A stretch of 64,000 nt of DNA from Novosphingobium sp. AAP83 (GTDB lineage: Bacteria > Pseudomonadota > Alphaproteobacteria > Sphingomonadales > Sphingomonadaceae): positions 310,001 to 374,000 of the forward strand of contig NZ_LJHY01000022.1 of NCBI RefSeq assembly GCF_001295795.1, read 5' to 3'. Below the pieces are notes generated by a model. It searched no databases and had not been told where the DNA came from. It saw only the letters and a program-made list of their open reading frames with translations. Position numbers and translations under genes: made by a program. The stretch's first letter is position 1; each line of letters opens with the position of its first letter. Shown in pieces: positions 1-64,000 of this stretch.

Positions 1-165
1 GATTTCCCCCTCACGCTGCTCAAGCAAGCGGGCATGTTCACCCCAAGCCAGCAACCCGCTTGGCCCGGCAACCCCGATGGCGCCCAACACAAGCAATGCC
101 ACCAGCGCAAGCGACTGGGTCACACTGTCTTTAGGAAGAAAAGGAGTTCGACGCGACTTCATCAT
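1..165 (-). CDS. ftsB: Septum formation initiator (FtsB/DivIC-like), 5' part only
   Basis: Read leftwards from the ATG at 163-165 (a second ATG follows at 160-162), 55 codons are open to the window edge. The product starts with a short basic segment, has one hydrophobic span at about residues 18-40 ending in a Gly-Pro-Ser-Gly-Leu-Leu-Ala-Trp stretch, and then turns into charged, Leu/Glu-rich sequence that looks like the start of a coiled coil. That is the layout of FtsB/DivIC proteins, single-pass divisome components that pair with FtsL and FtsQ. No strong ribosome binding site precedes the start. The C-terminal half is outside the window, so the family call rests on the N-terminal pattern alone. 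Confidence 0.7.
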   Translation of the reverse strand, partial: MMKSRRTPFLPKDSVTQSLALVALLVLGAIGVAGPSGLLAWGEHARLLEQREGEI

Positions 166-382
166 TTCACTGAATCACAAATTCCATGCCGATTCAAGCG
201 CTAATGACAGTGTTTTGCCAGATGCTACGGAAAGACACTTAAAATTGGTATCAGACGCATTCCAGCCTCGCTCAGCTGCCATCGTCCACCCTAATGCTGT
301 ATATGCGCTGTTCGCCGTATTCCCGTGGTGCTGCATGCCTGACCTTTATCGGTCCGCTTAACAGCCCAACCGGAGCGGCCTT

Positions 383-1006
383 ATGGATTTAACAGTACCG
401 TCGCGGCGTCAGTTTTTGACCGCCATCGGCAATCTGGCCAGCGCGGGCTGGATTGCCACCAATTGGCCGCAAATCGCTGCTGCTGCCGAACACTCCAGCC
501 ATGGCGCTCACGATGCCGACGCGCCTCCCGCCACGATCAAAACGCTGTCGCCGGGTGAAGCAGCCCAGATCGATGCCATGACAAACCTGATCGTGCCGGG
601 CGGAACAACCCCCGGCGCGCGAGATGCACATGTGCTGTATTTCATCGATAATGCACTGGGCAGCTTTTTTGCCGCACAATTGCCAGCATTCCGCCAAGGC
701 CTCGGCGAATTTACGGCCGCTTATGCCAAGGCCTACGGAGCTGATGCACCGTTCTCGTCCGCTCCTGAACCGCAACAGGTCGCTTTCCTGAAACAGGTAG
801 AAACAACGCCCTTCTTCCTCGCCGTGCGCAGGCTCACCGTGCTCGGACTGCTCGCCCTGCCCAAATACGGCGGCAACAGTGATTACCTTGGCTGGAAGCT
901 GATCGGGGTGGAAAACAACCACGCGTGGGAGCCGCCCTTTGGCTTCTACGATCAGGATTACCCGGGGTTTGAGCCCTATCCCGGCACCAAGCCCTACACC
1001 GCCTGA
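383..1006 (+). CDS. Gluconate 2-dehydrogenase subunit 3 family protein, Tat-exported
   Basis: The 207-residue product begins with a twin-arginine signal: Ser-Arg-Arg-Gln-Phe-Leu at residues 7-12 followed by a weakly hydrophobic stretch to an Ala-rich cleavage region near residue 35. The body matches the small (gamma) subunit of membrane gluconate/sugar dehydrogenases, which folds with the flavin subunit and carries it through the Tat pathway. A GGAG ribosome binding site lies 7 bases before the ATG. The flavoprotein subunit starts 12 bases after the stop, so the two form one transcription unit. No cytochrome c subunit gene follows, unlike the classical three-subunit enzymes. The sugar substrate cannot be told from sequence. 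Confidence 0.85.
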   Translation: MDLTVPSRRQFLTAIGNLASAGWIATNWPQIAAAAEHSSHGAHDADAPPATIKTLSPGEAAQIDAMTNLIVPGGTTPGARDAHVLYFIDNALGSFFAAQLPAFRQGLGEFTAAYAKAYGADAPFSSAPEPQQVAFLKQVETTPFFLAVRRLTVLGLLALPKYGGNSDYLGWKLIGVENNHAWEPPFGFYDQDYPGFEPYPGTKPYTA

Positions 1007-1018
1007 CGGAGCAGCCCG

Positions 1019-2668
1019 ATGCAGCGCAAAACATTCAAAACAAGCGAAACAGTCGATTTTATCGTGGTCGGCTCTGGCGCATCCGGCGGCATCATGGCCC
1101 GCGAACTGGCACGCGCCGGCAACAGCGTGGTCGTGATGGAGCAGGGCCCGCGCCTTGACGCCCATGAATTCGAACATGACGAACTCAAATACCGCAACCT
1201 GTCGGGCATCACCAACAATCCCGCCACCAACCCGCAGACCTTCCGCAACACCGAAGACCAGAAGGCGGAAAAAGTCTCTGGTCGAAATCCTCTGACCTAT
1301 GCCCGCGTCGTCGGCGGCAGCAGTTCGCACTTTAACGCCAATTTCTGGCGCCTGCACGAAATCGACTTTATCGAGCGCAGCCGCCTTGGCGCAATCGAAG
1401 GGGCAGACCTCGTCGATTGGCCGATAACTTACGCCGAACTTGAACCCTATTACACAAAGGTGGAATGGGAAGTCGGCGTATCCGGCCTTGCCGGGGCCAG
1501 CCCGTTCGATCCATGGCGCAGCAAGCCCTATCCGATGCCGCCGTTGCCGGTGAAATCATCCGGCGTCTTATTCGAACGCGGCGCCAAAAAGCTTGGCCTC
1601 CACCCCTTCCCAGCCCCGATGGCAATCAATTCGGTAATGTATAAGGACCGCCCTGCGTGCATCCAATGCGGGCTGTGCGGCGGCTTTGCCTGCGAAGTGA
1701 AGGCAAAATCATCCTCGGTCTGGACCGTCATCCCGGAAGCCGAGGCCACCAAGCGTTGTGAAGTACGCCCGGAAAGCTATGTCTTCCGCATCGGCATGAA
1801 CAAGGCTGGCCGCGCAACCGGCGTTCATTACTATGATCGTGATCGCAAGGAACAGTTCCAGAATGCCCGCGCGGTGGTGGTTTGTGCCAATGGCGCAGAA
1901 ACGCCCAGACTGCTCCTCAACTCCGCCACCGGATCTGCGGCACAAGGCCTCGCCAATTCCAGCGGAGCAGTTGGCCGCTACCTGATGTTCAACAAAGGCG
2001 GCGGTGCGATGGCGCGCTTTGATCAGCCGCTCAATGAATACAAGGGTGCCAACGTCACACGCATTATGCACGATTTCTATGATTCCGATCCCAAGCGCGG
2101 CTTTTATGGTGGCGGCGGATTTGATGCCCGCTCGGGCGGTCCGCTCACATGGGGGCAGACCGTGCCCAAGGGGACATCCAACTGGGGGCCGGAATTCAAG
2201 GAATACCTCGAATCCTACACTTATTGGATGAACTGTTCAGGACACGGCACATCGCTGGCCGTCGAAAGCAACCGCGTCGACATCGATCCCGACCTGAAGG
2301 ACGCGTGGGGCATTCCTGCTATCCGCGTCACCCGCAAAGACCATCCCGATGATACCAAGCACGCCAAATGGCAGGTGGAGCGCGCGGTTGAAATCATGGA
2401 CGCCGCCGGAGCCAAACAGATCGTACCGGGCGAAGTCGGCGAAGCGACAGGCGGCGTACACTTGCTCGGCACCTGCCGCATGGGCAATGATCCGGCCACA
2501 TCTGTGATCGACAAGTACCACCGCACCCATGACGTGAAAAACCTCTTCCTGTGCGATGGTTCCAGCATGGTCACATCAGGCCGCGGACAGCCCACGCAAA
2601 CTATCGAAGCCTTGGCCTTCCGCGCCGCAGACCACATCGCCCGGTTTGCAAAACGGGGCGAGATTTAA
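1019..2668 (+). CDS. GMC family oxidoreductase (flavoprotein subunit of a gluconate-dehydrogenase-like enzyme)
   Basis: The 549-residue protein opens with the FAD-binding Rossmann motif Gly-Ser-Gly-Ala-Ser-Gly-Gly at residues 18-24. It has a cluster of cysteines, Cys-X2-Cys-X2-Cys-X5-Cys, at about 214-226, as in the large subunits of gluconate/2-ketogluconate dehydrogenases. It ends with the GMC C-terminal block, including His-Leu-Leu-Gly-Thr-Cys-Arg-Met-Gly and the Gly-Gln-Pro-Thr-Gln-Thr-Ile segment. It has no signal peptide, which fits hitch-hiking export with the Tat-tagged small subunit encoded just upstream. It should oxidise a polyol or sugar acid in the periplasm and pass electrons onward; the acceptor is not encoded next to it. 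The gene ends 13 bases from the convergent sulfatase. Confidence 0.9.
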   Translation: MQRKTFKTSETVDFIVVGSGASGGIMARELARAGNSVVVMEQGPRLDAHEFEHDELKYRNLSGITNNPATNPQTFRNTEDQKAEKVSGRNPLTYARVVGGSSSHFNANFWRLHEIDFIERSRLGAIEGADLVDWPITYAELEPYYTKVEWEVGVSGLAGASPFDPWRSKPYPMPPLPVKSSGVLFERGAKKLGLHPFPAPMAINSVMYKDRPACIQCGLCGGFACEVKAKSSSVWTVIPEAEATKRCEVRPESYVFRIGMNKAGRATGVHYYDRDRKEQFQNARAVVVCANGAETPRLLLNSATGSAAQGLANSSGAVGRYLMFNKGGGAMARFDQPLNEYKGANVTRIMHDFYDSDPKRGFYGGGGFDARSGGPLTWGQTVPKGTSNWGPEFKEYLESYTYWMNCSGHGTSLAVESNRVDIDPDLKDAWGIPAIRVTRKDHPDDTKHAKWQVERAVEIMDAAGAKQIVPGEVGEATGGVHLLGTCRMGNDPATSVIDKYHRTHDVKNLFLCDGSSMVTSGRGQPTQTIEALAFRAADHIARFAKRGEI

Positions 2669-2681
2669 AGCGCGCCCACCA

Positions 2682-4619
2682 TCACGGAGTAACAATTGCA
2701 AACGCCGGGTCCGGCTTGTCGAGCCAACTGACAAGCCGGCCCAGAACTGCCGCATCGCCTTCCAGCTTTGCCTCACCACTGGCCAGTTTGGCCGCCAAAG
2801 GCTGCCCTGCAAACAGCGCGGTCAGCAGGTCTTTGTAAGCCACTGTCAGCGTCGCCTGCCGCCCCTCGCGCAAGCCGCTGCGATGGATCAAAACGCCGTT
2901 TGCCACTGATACCGTGTGCTGTTCTTGCTTGTCCGGAAACACAAGGCCCAGCGTCAGGGCATTGTCGCCCGCCTTGGCCGGATCAAGCCGGACGGACAGC
3001 ACGTCAAGAAAATCAGCCGGTGGCAGCAAACCCAACAGTTCCGCACCGCCCGTCACATCTTCGGCCTTCACGCCATTATCCAGTTCGTTGGCCGCGGTCA
3101 GATACATATTGCGCCACAAGGCGTTCTCGCTCTGATAGGCAAGCTGCCGGAACGTCCGCGCTTGCAGGGCTTTGGCAACCGCGTTTGCGCCATCGGCAAA
3201 GATCACCTTGTTCAAAAGTTCGGCAGCCCAAGCGTAATCGCCCTTGGCAAAGGCCGCTTGCGCCAAAGCCGTCACACGATCACCCCCGCCCATCGCCTCG
3301 ACATAACGCCGCGCGCCTTCTTCTGGCGGAAGCGGTGCAAGATGCGCAGGGTTGCCGTCATACCAGCCCATATAGAACTGGTAGACCGCACGCGAATTGA
3401 AGCTGTACGATCCATAATAGGGCCGGTCATACCATTGCTGCGCCAGTGCGGGCGGCAAAGTCAATTGCGCCGCGATTTCCGGCCCGGTCTGGCCCTTGTT
3501 CATCAACCGCACCGTCTGATCGTGCAGATAGGCATAGGCATCGCGGTGCTTGGCCAGATATTCGGCAATCACCGGCTTGCCAAAACGCGGCCAACCGTGG
3601 CTGGTTATCAGCACCTCGGCGTCGGCAAAAATGTCAATCGCCTCGGTTAACCCTTGCGCCCACGCTTTGGCATCACGGATCACCGCGCCGCGTGGGGTCA
3701 GGATGTTGTGCTGCGTGGGGTTGGCGTTCTCCGCCAGATCGGCCACCTTCCAATCGGGAAAACCCACATTCATTTCCGCAGGCGCTTCGGTGCCGGGCGT
3801 CAACTGAAAGAGCATACGGACGCCATCAATCATCAGTTCCGTGTCCGTCTCGGCCAATTCGCGCGTTGGTGGCACCAACGAGCGACCGCCGCCTGCCACG
3901 CCGATTCCAATGCCCGATCCCATCGTACCCTCAGGCCCGGCAGGAAGCCCGAAACCGAACTGGTATCCGGCGCGGCGGCCCATCGCTGGACCTGCGATCA
4001 CGTTCTCGCTCACCGCAGCACGGGTAAAGCCCTGCGGCGCAAGCACCGGTGCATCGGCCAGCAACATATCTTTGAGCCCAGCTGCCCCGCCAAAGTGATC
4101 GATGTGGCTGTGCGTGTAAATCATCGCGCTGACCGGCAGCTTTGCGACGTGCTCTGATATCAATTCATAGGCTGCCGCTGCGGTTTCCGTGGCGGTCAGG
4201 GGATCGATCACGATCCAGCCCTTGTCGCCGCGCACAAAGGTGATGTTGGCCATATCGAACCCGCGCACTTGCCAGATCCGGTCGGTCACCTTGAACAGCC
4301 CTGCCTTGCCCAGCACTTGTGCGTGGCGCCACAAGCTGGGGTTCACAGTGGCGGGTGCCGGTCCCTTGGCAAACGACAGGGCGGCTGTGTTCCACACCGG
4401 TTTGCCCGCAGCATCGCGAATGACCGGATCTTTGCGCGTGGCCACAAACCCGCGCGCGGCAAATTCAAAGTCGCGCACGTCCGTCATGGGCAGGCCCGCA
4501 AGGGCATCCGCATTGGTTCTGCGCGTAACCTCGCTTGGTGCTTCAGCAGCTGCAGGCCGGGAAACCAGCATAACAGCCGCCAGCGCCAGACCAGCATGGC
4601 GCAATTTCGAATTAGGCAT
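2682..4619 (-). CDS. Alkyl/aryl sulfatase, metallo-beta-lactamase fold (SdsA/BDS1 family)
   Basis: The 645-residue product has a cleavable signal peptide (hydrophobic residues about 8-22, Ala-X-Ala near 25) and the metal-binding Thr-His-Ser-His-Ile-Asp-His-Phe-Gly-Gly motif at about residues 168-177. Its length fits the three-part SdsA1 architecture: catalytic MBL domain, alkylsulfatase dimerisation domain, and C-terminal SCP2-like domain (the last 120 residues). These enzymes hydrolyse primary alkyl sulfates such as SDS in the periplasm. An open frame continues 66 codons further upstream, but I place the start at 4617-4619 because the signal peptide begins there and a purine-rich GGAACGAGA precedes it. 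No dedicated regulator is adjacent. Confidence 0.88.
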   Translation of the reverse strand: MPNSKLRHAGLALAAVMLVSRPAAAEAPSEVTRRTNADALAGLPMTDVRDFEFAARGFVATRKDPVIRDAAGKPVWNTAALSFAKGPAPATVNPSLWRHAQVLGKAGLFKVTDRIWQVRGFDMANITFVRGDKGWIVIDPLTATETAAAAYELISEHVAKLPVSAMIYTHSHIDHFGGAAGLKDMLLADAPVLAPQGFTRAAVSENVIAGPAMGRRAGYQFGFGLPAGPEGTMGSGIGIGVAGGGRSLVPPTRELAETDTELMIDGVRMLFQLTPGTEAPAEMNVGFPDWKVADLAENANPTQHNILTPRGAVIRDAKAWAQGLTEAIDIFADAEVLITSHGWPRFGKPVIAEYLAKHRDAYAYLHDQTVRLMNKGQTGPEIAAQLTLPPALAQQWYDRPYYGSYSFNSRAVYQFYMGWYDGNPAHLAPLPPEEGARRYVEAMGGGDRVTALAQAAFAKGDYAWAAELLNKVIFADGANAVAKALQARTFRQLAYQSENALWRNMYLTAANELDNGVKAEDVTGGAELLGLLPPADFLDVLSVRLDPAKAGDNALTLGLVFPDKQEQHTVSVANGVLIHRSGLREGRQATLTVAYKDLLTALFAGQPLAAKLASGEAKLEGDAAVLGRLVSWLDKPDPAFAIVTP

Positions 4620-5231
4620 TCTCGTTCCATCTCTCTGATCGGGTGGATTTGCGACAACGCTAAACTTAACCGCGCGATTGGCAACCCGTTGCAGTCCTGC
4701 TGCGTCGCGGCCAGGCTGTTTGGTAACAGATAGCTTCAAGGTTTTGAAAATGGTGCGCCCGACATGAAAGCGATGGGCACCCAAATCATTGGGAAATTTT
4801 GATCCAAAGGGCTGCATAAACCATAAAAAAGTGCCCCCAAATCGCAGAGAATGGCGAGAGATCCAAGAGGCAGCTGTCGCCCGAACAGGTCATTGACAGC
4901 TTTAGCAGGGGATAAGGCAGCTAAGCGCTCCAACTTCGGTGGTTTAAGCGGCGATAGGTGATCTGTGCGCCTTGGGTGCTTCACGCGGTGTTGAGTTGCA
5001 TTGAGAATTGAGCCGTGCTTTCCTTGCCTCTGGCGTTCAGTCAGGAGGCATCGGAGCGATCGATTGGCCAGAGCAAGGACCTGAGACCCCATTGTTGTTA
5101 TGGGCTAAGACAAAATCGCCCAAGAACTCGCGAAATTGCGGTAAAAATCGTTGAAAATTCAAGCTTCAGCAACGAATTGCATCCTATGCAGCCTGATGCT
5201 GACCGGTTTGTTATGGTGCCGTTGCCCTATG
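4620..5231. other. 612-base interval without a supported gene
   Basis: This lies between the sulfatase start and the end of the MFS gene. It should contain the sulfatase promoter. It carries a 22-base copy of the tRNA-Arg 3' end and flank at 4742-4763 (listed separately). Short open frames exist on both strands (for example 4736-5092 leftward), but none has a recognisable family, a ribosome binding site or coding-like composition. The stretch looks like degraded, non-coding sequence. Confidence 0.6.
4742..4763 (-). repeat. tRNA-Arg 3'-end-like direct repeat, candidate distal attachment site
   Basis: These 22 bases match 11662-11683 at 20 positions in the same orientation. The match covers the last 13 bases of the tRNA-Arg including CCA and the A/T-rich 9 bases beyond it. 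The rest of a tRNA is absent here. A truncated tRNA 3' end downstream of the intact tRNA is the usual trace of site-specific integration, which would place 4764-11661 inside an inserted segment. No integrase is present, and tRNA ends of this form recur in genomes, so the call is tentative. Confidence 0.4.
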
Positions 5232-6491
5232 CTACAAACAGTCTCTGCGTAACTTGGGGGCTGCCAAAGCCATGAGTAGCGCTGCCACGAGATACAGGCA
5301 GAGGGAATAAAGCATCGAATACCGCAGCGCGTCCGCGCCGTAGCGTGGCGTCAACGCATCCGAAAGCGCTCCAAGCGCAAAGATGCCGCCGCCCAGTCCG
5401 ATCAGATTGTTGATAAGCAAGAACAGCGCCGAGGCGGTCGATCGGGCCGAAGGGACGACCAGCAATTGTATCGCGGAGATCACTGGTCCGAGCCAGATAT
5501 AGGCCATAGCCTGCGGAATGAGAAAGAGGGCGAAGGCCCACCCGACGCTGGAACTTTTAATGCCGGCGGCAAAAAGCGGCACACCGATAACAAAGGCGGT
5601 TGCTGGTACATAAGCCAGATAGGCTCTATCCCGGTGGCCGAGGAGATCGCCCAGCCAGCCGCCCAGCAGCATTCCCGATATCCCGCCCAGCAACAACATG
5701 GCCCCGATAAAATGCGAGGTCTGCACAAGATCGAGCCCGAAGCTGCGTTGAAGCAGGCTGGGCATCCAGAAAGCCAAGCCATAGCCGAGCATCGAGCTCG
5801 TTGCCGCGCCAAATGAGAGGAGCCAAAACGAAGGCTTGTGCGCCAGTTTCCGGGCAATGTCTGCGAAGCGGGGAGCCGGTTCTGTCGCTGCGACAATGGG
5901 TTTAGGAAGGTCACGCACCAAGTATTTGAACAGCGGCGCAATGACCAGACCGGCAAGACCGACCACGAAGAACGCAGCGCGCCAATCCACCATGACCGCG
6001 ATGTATCCGCCCGCAAGAACACCCACCGCTGACCCAACCGGAATACCAAGCGAATAGACCGACAAGGCGAGCGCGCGACGGTGGCTTGGGAAGTAATCGG
6101 CAATCAGCGCATAAGACGGCGCAACGCCGCCTGCTTCACCAATTCCCACGCCCAGCCGGGCAAAAAAGATATGCCAAAAACCCTGCGCCAGACCGCATAG
6201 TGCCGTGAAACCGCTCCACAGCCCGAGCGATATGGTAATCACCCAACTGCGACTGGTCCGGTCGGCAACCCATGCCAACGGCACGGCCAGCGTTGAATAA
6301 AGCATGGCGAAAGCCAGGCCGCCCAGCATCCCCAATTGGCCGTCGGACAAGCCGAGGTCACGCTGGATCGGTCCGGCAAGAATGGCAAGGATCTGGCGGT
6401 CAACGAAGTTGAACACATAGACCAGCAGCAGCATCGCCAGGACGACATTGGGCCGGCCTGGCAAAGATGCTGTTTGGGGCTTCTGTATCAT
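5232..6491 (-). CDS. MFS transporter, spinster-like
   Basis: The 419-residue protein is strongly hydrophobic with the spacing of 12 transmembrane helices in two halves. Its first helix carries Asn-Phe-Val-Asp-Arg-Gln, a hallmark of the spinster-like MFS branch, and the loop between helices 2 and 3 has the conserved Asp-Arg pattern. In sphingomonads such carriers often sit with TonB receptors and hydrolases in uptake and degradation clusters. Its ATG follows the hydrolase stop codon with no gap, so translation is coupled. I infer inner-membrane uptake of the compound taken in by the receptor at 7403-9760; the substrate is unknown. Confidence 0.88.
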   Translation of the reverse strand: MIQKPQTASLPGRPNVVLAMLLLVYVFNFVDRQILAILAGPIQRDLGLSDGQLGMLGGLAFAMLYSTLAVPLAWVADRTSRSWVITISLGLWSGFTALCGLAQGFWHIFFARLGVGIGEAGGVAPSYALIADYFPSHRRALALSVYSLGIPVGSAVGVLAGGYIAVMVDWRAAFFVVGLAGLVIAPLFKYLVRDLPKPIVAATEPAPRFADIARKLAHKPSFWLLSFGAATSSMLGYGLAFWMPSLLQRSFGLDLVQTSHFIGAMLLLGGISGMLLGGWLGDLLGHRDRAYLAYVPATAFVIGVPLFAAGIKSSSVGWAFALFLIPQAMAYIWLGPVISAIQLLVVPSARSTASALFLLINNLIGLGGGIFALGALSDALTPRYGADALRYSMLYSLCLYLVAALLMALAAPKLRRDCL

Positions 6492-7382
6492 CTAGAAAGC
6501 CCACGTCTGGAGGAATGCATCAATCGCCGAGAGCGCTACAGGTTCATCGAGGATAGGCGCATGGCCCCGATTGGGCACATCCACGGCGGTAAACGCCGCA
6601 CCATGCCGCTTGCCCATCTCGGCCACGGTGGCAGCCGCGAGCAGGTCCGAATGACTTCCACGCAAAACGAGCACGGGCTTTTCCGCCAGCATGCCCCACA
6701 ACGGCCATAGATCGGGCGGAAGGGTTGCGGGCTGAGTTCCCTGCGTGCTCAAAGCAATTGCAGGGTCATAGGCAAACCGGATACGGCCTTCGGGCGTTTG
6801 TATGCACGTCCGCCGCGCAAATGCCAGCCAATCGTGCCGGCCAAAATCCGGCAGGGCTATCGCGTTGACCGCCGCACAGCTTGCCGCAGCTTCGTCCCAA
6901 TCCGCCGCGTCCTGCATTGGTCCAACATAGCCTTGGATCCGCGCCAGTCCGGCGGCTTCGATATGCGGGCCGATATCGTTCAGGACGATGCTCGCAATGC
7001 GCTCCGGCTGCGCGGCCACCATGATCATCGCGATAAGACCGCCCATCGACGTTCCGATTAGCCCAACCTTGGCTATCCCTAGCCCATCGAGCAGCGCAAA
7101 CATATCGTCGGCATAAATGTCGGGCCGATAATTCCCCGGGTTGCTATCATACTCAGACAGCCCCCGCCCGCGCTGGTCGGGCACGACCAACCTGTAAAGC
7201 ACGGCTAACTCTTCGGCCAATGGTTCAAAATCCGCGCTGTTGCGGGTAAGACCGTGCATCAGCAAGAGAGTCGGTTGATCGCTGCCCCGGTCTTGGCCCT
7301 TGTCATAAATGCGTGCGTGGAGGTCCAGCCGACCGCATGCGCTACGATAGCGATGCGGCCGGAAGGAAATCGGACTGGTCAT
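6492..7382 (-). CDS. Alpha/beta-fold hydrolase
   Basis: The 296-residue protein has the oxyanion-hole His-Gly at residues 43-44, the nucleophile elbow Gly-Thr-Ser-Met-Gly-Gly with Ser112, and a late His in Arg-Gly-His near residue 274, giving the expected catalytic triad. There is no signal peptide, so it acts in the cytoplasm, probably as an esterase, lactonase or C-C bond hydrolase. It sits 20 bases after the TonB receptor and abuts the MFS gene, forming one operon in the order receptor, hydrolase, transporter. Sequence alone does not give the substrate. Confidence 0.85.
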   Translation of the reverse strand: MTSPISFRPHRYRSACGRLDLHARIYDKGQDRGSDQPTLLLMHGLTRNSADFEPLAEELAVLYRLVVPDQRGRGLSEYDSNPGNYRPDIYADDMFALLDGLGIAKVGLIGTSMGGLIAMIMVAAQPERIASIVLNDIGPHIEAAGLARIQGYVGPMQDAADWDEAAASCAAVNAIALPDFGRHDWLAFARRTCIQTPEGRIRFAYDPAIALSTQGTQPATLPPDLWPLWGMLAEKPVLVLRGSHSDLLAAATVAEMGKRHGAAFTAVDVPNRGHAPILDEPVALSAIDAFLQTWAF

Positions 7383-7402
7383 GGTCGCTGTCCGATACAG
7401 CC

Positions 7403-9760
7403 TCAGAAGCTGACGGTTGCAGTAACGAAGACCTGACGGGGGTTGCCGTAATAAGCGGTTAAGGTACCTTCGGTGCCCAGGGCTGAAATCGGCAGTCCGG
7501 TGACCGCGTTAGGGATGATCGCACCGGTTGTCGGGTTGACCGCGACGAACGTGTAACCCGAGGTCTTGTAGCGCTTGTTGGTCAGGTTCTTGCCATGCAC
7601 GCCCAAGGTCCAGCGGCCATTGGGAGCCGCATAAACCAGATTAGCATCCCACAGCGTAAACCCGCGCTGATCAAGGAAGGGATTCGGAATTTCGAACTGG
7701 TTGGTCGTGCTGCGATAAGAAAGCGTCGTGCCAAAATTCACCAAGCCGTCACCAACGGGCACAGAGTATTCTAGCGTGCCGCTGGCGGTCCACTTTGGCG
7801 TATTCTGCACCTTGCGAAACGCGGCGACATCGGTCGGCTGACCGCCGATGTTCGATATGTATTGCTTGTACTGCGCATCGATGTAGCCGAGCGAACCGGA
7901 CAGGTTCAGACGATCACCACTGGCAGCCATGTCTTGCCCAAGGCGGGTACGCGCTTCGAACTCAAGGCCTTTGAATGTTGCCTTGCCAGCGTTGGTGGTG
8001 ACCCCGCAGAAGCTTGGCAATCCGCCTACTGTACAAGCAACCGACCCCGGGATTTGGACATCGGTGTAATCGGCATAAAAGCCTGCCAGTGCGACGTTAA
8101 CAGCTCCATCAAACAGGCTGCCTTTGTAACCGGCCTCGTAGCTATCAACCTCTTCAGGGCGGAAGCTGAGGAACGTGGCGATCTCGTCGTCGCTGCGCAC
8201 ACCGTCCCGGTCAATGTCCGGTGCATTCACGCCGACCCCGCGTGGATCAAAGCCACCGCCTTTGAAGCCCTGCGAATAACTGGCGTAAAGCGTGTGATCT
8301 GGCGTCGGCTTGAACGCCACTGAGGCACGTGGCGTAAATTTGGTAAAAGTGCGCTTGCCAGTGAAGTTTGTGCTCGGCGCACCGAACGCAACTCCTGCCC
8401 CGCCAAAAACTGGCGAACCACCGCCTAGGAAGTTTTGGCGCAGAATCTCCGCTTCACGCGTGTCACGCGTATAACGTCCACCCACCGACAGGCTGAACTG
8501 GTCACTAAAATCGTAAGTAAAATCACCGAAGACCGCAAACGTGTCAGTATCTACAGCCGCGTTGGTGAACGCGGTAAGCCCGGCCACCGTATTAAACAGG
8601 CGCACATCGAACAGCGTATCTGCCGTTGCCGCCAAGTAGTACGCGCCGATCAGCCCCTTCAGCTTGGCATCTTCATACAGGATCTGGAATTCTTGACTGG
8701 TTTGCTCATTAAGATAGAGCCCAGGAACATCGACGTCTGCCGAAGGCAGCGCGTCAAAGTCGATCGGTGTTGCCGAATTGTCCTTGCGCCATGCGCTGAT
8801 TGAACGCAGCGTGATTCTGTCGCTCAGTTCAGCCGTAACATTCATGGCAAGGCCATAAGCCTCGATGTCCTGAATCGGCGTGTTGAGTCCGCCGCGGGTG
8901 TCGAACACGTTATCCAGCACCGGGGCCCTGGTCACCAACGAAGGGATCAGCCGATGCCCGCCGCGAGGGTTGCTCTTGTCTTTGGTATAATCGCCCGAAA
9001 CACGGATCAGCACTGGTTCGCCATGGCCGCCAAACTCCACCGTGCCGCGCGCTGCCCAGACGTTCTTGTTATAGTTATCAAGGCCGTTGGTCAGGTTCTT
9101 ACCAAAACCGCCGCGCGTCAGACGCGCACCCGACGCGCCAATGCGAAATAGATCGCTGATCGGCGCGCTTACAGTAACTACGCCGTCGGCCTGATCGTAA
9201 GATCCGTATGTGCCTTTGACCCTCAGCGAAAAGTCCTGCGGAAGCTGGCGGGTCACATATTTGATCGCGCCGCCAATGGTGTTGCGGCCATAAAGCGTGC
9301 CCTGCGGTCCGCGCAGAACTTCGATGCGCTCCACGTCGTATATATCCAGAACTGCAGCCTGCGGACGGTTAAGGTAAACATCGTCAAGATAAAGCCCAAC
9401 GCCCTGTTCAAAGCCCGAGACAGGGTCCTGCTGGCCGACACCGCGGATGAACGCACTAAGCGTGGAGTTCGACCCGCGCGACACTTCGACAGTCGTATTA
9501 GGAGTCGTCTGTCCGATTTCTGTGATGTCGATTGCACCGCTACGCTCAAGTTGCGCACCACTGAATGCAGTCACTGCAATCGGCACATCAAGTAACTTCT
9601 CTTCGCGGCGACGCGCGGTAACGACGATGGCACCATCATCTTCCGTAACTGTTGCTGTTTCGGCGCTCTGTGCCTGAACTGTCGCGCTGTTGAAGCTTAG
9701 TCCGGCAACCGCGATAGCGGAAAACGCGCAGTTCTTAAGCAAATTAGACATACCCATCAT
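7403..9760 (-). CDS. TonB-dependent outer-membrane receptor
   Basis: The 785-residue protein starts with a signal peptide ending near Ala-Gln-Ala (about residue 30). A plug domain follows, opening with Ile-Val-Val-Thr-Ala-Arg-Arg-Arg-Glu-Glu as in sphingomonad catabolic receptors, and then a long beta-barrel ending in aromatic Phe. I take the ATG at 9758-9760 because a G-rich GGGGGGA site lies about 6 bases before it; two more in-frame ATGs follow within 10 bases. It heads the operon with the hydrolase and MFS genes and is divergent from a TetR regulator. The setting suggests import of an organic carbon compound rather than a siderophore, but that is inference. Confidence 0.93.
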   Translation of the reverse strand: MMGMSNLLKNCAFSAIAVAGLSFNSATVQAQSAETATVTEDDGAIVVTARRREEKLLDVPIAVTAFSGAQLERSGAIDITEIGQTTPNTTVEVSRGSNSTLSAFIRGVGQQDPVSGFEQGVGLYLDDVYLNRPQAAVLDIYDVERIEVLRGPQGTLYGRNTIGGAIKYVTRQLPQDFSLRVKGTYGSYDQADGVVTVSAPISDLFRIGASGARLTRGGFGKNLTNGLDNYNKNVWAARGTVEFGGHGEPVLIRVSGDYTKDKSNPRGGHRLIPSLVTRAPVLDNVFDTRGGLNTPIQDIEAYGLAMNVTAELSDRITLRSISAWRKDNSATPIDFDALPSADVDVPGLYLNEQTSQEFQILYEDAKLKGLIGAYYLAATADTLFDVRLFNTVAGLTAFTNAAVDTDTFAVFGDFTYDFSDQFSLSVGGRYTRDTREAEILRQNFLGGGSPVFGGAGVAFGAPSTNFTGKRTFTKFTPRASVAFKPTPDHTLYASYSQGFKGGGFDPRGVGVNAPDIDRDGVRSDDEIATFLSFRPEEVDSYEAGYKGSLFDGAVNVALAGFYADYTDVQIPGSVACTVGGLPSFCGVTTNAGKATFKGLEFEARTRLGQDMAASGDRLNLSGSLGYIDAQYKQYISNIGGQPTDVAAFRKVQNTPKWTASGTLEYSVPVGDGLVNFGTTLSYRSTTNQFEIPNPFLDQRGFTLWDANLVYAAPNGRWTLGVHGKNLTNKRYKTSGYTFVAVNPTTGAIIPNAVTGLPISALGTEGTLTAYYGNPRQVFVTATVSF

Positions 9761-9813
9761 TTGTATCCCCCCCGGCCGGCTGAAGCGCCGTTTGAGGTTG
9801 TGTAATGAAACAT

Positions 9814-9835
9814 GAACCACCTTTCAATATGGTTC
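9814..9835. promoter_or_regulatory. Inverted repeat in the receptor/TetR divergent promoter, candidate TetR operator
   Basis: GAACCA and TGGTTC face each other across 10 bases in the 113-base gap between the divergent receptor and TetR genes. The similarity continues outward (AAACAT on the left, CGTTT on the right). Position and symmetry fit a TetR-family dimer site controlling both genes. Confidence 0.45.
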
Positions 9836-9873
9836 GTTTGCTTCCCCCGCCTTAATCGGTTAGCTGTATCATT

Positions 9874-10542
9874 ATGAGCACACCCCAAGCGCTTTCTGGC
9901 AGCAACGCCGCCCCTGCAGAAGAAACTGCCGGCCAAACAAACGCTCGAGAAGGCAAGGAGCCACGCACAGAACGAGGCCGCAAAACTCTGCGCAAACTGC
10001 TTGATGCAGCAGCGCTGGAATTCGGTGAAAAAGGGTTTCATGAATCGTCAATCACTGGCATCACCGCGCGGGCGGGAACGGCGCTGGGCAGCTTTTACAC
10101 GTACTTCGACAGCAAGACCGAAATTTTCCAGGCGCTTGTAAAGGATCTGAGTGATCGTGTGCGGATACAGGCCGCAACCACGCAAACTGTCAACAAGACT
10201 GCGCTAGAGGCAGAGCAGATGGCGCTAACCGCTTTTTTGCGCTTTGCCCGTGAACACAAAGAAATCTACCGCATCATCGACGAAGCCGAGTTTGTGGATC
10301 CTGCAAGCTATCGGACCCATTACGAATCAACCGCGCAACGCATATTTGAACGGCTTCGTCGGGGCAGCGACAGCGGGGAATTTCAGGAAGACCTGCAAGA
10401 AGCTCACGCTTGGGCAATCATGGGTATGAATGTGTTTCTCGGCCTTCGGTACAGCATCTGGTCCGATACTGACTCGGATGGAAAAGTGGCAGCTATAGCC
10501 CGTTCGCTCTTGGAACGGGGAATTTTGCGGCGCGAGCCTTGA
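9874..10542 (+). CDS. TetR/AcrR family transcriptional regulator
   Basis: The 222-residue protein has a charged N-terminal tail and then the TetR helix-turn-helix at about residues 30-75, with Thr-Ala-Arg-Ala-Gly-Thr-Ala-Leu-Gly-Ser-Phe-Tyr-Thr-Tyr-Phe in the recognition region. The C-terminal ligand domain is all-helical and variable. It is transcribed away from the TonB receptor and probably represses that operon through the inverted repeat in the shared promoter. The inducer is presumably the transported compound or a derivative. Confidence 0.9.
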   Translation: MSTPQALSGSNAAPAEETAGQTNAREGKEPRTERGRKTLRKLLDAAALEFGEKGFHESSITGITARAGTALGSFYTYFDSKTEIFQALVKDLSDRVRIQAATTQTVNKTALEAEQMALTAFLRFAREHKEIYRIIDEAEFVDPASYRTHYESTAQRIFERLRRGSDSGEFQEDLQEAHAWAIMGMNVFLGLRYSIWSDTDSDGKVAAIARSLLERGILRREP

Positions 10543-10615
10543 GGCACGGTTTGATTGTTTGACCGGTACTTGGGGCTCAATATCATTCTCACCTAAGCTC
10601 CCAATCAATCAGCAA

Positions 10616-11070
10616 TCAGCCAACTTGTCCGTGCCGCCCGAACCATGGCAGCATGCCGGTGTTGGGGTGGCAGTTCACATATTCGCAAAGGCTGTTCTGT
10701 CGATCCAAGATCATAACCTCGTACCAAAGGCGTAAATCAAGTTGGCCGTTGCGCTGTGCCACCATCCGGAAAAAGCTCTGGAAAATGCGCGAATGCGTGG
10801 GGTTGCTTTTGGCCCAGGCTTCAAGATCATGCAGCGAAGCAAAGATGGCAAGACCGAAGCTTTGGGCGGCGTAACTGCTGTCGAGCGCCAGTTCATACAT
10901 CAAGCGGCAGGACAGGTAATTTTTATCGTCGGGATTGCCCTGCAAATAGTTCATGCCTGCCATGAGCGTTGGCCGCACAGTGTCTTGGTAGACGGCCAAT
11001 TCCTCCGGACCACAGTGGCGGTAATCCTGACCGGACCGAATAAGGCACAGGTTGTCTGGTAAGATAGGCA
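10616..11070 (-). pseudogene. Phenylacetaldoxime dehydratase (OxdA family), C-terminal remnant
   Basis: The leftward frame ending at 10616 encodes about 150 residues that look like the C-terminal part of haem-containing aldoxime dehydratases: Asn-Leu-Cys-Leu-Ile-Arg-Ser-Gly-Gln-Asp-Tyr at the beginning, a Ser-Asn-Pro-Thr-His-Ser segment in the middle, and Cys-His-Pro-Asn-Thr-Gly-Met-Leu at the end. The intact enzyme is about 350 residues, so the N-terminal half is missing. Upstream, the homology switches frame to a nitrilase remnant. Aldoxime dehydratase makes nitriles from aldoximes and nitrilase turns them into acids, so both relics come from one pathway. Family recognition is from motif memory. 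Confidence 0.65.
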
Positions 11071-11345
11071 TTGCCTGCATAAAGCGAAAAGCCGGGCCAT
11101 GCGCCGATGTAAATCTGCTCGTTTTGCGCAAACATGACGAACTTGTTCAGTGGGTTAAGATGCTCCCGGCAGTGAAGTGCGCCGATCCGGCCCAGCGGCG
11201 TCTCCCTCACGAAAAAGTCGCTACCGTCGCCCTCACCAAGAACCGTGCGCTCGACATGCGTTGCCTTCAGCTTGCGTCGCGGCGTGATGGTCCGTCCGGC
11301 TCCACGGATCGATGTGATGCTGTGCAATATAGAGGCTGAGCCGAT
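11055..11345 (-). pseudogene. Nitrilase, internal fragment with frameshift
   Basis: In the leftward frame the sequence reads Arg-Arg-Lys-Leu-Lys-Ala-Thr-His-Val-Glu-Arg, then Gly-Glu-Gly-Asp-Gly, then Ala-Leu-His-Cys-Arg-Glu-His-Leu-Asn-Pro and Ala-Trp-Pro-Gly-Phe-Ser-Leu-Tyr. These are the catalytic Lys region, the catalytic Cys region (family pattern Cys-Trp-Glu-His, here Trp to Arg) and the following strand of aliphatic nitrilases. Before the Lys block the homology appears to continue in another frame (Leu-Tyr-Ile-Ala-Gln, then Ile-Asp-Pro-Trp), which implies a frameshift near 11300. N-terminal Glu and C-terminal parts are missing. The right-hand neighbour is non-coding and the left-hand neighbour is the aldoxime dehydratase relic. 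Confidence 0.65.
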
Positions 11346-11661
11346 CAGCACTGTTTCACTCTGGATCTTGCGTTAAAAATGCACGGCCCGGAGTGAGCAT
11401 ACATTTTTCAAAACCTTAAGATTTATGCTGCTTTGGCCCAAATCGCGTTGCCCTAGGCGGATGCAGAGATTCACGCTACCTGCTGCTGAGCCTGTCAGGT
11501 GGGCATGGCGGTCTTGTCCTAAAGTTTGCCACTCAACGCCTGATCGTCGCATCTAAATCTATTGTCTCGGCGCTCACGCGAGGACGTTAGAAGCTGCAAA
11601 TTTTACGGCGACCAGCATATGGAGGTCGGGTAAAAGTTGAAGCGGCTGAATTTTAAAGCTT
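11346..11661. other. 316-base interval without a supported gene
   Basis: This lies between the broken nitrilase and the 3' flank of tRNA-Arg. It is AT-richer than the core genes, no open frame has recognisable features, and no clean terminator hairpin is seen. It probably represents decayed insert sequence next to the integration target. Confidence 0.5.
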
Positions 11662-11683
11662 TTTTAAAAATGGTGCACCCGAC
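11662..11683 (-). repeat. Proximal copy of the tRNA-Arg 3'-end repeat
   Basis: This is the partner of 4742-4763 and comprises the final bases of tRNA-Arg(CCT) plus 9 bases of flank. The two differ at two positions. If they are attachment sites, this is the copy that preserves the tRNA gene. Confidence 0.4.
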
Positions 11684-11747
11684 GGGATTCGAACCCATGG
11701 CCCCCAGATTAGGAATCTGGTGCTCTATCCGGCTGAGCTACGGGTGC
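11671..11747 (-). tRNA. tRNA-Arg (anticodon CCT)
   Basis: A 77-base cloverleaf reads leftwards. The acceptor arms are GCACCCG and CGGGTGC, followed by A and an encoded CCA. The D-arm has AGCTCAGCCGGATAGAGC, the anticodon stem CCAGA/TCTGG encloses loop TTCCTAA, and the T-arm carries GGTTCGAATCC. The CCT anticodon reads AGG arginine codons. Arg(CCT) tRNA genes are frequent integration targets, which fits the accessory block on its 3' side. Confidence 0.97.
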
Positions 11748-11808
11748 CCCTGTCCTCTTTAGGCAAGCAGGTTGGTGCTGGCAACGCGCTTTTGCGGCTG
11801 ACGATGGC

Positions 11809-12297
11809 TCAATTGGCTTCTTCGGGCGGGATCACAGGAACCACAACGGGGGCTACCGGAATGCCCTCTTCCGCCAGCTCTTGGGCTTGTTGCAATGTGG
11901 CGTGGCCATGGATGGGGGCGATGTCCTTTTCGCCATAGTGCATCGCGCGCGCATCTTCGGCGAACTTTTCGCCCACCCAGGTCGATGATTTCAGCGCCTC
12001 GACCTGCATTGCCGCCACGGCTTTGAGCATGGCGACGGCCTCCGGGGGCAATGGCGTATTGGCAACGGGTTGCGCGGGCACGTGATCGGACAAATCCGCC
12101 TTGGCGACGCGCGCTGTCATCTGGTTGCCCTTGCGCCCGACAGCAGGGGCCATCACAGCTTTGGATACATCGCCTGTGCCGCACACCGGGCATGAAACCA
12201 GGCCACGCGCTTGCTGGTCCTCATAGTCCGATGAAGAGCCGAACCACCCTTCAAACCGATGCCCTAACGGCCCGCATTGCAGATCAAAGACAATCAT
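11809..12297 (-). CDS. DUF1178 family protein
   Basis: The 162-residue protein starts with the family signature Met-Ile-Val-Phe-Asp-Leu-Gln-Cys, followed by a Cys-X2-Cys pair (Cys36, Cys39), suggesting a small metal-binding domain. The remainder is hydrophilic and Ala/Glu-rich. Its ATG overlaps the stop codon of the amidohydrolase gene (ATGA), so it is the last gene of a grxC-nit-DUF1178 operon, an arrangement seen in many alphaproteobacteria. Its molecular function is not known. Confidence 0.85.
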   Translation of the reverse strand: MIVFDLQCGPLGHRFEGWFGSSSDYEDQQARGLVSCPVCGTGDVSKAVMAPAVGRKGNQMTARVAKADLSDHVPAQPVANTPLPPEAVAMLKAVAAMQVEALKSSTWVGEKFAEDARAMHYGEKDIAPIHGHATLQQAQELAEEGIPVAPVVVPVIPPEEAN

Positions 12298-13139
12298 GAC
12301 GCTGACTTAGGGATTTCCCGCTTATTGGCAAGGCTGGGAAGCTGTGCGCGCACCTCGCCCGTTCGGGCAGGGTTAATCATGGCATAGCCGACGCCTGCTG
12401 CATCGCCCATATCGAGGACGATCTCACCCCACGGATCAATCACCAGCGAATGACCGAAAGTCTCGCGTCCATCGTCATGATGACCGGTTTGCGCAGCGGC
12501 AATGACCCATGCGCTTGCCTCGACAGCGCGCGCGCGTTGCAGCAAGTGCCAATGTGCCTTGCCGGTCGGCACGGTAAAGGCCGCCGGAATGCGGATCGCA
12601 TCGCAGGCAAAGCGTCCGAATTCCTCAAACAGCGCCGGAAACCGCACATCGTAACAGATTGCCATTCCCAAGCGACCAAGCGGCGTCTGGACATGCACGA
12701 CCTGCTCGCCCGGCGTATAGGCTGCCGATTCCCGCCATGTCTCGCCCGTTGCCAGATCCACATCAAACATGTGGATCTTGTCATAGCGCGCAACGATTGC
12801 GCCCGTGGCATCAATAACAAAACCGCGATTGGCCCATTTGCCGTCTTCGCGCAGGACCGCCAGTGATCCCAGATCAATCCAAATACCGTATTTCCGGGCC
12901 GCTTGCTGAGCCGCTCCCAGCACCGGATTGTCGGCTTCGGCCACAATAGCGGGCGTTGCACGCTTGCGATTGCGATCAAGCAATCCGCACATTTCGGGCG
13001 TGAACAGCATAGCTGCGCCCTCGCCCGCGGCCTGCTTTGCCGCATCGACAATCGCGGCGGCGTTGGCCTGCTGATCAATGCCGCTCGTCATCTGGAACAG
13101 CGCGATCTTCACCGCGCTATTGGCGTCTTGCACAGTCAC
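12294..13139 (-). CDS. Carbon-nitrogen hydrolase family protein (omega-amidase/Nit-like)
   Basis: The 281-residue protein has the nitrilase-superfamily triad: Glu49 in Phe-Thr-Pro-Glu-Met, Lys120 in Tyr-Asp-Lys-Ile-His, and Cys161 in Ala-Ile-Cys-Tyr-Asp-Val-Arg-Phe-Pro. The Asp-Val-Arg-Phe-Pro context places it in the Nit/omega-amidase branch, cytoplasmic amidases that repair deaminated glutathione or hydrolyse alpha-keto-omega-amides. That fits its position after glutaredoxin. The start is GTG, overlapping the grxC stop (GTGA). It is intact and distinct from the broken nitrilase near 11200. Confidence 0.88.
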   Translation of the reverse strand: MTVQDANSAVKIALFQMTSGIDQQANAAAIVDAAKQAAGEGAAMLFTPEMCGLLDRNRKRATPAIVAEADNPVLGAAQQAARKYGIWIDLGSLAVLREDGKWANRGFVIDATGAIVARYDKIHMFDVDLATGETWRESAAYTPGEQVVHVQTPLGRLGMAICYDVRFPALFEEFGRFACDAIRIPAAFTVPTGKAHWHLLQRARAVEASAWVIAAAQTGHHDDGRETFGHSLVIDPWGEIVLDMGDAAGVGYAMINPARTGEVRAQLPSLANKREIPKSAS

Positions 13140-13402
13140 AGCGCCAGCATTGCGTCCAGTTTGCCACTGGCTTCAAGTGCCGCCATATCATCCGACCCAC
13201 CAATATGGGCGCCATCAATAAAAATCGATGGAACGGTGGAATGATGTGGCGCGCGCTCCATCATTTCGGCTTTTTTCGGTCCGCCCATCGTCACGTCGAA
13301 CTCCTCATACGTCGCGCCCTTGCTATCGAGCAAAGCCTTGGCGCGGTAGCAGTATGGGCAGCCCCACTTGGTGTAGATTTCGATTTTCGGCGTGTTCGGC
13401 AT
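13136..13402 (-). CDS. grxC: Glutaredoxin 3
   Basis: The 88-residue protein is a complete GrxC-type glutaredoxin with active site Cys15-Pro-Tyr-Cys18 preceded by Lys-Trp-Gly, and the glutathione-binding Ser-Thr-Val-Pro and Gly-Gly-Ser-Asp-Asp segments. The frame extends upstream, but the ATG at 13400-13402 gives the family length and has GAGG about 7 bases before it. It reduces protein and low-molecular-weight disulfides using glutathione. It is first in the three-gene operon with the Nit-like amidase and the DUF1178 protein and divergent from hsp20. Confidence 0.95.
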   Translation of the reverse strand: MPNTPKIEIYTKWGCPYCYRAKALLDSKGATYEEFDVTMGGPKKAEMMERAPHHSTVPSIFIDGAHIGGSDDMAALEASGKLDAMLAL

Positions 13403-13565
13403 GGAAACCTCAAACTGGGGGTCTTGAAATGCGTTTTTCGCTAACACACATGGGTGTTCGTGTCATGCGCCGCAAGTCGGGCATGGCCATAAACCGCCAA
13501 GGTGGGTGCCGGTTTCCGGGCTCACCACGGCACGTGCAGATTGCTCAAAGATTGAGGATATTGCC

Positions 13566-14027
13566 ATGAACCGTCTTGATTTCACACCCTATCGCCGCAC
13601 CACCGTGGGTTTTGACCGTCTGTTCGATTTGCTCGAACGTCAGGCCCGCGCTAACGCAGGTGATAATTATCCGCCCTTCAACATCGAACGGCGCGGTGAA
13701 GATGCCTATCGCATCACACTGGCTGTTGCCGGTTTCAAGCCCGACGACATCGATATCACCGCGCAGCAAAACCTGCTGACGGTAAAAGGCAGCCGTACCG
13801 AACCGCATGACCGCGAATACCTTCATGTCGGCATCGCCAACCGGGGATTTGAACGCCGGTTCGAATTGGCCGATTACGTCCGCGTCGAAGCCGCCGATCT
13901 CGCCGATGGCCTGCTGACGATCGACCTCTTGCGCGAAGTGCCAGAGGCTATGAAGCCTAAGAAAGTGCTGATCGGTGCGCAAAATCCGCTCAAAGTCATC
14001 GAAGGTGACAACACCGCCGCTGCATGA
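13566..14027 (+). CDS. Small heat-shock protein, Hsp20/IbpA family
   Basis: The 153-residue product has the IbpA layout: an N-terminal segment with Phe-Asp-Arg-Leu-Phe, an alpha-crystallin domain starting at Tyr-Pro-Pro-Phe-Asn-Ile and including Leu-Ala-Val-Ala-Gly-Phe, and a short C-terminal tail after the last strand. These cytoplasmic holdases keep unfolding proteins soluble for the DnaK/ClpB system. TTGAGGA lies upstream of the ATG at 13566. A terminator follows directly, so it is probably monocistronic. Heat-shock control is expected, but I see no convincing full RpoH promoter. Confidence 0.92.
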   Translation: MNRLDFTPYRRTTVGFDRLFDLLERQARANAGDNYPPFNIERRGEDAYRITLAVAGFKPDDIDITAQQNLLTVKGSRTEPHDREYLHVGIANRGFERRFELADYVRVEAADLADGLLTIDLLREVPEAMKPKKVLIGAQNPLKVIEGDNTAAA

Positions 14028-14049
14028 CCCTTAATGGGCATGATTGTGA

Positions 14050-14079
14050 AGGGGCGGGCCAAAAGCTCGCCCCTTTTTT
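14050..14079 (+). terminator. Rho-independent terminator after hsp20
   Basis: AGGGGCG-G-GC pairs with GC-T-CGCCCCT around a CAAA-type loop and is followed by six T residues. It lies 23 bases after the Hsp20 stop and just ahead of the convergent regulator's stop. Confidence 0.9.
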
Positions 14080-14091
14080 ATCCGTGTAACC

Positions 14092-14781
14092 TCACCACGC
14101 CTCGGCCACATTGGCCAAAGCCTCGCGGTCAAGGATGGTCACTCGTCCACCCTTCAGCGCCACGATCCCGTTATCGACCCAGGCCGAAAGCTGGCGGTTG
14201 ATCTGCTCGCGCGACATCCCGGCAAAGTTGCCCAATTCACCTTGGCTTAACGCAATCTTCAATTGATTGCCCATCTCGCTGGTATCGCCCATCATCAGCC
14301 GCAGCAAAAACCGCGCGAGCCTGGGGCCTGAGGTATAGGCACGGTCGGCTTCGATCACCGCATTGTTCTGCCGCAGCCTGCGCGCCATGGCTTTCAGCAA
14401 ACGCAACGCCAGTCCGGTATGTTTTTCAATGATATCGGCAAATGCAGCCTTGGTCAGCACAAGCGCCTCAACCGGCTCGATCGCTTCCACAGAAGCAGTG
14501 CGCTCCCCCCCGTCCAGAAACGCGATTTCGCCCAGCACATGCCCCGCCTCGGCATAATCCAGGATGATCTCGCGCCCGTTAGCCGCCAGCATGCTGACGC
14601 GTGCCAAGCCTTTGATCACGATGAAAAGCGTTTTGCCTTCCTCGCCCTGCGCCATCAATTCCTGGCCGGGTTTGAAAGTCCGCACATTGCCGCGCGCGAT
14701 GATGTCCGAAAGCTCTGCCCGTTCACAGTCTGCAAACAGGCTTTGCGCTGTCAAAGCCTCTGCCAGTTTCACCGCGTCCAT
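14092..14781 (-). CDS. Crp/Fnr family transcriptional regulator
   Basis: The 229-residue protein has an N-terminal cyclic-nucleotide-binding-type beta-roll (residues about 15-130, with Gly-Glu-Ile-Ala-Phe-Leu-Asp-Gly-Gly-Glu-Arg) and a C-terminal winged helix with Ala-Gly-Met-Ser-Arg-Glu-Gln-Ile-Asn-Arg-Gln. The Gly-Glu-X-Ala and Arg-Thr-Ala residues of a phosphate-binding cassette are present in part. The N-terminal cysteine cluster of oxygen-sensing FNR is absent, with only Cys24 near the start. An in-frame GTG lies five codons upstream (14796); I prefer the ATG. It faces hsp20 across the terminator. Target genes are unknown. Confidence 0.9.
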   Translation of the reverse strand: MDAVKLAEALTAQSLFADCERAELSDIIARGNVRTFKPGQELMAQGEEGKTLFIVIKGLARVSMLAANGREIILDYAEAGHVLGEIAFLDGGERTASVEAIEPVEALVLTKAAFADIIEKHTGLALRLLKAMARRLRQNNAVIEADRAYTSGPRLARFLLRLMMGDTSEMGNQLKIALSQGELGNFAGMSREQINRQLSAWVDNGIVALKGGRVTILDREALANVAEAW

Positions 14782-14866
14782 CACCCAATGCCCCACCTGT
14801 CGCGATACTTGCGCTAGGCGTGCAAATAATCAGGTAAATTGCGTGCTGACTAGTGTTTTTGAATAT

Positions 14867-16507
<1,641 letters not shown>

Positions 16508-16646
16508 TTAGCGTCTGAAGTTGCAAGTGCGCAAGCGGTTGCCGCTGTAAACTTTGCAGCAATCCACAAGCATGGATCGAACGCAACGCGAGGGCCACCC
16601 CGCAACCCCAAGGAAGCGAGGCGGCATCACCGCATTGCCAAAAGTC

Positions 16647-17048
16647 TTATTGCCCCGCAGCGCCGCCCAGCGGATCGTTTGCCGGGGCCGGAGTGCTTGG
16701 CTGCGCAGGCGCTACAGCCGGTGCCGCACCGCCTTGGGCCGGGGCCAGCGGGTCAACTGCGGGCGCATTCTGCACAGGTGCCGCACGCTCGAGCGATGTA
16801 TCGATTTCGCGACCCGAAGTCTGGCCCACAGCCAGCGTTGCCAGCGCAATGCTCAACACCACAAACGTTGTAGCCAGAACCGTGGTCGCCCGCGTCATGA
16901 AATCTGCCGCGCCGCGTGCAGACATGAACCCGGCAGGGCTTCCGCCCACGCCAAGGCCGCCGCCTTCAGACTTCTGCATCAGGATCGTCACAACCAGAAG
17001 GGCGGCAACGATGGCCTGGACAACGGTCAGAAAAATAAACAGCGACAT
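16647..17048 (-). CDS. secG: Preprotein translocase subunit SecG
   Basis: The 133-residue protein has the SecG pattern: a first membrane helix at residues about 2-23, the signature Met-Gln-Lys-Ser-Glu-Gly-Gly-Gly-Leu-Gly after it, a Phe-Met-Thr-Arg-Ala segment, and a second helix at about 52-72. A Pro/Ala-rich cytoplasmic tail of about 55 residues follows, as is common in alphaproteobacteria. It is the accessory channel subunit beside SecY and SecE. It sits between tpiA and pyrG on the same strand. Confidence 0.95.
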   Translation of the reverse strand: MSLFIFLTVVQAIVAALLVVTILMQKSEGGGLGVGGSPAGFMSARGAADFMTRATTVLATTFVVLSIALATLAVGQTSGREIDTSLERAAPVQNAPAVDPLAPAQGGAAPAVAPAQPSTPAPANDPLGGAAGQ

Positions 17049-17148
17049 GAATCACAACCTCTGGCGCAACTATGCGCGGAAACAATCAGGCTGCCATGTA
17101 GGCGGCGCAGCGCCTTGACGCAACCCGCCAAGCGCTTCACCCCGCCAA

Positions 17149-17919
17149 TCAGGCCTCGCCGTTGCCCGCCGCCGCGATAATCGGCAAGAACGCGTCTGCC
17201 GTCAGGCTCGCACCGCCGACCAGTGCCCCGCCAACGCCCTGCGCCGCCAGCAATTCCGCTGCATTTCCGGCGTTCACCGATCCACCATAGAGGATCCGCA
17301 CTTTCTCTCCGGCTTCGCCATAGAGCGCGATCAGCCTCGCGCGAATGGCGGCGTGCATTTCGATTACGTCTGAAACCGCTGCAACGCGGCCCGTGCCAAT
17401 CGCCCAGACCGGCTCATAAGCGACTGCCACTTTGCCCAAGGCAACAGCGTCAGAAGTGCCCTCGCCCACCGGCATGGACGCATCGACCTGGCCAGCCACA
17501 ATAGACACTGCCTTGCCTGCATCCCGCTCGTCCAGCGTCTCGCCGACACACACGATCACGCCAAGCCCGTTCGCCAATGCTGCATCAGCCTTGGCCTGAA
17601 CCACCCCGTCGCTCTCGCCGTGATCCTTGCGCCGCTCGCTATGACCGACGATCACGAAATCCGCACCGGAGTCGACCAGCATCGCAGCCGATACATCGCC
17701 GGTATGCGCACCTTTGGCGTGAGCATGGCAATCCTGTCCGCCCACTCCCATGGCCGTCACCGCTTCGCGAAGGGCGCCAATCAGCGTAAACGGCGGCGCC
17801 AATGCCACTTGCACATCAGGATAACGGCCCGCAGCACGATCAATCGCACGCGCCTCGGCCAGCATGGCCCGGTTGCCGTTCATTTTCCAATTGCCAACGA
17901 TGTAAGGACGATGTGGCAT
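17149..17919 (-). CDS. tpiA: Triosephosphate isomerase
   Basis: The 256-residue protein carries the full TIM active site: Asn10-Trp-Lys12, His93 in Val-Gly-His-Ser-Glu-Arg-Arg, Glu169 in Tyr-Glu-Pro-Val-Trp-Ala-Ile-Gly-Thr-Gly, and the phosphate-binding Tyr-Gly-Gly-Ser-Val. It interconverts dihydroxyacetone phosphate and glyceraldehyde 3-phosphate. The frame is open 50 codons further upstream, but homology starts at the ATG at 17917-17919, with AGGGGAA about 13 bases before it. It is divergent from ppiD across a 288-base intergenic region. Confidence 0.97.
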   Translation of the reverse strand: MPHRPYIVGNWKMNGNRAMLAEARAIDRAAGRYPDVQVALAPPFTLIGALREAVTAMGVGGQDCHAHAKGAHTGDVSAAMLVDSGADFVIVGHSERRKDHGESDGVVQAKADAALANGLGVIVCVGETLDERDAGKAVSIVAGQVDASMPVGEGTSDAVALGKVAVAYEPVWAIGTGRVAAVSDVIEMHAAIRARLIALYGEAGEKVRILYGGSVNAGNAAELLAAQGVGGALVGGASLTADAFLPIIAAAGNGEA

Positions 17920-18207
17920 ATCTGGCCAATTCCCCTGAAAAACCTGAAACTCGCTATAGTTAGTAAGGACTACAGCACCCCTGATTCGGCGTGCGGCTAT
18001 CAAACCTGTACTGATTCTGCAAAACACCTGATCGCATAACCGGCAAAAACATTTGGTTACTTTGCGCACAGCAGTGCAGAAAAGGCGTTACTACGCAGCA
18101 GGGCAACACGCCGGGCATTGCGAGAAAGGCCAATGCCCCCTAAAGCGTCGGGAAATTCCCCTCAGGGTGCGATTGCGTGCCCGGATTGACGAGACGAACA
18201 CCCGCAA

Positions 18208-20148
18208 ATGCTCGGCTTTTTCCGCTCTTTTCTCAAGTCCCGCTTTGGCGCTGCCATTGCTTTGGTCTTCCTTGGCCTGATCGCGCTCGCTTTTGCCAGC
18301 GCTGATGTCACCGGCAGCGGTTTTGGCGGAGTCGCTGGCGGTGATCGCGCGGCCACCGTCGGAGGTGCGCGGATTGGCACCGCTGAACTCGCCAAAGCGC
18401 TGACCAACGCGTTCGAACAGGAACGCAAGAAATCGCCCGGCCTTACGATGAAGCAATTCCTCGATGGCGGCGGCATGGACGGCGTTCTGAACGAGATGAT
18501 TGATCGCCTCGCGCTTGCCGAATGGGGCAAAAAGCACGGGATGGTCATTAGTGATCGTCTGGTCGATAGCGAAATCGTCAAGATCGGTGCGTTCCAAGGG
18601 CCTGATGGCAAGTTCAGCCAATCTGCCTACGAACAATTGCTCGCCCAGCGCGGCCTGTCCGACAAGGAAGTGCGCGCGGATCTCGCACAAGGTTTGATGG
18701 CGCGGCAATTGCTGCTGCCCGCCGCTTTCGGTGCGCAGATGCCCGACGAAGCCGTTGTCCGCTATGCTTCGCTGCTCACCGAAAAGCGCAGCGGCATGGT
18801 CTTCACCGTGCCCTCGCTCGCATTCATCCCGCCAAACCCGCCCTCAGCGCAAGCCGTCAGCGCGTTCTACAACGCCAACAAAGCGCGCTACATGCAGCCT
18901 GAACGGCGCACGATCCGCTATACCCTGATCAACGAAGCCAGCCTCAAGAACATCGCCGCCCCCACCGAGGCTGAAATCGCCAACCGCTACAAGCAGGACA
19001 CGGCAATCTACGCCGCCAGTGAAGAACGCACGGTCACACAAGTCATTGTGCCGACCGAAGCTGCTGCCAAGGCATTGATCGCAGAAGTCGGCAAAGGCGG
19101 CTCGCTCGATGCCGCCGCCCGCACCAAGGGCCTTGCCGCCAGCCAGATGGCCAAGCAAACCCGCGAAGCTTTGACCCGGCAAACCGCAAAAGCCGTCGCA
19201 GATGCCGCATTTGCTGCTGCATCCGGCACACTGGCTGCGCCCGCAAAATCCACCATCGGCTGGCATGTTATCAAGGTCGATGCAGTCGATCGCAATCCCG
19301 GCAAGACGCTCGATCAGGCCCGCCCTGAACTCGTCACGTTATTGACCCTTGAAAAGCGCCGCGCAGCACTGTCCGATCTTGCAGCCCAAGTGGAACAGGA
19401 AGTCGATGGCGGCACCGGCCTTGCCGATATTGCCAAGACGCTCGGCCTCACCGTCAGCTCCACGCAGCCGCTGCTTGCCGACGGCAGCGTGTTCGGCAAA
19501 CCCGCCGAAAAGGCCCCGGCCGAAATCGCACCGCTAATCCAGGCAGCCTTCGCGATGGAACGCGAGGGTGAACCACAACTTGCCGAACTCAAGGCCGGTG
19601 AAGTCTTCGCTGTCTATGATGTCGGCCAGCTTACCGCATCCAGCCCCGCCCCGCTTGACCGTATCCGTGATGTTGTTGCCCGCGATTGGGGTCTCGATCA
19701 AGGCTCGGCCAAGGCCAAGGTTGCCGCCGACAAAATCCTTGCCGCCCTCAACAAAGGCATATCCGTCGCCGAAGCGGTGAAGCAGGCAGGCGTTGCCCTG
19801 CCAGCGCCGCAACCGATCGAGATGGCTCGCCAACAGCTCACCGCAATGCAAGGTCAGGTTCCGCCTGCGCTCGCCTTGCTCTTCGCCATGGCAGAAGGCA
19901 CCAACAAGCGCCTTGAAGGCCCTAACAAGGCGGGTTGGTTCGTGATTACACTCAAGGATATCATCCCCGGCGAAGTCAAACGCGCTGATCCGGTCTTTGC
20001 GCAAGCCTCGCAGGAATTCCGCACCGTCACCGGCAACGAATATGCCAAGGGCCTGAACCTTGCCATCCGCAACGATGTCGGCGTTGAACGCAATGAAGCG
20101 GCGATCAAAGCGGTGCGTAACCAGCTAACCGGCGCAAACGCGCAATAA
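18208..20148 (+). CDS. ppiD: Peptidylprolyl isomerase, PpiD-like (SurA N-terminal domain)
   Basis: The 646-residue protein is anchored by one N-terminal membrane helix at residues about 12-32. A SurA/PpiD N-terminal chaperone domain follows, then a parvulin-type rotamase region around residues 270-360 (Ala-Gly-Trp-His-Val-like segment Gly-Trp-His-Val-Ile-Lys-Val), then a long C-terminal helical part. PpiD is a periplasmic folding helper at the SecYEG exit. Its length fits the family. It is followed within 11 bases by trpE, so the trp genes may be read from the ppiD promoter. The intergenic region upstream is shared with tpiA. Confidence 0.88.
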   Translation: MLGFFRSFLKSRFGAAIALVFLGLIALAFASADVTGSGFGGVAGGDRAATVGGARIGTAELAKALTNAFEQERKKSPGLTMKQFLDGGGMDGVLNEMIDRLALAEWGKKHGMVISDRLVDSEIVKIGAFQGPDGKFSQSAYEQLLAQRGLSDKEVRADLAQGLMARQLLLPAAFGAQMPDEAVVRYASLLTEKRSGMVFTVPSLAFIPPNPPSAQAVSAFYNANKARYMQPERRTIRYTLINEASLKNIAAPTEAEIANRYKQDTAIYAASEERTVTQVIVPTEAAAKALIAEVGKGGSLDAAARTKGLAASQMAKQTREALTRQTAKAVADAAFAAASGTLAAPAKSTIGWHVIKVDAVDRNPGKTLDQARPELVTLLTLEKRRAALSDLAAQVEQEVDGGTGLADIAKTLGLTVSSTQPLLADGSVFGKPAEKAPAEIAPLIQAAFAMEREGEPQLAELKAGEVFAVYDVGQLTASSPAPLDRIRDVVARDWGLDQGSAKAKVAADKILAALNKGISVAEAVKQAGVALPAPQPIEMARQQLTAMQGQVPPALALLFAMAEGTNKRLEGPNKAGWFVITLKDIIPGEVKRADPVFAQASQEFRTVTGNEYAKGLNLAIRNDVGVERNEAAIKAVRNQLTGANAQ

Positions 20149-20159
20149 CGCCGGTGTCC

Positions 20160-21692
20160 ATGCTCGCAGAACTTGCCACCACCGCGAAGCCCGAAAACCA
20201 CGGCCCCGCGCTTGCCCAGCTCACTGCCGGAAAACCGGCGCTGATCTGGCGCAAGTTGATCGTCGATACGGAAACCCCGGTCGGCGCAGCGCTCAAGCTG
20301 ATGGAATCCGGGCGCGGCGATTTCCTGCTCGAATCAGTGCAGGGCGGCGAAGTGCGCGGGCGTTACAGCCTGCTCGGCCTCGATCCCGATCTCGTGTTTC
20401 GCGCTACGGGCGAAGCGGCTGAAATCAATCGTATCTGGCGGCACGATAAGGCGGCCTTTGCGCCCCTGCCCGAAAATGCGCTGACAGAGCTGCGCGCGCT
20501 CGTCGCCGCATGCCGGATCGATGTGCCTGCCGCGCTGCCCCCTGCCCTAGCCTGCCTCGTCGGCTATTTCGGCTATGAAACGATCGGCCTGGTCGAGAAG
20601 CTGCCCCGCGCCCCGCAAAGCGATCTCGTCCTGCCCGACATGCTGTTCACCCGCCCCACCGTGGTGCTGGTGTTTGATCGCTTGTCCGATGAACTCTTCG
20701 CCATCGCTCCCGTCTGGGCTGAAGGTGGTGCGCCAGCACACCTCCTCGAAGCCGCAACCGATCGGATCGACAGCGCCATCCGCAAACTGACCGATGCCGT
20801 CCCGCCAGAGCAACGCCTGACCGAAGCCGTCGATGTAACGCCGCAACCGGTCATGCCCGCCACGCAATACGCCAGCATGGTAACCCGCGCGAAGGACTAT
20901 ATCGAAGCGGGCGACATCTTTCAGGTGGTCATCGCACAGCGTTTCACCGCGCCATTCCCGCTGCCGCCCATCGCGCTCTACCGCGCCTTGCGCCGCATCA
21001 ACCCATCGCCGTTCCTCTATTTCCTCGATATGCCGGGCTTCGCGCTCACCGGCTCAAGCCCTGAAATTCTCGTGCGCATCCGCGATGGCGAAGTCACCAT
21101 CCGCCCGATTGCAGGCACTCGCCCACGCGGCAAAACGCCCGAGGAAGACCGCGCCAACGAAGTCAGCCTGCTCGATGATCCCAAGGAACGCGCCGAACAC
21201 CTGATGCTGCTCGATCTCGGCCGTAATGATGTCGGCCGCGTCGCCAAGGCTGGCACGGTCAAAGTCACCGAAAGCTACACGGTCGAGCGCTACAGCCACG
21301 TCATGCACATCGTCTCGAACGTGATCGGCCAGCTAGACGCCGCCCGCGCCGATAATGTCGATGCCCTCTTCGCCGGTTTCCCCGCAGGCACCGTCAGCGG
21401 CGCTCCCAAAGTGCGTGCCTGCGAAATCATCGCGCAGCTCGAACCCGAAACCCGCGGCGCTTACGCAGGCGGCGTCGGCTATTTCGCCCCCGATGGCTCA
21501 GTCGATAGCTGCATCGTCCTGCGCACCGGCATCCTCAAAGACGGCGTGCTCCACGTTCAGGCAGGCGCAGGCATTGTTGCCGACAGCAACCCCGAATACG
21601 AACAGCGCGAATGCGAAGCCAAGAGCGGCGCGCTGTTCGCCGCGGCGCGTGAGGCGGTTAGGGTGGCGAGCGAGCCGGGGTTTGGACAGTGA
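20160..21692 (+). CDS. trpE: Anthranilate synthase component I
   Basis: The 510-residue protein is a chorismate-utilising enzyme with an N-terminal TrpE regulatory/structural domain (Leu-Leu-Glu-Ser-X-Gln near residue 50, part of the tryptophan site) and a C-terminal catalytic domain. Catalytic-domain motifs include Ala-Gly-Thr-Arg-Pro-Arg-Gly, Glu-X2-Met-Leu-Asp-Leu-Gly-Arg-Asn-Asp and Pro-Ala-Gly-Thr-Val-Ser-Gly-Ala-Pro-Lys. It makes anthranilate from chorismate with ammonia supplied by TrpG. An in-frame GTG at 20154 is an alternative start. Its stop codon overlaps the GTG start of the FRG-domain gene, so trpE and trpG are separated here by two unrelated genes. Confidence 0.97.
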   Translation: MLAELATTAKPENHGPALAQLTAGKPALIWRKLIVDTETPVGAALKLMESGRGDFLLESVQGGEVRGRYSLLGLDPDLVFRATGEAAEINRIWRHDKAAFAPLPENALTELRALVAACRIDVPAALPPALACLVGYFGYETIGLVEKLPRAPQSDLVLPDMLFTRPTVVLVFDRLSDELFAIAPVWAEGGAPAHLLEAATDRIDSAIRKLTDAVPPEQRLTEAVDVTPQPVMPATQYASMVTRAKDYIEAGDIFQVVIAQRFTAPFPLPPIALYRALRRINPSPFLYFLDMPGFALTGSSPEILVRIRDGEVTIRPIAGTRPRGKTPEEDRANEVSLLDDPKERAEHLMLLDLGRNDVGRVAKAGTVKVTESYTVERYSHVMHIVSNVIGQLDAARADNVDALFAGFPAGTVSGAPKVRACEIIAQLEPETRGAYAGGVGYFAPDGSVDSCIVLRTGILKDGVLHVQAGAGIVADSNPEYEQRECEAKSGALFAAAREAVRVASEPGFGQ

Positions 21693-22471
21693 GCAAACAC
21701 GTTTCAAGAAGCCGCCGCATAAGATTGCAAATTGTCAAGTGGCGCGAATTTCAACTTTGGTTGGACGATCATAGTGATTCGCGTTGGGTGTTCCGAGGCT
21801 TGGGGGACTCACAATTTGGAATGGTGCCGACGGTTGGTCGTCAAACACCCTACACTTTGGCTTACGAGCGCGCGATCTTGGAACTATTTAAGCTGCGTGC
21901 ACCTGAATTTTTCATGACGTCTGATAAGCAAACGTTGGACCTCCTCGCGATTGCCCAGCATCACGGCGTTCCTACGCGATTGCTGGATTGGACAAGTAAC
22001 CCACTAGTTGCAGCATATTTTGCAATTACGGGTTCACCTGGAACACGACAAGCCAAATTGGTCGGAGCGGGAGGGCGCGTTTCTGGTGAGCTAATGAATG
22101 TAATACCATCACCGGATGAGATCGACGCCAAGATCGTTGCGGTCGCAATGAGCCGTTCTATGAAGGTCAAAGCGGATGTTGATCCATTTGGATTAACAGA
22201 CGTCAGGTTTTTTTGGCCAAGAGCGGTGACAACAAGAATTACAGATCAGGGCGGACTGTTCAGCATCCATCCTGAACCGGATATTCCTTGGGTGGTTCCG
22301 GGCTCACGGGACGAAGACACATTCATCATACCGGGCAGTATGCGAAACTTTTTTGCGAAAAGGCTGTTCTATTTAGGAATGAACCAGCAGCGAATTATGG
22401 GAGGTTTAGACGGTCTAGGAAGCCGCCTTGCTTGGCAACATTCGCGTGGTATCGGTTTAGGAACCTTTTGA
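21689..22471 (+). CDS. FRG-domain protein inserted in the trp operon
   Basis: The 260-residue protein matches the FRG domain, named for Phe-Arg-Gly, here at residues 35-37 in Trp-Val-Phe-Arg-Gly-Leu-Gly-Asp. It also has the second signature Gln-His-His-Gly-Val-Pro-Thr-Arg-Leu-Leu-Asp-Trp at 90-101 and Ala-Ala-Tyr-Phe-Ala. No signal peptide or membrane helix is seen. FRG domains are found mostly in variable genomic regions and their activity is not settled to my knowledge. The start is a GTG overlapping the trpE stop (GTGA). Composition is foreign: 24 of 60 bases are G/C at 21721-21780, against 42 of 60 in trpG at 23041-23100. The next gene begins one base after its stop. Confidence 0.85.
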   Translation: MSKHVSRSRRIRLQIVKWREFQLWLDDHSDSRWVFRGLGDSQFGMVPTVGRQTPYTLAYERAILELFKLRAPEFFMTSDKQTLDLLAIAQHHGVPTRLLDWTSNPLVAAYFAITGSPGTRQAKLVGAGGRVSGELMNVIPSPDEIDAKIVAVAMSRSMKVKADVDPFGLTDVRFFWPRAVTTRITDQGGLFSIHPEPDIPWVVPGSRDEDTFIIPGSMRNFFAKRLFYLGMNQQRIMGGLDGLGSRLAWQHSRGIGLGTF

Positions 22472-22472
22472 C

Positions 22473-22832
22473 ATGACAGACTTGAAAGAAGGCGGTTCTG
22501 CTCAGGTCGAAGAAGCGATCTTTACAGCGGTGTCTAATTTGACGTTAGATGACTATCCAGTTTTGAACGCCTGGGACGATCTGGACGCACTCTCGAGCCG
22601 TACAATTTTTGAGGGAATCGAAGCGATACCAGGCGGTATAGTGTTTGATGAAGACGGGCACTTTGAAGTCGCCGCCACAATTTACGTCACCTTAAATTAC
22701 GGCGGTTCGCGAGATGAAGTTTCTATGTCTGATTCTTACCCCGCAATGATTTATGGTAAAGTTGATGATCTTTTGAATGTTGATATTAGCGAATGTAGTT
22801 TCGACACTCACTCATTTTACAGTGATGAATAA
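22473..22832 (+). CDS. Unrecognised acidic protein paired with the FRG gene
   Basis: The 119-residue product is strongly acidic, with no signal peptide, membrane helix or cysteine cluster, and I do not recognise its family. The second half alternates hydrophobic and polar residues (for example Ala-Ala-Thr-Ile-Tyr-Val-Thr-Leu-Asn-Tyr), suggesting a small beta-sheet domain. It ends in an Asp/Ser-rich tail. It starts one base after the FRG stop (TGACATG) and ends 6 bases before trpG, so it is coupled on both sides. It is as AT-rich as the FRG gene: 25 of 60 bases are G/C at 22681-22740. Size, charge and pairing suggest a partner, immunity or antitoxin role, which is a guess. Confidence 0.8.
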   Translation: MTDLKEGGSAQVEEAIFTAVSNLTLDDYPVLNAWDDLDALSSRTIFEGIEAIPGGIVFDEDGHFEVAATIYVTLNYGGSRDEVSMSDSYPAMIYGKVDDLLNVDISECSFDTHSFYSDE

Positions 22833-22838
22833 CACATC

Positions 22839-23426
22839 ATGATCCTCGTCATCGACAATTACGACAGCTTCACCTGGAACCTCGTCCACTACCTGATGGA
22901 GATGGGCGCAGAGGTCGAAGTCGTGCGCAATGATGCGCTTACCGCCGAACAGGCGATCAAGACCGGGGCGCAAGGCTTCCTGCTCTCGCCCGGCCCCTGC
23001 ACGCCCAACGAAGCAGGCATCAGCCTCGATCTCGTCGGCGCAGCTGCGGACGCCAACCTGCCCTTGCTCGGCGTCTGCCTTGGCCACCAGTCCATCGGCC
23101 AATACTTCGGCGGCAAAGTGGTGCGCGGCGGCTTGATGCACGGCAAGACCAGCCCCGTCACCCACGATGGCACCGGCGTCTTCGCGGGCCTGCCCAGCCC
23201 GTTCACCGCCACCCGCTATCACTCGCTGATCGTGACCGAAATCCCCGATTGCCTCGCGGTCAATGCGCAGTCCGATGACACGCATGTCATGGGCTTCCGC
23301 CACACCGCTCTGCCCATCCACGGCGTGCAGTTCCACCCGGAGAGCATCGCCACCGAACACGGCCACGCGATGATCGCCAACTTCCTCAAGATCTGCGGCA
23401 TCCCCACCAACCCGCTGCCCGCATGA
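22839..23426 (+). CDS. trpG: Anthranilate synthase component II (glutamine amidotransferase)
   Basis: The 195-residue protein is a class I amidotransferase with Cys80 in Gly-Val-Cys-Leu-Gly-His-Gln and His166/Glu168 in Gln-Phe-His-Pro-Glu. It releases ammonia from glutamine for TrpE and, in many bacteria, also for aminodeoxychorismate synthase. There is no clear ribosome binding site in the 6 bases after the preceding foreign gene, so translation probably depends on coupling to it. The stop overlaps the trpD start (ATGA). Confidence 0.96.
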
Positions 23427-24412
23427 CCTTGCCTGACGCCCTCCACCCGCTCGAAGAAGTCGAAGCCGAACAGGCCTTCGCCGCGATCCTCGATGGCAAA
23501 GTGGCTGACGATCAGATCGCGCAGTTCCTCGTCACCCTGTCTGACCGGGGCGAGACCGCCAGCGAAATCGCCGGAGCCGCGCGCGCCATGCGCCAGCGCA
23601 TGATCCCGATCAGCGCGCCTGCCAATGCCATCGACGTTTGCGGCACCGGCGGCGACGGGCACCACACGCTCAACGTCTCCACAGCGGTCAGCCTTGTCGT
23701 CGCGGCCTGTGGCGTCCCCGTCGCCAAACACGGCAACCGCGCGGCCAGCAGCAAAGCGGGCGCGGCAGACACATTGGAAGCGCTTGGCCTAAACCTTGAT
23801 CGCGCTGCCGAAACCGCTGAAGCAACCCTTGCCGATCTTGGCATCTGCTTCCTCTTCGCCGGGCGTCATCACCCCTCGATGGGGCGCATCATGCCGATCC
23901 GCAAAGCCTTGGGCCGCCGCACCATCTTCAATCTGATGGGACCGCTCGCCAACCCCGCAGGCGTCCGCCGCCAACTCGTCGGCATAGCGCGCCCCGCCTA
24001 TGTCCCGATCTATGCCGAAGCCATCCAGCGCCTCGGCACCGATCACAGCCTCATCATCTCGGGCGACGAAGGCCTTGATGAACTCAGCCTCGCAGGCGGC
24101 AACGAACTGGCCGAAGTGCGCAATGGCGAACTCTCCCTGCGCCGCGTCACCCCCGCCGACGCGGGCCTCCCCACCGCCCCGGTCGACGCAATCCGTGGCG
24201 GTGACGCCACCCACAACGCCGCCGCTCTGCGCGCGCTCCTTCAGGGCGAACCCGGCGCGTACCGCAACGCCGTCCTGTTCAACGCCGCCGCAGCGCTGAT
24301 CGTCGCGGGCGAAGCGCAGGACTGGCACGAAGGCGTCGAAGAAGCCGCCGAGGCCATCGACAAAGGCCTCGCCAACGCCCTGCTCAACTGTTGGATTGCC
24401 GCGCTGAAATAG
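23423..24412 (+). CDS. trpD: Anthranilate phosphoribosyltransferase
   Basis: The 329-residue protein has the PRPP-binding Cys-Gly-Thr-Gly-Gly-Asp-Gly, the Lys-His-Gly-Asn-Arg-Ala anthranilate-site segment and Asn-Leu-Met-Gly-Pro-Leu-Ala-Asn-Pro, all standard for TrpD. It attaches phosphoribose to anthranilate, the second step of tryptophan synthesis. It overlaps trpG by four bases. Downstream, the operon is interrupted by 415 bases of repeats before trpC. Confidence 0.97.
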
Positions 24413-24419
24413 GGCGACT

Positions 24420-24453
24420 GCCCACCCCCAACCCCTCACGCAAGCGGGAAGGG
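24420..24453 (-). repeat. REP-like element after trpD (inverted copy of that after trpC)
   Basis: The 34 bases match the reverse complement of 25628-25661 at 29 positions. The shared parts are the GCCCACCCCC tag and an imperfect GC-rich hairpin. A further hairpin, CCGCC-TGCGGGA-GGGCGG, follows at about 24479-24496. These are palindromic intergenic repeats of the REP type. Confidence 0.6.
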
Positions 24454-24593
24454 AGTGGCCCCCGCTCTTTTCGCCCTACCGCCTGCGGGAGGGCGGCGAG
24501 ACTTGTCTGAGCCGCAGGCGAAGCTAGTCGCAGCGGGGTGGGCCTCTACGCTTCCAAGCAAAACCCCGCCTCCTTCCGAAGCATGGACAGAGT

Positions 24594-24763
24594 TTCACGC
24601 AGAGACGCAGAGAAGAAGGGGAGGCGCAGAGGGTCGCTCCACGCGGCAAAGCCGCGCTCGTCCGGCTAACCTCACGCCGCACAAGAGCCCACAAGCCTGA
24701 AACGGCCCAAAGGCCAAGCGCCCCTCTCCGCGTCTCACCTTCTTCTCTGCGTCTCTGCGTGAA
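24594..24763. repeat. 170-base element with perfect 26-bp inverted ends (MITE-like)
   Basis: Bases 24594-24619 and 24738-24763 are perfect inverted complements, built on CACGCAGAGACGCAGAGAAG. The interior has no gene and carries further partial complementarity (GGGAGGCGCAGAGG against CCCTCTCCGCGTCTC), so the whole can fold into one long hairpin. No clear target duplication flanks it. The right arm overlaps a spurious N-terminal extension of trpC. Together with the REP copies it fills the 415-base gap between trpD and trpC. Confidence 0.8.
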
Positions 24764-24827
24764 CCAAACATCCTCCCCCAAAACCCACTCGACACATCCC
24801 GCCCCACACGGCAAAGACCTACGCACC

Positions 24828-25616
24828 ATGACCGATATGCTCACCGAAATCTGCGATACCAAGCGCAACGAAGTCGCCGCCCGCAAGGCCGCCACCAGCA
24901 CTGCCGAACTGTCCGCCCGCGCAGCGCAGCAAACGCCCCCGCGCGGTTTCGAAGCCGCCTTGCGCGCAAAAGCCGCCACCGGTTACGCCCTCATCGCTGA
25001 AATCAAGAAGGCCAGCCCCTCCAAAGGCATGATCCGCGCCGATTTCAGCCCCGCCGATCACGCCCGCGCCTATCAGGTCGGCGGTGCCACCTGCCTCTCG
25101 ATCCTCACCGACGCACCCTATTTCCAGGGCCACGAGGATTACCTGATCGAGGCCCGCGCCGCTTGCACCCTGCCGGTGATCCGCAAGGATTTCATGGTCG
25201 ATCCATGGCAGTGCCTTGAAGCGCGCGCCATCGGTGCCGACGCCATCCTGATCATCGCTGCCTGCCTGTCAGACAGCCAGATGGCCGAAATCGAAGCCGC
25301 AGCGCAAGAACAGGGCATGGACGCGCTCGTCGAAGTCCACAACGAAGAAGAAATGGCGCGCGCCCACCACCTCAAATCCCGCCTGATCGGCATCAACAAC
25401 CGCGATCTAAAACGCTTCGTCACCGACCTGTCGACAACAGAACGCCTCGCCCCCCTCGCCCCCGCGGGCACCCTGCTGGTCAGCGAAAGCGGCATCAACA
25501 CCCACGCGGATTTGCTGCGTTTGGAACCATGCGGCGCACGCACGTTCCTCGTCGGCGAAAGCCTAATGCGTCAACCGGATGTCGAGGCAGCTACGCGCGC
25601 ACTCCTAGAGGGCTAG
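24828..25616 (+). CDS. trpC: Indole-3-glycerol-phosphate synthase
   Basis: The 262-residue protein is a TIM-barrel IGPS with [11 protein letters not shown] (catalytic Glu/Lys), Val-Ile-Arg-Lys-Asp-Phe, Ile-Gly-Ile-Asn-Asn-Arg-Asp-Leu and Val-Ser-Glu-Ser-Gly-Ile. It closes the indole ring in tryptophan synthesis. The frame is open upstream through the inverted repeat, but the family start is the ATG at 24828; another ATG is four codons later. trpF, trpA and trpB are not in the window. Confidence 0.96.
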
Positions 25617-25627
25617 CACAACCGTCT

Positions 25628-25661
25628 CCCCTCCCGCCTGCGGGAGGGGCCGGGGGTGGGC
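25628..25661 (+). repeat. REP element after trpC
   Basis: A perfect 10-bp stem, CCCCTCCCGC/GCGGGAGGGG, with a 2-base loop is followed by the tail CCGGGGGTGGGC. It starts 11 bases after the trpC stop, where it could stop or stabilise the transcript. A diverged inverted copy lies at 24420-24453. Confidence 0.75.
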
Positions 25662-25690
25662 TTGTTCTGCTAATCAAACAGAACCCAATT

Positions 25691-26461
25691 TCAAACCACC
25701 ACCCGCCGATATAAATGCCACGTCGCATGGCCCAGTACCGGCAGCGCCACCAGCAGTCCCAAAAACAGCGGTAGAATCGCCACAAACAGCAGCCCGCCAA
25801 TTACCGCCGCCCATGCCATCATCGCAAATCCATTGGACCGCACCGTGGCAAGGCTGGTGATAATCGCGGTCAGGAAATCCACCTCGCGGTCCACCAGCAT
25901 CGGCAAGCTGATCACCGTGATGGCATAGAACGCCAGCGCCATCACCGCGCCCACCGCGCTGCCCACAACCAGCATCAGCAGGCCCGCTGTGGTGGCAAAC
26001 ACCGCGAACGATTCTCCGCCAACGCCTGATTGCGCCATGAACACCGCAAAGATGCCGTGCGCCACCATCAGCCAGAATCCGAACGCCACAAACACGATCA
26101 CCCCCATCGAGAGGATCTGTTCATCCCCGCGCCCGCGCAGCGCGCCAAGGATCGCCCCCCAGCGCATCGGGAACCCCGCCTCGCGCCGACGGCTCACCTC
26201 ATAAAGCCCCACCGCCACAAACGGCGCGAGCAGCGGAAACCCGGCCGCCGCCGGAACCAGCCAAGCCACCTCGCCCCCGCGAAACAGCACGAACCAGATC
26301 AACAGCCCCGCCGCTACATAAATGCCGCCGAAGAACAACCCGAACAGCGGGAATGCCAAAAAATCACGCCACCCCGCCACCAAGGCCGCGCGCAAATCGG
26401 CCAACCCCAAATCCCGCGCCACCGTAAACGGCGCCACCTGAACCTGTCCCGACACCACCAT
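25691..26461 (-). CDS. DUF2189 family membrane protein
   Basis: The 256-residue protein has a hydrophilic N-terminus with an Asp-Leu-Arg-Ala-Ala-Leu-style DUF2189 opening and about six transmembrane helices, in pairs around residues 30-80, 110-160 and 170-245. DUF2189 proteins are uncharacterised inner-membrane proteins. The ATG at 26459-26461 is chosen because AGGA lies 9 bases upstream; a GTG three codons earlier is the alternative. It is convergent with trpC and its REP element. Confidence 0.8.
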   Translation of the reverse strand: MVVSGQVQVAPFTVARDLGLADLRAALVAGWRDFLAFPLFGLFFGGIYVAAGLLIWFVLFRGGEVAWLVPAAAGFPLLAPFVAVGLYEVSRRREAGFPMRWGAILGALRGRGDEQILSMGVIVFVAFGFWLMVAHGIFAVFMAQSGVGGESFAVFATTAGLLMLVVGSAVGAVMALAFYAITVISLPMLVDREVDFLTAIITSLATVRSNGFAMMAWAAVIGGLLFVAILPLFLGLLVALPVLGHATWHLYRRVVV

Positions 26462-26542
26462 GGCACGCACTCCTGATGTTGTGATTAAGCGAGAAGGGTG
26501 CGCTCTTTGTCGCTTTGGTTCAAGAGGCTCGTCATCACAAAC

Positions 26543-27733
26543 TCACCCACCCCCATCCACAATCCGCACAACCTGCCGGTAAAACGCCTGCCGTTCATCC
26601 GGCTGCGTCCCCGCGCTTGCCCTTGGCCAATCGGCGTTGCTGGCGATCACCAGCTTGCGTTTGGGATCAATGAAAATGCCCTGTCCGAAAATGCCCTGAG
26701 CGGCGAAGGAGCCGTCGTCATAGGTCCACCATTGAAAGCCATAGCCTCTGCCGGGGCGGCCAATGTCGATCTGCTTGGTGGTGGCGCGGGCAAACCAGTC
26801 TTCGGGCACGATCTGCCGCCCGTCTTGCGCTTTGCCGCCAGCCAGCACGAACAGCCCGAAGCGCGCATAATCGCGTGTCGCGGCTTGCAGGCAACAACCG
26901 CCGATCTCGTGCCCGCTCTCGCCCAGCAGCCACGTCGCGCCCGCTTCCATGCCCGCGGGTTGCCAAACCTTTTCCTGCAAATAGGCCGATAGCGTCTTGC
27001 CCGTGGCCGATGAAACCAGCACCCCGATCAGGTTCGTCTCGCCCGTGTTGTAATGCCACACTGTGCCCGGCGCGTGAGCGCGCGGCAATGTGCGCATATA
27101 ACTGACGGTTGCGTCCATTTCGCCTTCGGGCTTGGCACGGTTAAACTTGGCGACATCGGATTGCGGATCTTCATAATCCTCGTTCCAGCGCACGCCCGAA
27201 CTCATCGTCAGCAATTGCGCCACGCTTACATCATCATAAGCACTGCCTTTCAGCCTTGGAATATAGGCGCTTACCTTGTCATCCAGACTGCGGATCGCAC
27301 CATCCTTCAACGCCGCGCCCACCAGAGTCGATGTGAACGATTTGGCTACAGAAAAGCTCGTCCAGCGCCCTTGCGCATCAAACCCGAGGCCATAGCGTTC
27401 GAACCGCACTTTGCCATCGACCACAATCACCAGCCCCGCCGTGCGCTGGCTCTGCATGAATGCCTCGACGCCGGGGATCACCAGCGGCTTGCCCACCGGC
27501 AGCGGCAATGGTGTGGCCGAAGGCGCTATCGTGTTGGACTTGGCCAGAAACGAAAGCCGGTCCATCGCGCGAAAGCCCGCATCACGCTGCGCCACATTCC
27601 ACGAAAGCACATCGGCGTTGGTCGGCAGCGCCATCAGCACCCCGCGCGTTTCCTTGTCGAGGCTGGCAAAGCCGACGCCGCCTGCGATCATCAGCGCCCC
27701 CAGCGCCGCCATCAAAACCGTCCGTTTGCGCAT
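26543..27733 (-). CDS. Serine hydrolase, class C beta-lactamase family
   Basis: The 396-residue protein has an N-terminal hydrophobic signal/anchor (residues about 5-24) and the penicillin-binding fold motifs Ser128-Val-Ala-Lys131 and Tyr228-Asn-Thr in the second motif position. Phe-Gln-Trp-Trp-Thr appears late, where the third motif lies. Such proteins are periplasmic esterases, D-amino-acid peptidases or beta-lactamases, and sequence does not separate these. The start at 27733 has GGGGGAG six bases upstream; the ATG two codons earlier is too close to it. The gene is divergent from moaC. Confidence 0.87.
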   Translation of the reverse strand: MRKRTVLMAALGALMIAGGVGFASLDKETRGVLMALPTNADVLSWNVAQRDAGFRAMDRLSFLAKSNTIAPSATPLPLPVGKPLVIPGVEAFMQSQRTAGLVIVVDGKVRFERYGLGFDAQGRWTSFSVAKSFTSTLVGAALKDGAIRSLDDKVSAYIPRLKGSAYDDVSVAQLLTMSSGVRWNEDYEDPQSDVAKFNRAKPEGEMDATVSYMRTLPRAHAPGTVWHYNTGETNLIGVLVSSATGKTLSAYLQEKVWQPAGMEAGATWLLGESGHEIGGCCLQAATRDYARFGLFVLAGGKAQDGRQIVPEDWFARATTKQIDIGRPGRGYGFQWWTYDDGSFAAQGIFGQGIFIDPKRKLVIASNADWPRASAGTQPDERQAFYRQVVRIVDGGG

Positions 27734-27889
27734 AGCCATCTCCCCCTGCTGACATTGATGACAATACCGACAAAAGCCTGTCCTACAACATGGCAACCTG
27801 CCAAACTTCACCCGATGCCAGCTTCCCGCCCCCTCTTGCTTGAAAACCCCGCAAATCCAAGTCATGGCGGGGCCGCAAAGTTTTCTCTA

Positions 27890-27917
27890 GAACAGTGTAA
27901 ACTGTGTAAACCTGTTC
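27890..27917. promoter_or_regulatory. Nested palindrome and direct repeat upstream of moaC
   Basis: GAACAG and CTGTTC bracket two direct TGTAAAC copies 9 bases apart. Inside them ACAGT-GTAA-ACTGT is itself a perfect palindrome. The block ends 18 bases before the moaC start, in the 202-base divergent region with the serine hydrolase. It looks like a regulator binding site; the regulator is unknown. Confidence 0.4.
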
Positions 27918-27935
27918 AGGCTGCGAAGGCGAAAG

Positions 27936-28412
27936 ATGAACAAATTGACGCATCTCGATTCGTCCGGAACCGCCCGCATGGTCGATGTTGGCAGCAAAGC
28001 GGAAACCCACCGCATCGCCATTGCCAAAGGCATGATCCGGATGAACACCGCCACACTGGCTGCCATCGCAGCAGGCAACGCGCCCAAGGGCGATGTGCTT
28101 GGCACCGCCCGCATCGCCGGGATCATGGCCGCCAAGAAGACGGGCGAATTGATCCCGCTGTGCCACCCCCTTGGCCTCGATGCGGTGAACATCGATTTCG
28201 AACTGATGGAAAGTGGCGTGGAATGCACCGCCACCGCCTCGCTGACCGGCAAGACTGGGATAGAAATGGAGGCGCTCACCGCCGTCTCGGTCGCGCTGCT
28301 CACAGTCTATGATATGGCCAAGGCGCTCGACAAAGGCATGGTCATCGAAGGCGTGCGCCTGATCGAAAAGCGCGGCGGCAAATCCGGAATCTGGCGGGCG
28401 GACGACGCTTGA
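27936..28412 (+). CDS. moaC: Cyclic pyranopterin monophosphate synthase
   Basis: The 158-residue protein is a complete MoaC with Ala-Arg-Met-Val-Asp-Val near the start, Ile-Pro-Leu-Cys-His-Pro-Leu, and [13 protein letters not shown]. It converts the MoaA product into cyclic pyranopterin in molybdenum cofactor synthesis. The stop overlaps the TTG start of moeA, so the two are translated together. A palindromic block upstream may regulate them. Confidence 0.97.
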
Positions 28413-29614
28413 GAACGCCCCCGCTCCCCCTCGCCGAAGCGCAGGCCCGCCTGCTCGCGCTGGCCCCTGCCCTACCGGTGCAGGAACGCCTGGTCACGCA
28501 ATGCCTCGGCCACTACCTCGCCGGACCTCTGCTCGCCCGGCGCACCCAACCCGCCGCCGCCCTCTCCGCCATGGATGGCTACGCCCTGCGCGCCGCAGAC
28601 CTCCCCGGCCCTTGGCAGGTGATTGGCGAGAGCGCCGCCGGACATCCTTTCGCAGGCACCGTCGGCAAGGGCCAAGCCGTGCGGATCAGCACCGGCGCGG
28701 TCGTCCCGTCCGGCGCTGATATGGTGCTGCTGCAAGAAGACAGCGCCCGCGATGGCAACACGCTGCACCTCACCGGAGAGCCGCCCGCTCCGCCCGAACG
28801 CCACATCCGCCCCGCCGGTATGGATTTCACCGCCGATACTGTGCTGATCGAAGCCGGCACCCGCATCGGCCCCGCCCAAATCGCGCTCGCTATCGCGGGC
28901 GGCCACAGTCATCTCACCGTCCGCCGCGCGGTTTCAGTCACGGTGATTGATAGCGGCGATGAACTGGTCCCGCCCGGCCAGTTGCCCGAACTCCACCAAC
29001 TCCCCGCCAGCAACGGGCCAATGCTCTGCGCAATGGCCTCCATGCTCCCGTCCACCATCGCACACGGCGGTCCGGTCGCAGACAAACTGGCGGATCTCGC
29101 CGCGGCCCTAGAAGCCGCCAGCGATGCAGACGTAATAATCACCAGCGGCGGTGCGTCGGTCGGCGATCACGATCTGATCCGCCCCGCGCTTGAAGCCATC
29201 GGCGCAACCATCGATTTCTGGCGCGTCGGCATCAAGCCCGGAAAACCGTTGCTGATCGCAACACGCGGACGCCAAATCATCCTCGGCCTGCCCGGCAACC
29301 CCGCTTCGGCTTATGTCACCGCGTTCTTGTTCATGATGCCGCTCTTGCGCGCCATGCTCGGCGCGGCGCAGCCTCTGCCACGCACCATCCCCGCCCGCCT
29401 CGCTGCTCCTATGCCCAAAGGCGGCAGTCGCATGGAGTTTTTGCGCGCACAATGGGACGGCGCAACCGTCACTCTCGATCCACTGCAAGATTCTGGCGCG
29501 CTATCCCCCTTGGCGCGCGCCAACGCATTCGTCGTTCGCGAAGCCTGGGCCGATGCCAGAACGGCGGGATCGGATGTTCCGGTTTACCTGATCGAAAATG
29601 GCGGTAATGCTTGA
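28409..29614 (+). CDS. moeA: Molybdopterin molybdenumtransferase
   Basis: The 401-residue protein has the MoeA order of domains: a linker and Ser-Ala-Met-Asp-Gly-Tyr-Ala segment, the beta-barrel domain II, the MogA-like domain with [11 protein letters not shown] and Gly-Leu-Pro-Gly-Asn-Pro-Ala-Ser, and a C-terminal barrel. It inserts molybdate into adenylylated molybdopterin. The start is TTG overlapping the moaC stop; the next in-frame ATG is about 55 residues in and would remove domain I, so TTG is preferred. Confidence 0.95.
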
Positions 29615-29638
29615 CGAGTCGGAATTGGTTGCTTATCC

Positions 29639-29653
29639 GTTCCGCATTCGTTC
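29639..29653 (+). promoter_or_regulatory. LexA (SOS) box of lexA
   Basis: GTTC-CGCATTC-GTTC is an exact match to the alphaproteobacterial LexA site GTTC-N7-GTTC. It ends 18 bases before the lexA start codon, as expected for autorepression. Identical-form boxes occur before imuA and the radical-SAM repair gene in this window. Confidence 0.9.
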
Positions 29654-29671
29654 ACCTGCGGAGAACCGCCA

Positions 29672-30382
29672 ATGTTAACGCGCAAGCAGCACGAACTGCT
29701 CACCTTCATCCAGGTACGCTTGGAGGAATCCGGAATCTCTCCGAGTTTTGAGGAGATGAAGGAAGCACTTGATCTGAAGTCGAAGTCGGGCGTCCATCGC
29801 CTGATTTCCGCACTGGAAGAACGCGGTTTCATCCGCCGCCTGCCCAACCGCGCCCGCGCATTGGAAGTGCTGCGCCAACCCGATAGCGCGGTAACCAAAG
29901 GCGGCGCTGCCCCGGCACCCGTCCGCGCGGCGGCGAACACCCATTCCGCGCTCACCCCGCTGCGCGCTCCGCCCAAGGCTGCCCCTGCTCCGGCTAATGA
30001 CGTCGTTGAACTGCCCCTCCACGGCAAAATCGCGGCAGGTGTTCCGATTGAGGCTTTCGAAACCAGCGCAACCTTGCCTGTTCCTGCCGCGCTGCTCGGC
30101 GCGGGCGAACATTACGCGCTCGAAGTCTCGGGCGATTCCATGGTTGAGGCCGGCATCTTTGATGGCGATTACGCGCTTGTTCGCAAAACAGATGCGGCGC
30201 GCGATGGTGAAATCGTCGTGGCGCTTGTGCGCGGCGAAGAAGCCACGCTTAAATACCTGCACCGCGAAAAGGGTATGATCCGCCTCGATCCCGCCAACGC
30301 CGCTTACGATCCACAGTTCTACCGTCCCGACGAAGTGATCGTGCAGGGCAAACTGGCCGGTTTGCTACGCCGCTATCATTGA
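29672..30382 (+). CDS. lexA: LexA repressor
   Basis: The 236-residue protein has the winged-helix N-terminus beginning Met-Leu-Thr-Arg-Lys-Gln, an Ala/Pro-rich linker of about 40 residues typical of alphaproteobacteria, the self-cleavage bond Ala122-Gly123, the catalytic Ser156 in Ser-Gly-Asp-Ser-Met, and Lys194. It represses the SOS regulon until RecA filaments trigger autocleavage. It is preceded by its own SOS box. The mutagenesis cassette at 42420-50855 carries two matching boxes and should be part of its regulon. Confidence 0.97.
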
Positions 30383-30508
30383 TGGTGATGGCCCCTCGCG
30401 CCTGCGCCGTTACATTGTGAGTAGCAGCGCAGGCAGCGGATCGGTGTAGTCCTCCTTTGAGATTCAATCCCAAACCTGAAAGTCTGCCTTTGCACTCGCC
30501 GAGTTCGG

Positions 30509-32770
30509 TCACGGGGCGGCTTTGCTAGCTGCAACTCGTCCATGTGGGTTGACTAGGGCTGGCTTCACCTCCGAAACTGGCCAGCGATACCAGCCCTGCA
30601 TCCCTTGCGTTTCAGCCACGGTGCGGATGTGCCCGGACGCAAGGTTGATCGTGATGCCGCCAGTCTTGGCGAGAAACGTCCGGTCGGCTTTCAGCATTTT
30701 GGGACGGCATGACCATGGCAGGCGGCGGTCGGCGATGACGATGTCCGCGCGTTCACAGGCAGAGGCCAGCGCCATGTCGTCGATGTATTCGCGTGTGCGG
30801 GCCATCAGCAGGGTGAAGCGCTTGCCAGCTCGATTGATGGCGAGGGTGCAGAAATCAGCGCTACATCGGGCTGCGGGCCAGTCTTCGAGCGTGCGCAAAT
30901 CGCCCTCCATTCCGGCCAGTTCGAGCAGGTTTTCGCGCATATAGTCACCCCGGCCCGCGCGCAGGACGAGCAGGTCATTGCCCTCACCCGTGATGCCGAC
31001 ATGGTGACCATCACCGGTAACCAGGATATCGGGCGTAGGAGCAAGGATCATCACCGCGACAGCGATAGCGGCGGGGATGGCTCCCCACAGGCGAACGCGG
31101 CCTGTCCATAGGGCGAGCCAGAGCATACCGGCGATGAACAGGCCAAAGCTCCACGGCGCGACAGGCGGCAGCATCGTTACTGCTCCGGGGCGCGCTGCGA
31201 CGAAATGGGCGATGGCAAGGAGCAGTTCGAGGGCTTTGCCTGCCAACCACCACATCGGCGCCCCCACTCCTCCAAGGTCGAGCAGCAGCGCCAGACCGAT
31301 CAACGGCATGATCGCAAATGTCGTAAGCGGGATCGCGATAACATTGGCCAAGGCCCCGTAAACACCCGCGCGGTGGAAGTGGAACAGACCGATCGGCATC
31401 AGCGCCATCTCGATCACCACACCGGTTACCAGCAACAGGATGATACTGCGTGCAAAGCGCACGACGGGGCCATGATGATCGGCTGTAAGGAACCCGCGCA
31501 CCGGCGCAGCGGAGTGGAACGCAATAATGGCGATCACGGCAGAAAAGCTCATCTGGAAGCTTGGGCCTACAACCGCCTCGGGCCAGAAAAGCATGACCAG
31601 CAAGCCGCCAACCGCGACAAGGCGGAGTGACAAGGGATCGCGTCCCATTGCGAGTGCAGCCAGCACCAGCAATGCGCCGATGCAAGAGCGCACAGTGGGC
31701 ACTTCCGCACCGGTGAGCAGGGTGTAGGCGACACCCGCCAATGCGCCTGCCAACGCAGCCCCAATAGGAACACGTATACGAAGCGCGATCCACGGAATGA
31801 AGGCAAGAACACGCGCAGCGATCCAGTAAACGAAGCCGACAAGCGCACTGACGTGCAAACCGCTGATCGAAAGCAAATGGGTGAGGCCCGCATCGCGCAT
31901 GGCGTCTTCGTCAATAATGGCGATGGCACCGCGATCTCCGCTCGCAAGCGCCGCTGCGATATTGCCCGGTGAGCCTGCAAGCATCGCGCGGATGTGTGTG
32001 GCGAGCGAGGATTGCAGGCCTCGCAAAGTGGTGCTTTGGCCTGATGCCTGTAACACTTCGATATTGGAAAGTGCAGATCCCGTTGCTGCGATACCACTGA
32101 ACCAAGCCGTGCGCGCGAAGTCATAAGCTCCGGGAAGCATCGGCGCTGCTGGCGGCATCAAGCGGGCACGCAAGCGGACCACAGCCCCTTGGCGCGCGGC
32201 AGGACTGTCCTTGTCAGCCGGCAAATTGACGCGGACCAATACCGGATCGGAAAACCCTTCGACCGGCACACGAAGCAGGAGCCTTGCGCGTGCCTTGGCA
32301 GGCTCTTCGCGGCGTTCAACCAAAAAACCTTGGAGCCAGACAACACGCGGGCCGGAAATTCCGGGTTGGCCGACAAGTTCGGACTTTGCCCAGATCGTGA
32401 TGAGCCCTGCACAGCCCATCACGGCAAGGCCGATTACCGCCATCCGCAGCCGACCAAACCGATTTTGGTCCAACATGATGGCCAGAAGCAAAGCCAAACC
32501 GGCCAACGTGAGCAGCAACGCGATCCACTGGGCAGGCATAGACAATGCGATCCACGCGACGATCCCCGCGGCAAAGGCGACGACCAGCCACAGCCCGCGT
32601 TCAAAAGGATGGGCCTCAAGGAACGCTTCAGCATGTTCAAGGGTGCTGGACAATCGCTTCATGATGTCCCAATGCCGCCCCCGTCCAACCGGCAATCCCG
32701 GTGGTCCGGCAACAGGGAACCCTGCTGCCGGGTCATCCGTTTCAGGAGCGCTGGGTAAGCCGGACGCCAT
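30509..32770 (-). CDS. comEC: ComEC/Rec2 family DNA-uptake channel protein
   Basis: The 753-residue protein has an N-terminal membrane-bound DUF4131-type region, then the ComEC competence domain with Leu-Leu-Ser-Ile-Ser-Gly-Leu-His-Val at about residues 310-320 and a run of about eight helices. The C-terminal soluble part contains no His-X-His-X-Asp-His metallo-beta-lactamase motif, so it is the short type found in many alphaproteobacteria. ComEC passes single-stranded DNA across the inner membrane during transformation. The start is uncertain: the ATG at 32770 is used, and one at about 32662 (Met-Lys-Arg-Leu) is an alternative. It is divergent from gltX, with 29 bases between. Confidence 0.88.
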   Translation of the reverse strand: MASGLPSAPETDDPAAGFPVAGPPGLPVGRGRHWDIMKRLSSTLEHAEAFLEAHPFERGLWLVVAFAAGIVAWIALSMPAQWIALLLTLAGLALLLAIMLDQNRFGRLRMAVIGLAVMGCAGLITIWAKSELVGQPGISGPRVVWLQGFLVERREEPAKARARLLLRVPVEGFSDPVLVRVNLPADKDSPAARQGAVVRLRARLMPPAAPMLPGAYDFARTAWFSGIAATGSALSNIEVLQASGQSTTLRGLQSSLATHIRAMLAGSPGNIAAALASGDRGAIAIIDEDAMRDAGLTHLLSISGLHVSALVGFVYWIAARVLAFIPWIALRIRVPIGAALAGALAGVAYTLLTGAEVPTVRSCIGALLVLAALAMGRDPLSLRLVAVGGLLVMLFWPEAVVGPSFQMSFSAVIAIIAFHSAAPVRGFLTADHHGPVVRFARSIILLLVTGVVIEMALMPIGLFHFHRAGVYGALANVIAIPLTTFAIMPLIGLALLLDLGGVGAPMWWLAGKALELLLAIAHFVAARPGAVTMLPPVAPWSFGLFIAGMLWLALWTGRVRLWGAIPAAIAVAVMILAPTPDILVTGDGHHVGITGEGNDLLVLRAGRGDYMRENLLELAGMEGDLRTLEDWPAARCSADFCTLAINRAGKRFTLLMARTREYIDDMALASACERADIVIADRRLPWSCRPKMLKADRTFLAKTGGITINLASGHIRTVAETQGMQGWYRWPVSEVKPALVNPHGRVAASKAAP

Positions 32771-32799
32771 GAGTTTTAAAGGGAAGGAAAGCGCGGCCA

Positions 32800-34263
32800 A
32801 TGGCAAGCGCCACTGACACCATTATTGCAGGATCGCGCCCAAGTGGCGGGGTCGTCACGCGTTTTGCGCCCTCGCCCACCGGGTATCTGCACATTGGCGG
32901 TGCGCGAACCGCGCTGTTTAACTGGCTTTATGCACGCCATCACGGCGGCACCTACCTTTTGCGAGTTGAGGATACCGACCGCGCGCGATCCACCGATGCT
33001 GCGATTAAAGCTATCTTTGACGGGCTGGATTGGCTGGGGCTTGGCGGCGATGAACCGCCTGTATTCCAGTTTTCGCGGTCTGATCGCCATGCGCAAGTGG
33101 CGCACCAATTGCTCGAAGCAGGGCATGCCTATCGCTGTTACCTGACGCAGGAAGAATTGGCGGCGCGGCGCGAAATGGCGCAGGCGGAGCGACGGCCATT
33201 CCGTATCGACAGCGAATGGCGCGATGCAACGGCGGACCAGTGGCCGGAGGGTGCCTCTTTTGTCGTGCGAATGAAATCGCCGCGCGAAGGTGAAACAGTC
33301 ATCGCCGATCAGGTCCAAGGATCGATCACGGTGCAGAATAGCGAGCTCGATGATTTCATCGTGCTGCGATCTGATGGCACGCCGACTTATATGCTGGCGG
33401 TAGTGGTTGACGATCACGACATGGGCGTGACGCATGTGATCCGCGGCGATGACCATATTAACAACGCGTTCCGCCAATTGGTGGTCATTCGCGGCATGAA
33501 CAGCATTGATGGTACTTGGCCTGACCCGGTCTATGCGCACATCCCGCTGATCCACGGGGCAGATGGCGCCAAACTTTCCAAGCGCCATGGCGCTCTGGGC
33601 GTTGATGCCTATCGCGATGAGATGGGCCTGTTGCCCGAAGCTGTGATCAACTACCTGCTGCGGCTCGGCTGGGGCCATGGCGACGAGGAAATCATCAGCC
33701 GCGACCAGGCGGTGGGATGGTTCGATGTCGTTGATGTAAACAAGGGTGCTTCGCGGTTTGACATCAAGAAGCTGCTGAACCTCAACGGGCACTATATACG
33801 AGAGGCAGACGATGCCCGGCTTGCCGGTTTGGTCGCAGAGCGGCTAGACGCGATGGCCCCCAGTTTCTCGGCGGACACTGGGCTCGATTTGCTCACCCGT
33901 GCGATGCCGGTGCTGAAAGTGCGCGCGGCAGACCTTAACGAATTGGCGCAAGGTGCGGTATTCCTGTTTGCGCAGCGCCCCTTGCGGATGGTTGAAAAGG
34001 CAGCAGCGATCCTGACAGACGATGCCCGGGCATTGCTCGGAAAAATTGCATCCATGCTGGAGGCTGAAAACGTCTGGACAACCGAAAGTCTCGAGGCCAC
34101 GGTAAAGCAAATGGCTGAGGAGTTAGGGATAGGTCTGGGCAAAGTTGCCCAACCGTTGCGCGCAAGCTTGACGGGACAGGCTACCTCACCGGGAATTTTC
34201 GACGTATTGGCATTGCTCGGCAAAGACGAGTCGCTGGCGCGTATTCGCGACCATGCAGCTTGA
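32800..34263 (+). CDS. gltX: Glutamyl-tRNA synthetase
   Basis: The 487-residue protein is a discriminating class I synthetase with [13 protein letters not shown] (the HIGH motif) at about residues 22-34 and Lys-Leu-Ser-Lys-Arg-His-Gly (KMSKS equivalent). The C-terminal half is the helical anticodon-binding domain. It charges tRNA-Glu, feeding protein synthesis and haem. AAGGAA precedes the ATG. gltA follows after 39 bases. Confidence 0.97.
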
Positions 34264-34302
34264 CCGATGCAGGTTATTGAAATGAAACAGGAGGGCTAAG
34301 GC

Positions 34303-35589
34303 GTGAGCGATAATAAGGCTTCTATGACCGCTGGCGGCAAGACCATCGAGATGCCCGTAAGCAGCGGAACAATCGGTCCTGATGTGATCGATATCCGCAA
34401 GCTCTATGCCCAGACGGGCATGTTCACTTACGATCCGGGCTTCACCTCGACGGCAAGCTGCGATTCCGCGATTACCTATATTGACGGTGACGAGGGTGTG
34501 CTGCTGCACCGCGGCTATCCGATCGGGCAACTGGCCGAACATTCATCTTTCATGGAAGTCAGCTACTTGTTGCTGAACGGTGAATTGCCAAGCTCGCAGG
34601 AATTGGCCGATTTCAGCCGCACGATCACACGCCACACGATGCTGCACGAGCAGCTTGCCACGTTCTACCGTGGCTTCCGCCGTGACGCCCACCCGATGGC
34701 AATCATGTGCGGCGTGGTCGGCGCGCTTTCAGCATTCTACCACGACAGCACCGACATTGCCGATCCAACGCATCGCAAAATCAGCTCGCACCGTCTGATC
34801 GCCAAGATGCCAACGATTGCTGCTATGGCTTACAAGTATTCGGTCGGTCAGCCTTTCGTCTATCCCGACAACAAGCTGTCGTACACCGGCAACTTCCTGA
34901 AGATGACCTTCGGCGTTCCGGCTGAAGAGTATGAAGTGATCCCGGCGGTTGAAAAGGCGATGGACCGCATTTTCACGCTTCACGCCGATCACGAACAGAA
35001 CGCTTCGACCTCGACTGTGCGCCTTGCCGGTTCGTCGGGCGCCAACCCGTTCGCTTGTATTGCGGCGGGCATCGCCTGCCTGTGGGGTCCGGCGCACGGC
35101 GGGGCAAACGAAGCAGCGCTCAACATGCTGAAGGAAATCGGCACGCCTGATCGCATCCAGCACTATATTGACCGCGCCAAGGACAAGAACGACCCGTTCC
35201 GTCTGATGGGCTTTGGCCATCGCGTTTACAAGAACTACGATCCCCGCGCCACGGTAATGCAATCCACGGTGCGTGAAGTGTTCGCGGCGCTTAACGTGCA
35301 AGATCCGCTGTTCGAAACTGCGCTGCGCCTTGAAGAAATCGCGCTGAGCGATCCTTACTTTGCGGAAAAGAAGCTGTTTCCGAACGTCGACTTCTATTCA
35401 GGCATCATCCTCTCAGCGATCGGCTTCCCGACCACGATGTTCACGGTGCTGTTCGCCCTTGCTCGCACTGTGGGCTGGGTGGCGCAATGGAACGAAATGA
35501 TTTCTGATCCAGGTCAGAAGATCGGCCGCCCACGCCAGCTTTACACCGGGCCGACCTCACGGGACTATGTGCCGTTGAGTGAGCGTTGA
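34303..35589 (+). CDS. gltA: Citrate synthase
   Basis: The 428-residue protein is a type II (hexameric, Gram-negative) citrate synthase with [14 protein letters not shown], the [11 protein letters not shown] active-site loop, and Gly-Phe-Gly-His-Arg-Val-Tyr. It condenses acetyl-CoA with oxaloacetate at the entry of the TCA cycle. The start is GTG with a strong AGGAGG about 9 bases before it. Confidence 0.98.
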
Positions 35590-35612
35590 TCGCATTTTGA
35601 GGACTGGCGGCG

Positions 35613-35804
35613 ATGGTGATGCTTCTTAAGGTTTTCGGCATCGCCGCTGTTCTTATCGGCGCGTTGTGGATTGGTCAGGGCACAGGGCTCATCCTGTGGC
35701 CGGCTTCCAGCTTTATGTTGGCGCAAACAATTTGGGCTTATATCGGTGCAGGACTGGCAATGCTGGGTATTTTGGCCATCTGGCGTGCAGGCTCGCGCCG
35801 CTGA
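35613..35804 (+). CDS. Small conserved membrane protein
   Basis: The 63-residue product is almost entirely two transmembrane helices (residues about 5-24 and 35-57) ending in Arg-Ala-Gly-Ser-Arg-Arg. It starts 23 bases after gltA with GAGGA about 12 bases upstream, so it is probably cotranscribed. It resembles small membrane proteins found near gltA in sphingomonads; no function is known. It ends flush against the convergent kinase gene. Confidence 0.7.
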   Translation: MVMLLKVFGIAAVLIGALWIGQGTGLILWPASSFMLAQTIWAYIGAGLAMLGILAIWRAGSRR

Positions 35805-37169
35805 TTAGCCTGATGCGATTTTCTGTGATGCACCATCAGCAGGCAAGCTGAGTATGAACTGAGCGCCGCCAGTTTCAGCAGACGTAACCGACAAGTCACC
35901 ACCCATCGCGCGCGCCAGCTTTCGCGAAATGTACAGGCCAAGCCCGCTGCCGCCATCGCCGCTACGTCCTAGCCTTTCAAACTTTTCAAAGACTTTTCCG
36001 GCTTGCTCGGCGGTCAGTCCTTCACCTTCATCTGTTACGGTCAGCCAAGTGAAGTGGCCCTCACCGCCTACGCGAATGCTTACGGTCGTATGGCCGGGCG
36101 TATAGCGGATCGCGTTGCTTATAAGATTGAGCAAAATCTGCAAAACGCGGCGGAATTCGCCAATCGCAGGTGCCCGCTCATCGGCTAAAGGTGTTGCAAT
36201 CACAATCCCGCGCTCTTGCGCACGCATGCCCAGAATCCCTGCCGCGCGGCGCGCGCAATCCGCCAGATCAATCTCATCTGGCGATGTATCAAAGCTTGCG
36301 TCCTCGACCGCTTCAAGATCGGAAAGATCCTCAACCAAGCCTAGAAGATGCCGCCCTGCCTCAGCTATGTCGCCGCCATAGTTTGCATATTGATCAGACA
36401 ATGGGCCAGCAAGGCGCATGCGAATCGTCTCCGCATTTGCGACAATCCGATTGATCGGCTGGCGCAAGGCTGGAGCAAGGTTGCGACCAAGCAATCCTTT
36501 GAAATCGGGTAATTTTATTGTTACCGCGGTATCGACAAAAGCTGGCGAATCTACAGTGTCGGCCACCAGCAGAAGCTCAAACCCTCCCGAACGCAGCGGC
36601 AGCAACCGCGAACGCCAAGTACGGACAGAGCCCGGCACATCCAGTTCAGCATCATCCAGCAACCGCCAATGCAGTGGCTGACGATGGGAACTACCCCGCA
36701 CAAGCACCAAATCCGTCCAATGACGGCCAAAGCCTTGGCGGAGGTTTTGTCCAAAATCGGCCAGATCACGGGCCTCGACCATGCCGGAGATAACACGCTG
36801 ATCAGCATCCAGGACCACATGAGCTTCGGCCAATTGCCGCAACAATGCCTCTGCCGCGCCGGTGTCTTCAGCCTTCCATGCATCTGCGGCCAGTTGCCAT
36901 TCCGTTATCTCAATGCTTGTGCCATCTTCCAAAGGCACCGCAAGTGCTCGAAACGAAACGGGCTGGCGATCATCTTCAAGCGTGAGTATGGCTGACAGTG
37001 CGACACCAGATGTCCGAACCTTTCGAACGAGTGCTAACAATCCTGGCAGTGCGATTGCGCCCGGGAAGCTGCCGCCCAGACGGACCTGCAACGCAGCAAG
37101 TGTTTCATCGGCCGCAATCAGCCGGTCATCGCGATCACATCGAGCGCGGATTGGCCCGGCAGCCGTCAC
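35805..37169 (-). CDS. Sensor histidine kinase-like protein lacking the phosphoacceptor His
   Basis: The 454-residue cytoplasmic protein has about 210 residues of PAS-like N-terminal sequence, a dimerisation helix, and a full HATPase domain: Leu-Leu-Asn-Leu-Ile-Ser-Asn-Ala-Ile-Arg-Tyr (N box), Asp-Glu-Gly-Glu-Gly (G1) and Gly-Ser-Gly-Leu-Gly-Leu (G2). In the H box, where family members read Ser-His-Glu-Leu-Arg-Thr-Pro, this protein reads Ala-Pro-Ala-Leu-Arg-Gln-Pro, with Pro233 (codon 36471-36473) in place of His. It can probably bind ATP but not autophosphorylate in the usual way. The start is GTG, 18 bases after the DUF2336 stop. It is last in a four-gene leftward cluster. Confidence 0.82.
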   Translation of the reverse strand: MTAAGPIRARCDRDDRLIAADETLAALQVRLGGSFPGAIALPGLLALVRKVRTSGVALSAILTLEDDRQPVSFRALAVPLEDGTSIEITEWQLAADAWKAEDTGAAEALLRQLAEAHVVLDADQRVISGMVEARDLADFGQNLRQGFGRHWTDLVLVRGSSHRQPLHWRLLDDAELDVPGSVRTWRSRLLPLRSGGFELLLVADTVDSPAFVDTAVTIKLPDFKGLLGRNLAPALRQPINRIVANAETIRMRLAGPLSDQYANYGGDIAEAGRHLLGLVEDLSDLEAVEDASFDTSPDEIDLADCARRAAGILGMRAQERGIVIATPLADERAPAIGEFRRVLQILLNLISNAIRYTPGHTTVSIRVGGEGHFTWLTVTDEGEGLTAEQAGKVFEKFERLGRSGDGGSGLGLYISRKLARAMGGDLSVTSAETGGAQFILSLPADGASQKIASG

Positions 37170-37187
37170 AGTTTGGATACCGGCATT

Positions 37188-38156
37188 TCAGGCGATAAAG
37201 CCAAATTGCGATTTGGCCAACAGCGCGGCCGCCTGTTCTGGACGCAGATCAGCAATATCCTCAGGCAATGTCACATCAGGATGAAGCGCGCAGAACGCGT
37301 CAATCAGTCCGTCTCTGCCCAAGCCGGATGATACCAGTGACAACGCAAGGCGGGGCATCTGGCTCTCCGTTGTACACATAATCGCCGTCTCACGTGGGAT
37401 ACCGGTGCCCAGCCCCAAGGCCGTCAGAAAGAAGGCGACGCCTGCATTCTGCAATGAAAGCATAGCATTCGGGTTAAAGCCGATGGACGAGACTGCATAG
37501 GCTAACAGATCAAGTCGGGACGCTGTTTCAGTACGGACTTTGCGCAGTGCCGCCTCAGCCACGTTTGATGCTGCAACGCTGGAAGGGTCACCTTCAACAT
37601 AACTGTGCATCGTCATGAGTACGATGTGATGCAAATCGCCCGGCAATTCCGCAAGCGGGATCTGCATGCGGCGAATGGCTTGGCCAAAGCGGGCTTGCGC
37701 GGCCAGCAAGTTCATCCCCCGAGCCGCCAGATCGTGATCCGGCGAAGCAATGATGTCTTGTAGCAATGGCGTCAGCACGGGATCTATGCCGACACGGCCA
37801 TGGAGCCTGTCAGCCAGTTGCCATTCAACCGCCGACATATGCAAGTGGTTGAGAAGAGCCTGATGGCCCGCCAGAAGATCGACCAATCCGGAGCCTGCTT
37901 CGCGTGCCCAGGACGCTGCGTCGATGTGCCCGGCAGCCTCCCCCAACGCCTGCACCAATTGCCGGGCGATATCGGCTAACATACCTCGGACCCGCGCAAT
38001 AACCTCGTCGCTGAAGATGGAACTATCGTCATTGCGCAACAAATGGCGCAGGATCGGCCCCATGTGGACCATAACCTGATCGGCATGTAACAAGTCATCT
38101 TGCAGCAACCTCTCGATTGCTGCGTTGTCGCTTTGGGTGTTTGCGCTCGATGCCAT
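37188..38156 (-). CDS. DUF2336 domain protein
   Basis: The 322-residue, all-helical, soluble protein matches alphaproteobacterial DUF2336 proteins, whose repeats resemble HEAT-type helical pairs and which often neighbour signalling genes. Features seen are a helix-rich N-terminal region, a central Ala-Leu-Arg-Lys-Val-Arg-Thr-Glu-Thr segment, and a C-terminus with Asp-Ala-Phe-Cys-Ala-Leu-His-Pro. It sits 9 bases after the membrane protein at 38166 and upstream of the kinase-like gene, suggesting a shared pathway. Its biochemical role is unknown. Confidence 0.75.
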   Translation of the reverse strand: MASSANTQSDNAAIERLLQDDLLHADQVMVHMGPILRHLLRNDDSSIFSDEVIARVRGMLADIARQLVQALGEAAGHIDAASWAREAGSGLVDLLAGHQALLNHLHMSAVEWQLADRLHGRVGIDPVLTPLLQDIIASPDHDLAARGMNLLAAQARFGQAIRRMQIPLAELPGDLHHIVLMTMHSYVEGDPSSVAASNVAEAALRKVRTETASRLDLLAYAVSSIGFNPNAMLSLQNAGVAFFLTALGLGTGIPRETAIMCTTESQMPRLALSLVSSGLGRDGLIDAFCALHPDVTLPEDIADLRPEQAAALLAKSQFGFIA

Positions 38157-38165
38157 TCACAACCC

Positions 38166-39431
38166 TTAACCCCGAGTGGTTAACTGCGGGTTAGGCGAAC
38201 CCTTTGATGGTGCATGAAACCTGCGTTCATTTTGGGCGGATTGCAACGAGAGTAAACACGTACCGATCAAAGCAATCACCGCCAAGCAGATCGTGGAATC
38301 AAAAGGCAAGAAAGCACTGCTTAAAGCCAGCCCAAAACCAACAACTATGCGGTCTTCAAACCAGTGAGGCCAGCGACTGTCCGGCAATGCTAGCGGCAAA
38401 AGCCGTAGCGCAAAAATCAGCAAAATCGGCGCGAACGCTGGCAGGCCCCAAGGCGACTGTGGCAGCTCACTGCGCCAAGTGGCCAGGATGATAAAACCTG
38501 CGTCAATCAGCCAATGAAAAACATGGGCACTGCGCCGTGCAAAACCCGATGCCAGCAACGAATCGCGTTCAACCTGCGCAAGCAAGCTCGCGACGCGTTC
38601 GATCAACCAGCCAACCCCCAAAAGCAGAAATCCCAAGGCATAGTTGCCTAACCAGCCAACCCCGCCGCCGAGCAAACCGATCAAGCCGGCAGCAAGGGCA
38701 ACCAGAGCTGGACGCGTTCCAGCATGAAGCAGCGCCGGCCCGAACCTGCGCACAACAGCGATAGCAGAAGATTTGCCCAGCGAACCCGGCCCGATATCAG
38801 CGCTGGCCGTATGCAAGCGAAGCCAGCGCCGTTCGGTTTCATGGGCATCGGCCTCGCTTTGCACGATACTCCATCGACCATCTTCAAGGAGCGAAGCTGG
38901 CATGCCGCGCTGGGGAAGTCGGGCTTGGGTAGCCAGACGCAAAAGCGCTGACTGGACGTTCCATTCAGGCGGCAAATCTGCAAGGGCTGCGGCCATCCGA
39001 CCCGGAAAACGCATTGCTGCTGCAAACGCGTGGTTAATGTCGATCCGCTCAAACCCCAGCGGCAGCGCCAATTCCACAGGGAGTGTCAGCAAGACTGGCC
39101 CGGCCTCCAGGTGCTCGCACAGGGCATCAGGCATTGCCAACAAACCATCACCCAACACAAAGACATCATCTTCGGGGTGGATCAACGTCACCAAGGCGCG
39201 GGCCGTGGCCAGAACATGAAACTGCGCCTGCCCAGCCTCGACAATATGTTGCAACGCAACCAGTTCACCGCTGAGGCCTTCAGCCATGACCACGATACGT
39301 TTGCAGCCCAAAGACAGCGCGAAACCGATCTGATGGCGCAGCACCGATCGCCCACCAATTGGCAGGTATCCACGCAGCCTGCCCGGATCAGCTCCAGCGG
39401 CCTCAATCAACGATAACAATGCGACCCGCAA
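38166..39431 (-). CDS. Nucleotidyltransferase-like protein fused to a degenerate CDP-alcohol-transferase-like membrane domain
   Basis: The 421-residue protein has a soluble N-terminal half resembling GT-A-type nucleotidyltransferases: Leu-Pro-Ile-Gly-Gly-Arg-Ser-Val-Leu at 23-31 and Val-Leu-Gly-Asp-Gly at 92-96. The C-terminal half has about six membrane helices. The layout recalls bifunctional inositol-phosphate cytidylyltransferase/phosphatidyltransferases, but the expected Asp-Gly-X2-Ala-Arg...Gly...Asp motif is replaced around residues 277-300 (Ile-Glu-Arg-Val-Ala-Ser-Leu-Leu), so transferase activity is doubtful. The start is TTG with GGAGG 9 bases upstream. The fold assignment is inference. 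Confidence 0.6.
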   Translation of the reverse strand: MRVALLSLIEAAGADPGRLRGYLPIGGRSVLRHQIGFALSLGCKRIVVMAEGLSGELVALQHIVEAGQAQFHVLATARALVTLIHPEDDVFVLGDGLLAMPDALCEHLEAGPVLLTLPVELALPLGFERIDINHAFAAAMRFPGRMAAALADLPPEWNVQSALLRLATQARLPQRGMPASLLEDGRWSIVQSEADAHETERRWLRLHTASADIGPGSLGKSSAIAVVRRFGPALLHAGTRPALVALAAGLIGLLGGGVGWLGNYALGFLLLGVGWLIERVASLLAQVERDSLLASGFARRSAHVFHWLIDAGFIILATWRSELPQSPWGLPAFAPILLIFALRLLPLALPDSRWPHWFEDRIVVGFGLALSSAFLPFDSTICLAVIALIGTCLLSLQSAQNERRFHAPSKGSPNPQLTTRG

Positions 39432-39538
39432 AAAGCTCTGCCTCCGATGAAGCCATCGTAGGGGCTGGGACGCCTGCTGCCAAGCATGCCAATGGAAATC
39501 TGCAGAGGTTAACGCACTTTAAATCAGGTTAGGCCCAA

Positions 39539-39844
39539 TCAGGGCTGTACGGTCAAATCCTGAAGCATCTGGTGCAAACGGCGCAAAACGGCGCGATCGC
39601 CTGGCACGGTATCCAGCGCTTCCTCCGCTAGCGCCAACAATCCATCGGCATGGAAGCTAGCGGCAAGCCCCTTCAATCGCATTGCTGCGACTTGCCAATT
39701 ACCATCGCAGCGGGACCGTCCCAGCAAGTCGATCTGCCGCTCGGCGCTTTCGATAAATGCGGCACGCAATTCTCTGATCAGCTCCGGATCGTAACCCGCC
39801 GCAGCAGCAAGATTCGCGTCTAAAGATCCACCTTCATAGGCCAT
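39539..39844 (-). CDS. Hpt-like protein lacking the phosphoacceptor His
   Basis: The 101-residue helical protein resembles an Hpt domain: helices with Glu-Leu-Arg-Ala-Ala-Phe-Ile-Glu-Ser-Ala, then Ala-Ala-Met-Arg-Leu-Lys-Gly-Leu-Ala-Ala-Ser-Phe, then Leu-Ala-Glu-Glu-Ala. Hpt proteins carry His at the position before Arg-Leu-Lys-Gly; here it is Met55 (codon 39680-39682). It lies 107 bases upstream of the nucleotidyltransferase-like gene and is divergent from the coiled-coil protein with 72 bases between. Together with the His-less kinase this suggests structural rather than phosphotransfer signalling. Confidence 0.7.
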   Translation of the reverse strand: MAYEGGSLDANLAAAAGYDPELIRELRAAFIESAERQIDLLGRSRCDGNWQVAAMRLKGLAASFHADGLLALAEEALDTVPGDRAVLRRLHQMLQDLTVQP

Positions 39845-39916
39845 ACAAATGCGCTACGGGCCGAAGTGTTAAGGTGGGGTTTAAAACTTGGATGAAATTG
39901 TGATAGTCTTCGCAAC

Positions 39917-42394
39917 ATGAGCGGGGGAACACGGATAATTCCGATCGATGGCGCCGAACAGGACGCTGGCCATGCCGAGGCATATGCCGACACCGTTTTT
40001 GACGGGGAGGCTGCTGCATCTTGGGATGTTGAGGATGATGTTATTGAGCATCAGCAGCGCAAAGATCGCAGCTGGATCTTGCCTTCTTTGGCCGCGACAA
40101 TGATCGCCGGTTGGACGGGCTTCTTTGCGTGGTCCGTCATCCTGCCTTCAGACAGCAAATATGTTCCCGAGCAATGGGTGCCTTGGATATCGCAATGGGC
40201 AGTTCCTGTGGTGCTCGTGCTGCTGGCCCTGCTGCTCATGATGCGCACCAGTAAACGTGAAGCAGGGCGGTTTGTTGAAGTTTCGCTTTCTTTGGCTCGT
40301 GAGTCTGCCGATCTCGAAAAGCGGCTTCTCAGCATCAATACCGAACTCTCCCTCGCGCGCGATTTCATCGCTGCGCAAAGCCGTGATCTCGAATCGCTGG
40401 GCCGTATCGCCGTTGATCGGTTATCAGGTAGCGCCGCCAAGCTGGAGGAGCTTTTCACGTTCAACCGACAGCGCGTGGATCAAATCAGCGATGTTTCGGC
40501 AAGCGCTTTGGAAAACATGGAAAAGCTGCGCGGGCAGCTTCCGGTAATCGCCAATTCGGCCAAGGATGTGACCAATAGCATCGGCAACGCGGGGCGAACG
40601 GCGCATTTGCAGCTTGAAGAAATGGTATCCGGCTTCCAACGGCTTAATGACTTCGGCCTTGCGAGTGAGCGGCAGGTCACAACCGTGCGTGAGCGTGTCC
40701 AAGCTTCGCTCGATCAATTTGCGCGGGCAAGCGAAGATCTCGCAAAAGTCGCCGAGGGCAGGTTTGAGGCTATATCAGCGCAAAGCACCGATCATGCAGC
40801 AGCTATGGCGCGAACCGAACAGGCTGCGCTGGTAGCGTGGCGCGAGCGGACTGACGCACATGCGGCTACGTTGCGTGCTACTCTGGCACAACTTGGTGAG
40901 GAGCATGAGGCGCTGCTCACAGCATCCGCAGAACGTCTGGCCCAGTTCGAGGAAACCGCCACTTCGGTTACCGCCATGCTTGAAGGACAAGCGCGCGATC
41001 TTGATGAGCATCTTGCTGACCGTCGCGCCGCAACAGAGGTTGCTGCGGCTGAGCAACAAAGTGCCCTTGATCAACGCTTGGACGCAATTGACAGCGCCAT
41101 TGCGCAACGCCGCTCTGTGATGGAACAAGCCACTACCGAAGCAACCGGGGCACTTGTTGCAAGATTGGCCGAGGTTGACCAAACCATTGAGGCTCAACGC
41201 AAAAAGCAGGTGGCTGAAATTGCCAAGCTTGCCAATACCTGTGACGAAATAAGCAATAAGGTCAATAGCTTGTCGGTCGCTCTTCGTAGCTCTGGCGAAG
41301 AGGGAGGCAAAGCGGTTGGAGCCGTTGAGAAATCCATTGCCGATATCAACGCCATGCTCGCAGATATGCGGCGTGCGGTTGCTGGCACGGATTCACAGAT
41401 CGAGACTTTGACAGATTCTGCGGTCCGCCTGCTTGAGATCATACAGGCCGGTAGTGATCATACCCGCACGCAAATGCCGGAGGCGCTGCGCAGTACAGAA
41501 GCAGGCCTTCAGGGGCTGGAAAATCGTGTGTTCACGTTGCGTGATACCTTGCGTGAAGCAGGTGACGGTGGACGTCTCCTGTCCGAAACTGTCGGCGGTG
41601 TGCAAGGCAAAGTCTCTAAAACACTCAAAGATTTGCAAAATGCGCAATCAAGTTTGGCTGAGGCTAGGCAGGATAGCGCCGCTCTTTCGGAACAGATCGA
41701 ACAGCGGCTCAGTGGCGCTATTGCAAGTCTTTCAGATGCAATGGGCAAAACCAGCACAGATTTGCGCGTCAATACCGCAGCAGAGATTGAGGCATTGGCA
41801 GAGCATCTTGGCGAGGAAAGCAGCGCAGCCATCAGCCGCGTTCTTCAAGGCAGGGCGGCTGAACTGGTCGGGCGACTGGAGCAAGCGATTGATGCTGCCG
41901 CCTCCTCAAGCCGTGAAACTGCCATCCAGATGCGCGACCAGTTGACCCTGGTTGACGAACTTGCCGGCAATCTGGAAGCCCGCGTAAGCCGGGCACGCGA
42001 ACGGGCAGAGGAGCAAGTGGACAATGATTTTGCCCGCCGCGCCGCGCTCATCACGGATTCCTTGAACTCGACGTCCATCGATATTGCAAAGGCGCTGTCA
42101 TCAGACGTTTCGGAAACATCATGGGCGTCTTATTTGCGCGGGGATCGCGGCATCTTCACACGCCGTGCCGTTACGCTACTGGATACTGCGGAAGCTAAGA
42201 CAGTGCAGGCCCATTATGAGGCAGAGAGTGAATTTCGTGAACATGTGAATCGCTACATTCACGACTTTGAAGCGATGTTGCGCCAGTTGCTTTCCACACG
42301 CGATGGCAACGCGCTGGGCGTTACCCTTCTATCGTCAGACATGGGCAAGCTTTACATTGCGCTGGCACAAGGGATCGAGCGGCTGCGGACCTGA
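39917..42394 (+). CDS. Large membrane-anchored coiled-coil protein
   Basis: The 825-residue protein has an acidic cytoplasmic head of about 50 residues, two transmembrane helices (about 54-76 and 92-109), and then about 600 residues of Ala/Glu/Gln/Arg-rich heptad sequence to residue 720, with no enzymatic motif. A short C-terminal segment rich in aromatic residues follows (Ser-Trp-Ala-Ser-Tyr-Leu-Arg). Such proteins are often annotated as ATPases or apolipoprotein-like on coiled-coil matches alone; I see no Walker motif. The topology recalls scaffold or chemoreceptor-like cytoplasmic rods. It is divergent from the His-less Hpt gene and is likely connected with that cluster. Confidence 0.75.
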   Translation: MSGGTRIIPIDGAEQDAGHAEAYADTVFDGEAAASWDVEDDVIEHQQRKDRSWILPSLAATMIAGWTGFFAWSVILPSDSKYVPEQWVPWISQWAVPVVLVLLALLLMMRTSKREAGRFVEVSLSLARESADLEKRLLSINTELSLARDFIAAQSRDLESLGRIAVDRLSGSAAKLEELFTFNRQRVDQISDVSASALENMEKLRGQLPVIANSAKDVTNSIGNAGRTAHLQLEEMVSGFQRLNDFGLASERQVTTVRERVQASLDQFARASEDLAKVAEGRFEAISAQSTDHAAAMARTEQAALVAWRERTDAHAATLRATLAQLGEEHEALLTASAERLAQFEETATSVTAMLEGQARDLDEHLADRRAATEVAAAEQQSALDQRLDAIDSAIAQRRSVMEQATTEATGALVARLAEVDQTIEAQRKKQVAEIAKLANTCDEISNKVNSLSVALRSSGEEGGKAVGAVEKSIADINAMLADMRRAVAGTDSQIETLTDSAVRLLEIIQAGSDHTRTQMPEALRSTEAGLQGLENRVFTLRDTLREAGDGGRLLSETVGGVQGKVSKTLKDLQNAQSSLAEARQDSAALSEQIEQRLSGAIASLSDAMGKTSTDLRVNTAAEIEALAEHLGEESSAAISRVLQGRAAELVGRLEQAIDAAASSSRETAIQMRDQLTLVDELAGNLEARVSRARERAEEQVDNDFARRAALITDSLNSTSIDIAKALSSDVSETSWASYLRGDRGIFTRRAVTLLDTAEAKTVQAHYEAESEFREHVNRYIHDFEAMLRQLLSTRDGNALGVTLLSSDMGKLYIALAQGIERLRT

Positions 42395-42419
42395 TGTCTA
42401 TACATCTAATGCCCATGCC

Positions 42420-45400
42420 CTAATGGAAGTCACGCGATTTTGGGATAATCCTCACATCGCGCGGGTGCGCGCGGATATTAGTGCCGCCCTCTGGCTTGGG
42501 ACGGTTGCATAAATCGGCCCGCGCGATCTGCGGAACAAGACAGTCGGCATCAGACAGCGCATCAAGACCGGCACTGGCATCGGTCAAATGCGTGGCGATC
42601 ACGTGGATTACCTCGTCGTCATACTCAACCCGCCCAAGCACTTCCATCAGCCGCGATCCCATGATCACCTTGCGCTGCTTTTCCATAAGGTCCGGCCAGA
42701 TCACCAGATTGACGACGCCGGTTTCATCCTCAAGCGTAATGAAGCAGACTCCCTTGGCGCTTCCGGGCCGTTGGCGTACCAGCACCACACCCGCCACTTG
42801 CACATTGGCGCGGACTTTGTGGTTGCGAAGATCGGCGGCGCGGACAAAACCACGATCCCCCAGCCCTGCACGCAAGAACGCCAATGGATGCGCCTTCAAT
42901 GACAGGCGATGCGTCTGGTAATCGGCCACGACCTCTTCCGATAGCGGCATTACCGGCAGCACCGCCCTTACCCGCTCCTCACCCTCGGACCGCGCGGTGG
43001 CAGCGGCAAACAGCGGCAGTTCCTTGGCCGCGACAAGGCTGCGCGCATCCCACAGCGCTTGCCTGCGCGAAAGAGAAAGCGATCCGAACGCATCGGCAGC
43101 GGCTAGCCGCTCGATCAGCGCAGGCGAAAGACCGGCGCTGTCCTTCAATGCACCAACATCACGGAGTGGCCCCTGCTCTGCTCGCGCCGCAACCAGCATG
43201 GCTGCGGCATGTTCGGGAAAGCCATCAACTTGCCGAAACCCGAGCCGGAGCGCTCGGCCGCCTTGCTCCAGCGTGCAATCCCAATCGGAATGATTGACGT
43301 CTACCGGCAGCACCACAACGCCGTGCTGCGCCGCATCGCGCACAATCTGCGCAGGCGCATAAAAGCCCATCGGCTGCGAATTGAGCAATGCGCAAGCAAA
43401 CGCCGCCGGATAATGGCACTTCAGCCATGACGAGACATAGACCAGATGCGCGAAGCTGGCGGAATGGCTTTCAGGGAAGCCATATTCGCCAAAGCCCTTG
43501 ATCTGATTGAAACAGCGCGCGGCAAAGTCAGGATCATAGCCGCGCTGGACCATGCGCCCCACCATCATGTCTTCAAGCTCATGGACCATCCCGCGCGACC
43601 GGAAAGTGGCCATCGCTTTGCGCAGACGATTGGCTTCAAGGCTAGAGAACTTGGCCGCATCCAGCGCAATTTTCATCGCTTGCTCCTGGAAAATCGGCAC
43701 GCCCAGCGTTCGCGCAAGGATCGAGGTCAATTCATCGGGAGGCCCATGTTCCGGACCTGGAGCGGGTATCTCCACCCGCTCCTCACCCCGCCGCCGCTTC
43801 AAATAGGGATGGACCATATCACCCTGGATCGGGCCTGGCCGCACGATCGCCACCTCGATCACCAGATCATAGAAACAGCGCGGGCGCAGGCGTGGCAGCA
43901 TGTTCATCTGCGCGCGGCTTTCCACCTGAAACACGCCCAGTGAATCGCCCTTGCACAGCATATCGTAAACCGCAGGATCTTCGCGCGGGACCGTCGCCAG
44001 CGTCAATTCGCGGCCATGATGCGCACCCAGCAGATCGAGGCATTTGCGGATACAGGTGAGCATGCCCAATGCCAGCACATCCACTTTGAGAATGCCCAGT
44101 GCATCAATATCATCCTTGTCCCACTCGATGAAACTGCGGTCCGCCATAGCGCCATTGCCGATGGGGACAGTCTCGGTAAGCGGCCCTTGGGTCAGGATAA
44201 ATCCCCCCACATGCTGGGACAAATGCCTCGGCATTCCAATCATCTGTTCAGCTAACTTGAGAACACGCCGCAAGTGCGGGTCCATTTCATTCAAACCGCT
44301 TTGCGCAACATTGCGCTCGCCCACCTCATGGCCCCAACTGCCCCAGACAGTGCGGGCCAACGCTCCCGTCACGTCTTCGGAAAGGCCCATCGCCTTGCCC
44401 ACCTCGCGGATCGCCATACGCGGACGGTAATGGATCACCGTCGCGCACAGGCCTGCCCGGTGCCGACCATAGCGGCGGTATATGTACTGGATGACTTCCT
44501 CGCGCCGCTCATGCTCGAAATCGACGTCGATATCTGGCGGTTCCTTGCGCTCTTCCGAGATGAAACGATCAAACAGCAGGGCATGTTTGGCCGGATCAAC
44601 CGACGTGATGCCAAGGCAGAAACACACCGCCGAATTGGCCGCCGAACCGCGCCCTTGGCATAAAATTGGCGGATCACAGTTCCGCGCAAAATCAACGATA
44701 TCCTTGATAGTCAGAAAGTAGGTTGCGAGGTTGAGTTTGCCGATCAAATCGAGTTCGCGCCGCAGCGTCGCGGCCACGCTCTCGGGCACGCCTTCAGGAT
44801 AATACTCCTCCGCCCCGCGCCATGTCTGCACTTCCAGCCAGTCTTGCGGTTCCTGGCCTTCAGGACAGATCTCATCAGGGTATTCATACCGCAATTCGCT
44901 CAAATTAAAGCGGCACGCATCAGCCAGTTCGCGCGCCGCGCTGATCGCATGGGGCCAGCGCCGGAACAGCCGCACCATTTCATCGGGCGATTTCAAGTGG
45001 CGTTCGGCATTGGGCTCCAGCAACAGCCCCGCATCGGCGACCGTGGTCTTATGGCGGATCGCAGTCATCACGTCTTGCAGCGGACGGCGCTCTGCCGCGC
45101 TATAGAGCACATCATTCGTCGCCAGCAGTGCCACACCACACGCTTGCGCCAGTGCGTTCAGCCGCTCAATCCGCACAATGTCGTCACCTGTGTAGAGGTA
45201 ACTGGCTGCCAAGTGGCCAAGCGTGGGTAGCCTGTGGACAAGGTGGGGGATAAGTTCGGGAAAAGGCAGGGATTGGCTGTGGGATTCCTGTGGAGCAAGG
45301 CTTGGTTCCTGCCCCGGAAAAGCTACCACATTGCTTTCAATATCCAGCGTAAATAGTTGATCCAATTCGCGAGGAGGCACAAGGATCAGGTGGATGCCTT

Positions 45401-45833
45401 TTGCATGGGCCGCCAGCATTGCCAAATCGATATCGCACACGCCTTTGGTCTGCCAAGTCCCGTCAAGCCGCGCCATCCGCCCTGCCGAAATCAGGCTGCA
45501 TAAGCGGCCATAGGCTGCGCGATCTGCGGGGTAGGCAAGGAACGCCAACCCTTCGACCGTCTCGATCCGGCAGCCGATGACCGGGCGTAATTGCGCGGCT
45601 TCTGCCTCGGTGTGTAGCCGGACGATCCCCGCCAGCGTGTTCACGTCAGCAATGCCAATAGCATCATAGCCCAAGCGGCGGGCCTCGGTGACAAGATCGA
45701 TGGCATCGGACGCGCCGCGCAAGAAGGAAAAGCAACTGGCAAGGCCAAGCTCGACAAAAGCGGCGCGCGGCGGTGCTACACCTTCGAAAGGCCCAACATG
45801 GCGACGTTGAGGGGTAAGCGGTGGATCGGGCAT
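42420..45833 (-). CDS. dnaE2: Error-prone DNA polymerase DnaE2 (ImuC)
   Basis: The 1137-residue protein is a C-family polymerase of the DnaE2 type. It has an N-terminal PHP domain (Glu-Leu-Gly-Leu-Ala-Ser-Cys-Phe-Ser-Phe-Leu-Arg-Gly), a palm with Cys-Gln-Gly-Arg-Gly-Ser-Ala-Ala-Asn-Ser and Pro-Asp-Ile-Asp-Val-Asp-Phe (catalytic Asp residues), a helix-hairpin-helix region and an OB fold near residue 1000. With ImuA and ImuB it performs translesion synthesis and damage-induced mutagenesis. It starts 3 bases after the UdgX gene, so it belongs to the transcript that begins at the radical-SAM gene or at imuA. Confidence 0.97.
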   Translation of the reverse strand: MPDPPLTPQRRHVGPFEGVAPPRAAFVELGLASCFSFLRGASDAIDLVTEARRLGYDAIGIADVNTLAGIVRLHTEAEAAQLRPVIGCRIETVEGLAFLAYPADRAAYGRLCSLISAGRMARLDGTWQTKGVCDIDLAMLAAHAKGIHLILVPPRELDQLFTLDIESNVVAFPGQEPSLAPQESHSQSLPFPELIPHLVHRLPTLGHLAASYLYTGDDIVRIERLNALAQACGVALLATNDVLYSAAERRPLQDVMTAIRHKTTVADAGLLLEPNAERHLKSPDEMVRLFRRWPHAISAARELADACRFNLSELRYEYPDEICPEGQEPQDWLEVQTWRGAEEYYPEGVPESVAATLRRELDLIGKLNLATYFLTIKDIVDFARNCDPPILCQGRGSAANSAVCFCLGITSVDPAKHALLFDRFISEERKEPPDIDVDFEHERREEVIQYIYRRYGRHRAGLCATVIHYRPRMAIREVGKAMGLSEDVTGALARTVWGSWGHEVGERNVAQSGLNEMDPHLRRVLKLAEQMIGMPRHLSQHVGGFILTQGPLTETVPIGNGAMADRSFIEWDKDDIDALGILKVDVLALGMLTCIRKCLDLLGAHHGRELTLATVPREDPAVYDMLCKGDSLGVFQVESRAQMNMLPRLRPRCFYDLVIEVAIVRPGPIQGDMVHPYLKRRRGEERVEIPAPGPEHGPPDELTSILARTLGVPIFQEQAMKIALDAAKFSSLEANRLRKAMATFRSRGMVHELEDMMVGRMVQRGYDPDFAARCFNQIKGFGEYGFPESHSASFAHLVYVSSWLKCHYPAAFACALLNSQPMGFYAPAQIVRDAAQHGVVVLPVDVNHSDWDCTLEQGGRALRLGFRQVDGFPEHAAAMLVAARAEQGPLRDVGALKDSAGLSPALIERLAAADAFGSLSLSRRQALWDARSLVAAKELPLFAAATARSEGEERVRAVLPVMPLSEEVVADYQTHRLSLKAHPLAFLRAGLGDRGFVRAADLRNHKVRANVQVAGVVLVRQRPGSAKGVCFITLEDETGVVNLVIWPDLMEKQRKVIMGSRLMEVLGRVEYDDEVIHVIATHLTDASAGLDALSDADCLVPQIARADLCNRPKPEGGTNIRAHPRDVRIIPKSRDFH

Positions 45834-45836
45834 CGC

Positions 45837-47270
45837 TCAGCGCGAAAGTTCTGACACCCGCGCAGCTACGCGATGCAAGTCATTGGCAAACTTCTGTTCT
45901 TCTTCAGCGCGCCCATGATCCTGAAGGCGCAGAAGATAGCTGGGATGCGTAGTGATCCACAATTCGCTACCATCTTCCAAAAGGTTCGGGATGCCGCGCT
46001 CCTTCTGCACGCTCACCGTCCGCCCAAGCAAGCCGCGCGCCGCGCTGGCCCCCAGTGCCAGCACGATGCGTGGGCGTATCAGCGCCCGTTCGCCATCAAG
46101 CCACCAACGGCAAACATCGATTTCCTTGGCGGTAGGATTCTGATGCAGCCGCTGCTTGCCGCGCGGGGCGAACTTGAAGTGCTTCACCGCATTGGTCACA
46201 TAAGCCTGCTCAATCGCAATTCCGGCATCCTGAAGATGCGCGCGCAACAACTGGCCGGCAGGGCCGATGAACGGACGTCCCTGCTGCTCCTCGGTATCGC
46301 CGGGTTGTTCGCCGACAATCATCAGAACGGGCGTCTGCGGCCCCTCACCCATCACGCTGTTCGTGCCCGTGCAGCCAATTGCACAGCGGCGGCATGACCG
46401 GATCGCCTCGGCCATTCCGGCAAGTGTGGCGGGGCGTTCGCCCAAGTCTTGCCCGCCCGCCGCAACCATGCGCGCCTCCCGCGCTTGCGCCCCCGCGATC
46501 AGTTCGGGGATCAGCGAAGTTTCGGGCATGTTCTTCCAGTATCTGCGCGGCATTTCCTTCAGCATCGCGCCGACTTTCAGGCGCGCGGGGTTGAAGGTCG
46601 ATGCATAGTATTTCCGCCAGAGCGCCTCGACCGGATCACCCGCCGGGGCATCGGCGCGGGTGGCAGGCGGGCCTTCCTGCAAGATTTCGCCATCCCAATG
46701 CATGCTGCCGCGCGGGGTCAGAATCGACCAGCGCATCGTGGTGAAACGGCGCACGAAGAAGGCAGCATTGGACCGTACAATGTGATGGTCAGGCTCAAAC
46801 CATGCGACATAGCGCTCACCGTCTGCTTCTTCGATCACGCGGAAGCGCACGAAGGCGCGCATCTTGTGAATATCGCGCCGCACCTGACGGGCCAGTTCAT
46901 CGATGCTGCGCACATCGGAATCGGCCTTGTCCTCCATCAATCGCGGCTTGGCCTGTAACCGCCAGAGCAAGCGATAGATCAAAGAAAAACGTTTAGAGTC
47001 AGAATGAAGGATCGCACTCTTGGCATATTGCACGAAATCGCGTGAGGCGCGCGGCTGCGGTGCATGGGCAGGAGGTGCAGGCAAGCGCCGCTCCCCTTGC
47101 GCGAACAGATCGGCGCTGTGATCTGCGGGCGAATCCCATACGATCCGGTCTGGCGGCACATCGGCCTGAATCAGCCGCCGCGCAGCATCACGCCAGCCTT
47201 CGAAATCATCCGGAGCCGCCAGCGACACGCAAAACGCCTCCGCCGAATGCATCGCGCGAAACGGCGTCAT
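45837..47270 (-). CDS. DUF4130 domain fused to UdgX-type uracil-DNA glycosylase
   Basis: The 477-residue protein has two parts. Residues about 1-255 match the DUF4130 DNA-metabolism domain that partners the radical-SAM protein encoded just upstream. Residues about 275-477 are a family-4-like uracil-DNA glycosylase with Fe-S cysteines Cys293, Cys296, Cys300 and Cys387, the Gly-Glu-Gln-Pro-Gly-Asp motif (320-325) typical of UdgX, and the UdgX loop Lys-Gln-Arg-Leu-His (372-376) containing the His that forms a covalent bond with uracil sites in UdgX. The ATG overlaps the radical-SAM stop (ATGA). The usual loop is Lys-Arg-Arg-Ile-His, so this is a slight variant. Confidence 0.9.
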   Translation of the reverse strand: MTPFRAMHSAEAFCVSLAAPDDFEGWRDAARRLIQADVPPDRIVWDSPADHSADLFAQGERRLPAPPAHAPQPRASRDFVQYAKSAILHSDSKRFSLIYRLLWRLQAKPRLMEDKADSDVRSIDELARQVRRDIHKMRAFVRFRVIEEADGERYVAWFEPDHHIVRSNAAFFVRRFTTMRWSILTPRGSMHWDGEILQEGPPATRADAPAGDPVEALWRKYYASTFNPARLKVGAMLKEMPRRYWKNMPETSLIPELIAGAQAREARMVAAGGQDLGERPATLAGMAEAIRSCRRCAIGCTGTNSVMGEGPQTPVLMIVGEQPGDTEEQQGRPFIGPAGQLLRAHLQDAGIAIEQAYVTNAVKHFKFAPRGKQRLHQNPTAKEIDVCRWWLDGERALIRPRIVLALGASAARGLLGRTVSVQKERGIPNLLEDGSELWITTHPSYLLRLQDHGRAEEEQKFANDLHRVAARVSELSR

Positions 47271-48532
47271 GACGCAAACAATTCCAGTTGCTCGGACTTT
47301 CTGGGCGCAATCAGGTTTTGCAAATCGGCGCGATCGGTCAACAAAACGGGGCGCCAATCCTCGGCAATGATGAACGGGCGGACTTTGGCGACGGACACAG
47401 TCAACTTGCCCACGTCTTCAAGCCGCAAGCGGCGCTGGCGTCTGGCTGCGATGATGGCGTTGACCGCCCGCACGCCGAGGCCGGGCACGCGCAACAAGCG
47501 TTCACGCGGGGCACGGTTGACGTCCACCGGGAAGTCGGCGCGGAATTGCAGCGCCCATGCCAGCTTGGGATCGATATCCAGCGGTAGCATTCCGTCTGCT
47601 CCGGCGGCCTGCTGCACCTCATGCGGGGCATAGCCATAAAAGCGCATAAGCCAATCGGACTGATAAAGCCGGTGTTCGCGCATTAGCGGTGGGCGCTTCA
47701 ATGGCAGCACCGCGCTGGCATCGGGGATCGGGCTGAACGCGGAATAATAGACCCGGCGCAGGCCAAAGTTGCCGTAAAGCGTGCTGGCGCGGCCAACGAT
47801 ATCGGCATCGGTTGCGGCATCAGCGCCGACGATCATCTGGGTGGATTGACCAGCGGGTGCGAATTTCGGGGCATGGCGGAAGCGTTTGCGGGCGTCCTTG
47901 GCCTCGATGATGGAATCCTTGAGCGACGTCATCGCGCCTTCGATCTGCGTGGCCGACTTATCGGGCGCAAGGCGGGTCAAACCGGCGACTGTCGGCAGTT
48001 CGACATTGATCGACACACGATCGGCATAAAGCCCGGCGCGGGCGACCAGTTCGGGATCGGCTTCAGGGATCGTCTTGAGGTGGATGTAACCACGAAAATC
48101 GTGCTCTTCCCGCAAGATACGCGCAACTTCTATCAATTGCTCCATCGTGTGGCTGGAGCTTTTGACGATGCCCGATGAAAGGAACAGACCCTCGATATAA
48201 TTGCGGCGGTAGAACGATAGCGTCAGATCAACCACCTCCTGCGGAGTGAAGCGGGCGCGGCGCGTGTTCGAGCTTTTGCGGTTGATGCAGTAATGGCAAT
48301 CGAAAACGCAGTGATTGGTCAGCAGGATTTTGAGCAGCGAAATGCAGCGCCCGTCCGGCGCATAAGCATGGCAAATGCCCATCCCTTCGGTTGATCCGAT
48401 ACCCTTGCCGCCTTTGCTCGTACGCTTGGTGGTGCCTGATGATGCGCACGATGCATCGTACTTGGCGGCATCGGCAAGTATCTCAAGACGTTCAAGAATT
48501 GTCTTCTGGGCGGGCAAGGCTGGTTGCGGCAT
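47267..48532 (-). CDS. Putative DNA modification/repair radical SAM protein
   Basis: The 421-residue protein has a radical-SAM cluster motif Cys75-X3-Cys79-X2-Cys82 in Asn-His-Cys-Val-Phe-Asp-Cys-His-Tyr-Cys, preceded by Cys-His-Ala-Tyr-Ala-Pro-Asp-Gly-Arg-Cys. A helix-hairpin-helix DNA-binding segment lies near the C-terminus (Val-Pro-Gly-Leu-Gly-Val-Arg-Ala). This is the family that co-occurs with DUF4130-UdgX and is thought to act on DNA lesions; the reaction is not known. A LexA box ends 3 bases from the start codon, so it is SOS-controlled independently of imuA. Confidence 0.92.
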   Translation of the reverse strand: MPQPALPAQKTILERLEILADAAKYDASCASSGTTKRTSKGGKGIGSTEGMGICHAYAPDGRCISLLKILLTNHCVFDCHYCINRKSSNTRRARFTPQEVVDLTLSFYRRNYIEGLFLSSGIVKSSSHTMEQLIEVARILREEHDFRGYIHLKTIPEADPELVARAGLYADRVSINVELPTVAGLTRLAPDKSATQIEGAMTSLKDSIIEAKDARKRFRHAPKFAPAGQSTQMIVGADAATDADIVGRASTLYGNFGLRRVYYSAFSPIPDASAVLPLKRPPLMREHRLYQSDWLMRFYGYAPHEVQQAAGADGMLPLDIDPKLAWALQFRADFPVDVNRAPRERLLRVPGLGVRAVNAIIAARRQRRLRLEDVGKLTVSVAKVRPFIIAEDWRPVLLTDRADLQNLIAPRKSEQLELFAS

Positions 48533-48534
48533 TC

Positions 48535-48549
48535 GTTCTTTATATGTTC
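48535..48549 (-). promoter_or_regulatory. LexA (SOS) box of the radical-SAM/UdgX/dnaE2 unit
   Basis: GTTC-TTTATAT-GTTC matches the GTTC-N7-GTTC consensus exactly, two bases upstream of the radical-SAM start codon in the 60-base gap after imuB. The spot is unusually close to the ATG, which implies a very short or absent leader, or a start codon further inside. Confidence 0.85.
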
Positions 48550-48592
48550 TTTTTTAAACATATGCCACCCCGGACCTGTGGACAGGTGGGGA

Positions 48593-50128
48593 TCATGCAA
48601 ACAATCCTTGAATGAACCATTCGGGGGCTCCGCCGCGCCCGTCACCGATCACGCCATGACGGTAGATCCAATAGCGCCGTCCAGTGGCATCTTCGATGCG
48701 GTAATAATCGCGCAGGCGCACGGTGGAGCGTTCGCGCCACCATTCAGGCGCGATCCGTTCCGGACCCTCGGCGCGGGCAATCTCGTGGACTTCACCGCGC
48801 CACCGGAAACGGCGCGGGAGGCCATCGGGCGTTTCATAAATGACGGCAACGGATTCCGCCTTATCAAGTATTTTCAATGGCCTGTGATGGAAAGCCAATT
48901 CCTCTTGTGAAGATGGCAGATCCGCCAGAGGTGGCTGCCAACGCTGTGCGCGTTCGGGCAAGTGGCTGGCGTAAGGGACCGGACGGCGCACGGCTTCGGG
49001 ACCAAGCCGGACTGTAAGGCGATCCACACAAGCGGCCAGACTGGTACCGTGGCGTTCGGCGGCGGCATCGAGTTGCACTTGTGCCAGTGCCAGCGGTTCG
49101 GTCCACGAAGCGCGTAGCCGCACCAGTTCGATGCCAAAACCTGCATCCACATCATCGAGGCGGGTGGCGAACAGGCGGCATATGTGGGCGCAATCGCGCG
49201 TGGCGGTGGCCATTTCAAGGCGGCGCACCGCCATTTCGCCATCAACCTTCCACATTCCCAGTTCAAGCCGCCGCGCGCCCTGCCCCAAAGCTTCAAGCAG
49301 CCGCGCCATATCGCCCGCCAGATCGGTCACGACCTGATCCAGCAAGATACGATGGCGGATCGGCTCCATCAGGCGGCGCTGGACGAGGGGTGCGGTGACG
49401 CTGATCACCGGCAGCAGCGGTTCGGGCAAGCGGCCCAGCAATTGATCGAGCCGGAGCAGCGGATTGGATGCAGCCGAGCGGCGGTTGCGGAAACGCCGCG
49501 CCAGGGCATCGCGGGCAAGACCATGCAGATCGCCAAGGCGCTTGAGGCCAAGACGGCGCAGCAGGAGGATCACGTCGTCGTCAAGCCGCAGCGCGGCTGT
49601 CGGCAAATCGCCCAGATGCCTCAGCGGATCGTCAGCGGGCGCGATGATCGCGGCATCCGGCCCGAAATGCGCTAGTGCCCATGCCGCGCCTGCGGTGGGG
49701 GCGAGCGCCGCGCGGATACCAAGGCCGCGCCGGGTGAAGGCATGGATAGCATCGGCCAGTAGCGCACGCTCTCCGCCGAACAGATGCGCGACGCCGGTTG
49801 TGTCGATCAGCAAGCCATCGGGCGGGTCAAGCGCGCTCCACGGCCCCCAGCGCTGCGACCACAGCGCAAGGCTTTCCAGCAAGGCAAGATCGCCTGCCGG
49901 GTCAGCCGGACGCACGCCGAGCGCGGGGCATAGCGTGCGCGCATCGGCAAGCCGCATGGCGGGCACAGCGCCTGCGAGCTGTGCCGCATGGTTGGCAGCG
50001 GCGATACGTGGCCCGTGCGCGGTGTCTTCGATCAGGGCGAGCGGTTCGGCGTCTGCGCCTTGCCCTCGCGCAAGGCCTTCAGAAAGCCGCCAGCGATCGA
50101 TCGCCAGCCCCGTGCACCAGATCGCCAT
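48593..50128 (-). CDS. imuB: Mutasome protein ImuB (Y-family polymerase-like)
   Basis: The 511-residue protein belongs to the Y-family-like ImuB group. It has an N-terminal catalytic-core-like region beginning Ala-Ile-Trp-Cys-Thr-Gly-Leu-Ala-Ile-Asp-Arg-Trp with most catalytic acids of active polymerases missing, helix-hairpin-helix sequence at about 180-230 (Arg-Leu-Gly-Leu-Lys-Arg-Leu-Gly-Asp-Leu), a little-finger domain, and a long C-terminal tail. ImuB is the beta-clamp-binding hub connecting ImuA and DnaE2. The start is taken at 50128, where homology begins; an ATG at 50182 is possible. It overlaps the end of imuA by about 50 bases. Confidence 0.92.
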   Translation of the reverse strand: MAIWCTGLAIDRWRLSEGLARGQGADAEPLALIEDTAHGPRIAAANHAAQLAGAVPAMRLADARTLCPALGVRPADPAGDLALLESLALWSQRWGPWSALDPPDGLLIDTTGVAHLFGGERALLADAIHAFTRRGLGIRAALAPTAGAAWALAHFGPDAAIIAPADDPLRHLGDLPTAALRLDDDVILLLRRLGLKRLGDLHGLARDALARRFRNRRSAASNPLLRLDQLLGRLPEPLLPVISVTAPLVQRRLMEPIRHRILLDQVVTDLAGDMARLLEALGQGARRLELGMWKVDGEMAVRRLEMATATRDCAHICRLFATRLDDVDAGFGIELVRLRASWTEPLALAQVQLDAAAERHGTSLAACVDRLTVRLGPEAVRRPVPYASHLPERAQRWQPPLADLPSSQEELAFHHRPLKILDKAESVAVIYETPDGLPRRFRWRGEVHEIARAEGPERIAPEWWRERSTVRLRDYYRIEDATGRRYWIYRHGVIGDGRGGAPEWFIQGLFA

Positions 50129-50855
50129 GATCCGGCGTGGCGGGGTTGCTGTAAGGTTGTGCAACGAGGGCGGGACCGTCATCGCGCAAAATCCATTTTC
50201 CGGGTTGATACGTGTGAGCGCGGAACAATTCAGCCGCCCAAGTGGTGGTGCCGGGCGCATGGGCGTTCCAGCGTGGAGGGGGTGAAGGTGCGGCCTCAAC
50301 CCGCCAGCGCATTCTGGATGCGCCAAGATCATGTTTGGCATCAAGCCTGATCAGCCAGAGCGGGACGCCGTGTTTTTCAGCGGCAAGGCCAAGGCGGCGT
50401 GAGGCGGTGAAATCAAGCGCGCGCGGGTTACCGGCGATCTCTCCGATAACGAAAGCCAGATCGCGGCAGCGCAAACCTTCTTCCAGGGCAAACAGCGCGT
50501 CTTCAGGCGTCGTGGCGGCAACGTGGATCAGGCGGTGGCGCATTTCTGCCGGAAGGCCCGGCAGATAAGGCCGCCCGGACAAACGCAGCGCGGCCTTATC
50601 CTGCACCCACAGGAACGGACGATGATCGGGCATATCAGCCGCAGGATCGGGCACGGCCATGCGCAAGGCATCTTGCGCCAGAGCCAGCGCCAGCCCTGCC
50701 CCCGATGCATCGCGCCCGGACGCAAACAGTTCTGACAGCGCGCAGCCCGTGGCAAGGCCGGGGCGCCAGCGCGGGGTGCGTTCACTTGCCCCGATGCCGC
50801 GGACAAGGCCGGGAGCGAGGCGGGCAGGGTCGACGGTAGGGGCGGCTTCTGACAT
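50079..50855 (-). CDS. imuA: Mutasome protein ImuA
   Basis: The 258-residue protein is RecA/SulA-like, as in ImuA. Its P-loop position reads Gly-Arg-Asp-Ala-Ser-Gly-Ala-Gly and lacks the Lys-Thr of a working Walker A. It probably inhibits or tunes RecA and assembles with ImuB. The start at 50855 has AAGGA 9 bases before it; an ATG three codons upstream (50864) overlaps that site. A LexA box lies 17 bases upstream of the chosen start. It is the first gene of the mutagenesis block. Confidence 0.92.
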   Translation of the reverse strand: MSEAAPTVDPARLAPGLVRGIGASERTPRWRPGLATGCALSELFASGRDASGAGLALALAQDALRMAVPDPAADMPDHRPFLWVQDKAALRLSGRPYLPGLPAEMRHRLIHVAATTPEDALFALEEGLRCRDLAFVIGEIAGNPRALDFTASRRLGLAAEKHGVPLWLIRLDAKHDLGASRMRWRVEAAPSPPPRWNAHAPGTTTWAAELFRAHTYQPGKWILRDDGPALVAQPYSNPATPDHGDLVHGAGDRSLAAF

Positions 50856-50871
50856 GCGAATCATTCCTTAT

Positions 50872-50886
50872 GTTCTTATTATGTTC
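50872..50886 (-). promoter_or_regulatory. LexA (SOS) box of imuA
   Basis: GTTC-TTATTAT-GTTC is an exact GTTC-N7-GTTC site just upstream of imuA, the normal position for damage-inducible control of the imuA-imuB operon. Its AT-rich spacer resembles that of the box at 48535. Confidence 0.93.
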
Positions 50887-51037
50887 TTATTTTCAGAACG
50901 CGCAATCCGCTTTGAGCGTCGCCTGTGTGCACAACCTTGGGGAGAAATGCTGGAAGGTTTGGGGATAGCTTGGGGGGAACATCTCTCGCGCCGATCCGTT
51001 CATCGATCAAATATCAGACGCGAAAGGCAAATTTGCG

Positions 51038-51520
51038 ATGAAATACGATCAAGCCAATCCCGAAGAGCTTCGTGGAAAATTCTGGAAAGCGTTGGCCTCA
51101 TCCCCCTACGTGATGCTTCAGCTTGATGCCGATCCCGATACCGCCGCCCCGATGACCGCACAGATCGACAAAGGTGCAAACAGCGCCATCTGGTTCTTTA
51201 CCTCGCGCGATAACCGCTTTGCCGCGATGGGCGGTGCCACCGCCACATTCTCGTCCAAGGGACATGACGTGTTCGCGCGTTTCCACGGCACGTTGGTTGA
51301 GGAAACGGATCGCGCGCTGCTGGACAGGCACTGGAACAACTTTGCTGCGGCATGGTTTCCCGGCGGCAAAGAAGCCCCGGACTTGTTGTTCCTGCGTATG
51401 GATCTGGGCGATGCCTCAATCTGGGCGGGCGAGCTTGGCATCATTGGCGTTGCCAAAATGGCTTTGGGTCTGGATGTTACCGGTGACGTCAAAGGCGGGT
51501 TCACTGAAACCCGTCTCTGA
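51038..51520 (+). CDS. Pyridoxamine 5'-phosphate oxidase-like protein (general stress FMN-binding type)
   Basis: The 160-residue protein has a split-barrel flavin-binding fold of the general-stress-protein-26 type: Ala-X-Pro-Met-Thr-Ala-Gln-Ile, Trp-Phe-Phe-Thr-Ser-Arg-Asp-Asn-Arg in the second strand pair, and Phe-X-Gly-Thr-Leu-Val-Glu-Glu. These proteins bind FMN or F420-like cofactors and are linked to stress responses; the substrate is not known. It stands alone between the imuA promoter and a bidirectional terminator. Confidence 0.88.
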   Translation: MKYDQANPEELRGKFWKALASSPYVMLQLDADPDTAAPMTAQIDKGANSAIWFFTSRDNRFAAMGGATATFSSKGHDVFARFHGTLVEETDRALLDRHWNNFAAAWFPGGKEAPDLLFLRMDLGDASIWAGELGIIGVAKMALGLDVTGDVKGGFTETRL

Positions 51521-51540
51521 TCTCATCGATCTGTAACAAA

Positions 51541-51572
51541 AAAGGGCCGCTCCTTTCGGGGCGGCCCTTTTC
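51541..51572. terminator. Bidirectional terminator between convergent genes
   Basis: AAAGGGCCGC pairs with GCGGCCCTTT around TCCTTTCGGG, with A-runs before and T-runs after. It can therefore end both the PNPOx-like transcript and the leftward permease transcript. Confidence 0.92.
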
Positions 51573-51592
51573 ACATTCAAGCGTCCAACCGA

Positions 51593-53113
51593 TCAGTTGA
51601 TGGGCGGAACCGAAGTTGGCGGAACATCGCCGTCCATCTCATGCACTTCGACCGACCCACGACCCACGTGGCTGCGGCTGCGGCTATAGGCGAAATAGAC
51701 CACAAGACCGATTACCGCCCAGATCACGAACAGCATCTGGCTTTTGAAATCGAGCTTGTAGAACAAGTACAGGCAGCCAAGAAACGCGAGCGGCGAGGTG
51801 AGATAGATCGCCGGAGTACGGAACGGGCGATGACGGCCCGGTTCGCGGCGACGGATCACCAGCACAGCAACCGACACTGCGGCAAAGGCAAACAGCGTGC
51901 CCGAGTTCGAGATATTGGCGAGCAGACCGACCGGGAAGAACGCGGCGAAGAGGGCCACGAAAATGCCCGTCAGGATCGTGATCACATGCGGCGTGTTGTA
52001 GCGCGGGTGGATCTTCGAAAACGAGGCGGGCAGCAGGCCGTCACGGCTCATCACGAAGAAGATGCGGGTCTGGCCGAACATCATCATCAAAATAACCGAT
52101 GGCAATGCCAGACCGGCGGCAAGGCCGATCAGGTTTCCGACTTGTGGCCAACCGATTTCACGCAGCGTCCACGCCAGCGCTTCCTTTGAACAGACGACTG
52201 CCTGATCGCCCATCGCGGCGCACCTGGCCGCAAGTTCGGCACTGCCCGGCTCCATGCCAAGGCCATTGGCATCAAGCACCGGCTGCGCGCCAACCGAACC
52301 AATCACGCCTGATGCAACCAGCAGGTAGAAGATGGTGCAAATACCAAGGCTGCCAATCAGACCGATCGGCATGTTGCGTTGTGGATTCTTGGTTTCCTCA
52401 GCCGCAGTAGAGACCGCATCGAAGCCGACATAGGCAAAGAAGATTGAAGCTGCTGCTGCACCGATTCCGCCGAAGCCCAGAGGCGAAAACGGTTCGAAAT
52501 TCTCCATCTTCATCACTGGCAGTGCCAAGATGCAGAACAAGGTCAACGCCGCGACTTTGATAGCCACAAGCACAGCGTTCACCGAGGCGCTTTCCTTGGT
52601 GCCGATAACCAGCAGCCATGTGACAAGCCCTGCAATTAACATCGCAGGAAGGTTCACCAAGCCGCCATCATAAGGGCCGCGCACCAGCAAATCAGGGATA
52701 TCCAAATGGAACGCATTCTCTATCAGGCCAACCACATAGCCCGACCAGCCGACGCTAACCGCGCCTGCGGCCACGGCATATTCGAGGATAAGGGCCCAGC
52801 CCACCATCCACGCAATCAGTTCGCCCATCACCGCATAGCTATACGTGTAAGCCGATCCGGAGACCGGAACCATCGACGCCATTTCAGCGTAGCATAGTGC
52901 TGCTACTGCGCAGACGAACCCGGCAATGATAAAGCTGATCAACATGCCCGGGCCAGCTTTTTGCGCAGCTTCGGCCGTCAGCACGAAAATGCCAGTGCCG
53001 ATAACGGCACCAACGCCCAACATTGTCAGCTGGAATGCCCCCAGCGAGCGATGCAACGATTTCTTTTCTGCCGTAGCTAGAATGGCGTCGAGCGGCTTGA
53101 CGCGACCAAACAT
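51593..53113 (-). CDS. APC family amino acid permease
   Basis: The 506-residue protein has about 12-13 transmembrane helices and the APC/CAT-type opening Leu-Gly-Ala-Phe-Gln-Leu-Thr-Met-Leu-Gly-Val-Gly-Ala-Val-Ile-Gly-Thr-Gly-Ile-Phe (helix 1, substrate-binding Gly-rich break). It resembles cationic amino acid transporters (YfnA type). The start at 53113 has GGGAGA 7 bases upstream. It is monocistronic, bounded downstream by the terminator and upstream by a 196-base gap before the divergent panB. The transported amino acid is not certain. Confidence 0.93.
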   Translation of the reverse strand: MFGRVKPLDAILATAEKKSLHRSLGAFQLTMLGVGAVIGTGIFVLTAEAAQKAGPGMLISFIIAGFVCAVAALCYAEMASMVPVSGSAYTYSYAVMGELIAWMVGWALILEYAVAAGAVSVGWSGYVVGLIENAFHLDIPDLLVRGPYDGGLVNLPAMLIAGLVTWLLVIGTKESASVNAVLVAIKVAALTLFCILALPVMKMENFEPFSPLGFGGIGAAAASIFFAYVGFDAVSTAAEETKNPQRNMPIGLIGSLGICTIFYLLVASGVIGSVGAQPVLDANGLGMEPGSAELAARCAAMGDQAVVCSKEALAWTLREIGWPQVGNLIGLAAGLALPSVILMMMFGQTRIFFVMSRDGLLPASFSKIHPRYNTPHVITILTGIFVALFAAFFPVGLLANISNSGTLFAFAAVSVAVLVIRRREPGRHRPFRTPAIYLTSPLAFLGCLYLFYKLDFKSQMLFVIWAVIGLVVYFAYSRSRSHVGRGSVEVHEMDGDVPPTSVPPIN

Positions 53114-53309
53114 GAATTTCTCCCGCATGGGTCCAAAGCGCCAATCCGCCGATGCGGTTGCTTCAGAAACCAGGTAATGGGCCGGAAGCTAGCGGGAACC
53201 GGATATCGCGCAAGCCATTTTTCCCCAAGATTACGTATAAGGTGCGTAACCTTGCGGCTTTGCGTTAACATAGTAGAAGCGGTGCGCAGTCTCACAAGGA
53301 TGCTGATTG

Positions 53310-54179
53310 ATGTCTACCACGTTTCAACTCGATACTTCGACGAGCCGCGCGAACCCGACGCCAAGCCCGATGAAGCGCCTGACGATCCCCGCGATCCGCC
53401 AGCGCAAGAAGGACGGGGTCACCGCGCAACCCATCGTGATGCTGACGGCCTATACCGCGCGGCAGGCCCAGTTGCTTGATGAACATTGCGACTTGCTGCT
53501 GGTGGGAGATTCGCTGGGCCAGGTGATTTACGGCCTGCCCTCCAGCGTGCCGGTCACGCTCGACATGATGGCAGCCCATGGTGCTGCGGTGGTGCGCGGG
53601 TCATTTCATGCAGCGGTTGTGGTCGATATGCCGTTCGGCAGTTACGAAGCAGCGCCAATTCAAGCCTTCGAAAGCGCAGCGCGACTGCTCAAGGAGACGG
53701 GCTGCGCTGCGGTAAAGCTTGAAGGCGGCGAAGCTATGGCTGAAACCGTAGCATTCCTCACCGCGCGCGGTATTCCGGTAATGGGCCATGTCGGGCTCAC
53801 CCCCCAGGCGGTTAACGTGCTGGGCGGCTACAATGCGCGCGGCAGGTCCGAGGCAGAAGCGGCCAAGATCATCGGCGATGCGCGTTCCCTATGCGATGCT
53901 GGCGCTTTTGCGATTGTCATTGAGGGCGTTATCGAACCCATTGCCATTGCGATTACCCAAGCCGTTGCCTGCCCGACCATCGGCATTGGCGCATCGGCGC
54001 AGTGCGATGGACAAGTGCTGGTGACCGAAGACATGCTTGGCATGTTTGAACGCGTGCCGCGCTTTGTGAAGATCTATGAAAACATTGCCGGAACCATTTC
54101 AGGCGCGGCAGCGCTTTATGCCAAGGAAGTGCGCGAGCGTACGTTCCCCGGTCTTGAACAGACGTATCAGCCGAAGTAA
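53310..54179 (+). CDS. panB: 3-methyl-2-oxobutanoate hydroxymethyltransferase
   Basis: The 289-residue protein is a complete PanB with Met-Leu-Thr-Ala-Tyr-Thr (usual Tyr-Asp is Tyr-Thr here), Leu-Val-Gly-Asp-Ser-Leu (metal-binding Asp), Val-Val-Asp-Met-Pro-Phe-Gly-Ser-Tyr, Val-Lys-Leu-Glu-Gly-Gly and Gly-His-Val-Gly-Leu-Thr-Pro-Gln. It makes ketopantoate, the first step towards pantothenate and CoA. The ATG follows a TTG in frame, and AAGGA lies about 11 bases upstream. panC is not adjacent. Confidence 0.95.
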
Positions 54180-54211
54180 CGGCCTATCACCTCCGAACAG
54201 GGAATTTCAGT

Positions 54212-55282
54212 TTGCTGCTCCGCTTCTACAAAGGGTCCATCCTTTTCACACTGGTCTGCCTCGCGCTGGCTGCGGCCTATGGCTGGATGCAGACCGGCAC
54301 GATGAGCGGGACGCTCTCGCTGCTGTGGATCGTATTCGTCTTGTCGATCCTCGAAATCTCGCTGTCGTTCGATAACGCCGTGGTCAACGCAGCCGTGCTC
54401 GAAGACATGGACGAAGTGTGGCAAAAGCGCTTTCTGACATGGGGCATGATCATCGCCGTGTTCGGCATGCGCATCGTGTTCCCGCTGGCGATTGTGGCCA
54501 TTGCCGCAGGCCTTGGCCCTATCGAGGCACTGACGCTATCCCTCAACGACCCCAAGCGTTACGAAGAAATCGTCAGCAGCGCCCATACCGGAATTGCCGG
54601 ATTTGGCGGCGCATTTTTGGCGATGGTGGGCTTGTCGTTCTTTTTCGATGGCGAAAAGGAAGTGCACTGGATCAAATGGATCGAGGAAAAGCTGGCCGTT
54701 GTTTCCAACATCAAGGCCGCCGAAATCGCGCTATTGCTGCTCACGATCTATGGCATTTCGCTGACCCTGCCTGCTGATGATGCGCTGACTTTTATCGTAT
54801 CAGGCGTGTTGGGGCTGGTCACCTTTATTGCGGTCGAAGCGCTCGGCACGATCCTTGAGATGCGGGACGAAGCACAGAAGGCGGCGGGTGTTGTGGTGCG
54901 TTCGGGGCTTGGCGGCTTCCTGTACCTCAACGTGCTGGACGCATCGTTCAGCTTCGATGGCGTGATCGGCGCCTTTGCCCTTTCCAACAACATGGTGATC
55001 ATTGCGCTGGGCCTGTCCATCGGCGCAATGTTCGTGCGTTCGATGACAATCATGCTGGTGCAGAAGGGTACGCTTTCGGAATACCGCTTTCTGGAACATG
55101 GCGCATTCTGGGCGATTATCGCGCTGGGGGCGATCATGCTGCTATCGGCGCGCTATCACATCCCCGAAACAGTCACCGGCCTGATTGGTGCGGCGATGAT
55201 CGGTTTGTCGCTGTGGTGGTCGGTCCGCCACAAGCGCCGCCATCCCGATGAGGAAATCGAAGCGGCTGTCCGCGCCGATTGA
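54212..55282 (+). CDS. DUF475/TerC-like integral membrane protein
   Basis: The 356-residue protein has about nine membrane helices and the TerC-superfamily motif Leu-Ser-Phe-Asp-Asn-Ala-Val-Val-Asn-Ala at about residues 49-58. The related Phe-Ser-Phe-Asp-Gly-Val-Ile-Gly-Ala lies in the second half; these repeated acidic motifs line a putative metal-ion path. TerC relatives export Mn2+ or act in tellurite and metal homeostasis. The start is TTG with GGGAA about 8 bases upstream; the next ATG would remove helix 1. No metal-sensing riboswitch is visible in the short gap after panB. A terminator follows. Confidence 0.88.
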   Translation: MLLRFYKGSILFTLVCLALAAAYGWMQTGTMSGTLSLLWIVFVLSILEISLSFDNAVVNAAVLEDMDEVWQKRFLTWGMIIAVFGMRIVFPLAIVAIAAGLGPIEALTLSLNDPKRYEEIVSSAHTGIAGFGGAFLAMVGLSFFFDGEKEVHWIKWIEEKLAVVSNIKAAEIALLLLTIYGISLTLPADDALTFIVSGVLGLVTFIAVEALGTILEMRDEAQKAAGVVVRSGLGGFLYLNVLDASFSFDGVIGAFALSNNMVIIALGLSIGAMFVRSMTIMLVQKGTLSEYRFLEHGAFWAIIALGAIMLLSARYHIPETVTGLIGAAMIGLSLWWSVRHKRRHPDEEIEAAVRAD

Positions 55283-55290
55283 TCGCCGTT

Positions 55291-55330
55291 AAAGCGCTGC
55301 CGCCCCGGATGGAGCGGCAGCGCGCTTTTA
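55291..55330. terminator. Bidirectional terminator after the DUF475 gene
   Basis: AAAGC-GCTGCCGC pairs with GCGGCAGC-GCGCTTTT across CCCGGATGGA. It ends in T residues on the right strand and starts with A residues on the left. It overlaps the last codon of the convergent CoA-transferase gene. Confidence 0.85.
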
Positions 55331-56392
55331 TACGCCCCGGCCCTTGAGCGAGGGCACAGGCGCTGGCGTTCCGAGGAAGCGCGGGGCTGGTCCCGGCATC
55401 AGGAACCCGTCTTCTTCAATAAATGTGCCGCGCGCCGCGTTGTGGGGATGCTTGGGCGCTTCGAGCAGGCTCAACACCGGGGCAAAACAGATGTCGGTGC
55501 CATCCATGATCGCGCACCATTCGTCGCGGGTCTTGGTAAGGATCAGCGCAGCGATGCGGTTTTTAAGATGCGGCCATTTGGTAGCATCCATCTGTTCTGC
55601 AAATTCCGGATCGGCGTCCAGCCCGGTCTTTTCCAGCAACAGCGTGTAGAACTGCGGCTCGATCGATCCGAGCGAAATGTACTTGCCGTCGCTGGTTTCG
55701 TAGGTGTCATAGAAATGCGCGCCGCCATCCAGCAGATTGACCCCGCGTTCGTCCTTCCATGTGCCGTTGCCGAGGAAGGTATAGGTCATTGCGGAAAGGA
55801 TCGCAGCGCCATCCACCATCGCGCAATCGATGACTTGGCCCTTGCCGCTGCGCTGGGCGGAAAACACTCCCGCCATCACGCCAAACGCCAAGACCATGCC
55901 GCCGCCGCCAAAATCGCCGACAAGATTGACCGGGAACTGCGGCTTGCCGCCTGCCTGGCCAAAGCTGTGCAATGCGCCTGAAAGCGCGATATAATTGATA
56001 TCGTGCCCGGCAAGCGGGGCCATCGGCCCATCCTGCCCCCAACCGGTCATCCGACCGTAGACAAGCTTGGGGTTGTCAGCCAGCAGCACATCGGGACCAA
56101 GCCCCAACCGCTCCATCACGCCGGGACGGAAGCCTTCAATGATCGCATCAGCTTCTTTAACCAGCGCGCGGATCTGCGCGATGGCTGCGGGGTCCTTCAG
56201 ATTGAGCTCCAGCAGCTCGCGGTTGCGGTTCAGAATATCGCGCTCACCGCTATCGCCAACACGCTCTGCCGGTGAAGGACGCTCGATGCGGATCACGCGC
56301 GCGCCATGGTCCGCCAGCATCATTCCGGCAAAAGGCGCGGGGCCTAATCCTGCGAATTCCAGTACCGTCAGCCCTTCGAGTGCGCCTGCCAT
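55328..56392 (-). CDS. CaiB/BaiF CoA-transferase family protein (alpha-methylacyl-CoA racemase type)
   Basis: The 354-residue protein is a class III CoA-transferase-like enzyme: Leu-Glu-Gly-Leu-Thr-Val-Leu-Glu-Phe-Ala-Gly-Leu-Gly-Pro-Ala-Pro-Phe at the start, Tyr-Gly-Arg-Met-Thr-Gly-Trp-Gly-Gln-Asp-Gly-Pro, and Gly-His-Asp-Ile-Asn-Tyr with the conserved Asp. The Met-Thr-Gly-Trp-Gly context and the length near 360 favour the alpha-methylacyl-CoA racemase branch over two-substrate transferases. It acts on branched or steroid side-chain acyl-CoAs. It stands alone; no fatty-acid degradation genes lie near. Confidence 0.9.
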   Translation of the reverse strand: MAGALEGLTVLEFAGLGPAPFAGMMLADHGARVIRIERPSPAERVGDSGERDILNRNRELLELNLKDPAAIAQIRALVKEADAIIEGFRPGVMERLGLGPDVLLADNPKLVYGRMTGWGQDGPMAPLAGHDINYIALSGALHSFGQAGGKPQFPVNLVGDFGGGGMVLAFGVMAGVFSAQRSGKGQVIDCAMVDGAAILSAMTYTFLGNGTWKDERGVNLLDGGAHFYDTYETSDGKYISLGSIEPQFYTLLLEKTGLDADPEFAEQMDATKWPHLKNRIAALILTKTRDEWCAIMDGTDICFAPVLSLLEAPKHPHNAARGTFIEEDGFLMPGPAPRFLGTPAPVPSLKGRGV

Positions 56393-56466
56393 GCCAAAAC
56401 CTCCACCATTAATCGAACGATTGACGGGGGATTAGTCACGCGGCCCTGCCCTGTCGAGGGGACATT

Positions 56467-58062
56467 TCACGATGGATTGCGCAAAGCCCGCGCTTGCAAC
56501 ACTGCCTCGATGCGCGCCGCACCAACATCATCACTCACAGCCGTACGGCCATAGGCCAATAACTTGAGTGCTTGCGGGTTACCGGGGTTCTGCCGCAGAT
56601 AGCGAGCAACCATGGCATTGGCATCCGCAGGACGGCCAAGCGCGCGCATCGCGTGATCGATCCGCAGCAATGTGGGCAGATTAAACCTGATCATGGCAGC
56701 CCTGCCATACATATCCAGCGCACCCAGCCTGTCACCCAGCGCCATGCGCGTATCGGCCGATAAAAGCCAAGCATCCACGGCACCGGGATTGGCTAGCCGC
56801 AAACGATCCGCCACAGATTTTGCGCGCGGCCCCTCACCTGCACTGATCAACCCGCGAAGGTAGGGCACCGCATTTCCGGCAAAGTTCGGCGCATCGGCAT
56901 AACTGATCGCGAGCGCCCCCAAGGATTGCGCCGGAGGAATGGGCTGCGCGGGTCGCTCGCCCAAATCATCGGCCCGCGCGAGCATGGCCGCCCCTTCCAC
57001 TTTCCGGCCTATCGCCAGATAGGCCTGCCCGGTACTTGCCAACAGATAAGGCGGCGCAAAGCCCTGCTTGACCCACAAGCCCGCCGCCTCAACCGCCTCG
57101 GCATTCAGCCCCTGACGACTTAGCGCGCGGACAAACAACATGCGCGCTTGCAGATTATCGGGCTGCATCCGCACCAACCTGTTGAAATGCCCGACCGCCA
57201 GATTGCCGTTGCCCGCCCGGTATTCCAGAATTCCATTTAGCAGCACCACCGCCGGCACATCGCGCAAGGCCGTGCCGGTTTGCTGAAGTATCTTGCGGGC
57301 CAGTGTGGTCTGCCCCGCCCTCGCCGCCAGAACGGCCTGCAAATACAAGGCCCGCACATTGCCCGGATCAACCGATGTCAATTTGCGACAAACTACCAGC
57401 ATCGCCCTGTATTGGCCCATATCGCCAAGCGTTGCGGCATACTCGCTCAGCAGCCCCACATCGTTCGGGGCCACTTGCAAACCTGCCTCAAACCATGGCA
57501 GCGCGGCAAAAAGGCCGAACTGTTCGCGGATCAAAAGCCCCCGCAATTCAAGCGCGCGCGGATCTTTGGGATTCAATTGAACCGCCCGGTCCGCTGCATC
57601 AATGGCCTGCGCCTGCTCACCGCCGCTGAAACGCAAGCGCGCTATATCGATCCACAGCGTCGCATTGTTGCCATCAAGCCGCAACGCCTGATCAAAGGCG
57701 CGCCCAGCCTCGGGCAGACGGCCTTCGGCAAGTTCAAGCCGACCACGAAGATGCCAGCCATGCGCGGCGCTTTCGCTGATGAAATCGCCGCCATAGAGCA
57801 GCTTGCGCGCCTCACGCCGATCACCCTGAAGCAGCAGCGCCTCGCCCAGCTCTGCACGCACCGTGTCCGCTGCTGCCCCGCTGCGCACTGCCGAACGCAA
57901 TGGCGCCTCTGCGGCAATGCCATCCCCTTTCGCCAGTGCCGCCCGGGCTTTGGCAAGGGCGGCGTCCAGTGCATCGCCAGATGCATCGCCGCGTACGGGC
58001 ATAGCGCCGGCCAGCAACAGCAAGGCCAAAGCTGCGCCCAAATGTTTGGAAGGAGAGCGCAT
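56467..58062 (-). CDS. TPR-repeat protein of the XrtA/PEP-CTERM operon (PrsT-like)
   Basis: The 531-residue exported protein has a signal peptide (hydrophobic residues about 10-23, Ala near 25) followed by tetratricopeptide repeats through most of its length, e.g. Ala-Gly-Arg-Ala-Phe-Asp-Gln-Ala-Leu-Arg-Leu and Ala-Ile-Asp-Ala-Ala-Asp-Arg-Ala-Val-Gln-Leu-Asn-Pro. It starts 4 bases after prsR and is the last gene of the operon. Its place matches PrsT of other XrtA systems but it is shorter than the typical form I recall, so I give no symbol. A scaffold role in exopolysaccharide or PEP-CTERM protein export is inferred. Confidence 0.82.
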   Translation of the reverse strand: MRSPSKHLGAALALLLLAGAMPVRGDASGDALDAALAKARAALAKGDGIAAEAPLRSAVRSGAAADTVRAELGEALLLQGDRREARKLLYGGDFISESAAHGWHLRGRLELAEGRLPEAGRAFDQALRLDGNNATLWIDIARLRFSGGEQAQAIDAADRAVQLNPKDPRALELRGLLIREQFGLFAALPWFEAGLQVAPNDVGLLSEYAATLGDMGQYRAMLVVCRKLTSVDPGNVRALYLQAVLAARAGQTTLARKILQQTGTALRDVPAVVLLNGILEYRAGNGNLAVGHFNRLVRMQPDNLQARMLFVRALSRQGLNAEAVEAAGLWVKQGFAPPYLLASTGQAYLAIGRKVEGAAMLARADDLGERPAQPIPPAQSLGALAISYADAPNFAGNAVPYLRGLISAGEGPRAKSVADRLRLANPGAVDAWLLSADTRMALGDRLGALDMYGRAAMIRFNLPTLLRIDHAMRALGRPADANAMVARYLRQNPGNPQALKLLAYGRTAVSDDVGAARIEAVLQARALRNPS

Positions 58063-58066
58063 GGGC

Positions 58067-59446
58067 TTACGTCTGCAAATCGTACTGCTTGAGCAGGTCA
58101 TAAAGTGTGGGCCTGCTTATCCCGAGCAGTTTTGCTGTGCTGGAGATATTGCCCTCACTGCGCGCCAAAGCATGGCGAATGATTTTGCGATCCGTGGCTT
58201 CACGTGCTGTCTTGAGGTTAAGCGGGGTGCCTTGTTCCTGCGCAGAGCTTGGCAAATCAAGATCGGCAGCGGTCACCAACTTGCCATCTGCCATAATCAC
58301 CGCGCGCTTCAGGCGGTTTTCCAACTCGCGCACATTGCCCGGCCAGTTCCAGCTATCGATAGCAGCCAACGCATCGGCGGCCAGCCCTTTGACTTGCGGA
58401 TTCATCTCTGCGGCAAAGCGCAAAAGAAACGTCTTGGCCAGAAGCGTAGCATCGCCCGGACGCTCTGCCAGACTGGGTATCCGCACCACAATTTCGGCAA
58501 GCCGGTAATACAGGTCCTCGCGAAACCGGTTATCGGCAATCATCGCCTCAAGGTTTTGGTGTGTGGCGCAAACAATGCGCGTGTCCACCTCGATTGAGCG
58601 CCGTCCACCAATGCGTTCAATCGTGCGCTCCTGCAAAAACCGCAAAAGCTTTACCTGAAGTTGCAGCGGAATATCGCCAACCTCATCAAGGAACAGCGTG
58701 CCGCCGCTGGCCAGTTCGATCTTGCCTTCGGTTGTTTTGACAGCGCCGGTAAATGCACCTTTCTCGTGCCCGAACAATTCGCTTTCCAACAGGTTTTCGG
58801 GGATCGCCGCACAATTGATCGCAATGAACGATCCATTGGCGCGGTTCGAGGCATCGTGCAGACCGCGCGCCAGCAGTTCCTTGCCGGTACCACTGGCCCC
58901 CAACAACATGACCGATGCGTTGGTATTGGCCACACGCTCTATCGTGCGGGCAACTTTGACCATCTCGGGCGCGGCAGTGATCATCCGGCCCAGCACTTTA
59001 TTGTCAGACGAGGCGCGCGTCGCCAGATTGCGGTTTTCCGCTTCGATCCGCGAAAGATGCAACGCTCGGCGAACGATCAGGCCCAAAGCGTCAATGTCGA
59101 CCGGCTTCTGATAGAAGTCATAAGCCCCCTTCTCGATGGCTTTCAACGCAGATTCGCGCGCGCCATGGCCCGAGGCGACGATCACCTTGATATCGGGGCG
59201 CAGCGCCATGATCTCGTCCAACACGGCAAAGCCTTCGGTCGTACCATCTGGGTCAGGCGGCAGGCCAAGGTCGAGCGTGACAACAACCGGATCTTCTGCG
59301 CGCAACAACGTCAGCGCGCTGGCGCGATCGCCAGCGATAACCACCTCGAAATCTTCATACGCCCACTTCAACTGCGCTTGCAGGCCGGGATCGTCCTCGA
59401 CGATCAACAGCACAGGCCGCTTATTGGGCTGGGTATCGCTCATCAT
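58067..59446 (-). CDS. prsR: PEP-CTERM-box response regulator, sigma-54 activator PrsR
   Basis: The 459-residue protein has a receiver domain (phosphoacceptor Asp59 in Val-Thr-Leu-Asp-Leu-Gly-Leu-Pro-Pro), an AAA+ sigma-54 interaction domain with Gly-Ala-Ser-Gly-Thr-Gly-Lys-Glu (Walker A) and Gly-Ala-Phe-Thr-Gly-Ala (sigma-54 contact), and a Fis-type helix-turn-helix at the C-terminus (Ser-Thr-Ala-Lys-Leu-Leu-Gly-Ile-Ser-Arg-Pro-Thr-Leu). It should activate sigma-54 promoters of PEP-CTERM and exopolysaccharide genes when phosphorylated by PrsK. The start overlaps the prsK stop. Confidence 0.95.
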   Translation of the reverse strand: MMSDTQPNKRPVLLIVEDDPGLQAQLKWAYEDFEVVIAGDRASALTLLRAEDPVVVTLDLGLPPDPDGTTEGFAVLDEIMALRPDIKVIVASGHGARESALKAIEKGAYDFYQKPVDIDALGLIVRRALHLSRIEAENRNLATRASSDNKVLGRMITAAPEMVKVARTIERVANTNASVMLLGASGTGKELLARGLHDASNRANGSFIAINCAAIPENLLESELFGHEKGAFTGAVKTTEGKIELASGGTLFLDEVGDIPLQLQVKLLRFLQERTIERIGGRRSIEVDTRIVCATHQNLEAMIADNRFREDLYYRLAEIVVRIPSLAERPGDATLLAKTFLLRFAAEMNPQVKGLAADALAAIDSWNWPGNVRELENRLKRAVIMADGKLVTAADLDLPSSAQEQGTPLNLKTAREATDRKIIRHALARSEGNISSTAKLLGISRPTLYDLLKQYDLQT

Positions 59447-61578
59447 GCCACCTTCTTGTCGGGAGAGCTCGCGCTCGCCTCGATGGAATCCATCAACGGC
59501 CGGGCTGCGGTTAGCGGCAGGCGCACGGTAAACCGGCTGCCAAGCCCTTCACGGCTTTCGACGTCCAACCGCCCCCGCATCGCTTTGACCAGTTCGCGCG
59601 CTTCAAATGCGCCAATGCCAAAACCACCCTGCCTGGTTGAAACAAACGGCTTGAACAGGCGATTGCGGATGAATTCCGCGCTCATGCCTGAACCGGTATC
59701 GATCACCTCAATGATGCCATTCAACCCATCAACGCTGACCTGCAAAAACACCGCCATCCCTTCGGGGCTGGCATCAAACGCGTTTTGCACCAGATGCAGA
59801 ATGACCTGCTCTAACGCCTCGCGGTTGGCCATCACTTGGCACGGCTGGCTTTGCGTCACGTAAAGCTGCGGCAAGCCCGGCGTGTTATAGCGTGCTGCGA
59901 TCGCTTCGATAACTTCGCTAGCGTCAATATCCTCAACCCGTTCGGTGCCGCTGGTGCCATAGCGGGACAACCGCGCCAGCAGGCTGTTGAGTTTGTCTGC
60001 GGCATTACGCAGCGTGATCAGCATATCGGCGCGAAAGTCAGGGTTCTCGGCGTGCTTCTCGGCATTGCGCACCAGCAGGCTGATCTGGCTCGCGAGATTT
60101 TTAATGTCGTGCATCACAAAAGCAATGCGGCGGTTGAACTCGTCAAAGCGGCTGGCTTCCAGCAAGGCGGACTGGCCGGTATGTTCGGCCAGATAGCTCG
60201 CCAACTGCATGCCAACTACACGCAGCAGATCGAAGTCCTCCCAATCCAGTTTGCGCGCCACTTGGGGACGGCCCAGCACGACCAGCCCCACCAGCCTGTC
60301 AAAATGCAGCAATGGCACCAGCGCCCAAGCTGAATGTTCAGCGAGCATCCAAGCGGGCAAAGAGCCGATCTCGCCCTGATGATCCACGCCTGCGCGCACT
60401 TCATCAAGGTCGACGATAAATGCCCGCTTTTCGAACAAGGGCACGCTGGCAGCCTCCAATGCTTCTGCCGGCACATCCGCCGTCGGCCATTGCCAGCGCG
60501 ATGCTAGAACCAGTTCGCCACTTTCGGCTGGCACCAGCAGCAATCCCGCCGAACTGTCGGTGATATCCGCGACAGCTTGGACCACACGCTCGTGCAGCGG
60601 CGGGGTTTGCGAACCTGCGCGCCCGATGGTGCGCGTGAAACGCAGCCATTCGGCGCGATAGTCATAGCGATGCTGGAAGAAGTGCTTGGCCAGCATGACC
60701 TTGATCCAACCACGCACTCTGCCAGAGGGGATTACCGCGAGCACCAGTACACTGGATACGAACACAAACCCGAGGTGCGCCAATTGGCTGGCATTTCCGC
60801 CAAGCCACGCCAGCGATTGCGCGGCACCAACCATGACGATCATGTATCCACCGATCACCATCAGCGACAGCGATTGGAACGCAACGGCACGCGATGGCGA
60901 AAAGCGCGTTGCCGAGCGGCCTCGCACGGCCCCGATGACTAGCAACCCCGCCGCAGTGATCTGGGCAAGCCCGCGCAATGCGGCAAGCTCCATCGGCAAT
61001 TGGCGCGAAAGATAAGCGATTGTGTATAAGTTGAGATCGTACCCCCAAAGCGTTGCCAATGCCGCGCATGTCCATCGCAAAGCTGTGCGCTGGTGCGCGA
61101 TTGCGCCAGCATAGAGGTTGTGCACCAACACAAGCCCCCCGATCGCCACCAGCAACCGGAACATACCCGATATCTGGAGGATCATCTCCTGTACGCCATG
61201 GTTCGGCCCAAAGCGGAACTGCATCAAGATCAGCAGGAATTGCAGCAATTCGACGAAGACAAGCGATGCGATAACCGGACGGATCGGCCCGACGCTGGTA
61301 TGCCGGCCATCACGCGTGAACAACGCAAGGGTCAGGCCAAGCAGAGCAATGCTGCGCAGCGTTTCGAAGAGCTGGCTAACCAGTGCTGTCGGGCCATTGG
61401 CAGCAGCAACCAGCGACCAAGCCGCGATCACTGCGAATACTGTGATCTCGGTCCAGCCCGATTGCTCGCGTTTGCGGCGGCGTCCATCCCAGCGCCAGCC
61501 GATCAGCAATAGAAATGCAAAGGCAGATGTGATGAACATCCATTGCCCGAGGCCTTGCCAGGTAAGCGGGCTCGACAC
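59443..61578 (-). CDS. prsK: XrtA/PEP-CTERM system histidine kinase PrsK
   Basis: The 711-residue protein has about eight N-terminal transmembrane helices (to about residue 300), a GAF-like domain, and a kinase core. The core has the phosphoacceptor His in Val-Met-His-Asp-Ile-Lys-Asn-Leu, the N box Leu-Val-Gln-Asn-Ala-Phe-Asp-Ala and Asp-Thr-Gly-Ser-Gly-Met. The His-Asp-Ile-Lys-Asn variant is characteristic of PrsK. It pairs with PrsR, whose gene overlaps its end (ATGA), and starts 10 bases after the glycosyltransferase stop. Confidence 0.94.
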   Translation of the reverse strand: MSSPLTWQGLGQWMFITSAFAFLLLIGWRWDGRRRKREQSGWTEITVFAVIAAWSLVAAANGPTALVSQLFETLRSIALLGLTLALFTRDGRHTSVGPIRPVIASLVFVELLQFLLILMQFRFGPNHGVQEMILQISGMFRLLVAIGGLVLVHNLYAGAIAHQRTALRWTCAALATLWGYDLNLYTIAYLSRQLPMELAALRGLAQITAAGLLVIGAVRGRSATRFSPSRAVAFQSLSLMVIGGYMIVMVGAAQSLAWLGGNASQLAHLGFVFVSSVLVLAVIPSGRVRGWIKVMLAKHFFQHRYDYRAEWLRFTRTIGRAGSQTPPLHERVVQAVADITDSSAGLLLVPAESGELVLASRWQWPTADVPAEALEAASVPLFEKRAFIVDLDEVRAGVDHQGEIGSLPAWMLAEHSAWALVPLLHFDRLVGLVVLGRPQVARKLDWEDFDLLRVVGMQLASYLAEHTGQSALLEASRFDEFNRRIAFVMHDIKNLASQISLLVRNAEKHAENPDFRADMLITLRNAADKLNSLLARLSRYGTSGTERVEDIDASEVIEAIAARYNTPGLPQLYVTQSQPCQVMANREALEQVILHLVQNAFDASPEGMAVFLQVSVDGLNGIIEVIDTGSGMSAEFIRNRLFKPFVSTRQGGFGIGAFEARELVKAMRGRLDVESREGLGSRFTVRLPLTAARPLMDSIEASASSPDKKVA

Positions 61579-61588
61579 TACCCGATCC

Positions 61589-62974
61589 TCACCGCGCGCC
61601 TTCGTGCCACAGCACGACGCGCAAGGTTTGCAGCAAGATCAGCAGATCAAGAAACGGGGTGTAGTTCTTGGCGTAGTACAGATCGTATTCAAGCTTGTGG
61701 CGCGAATCCTCAAGCGATGCGCCGTAGGGATAGTTGATCTGCGCCCAGCCCGTGATCCCGGGCTTCACCATATGCCGCTCGGCATAATAAGGCAGTTCAT
61801 CTTCCAGACTGGCGACAAATTCGGGGCGTTCGGGGCGCGGGCCGACAAAGCTCATTTTGCCGGTCAGCACCGTCCACGTTTGCGGCAGTTCATCAATGCG
61901 CAACTGGCGGATCATCCGTCCGATCCGTGTCACACGAGGGTCGTTCTCCTGCGCAAACTGTGCACCGTTGACCTCGGCATCGGTGCGCATCGAACGCAGT
62001 TTGATCACATCAAACGTCTCGCCGTAAAGGCCGACGCGGGTCTGGCGGAAAAACGCCGGGCCTTTGCTATCCAGCTTTACCAAAATCGCAAACAGCACGA
62101 TCACCGGCAGCGTCAAAACCAGCAAGAGCAGACTGACCGCAATATCGAACAGTCGCTTCGAGGCGCTCGATATGGCGCGACCTGATGAGAATCCGTCCGA
62201 GAAAATCAGCCAGCTCGGATTGACAGTATCAAGGTCCACCCGGCCCGTCTCACGCTCCATGAAAGTCGAGAAGTCGTTAACGTGAACACCGGTGGTTTTA
62301 ATCCTGAGCAAATCCTTGAGAGGCAAGGCATTGCGCCGCTCCTCCAGCGCCAGCACCACTTCGCTAACCCCGAGATTTTCAACATACCGCGTGAGATTGT
62401 TGATCGCATCGCGATGGATGGCTTCAATCACGACAGGCGCCACACTGCTCATGCCGATATAGCCGACAATCGCAAACCCGGATTCAGGCTTCTCACCCAA
62501 CTTGCGCAACCGTTCTGCCCGCGCCCCAGCACCAAGCACCAGCACACGGCGGCGGAACGCGGCTGTTCCCAGCAAGCCCCCCAGCAACAGCCGGATCGAC
62601 ACCAGTGATCCCATGGAAAGGAACATTGCGTAAAGCAGGTTGGATCGCCACAGCGTATGTCCGGGCAACAGGAAATAAACGACTGACAGCGCGATGATTC
62701 CAAGGCTTATCGCCACTAGCAATCGCGCCGTTGCATAGCGCAAAGACCGCAATGCTTCCGAGCCATAAACCCCCACCGCGATCATGGCCGTTTGCACCAA
62801 TGCAGCAAAGATCAAAAGCGGAGTCATCCGTAAGGGCACAAGGCCCGGGTCCATCCCGATTTGGTGCGCCCGCACTTGCCAGCCGACTTCGCCTGCCGCC
62901 ATCAGCAGGATAAAGTCCAACAGGCCCAACAGCAGGACCGAATGCGGGATGTAATGTTTGAACAAGCGGATCAT
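61589..62974 (-). CDS. XrtA/PEP-CTERM system sugar transferase (TIGR03013-type)
   Basis: The 461-residue protein is a bacterial undecaprenyl-phosphate sugar transferase. It has four or five N-terminal membrane helices, a NAD-binding-like CoA-type central region (Val-Leu-Val-Leu-Gly-Ala-Gly), and a C-terminal catalytic domain with Lys-Leu-Arg-Ser-Met-Arg, Glu-Leu-Pro-Gln-Thr-Trp and Gly-Pro-Arg-Pro-Glu-Arg-Pro-Glu-Phe. It loads the first sugar phosphate onto the lipid carrier for exopolysaccharide. It is first in the operon with prsK and prsR. A GACCCG-GAG-CGGGTC palindrome lies at 63001-63015 upstream. Confidence 0.93.
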   Translation of the reverse strand: MIRLFKHYIPHSVLLLGLLDFILLMAAGEVGWQVRAHQIGMDPGLVPLRMTPLLIFAALVQTAMIAVGVYGSEALRSLRYATARLLVAISLGIIALSVVYFLLPGHTLWRSNLLYAMFLSMGSLVSIRLLLGGLLGTAAFRRRVLVLGAGARAERLRKLGEKPESGFAIVGYIGMSSVAPVVIEAIHRDAINNLTRYVENLGVSEVVLALEERRNALPLKDLLRIKTTGVHVNDFSTFMERETGRVDLDTVNPSWLIFSDGFSSGRAISSASKRLFDIAVSLLLLVLTLPVIVLFAILVKLDSKGPAFFRQTRVGLYGETFDVIKLRSMRTDAEVNGAQFAQENDPRVTRIGRMIRQLRIDELPQTWTVLTGKMSFVGPRPERPEFVASLEDELPYYAERHMVKPGITGWAQINYPYGASLEDSRHKLEYDLYYAKNYTPFLDLLILLQTLRVVLWHEGAR

Positions 62975-63211
62975 TGCACCGGCGCTCGATACCCCTGCCA
63001 GACCCGGAGCGGGTCAAGTCAAGGTTTGCTCTAGGCACAAAGGGTAAAGCGTCGGTTACTCTGACAATCATAAAACGAGGGCGGTTTTAACTTTTATCAT
63101 TCGTTTACAATAATATAGTTGAAAAATCTAAATTCCGTTGTCGGGTGTTTTTACATATTTTGACGTTAAATCTCTCTGGTAGAGTGGCGCGAACCCTGCC
63201 ATGTCTCACCC

Positions 63212-64000
63212 ATGCGGCAAAAAGAATTGCGTACCGCACTCGTGTGTTTTGGCGGCATCAGCCTTGCAGTGTACATGCACGGCGTGACCAAGGAACTATG
63301 GCACGCCACCCGCGCAAGTCGGGCGTTCCATTGCCCGCAAAGCGATAATGTCCATGGTGTAGAGCAGGTGTATGTGCGCCTGTTTGAAGAAATCGCACTT
63401 AGCCGCGAACTGCGCGTGCGGCTTTTGCCCGATATCATCTCGGGCGCGAGTGCAGGCGGCATCAATGGTGTGTTCCTGGCACAAGCCATCGCTACCGGCC
63501 AAAGCCTTGAGCCTCTGACCGCGATGTGGCTTGAACGCGCAGACATAGACGTATTGCTTGATCCTGACGCCAAGCCATGGGGCCGCTTTGCCAAGTTCTG
63601 GGCGCAACCGCTAGTGTGGTTCGTGCTGAAGCGCCCCGGCAACGTCGTCAGCAGCACCGTCGCGCCGCAAACCCGCTCGGAAGTGCGGCGGAAGGTATCG
63701 AGCCTGATCCGCGCGCGCTGGTTCTCGCCACCGTTTAGCGGCATCGGCTTTTCGCGGATGATCGCCGATGCGCTTGATGCCATGGCGTCTGCCCCCGAAG
63801 GTGCGCCCTTACTGCCCGATGGCCATCCGATTGACCTGCTGGTAACTGCGACCGATTTTAACGGCCACCTTGAAGAAATCCGCCTGAACAGCCCGCCCAC
63901 GGTGGTCGAGAGCGAACACCGCCTGTCGATTGCGTTTCGGCACATGGCTGATCGCAAACACCCTGCGGGCCTTGCTGCAGCTCCCGAACTGGTACTGGCT
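63212..64000 (+). CDS. Patatin-like phospholipase, 5' part only
   Basis: From the ATG at 63212, 263 codons are open to the window edge. The product begins Arg-Thr-Ala-Leu-Val-Cys-Phe-Gly-Gly-Ile-Ser-Leu-Ala-Val-Tyr-Met-His-Gly-Val-Thr-Lys-Glu, the oxyanion and start pattern of the patatin-related TIGR03607 type. It has the serine hydrolase motif Gly-Ala-Ser80-Ala-Gly-Gly at 78-83. The partner Asp-Gly is expected further on. It is divergent from the glycosyltransferase; the 237 bases between are AT-rich and should hold both promoters. Lipid substrate is unknown. The C-terminus lies outside the window. Confidence 0.88.
   Translation, partial: MRQKELRTALVCFGGISLAVYMHGVTKELWHATRASRAFHCPQSDNVHGVEQVYVRLFEEIALSRELRVRLLPDIISGASAGGINGVFLAQAIATGQSLEPLTAMWLERADIDVLLDPDAKPWGRFAKFWAQPLVWFVLKRPGNVVSSTVAPQTRSEVRRKVSSLIRARWFSPPFSGIGFSRMIADALDAMASAPEGAPLLPDGHPIDLLVTATDFNGHLEEIRLNSPPTVVESEHRLSIAFRHMADRKHPAGLAAAPELVLA

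Follow-up and report, generated by a model that had tools for sequence, protein, structure and literature searches.

Results

Layout of the locus and its occurrence in relatives

The locus lies at nt 35805–42394 of the window, that is, the whole 64,000-nt stretch of Novosphingobium sp. AAP83 DNA that was analysed, and all five open frames that the original prediction had placed there are present. Four are on the minus strand: a pseudo-histidine kinase (HK; 454 aa, nt 35805–37169), with a HisKA fold lacking the phospho-acceptor and with its ATP-binding domain kept; a diverged DUF2336-family protein (322 aa, nt 37188–38156), placed via its relatives; a pseudo-enzyme folded in two domains like IPCT-DIPPS (421 aa, nt 38166–39431), in which a nucleotidyltransferase-like domain is joined to a CDP-alcohol phosphotransferase-like membrane domain; and a pseudo-Hpt of 101 aa (nt 39539–39844), a member of the four-helix Hpt family without its His. 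Across a divergent intergenic stretch of 72 bases (nt 39845–39916), the plus strand encodes a membrane-anchored coiled-coil protein of 825 aa (nt 39917–42394), a short member of the GPR/RgsE family. The citrate synthase gene gltA (nt 34303–35589, plus strand) adjoins the block.

Linkage was counted in 66 relatives that were fetched via a DUF2336-like match, and the counts rest on that selection. The co-occurrence expected for the five genes is borne out in all 66 for HK, the DUF2336-like gene and the coiled-coil gene, but only in part for the other two: the enzyme-like gene is present in 62 and not found in 4, and the Hpt gene is present in 56 and not found in 10. In a wider tree of the coiled-coil protein, HK is present at 88 of the 103 tips of a derived clade and missing from the locus at the other 15; all five genes are present at 67. 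The Hpt gene is divergent from the coiled-coil gene in 44/44 further loci having both.

A kinase without its phospho-acceptor

HK matches HATPase_c (E 5.6e-25) and HisKA (E 2.8e-6). In the PDB alignment, N-L-A-P of HK stands opposite N-M-S-H, so that the H-box position which holds His in active kinases is Pro233 (codon at nt 36471–36473, minus strand). The original prediction of a kinase without its His is upheld well beyond this strain, as this position is Pro in 65 of 67 copies, Ala in 1 and Ser in 1, and never His (0/67). In a wider set it is non-His in 87 of 88; the exception, the HK of locus L154, has His in the H-box column without a HisKA match. The N, G1, F and G2 motifs of HATPase_c are retained, and the ATP-site residues N348, N352, D380, G382, F394, G407, G409 and G411 are each found in 67/67 copies. 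Assignment of HK to the DivJ/DivL subfamily was dropped; many kinase families score alike, and no subfamily is claimed. Six weak kinase matches (20–124 bits; L162, L166, L183, L193, L207 and L215) were treated as unrelated neighbours, and five of them have an intact H-box; in L162 and L193 the kinase near the HK position looks unrelated and has its H-box intact. An intact ancestor of HK was not found at this locus.

An Hpt-like protein without its histidine

The Hpt-like protein scores 19.2 bits against Pfam Hpt (PF01627; E 0.0015), below the cut-off of 24.6. Its family nevertheless matches the His-bearing Hpts of sister families in a profile comparison (96.3%, E 1.7e-9). The column of the phosphotransfer His is Met55 in the window (codon at nt 39680–39682, minus strand; Hpt alignment), and none of 57 copies has His there, in agreement with the predicted loss. 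In the wider derived set 79 of 80 are non-His, with Met, Gln, Leu, Trp and others as replacements; the derived Hpt of L190 carries His. Positions away from the active residue are conserved (RCD.NW). A profile search of the PDB gave no credible relative of the family.

Outside the derived clade, the Hpt encoded divergently beside the coiled-coil gene is His-bearing in 15/15 cases in sister families (19 loci). A receiver at the same place in these families has Asn for the phospho-Asp in 21/21 cases. In the three Rhizobiaceae loci read, a His-bearing Hpt gene is also divergent next to rgsE (3/3). Among the 12 class-level loci (L175–L186), 9 showed no Hpt-bearing gene next to the coiled-coil gene; the same is true of 5 Rhodospirillaceae-type loci, 2 of which may coincide with 2 of the 12.

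The enzyme-like and DUF2336-like proteins

The enzyme-like protein has no Pfam or NCBIfam match. Its family profile matches PDB 4mnd (IPCT-DIPPS, E 4.1e-5), and its AF2 model (pLDDT 90.4) superposes on 4mnd with Z 22.6 and an rmsd of 4.9 over 363 residues. The CDP-alcohol motif DGxxAR...G...D...D was not found in the window protein, as had been anticipated from the sequence. It is absent from 96 of 101 copies, and the nucleotidyltransferase loop is degraded. The five copies with the full motif branch early, each with an inositol-phosphate synthase nearby, and these relatives are likely to be an inositol-lipid enzyme.

The name DUF2336 stood through relatives and not directly: the window protein itself has no match to PF10098, while PF10098 does match orthologues that share its gene order (L153, E 3.6e-25; L154, E 7.1e-30). 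The window-type group also matches the A7 group (five rows, three of them matching PF10098) by hhalign profile-profile comparison (98.5%, E 1.7e-15). By these profiles the window protein is homologous to accepted DUF2336 members. No credible PDB relative of the family was obtained by profile search.

Kinship of the coiled-coil protein with GPR and RgsE

The coiled-coil protein has two N-terminal hydrophobic stretches, with hydropathy peaks from residues 58 and 87–95, of which the first is weak, at 1.62 just above the limit of 1.6. Two such stretches have been reported for both GPR and RgsE. The last 135 aa (nt 41987–42391, plus strand) form a conserved C-terminal domain common with RgsE. Its profile matches residues 1971–2088 of a 2089-aa Sinorhizobium meliloti protein with 86.4 bits, and tblastn gives E 1e-14 with 40% over 112 aa. 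The gene of the latter protein is divergent from a His-bearing Hpt gene. This protein, taken here as RgsE, has the published length of RgsE (PMC7327166); the same source describes RgsE as a GPR homologue found at the growing pole and needed for cells to have a normal rod shape. The window protein is short and its score for the apolipoprotein repeats of PF01442 is 19.4 against a cut-off of 90; it is therefore called a relative of GPR/RgsE by a common C-terminal domain, a relationship read from sequence, and not a full GPR. The L175 protein equals Agrobacterium GPR in length (2115 aa) and was rejected as GPR, as it comes from a Rhodospirillaceae MAG and lacks the reported Pro-rich stretch of GPR; the match in length is thus coincidental. 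The AF2 model of the C-terminal domain (pLDDT 57) was set aside, and a PDB sequence search with this domain gave nothing credible (best E 0.23).

Polarity of the losses and selection

The tree used is a gene tree of the coiled-coil protein, not a species tree, and leaves out the 12 class-level loci. FastTree supports the node of the derived clade with 0.28; IQ-TREE has a clade of 104, which takes in the motif-keeping L151 as well, at 95.2 SH-aLRT. The Hpt His changes 2 times on this tree against a shuffled mean of 18.3, and the transferase motif 2 times against 4.9. The state changes in Hpt, the enzyme-like protein and HK fall in one region. An active Hpt and what was likely an inositol-lipid enzyme thus each turned into a pseudo-protein, roughly a single time, within the clade in which the pseudo-kinase was acquired. 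The parallel loss of catalysis that had been proposed is supported, and its polarity is shown for Hpt and the enzyme-like protein by relatives with intact residues among the basal branches and in sister families. For HK, no intact ancestor was found at the locus.

Pairwise dN/dS values by NG86 are 0.07–0.22 for HK, 0.04–0.19 for Hpt and 0.14–0.40 for the enzyme-like gene, and are rough, as dS is above 1 in many comparisons and could not be computed in a few. From these comparisons the three genes are under purifying selection. Strain-specific decay was rejected on the basis of the orthologues, nearly all of which lack the catalytic residues, and of dN/dS. The outcomes that the original prediction had named as refuting it were for the most part not observed, although single genes are lost in some relatives.

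Discussion

Active residues of former enzymes and relay proteins have been lost while the genes stayed under selection, which suggests that the products now work by binding and not by catalysis. Non-catalytic adaptors of a polar or envelope scaffold, formerly signalling and lipid enzymes, is the reading that we favour, at about even probability. On this reading, a GPR/RgsE-type scaffold anchored in the membrane would be encoded together with its dedicated adaptors. The sequences show that the Hpt gene is the old divergent neighbour of the scaffold gene. They also show that in most Sphingomonadaceae this Hpt is without its His, that a kinase-like protein has been added which keeps its ATP site but has no phospho-acceptor, and that the inositol-phosphate-type membrane transferase no longer has its active site. 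The pseudo-kinase may change shape with ATP/ADP or with an N-terminal signal. It would bind the scaffold or its clients jointly with the Hpt bundle, the DUF2336 protein and the membrane pseudo-transferase. In this way, and with no phosphotransfer, it would control the place or the time at which envelope growth is organised, the place being probably a pole. The role in envelope organisation suggested in the original prediction gains weight because the coiled coil belongs to the GPR/RgsE family.

Alternatively, the pseudo-kinase and pseudo-Hpt could influence a functioning phosphorelay located elsewhere in the cell: they might sequester a response regulator, for instance, or form hetero-dimers with an active kinase, and the scaffold would only place them. 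DivL, described as a pseudokinase controlling CckA (PMC7200025), offers a precedent, and DivL 4q20 is among the PDB matches of HK. Past the H-box, the DHp helices are strongly conserved (GPL..Y..YA.DI..AG.HLL) and resemble those of active alphaproteobacterial kinases, so the docking surfaces may be intact. However, neither a receiver nor an active kinase was found at the window locus, and HK has no closer paralogue in the genome than one at 33% identity; we regard this possibility as rather unlikely. Activity by another route, in which HK phosphorylates another residue such as His274 or the enzyme-like protein binds a nucleotide and uses it in a new way, is less probable by far. His274 is invariant (67/67) and the ATP site is intact, yet this residue belongs to the second DHp helix, where the surrounding sequence is likewise kept in active kinases of this type, and the residue following the H-box position is Val/Ala, not Glu/Asp.

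The five genes might also be conserved neighbours with separate jobs, held together because they share a promoter region and because rearrangement is slow around gltX-gltA. The gltX-gltA genes around the block are indeed kept too (gltA in 63/66 relatives), and single genes are lost in some lineages. Nevertheless, linkage of Hpt to the coiled coil persists in sister families and Rhizobiaceae, where gltX-gltA was not seen alongside, and the clustering of the changes of Hpt, enzyme-like protein and HK in one tree region makes such independence improbable. Simple decay of an old phosphorelay locus would account for the loss of several active residues, and of genes in some genomes. It is nonetheless very improbable, as the frames are open in the aligned copies, RCD.NW of Hpt and the ATP motifs of HK are kept, and dN/dS is, although roughly estimated, well below 1. 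In the original prediction, too, the intact frames were taken to mean that this is not simple decay.

The adaptor reading can be carried further, tentatively. Alphaproteobacterial pole scaffolds of the GPR/RgsE type may be run by a dedicated divergent Hpt, for which Sphingomonadaceae possibly swapped in a phosphate-free, ATP-gated binding switch of pseudo-kinase and pseudo-Hpt, with the inositol-lipid synthase there turned into a structural membrane part. Given the Asn receiver of the sister families, phospho-acceptors would then have been lost repeatedly around this scaffold.

The findings connect phosphorelay proteins across Alphaproteobacteria with a family of growth-pole scaffolds about whose regulation little is known. 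The same gene place holds an active Hpt in sister lineages and an inactive Hpt plus a pseudo-kinase here, which amounts to a natural experiment. Sphingomonadaceae form a large family whose members live in soil and water. In the literature searched, which covered few subscription papers, we found no report of this locus in work on sphingomonad or Zymomonas polar growth or on RgsE with Hpt, and none on the growth pole ring with Sphingomonas or on DUF2336. The RgsE C-terminal domain in the window-type coiled coil and the His-bearing Hpt divergent beside rgsE go beyond the original prediction. The hybrid kinase RdsA is reported to be needed for cell shape in Rhizobium etli, with no Hpt gene found near the RdsA gene (PMC9022086). 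One may speculate that RdsA has its partner in the Hpt encoded next to rgsE. Candidates that can be tested directly are this Hpt of Sinorhizobium and, in Sphingomonadaceae, the block with the pseudo-kinase.

Comparison with known systems

Like DivL-type alphaproteobacterial pseudokinases, HK has kinase architecture without a His phospho-acceptor and is kept across its lineage. DivL has Tyr at the phospho-acceptor position, whereas the window-type HK has mostly Pro and its gene is linked to a GPR-type scaffold. The pseudo-Hpt is like Hpt phosphotransfer proteins (PF01627) in profile match, place and orientation and differs by the lost His. The enzyme-like protein is modelled by AF2 with the fold of Archaeoglobus IPCT-DIPPS (4mnd) across its full length; its early-branching relatives retain DGxDGxxAR, while the window protein has no CDP-alcohol motif. 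With GPR of Agrobacterium and RgsE of Sinorhizobium, the coiled coil has in common the C-terminal domain, two N-terminal membrane helices, a long helical middle and, as in the Rhizobiaceae loci read, the divergent Hpt gene. It is, however, 825 aa against 2,089–2,115 aa for RgsE/GPR, with PF01442 under its cut-off, and its locus differs from theirs by an Hpt without His and by the added pseudo-kinase, DUF2336 protein and pseudo-transferase.

Five linked genes, three of them without active residues

All five reading frames are open in the window, as the original prediction held. By Pfam and PDB comparison, the kinase (35805–37169, minus strand) contains HisKA and HATPase_c with Pro233 in place of the H-box His, the protein at 39539–39844 (minus) is a weak Hpt with Met55 at the His position, and the membrane protein (39917–42394, plus) is a long coiled coil whose N-terminal part has two hydrophobic stretches. 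The enzyme-like protein (38166–39431, minus) has lost its CDP-alcohol motif. Pfam gives the window proteins neither the DUF2336 (37188–38156, minus) nor the transferase label; both labels are upheld by relatives, and that of the transferase also by structure.

A DUF2336-like search matched 67 of 149 family genomes, own genome counted, and the regions around the other 66 matches were fetched. Co-occurrence is seen in these relatives, although they were picked via that match and the counts do not measure block frequency: kinase, DUF2336-like and coiled-coil genes stand together with identical strand pattern in 66/66; 62 have the enzyme-like gene, 56 the Hpt, and 52 all five (derived from absence lists). 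In the block of Sphingomonas parapaucimobilis YK209 (NZ_CP155749.1, 594426–600822; annotated as sensor kinase, two hypothetical proteins, Hpt and hypothetical protein), the H-box position reads by eye as Arg and the Hpt position as Leu. Profile searches place the coiled-coil C-terminal domain in 147/149 genomes of the family, 182/196 of the order sample and 101/289 of the class sample. Citrate synthase (34303–35589) adjoins the block in 63 of the 66 loci. Caulobacter CitA is described as having a cell-cycle role independent of its activity (PMC7083601); a link to this neighbor is speculation.

His is absent from the H-box position of all 67 kinases, the window's included (Pro 65, Ala 1, Ser 1), and from the corresponding position of 57 Hpts (Met 22, Gln 18, Leu 13; Gly, Ser, Ala and Glu once each). 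The kinase ATP-site residues N348, N352, D380, G382, F394, G407, G409 and G411 are each kept in 67/67 and G384 in 65/67, and R45, D47, W50, R56 and F64 are invariant among the Hpts; thus the active residue drifts with the rest held. Pairwise dN/dS (NG86, at most 14 pairs, five values not computable, many dS above 1) was 0.07–0.22 for the kinase, 0.04–0.19 for the Hpt, 0.08–0.36 for the DUF2336-like, 0.14–0.40 for the enzyme-like, 0.09–0.27 for the coiled-coil and 0.02–0.11 for the citrate synthase gene. Two relatives' loci (L162:2775–4433, L193:2896–4533) pair a pseudo-Hpt and coiled coil with a nearby H-box-intact, unrelated-looking kinase.

Relatives of the enzyme-like protein and the Hpt that keep active residues

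The enzyme-like family profile matches the archaeal IPCT-DIPPS structure 4mnd (E 4.1e-5), which is also the top match, across both domains, to the confident AF2 model (pLDDT 90.4; Foldseek E 2.8e-9; Z 22.6 over 363 residues). Among 80 further loci, DGVDGKLAR is kept in five that branch early (L147, L151, L157, L160 and L210). Each of these also encodes inositol-phosphate synthase, a second CDP-alcohol transferase and an IPCT-like nucleotidyltransferase. The remaining 96 of 101 enzyme-like copies are without the motif, and no inositol-phosphate synthase was found in their loci; in L164, too, the motif is missing and no synthase was found. Enzyme activity in the five is likely but not certain, because the last part of the motif has non-canonical spacing. 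The synthase, nucleotidyltransferase and both transferases adjoin the scaffold gene there, in what looks like an undescribed cluster of inositol-lipid type; Wzi-like occurs in all but L147, and DUF2336 matches in L151 and L210.

A tblastn search of a plasmid collection with the coiled coil found six records, one from Sphingomonas and five from Rhizobiaceae. In S. meliloti the relative lies on a record of 3.7 Mb labelled pSymB and is annotated "kinesin". Its 2089 aa equal the published length of RgsE (PMC7327166); on this length and on homology we identify it as RgsE, its own locus tag being different. The C-terminal profile matches its residues 1971–2088 (86.4 bits).

The gene adjoining this S. 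meliloti scaffold gene encodes a divergent Hpt that keeps His (EAHRLKG); Shinella and a second Sinorhizobium share this arrangement (3/3 read, of the five Rhizobiaceae records). In sister families an Hpt adjoins the coiled-coil gene in 15/19 loci, with His in 15/15; in early-branching family loci it does so in 4/13, with His in 4/4; derived Hpts lack His in 79/80. Orientation is divergent in all 44 of the 80 further loci with both genes. Among 12 class-level loci, an Hpt with His occurs in two, both from one family; a third (L183:4926–12514) has, immediately upstream of a coiled-coil relative of 1630 aa, a hybrid kinase that carries two receivers and an Hpt at its C-terminus, and no Hpt was seen by the coiled-coil gene in the other nine. 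Chance could place an Hpt beside the scaffold gene repeatedly, yet by estimate rather than formal test this is unlikely, since 14 genomes have 0 to 11 Hpt matches each. A receiver-domain protein adjoins the coiled-coil gene in L167–L174, L216–L224, L226, L161, L164 and L187, and its phospho-Asp position is held by Asn in 21/21; after it comes a second Hpt-like protein bearing a AHDMKGQGGTFG-type motif.

Mapped on the tree of the coiled coil, which has 135 tips and 736 columns, the Hpt His changes twice (shuffled mean 18.3, minimum 14 in 300), the transferase motif twice (mean 4.9, minimum 4) and kinase presence 12 times (mean 38.9). One clade of 103 tips contains 88/88 kinase-bearing tips; within it the motif is absent in 94/94 enzyme-like copies and His in 79/80 Hpts. 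FastTree supports this node weakly (0.28), and IQ-TREE gives 95.2 for a derived clade that adds L151. The distribution of changes, His and motif makes decay of the Hpt and transferase from active ancestors well supported. No active ancestor of the kinase was found: it appears already without His (Pro 68, Ala 7, Arg 4, Gln 2, seven others once each), and the one His among these, in L154, lacks a HisKA match. The parallel loss of catalysis suggested by the original prediction is supported, with the direction of change shown for the Hpt and transferase. The single derived Hpt with His amid His-less relatives (L190:6732–7031) is either a retention or a reversal.

Discussion

In the simplest reading, the products of this locus would have exchanged phosphotransfer and lipid synthesis for roles in binding, centred on a scaffold of the GPR type. 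ATP binding is probably retained by the kinase, which may therefore serve as a switch that changes conformation. The weight of this reading lies in gene linkage, in the residue patterns and in homology to a polar protein already studied. Published accounts portray GPR and RgsE as mostly cytoplasmic polar proteins with a two-helix membrane anchor, required for rod shape (PMC8262873, PMC7327166). RgsE homologues are reported from Rhizobiales, Emcibacterales and Rhodospirillales, the main text of PMC7327166 making no mention of Sphingomonadales. The window's coiled coil resembles GPR and RgsE in its two N-terminal hydrophobic stretches and in carrying the C-terminal domain of RgsE.
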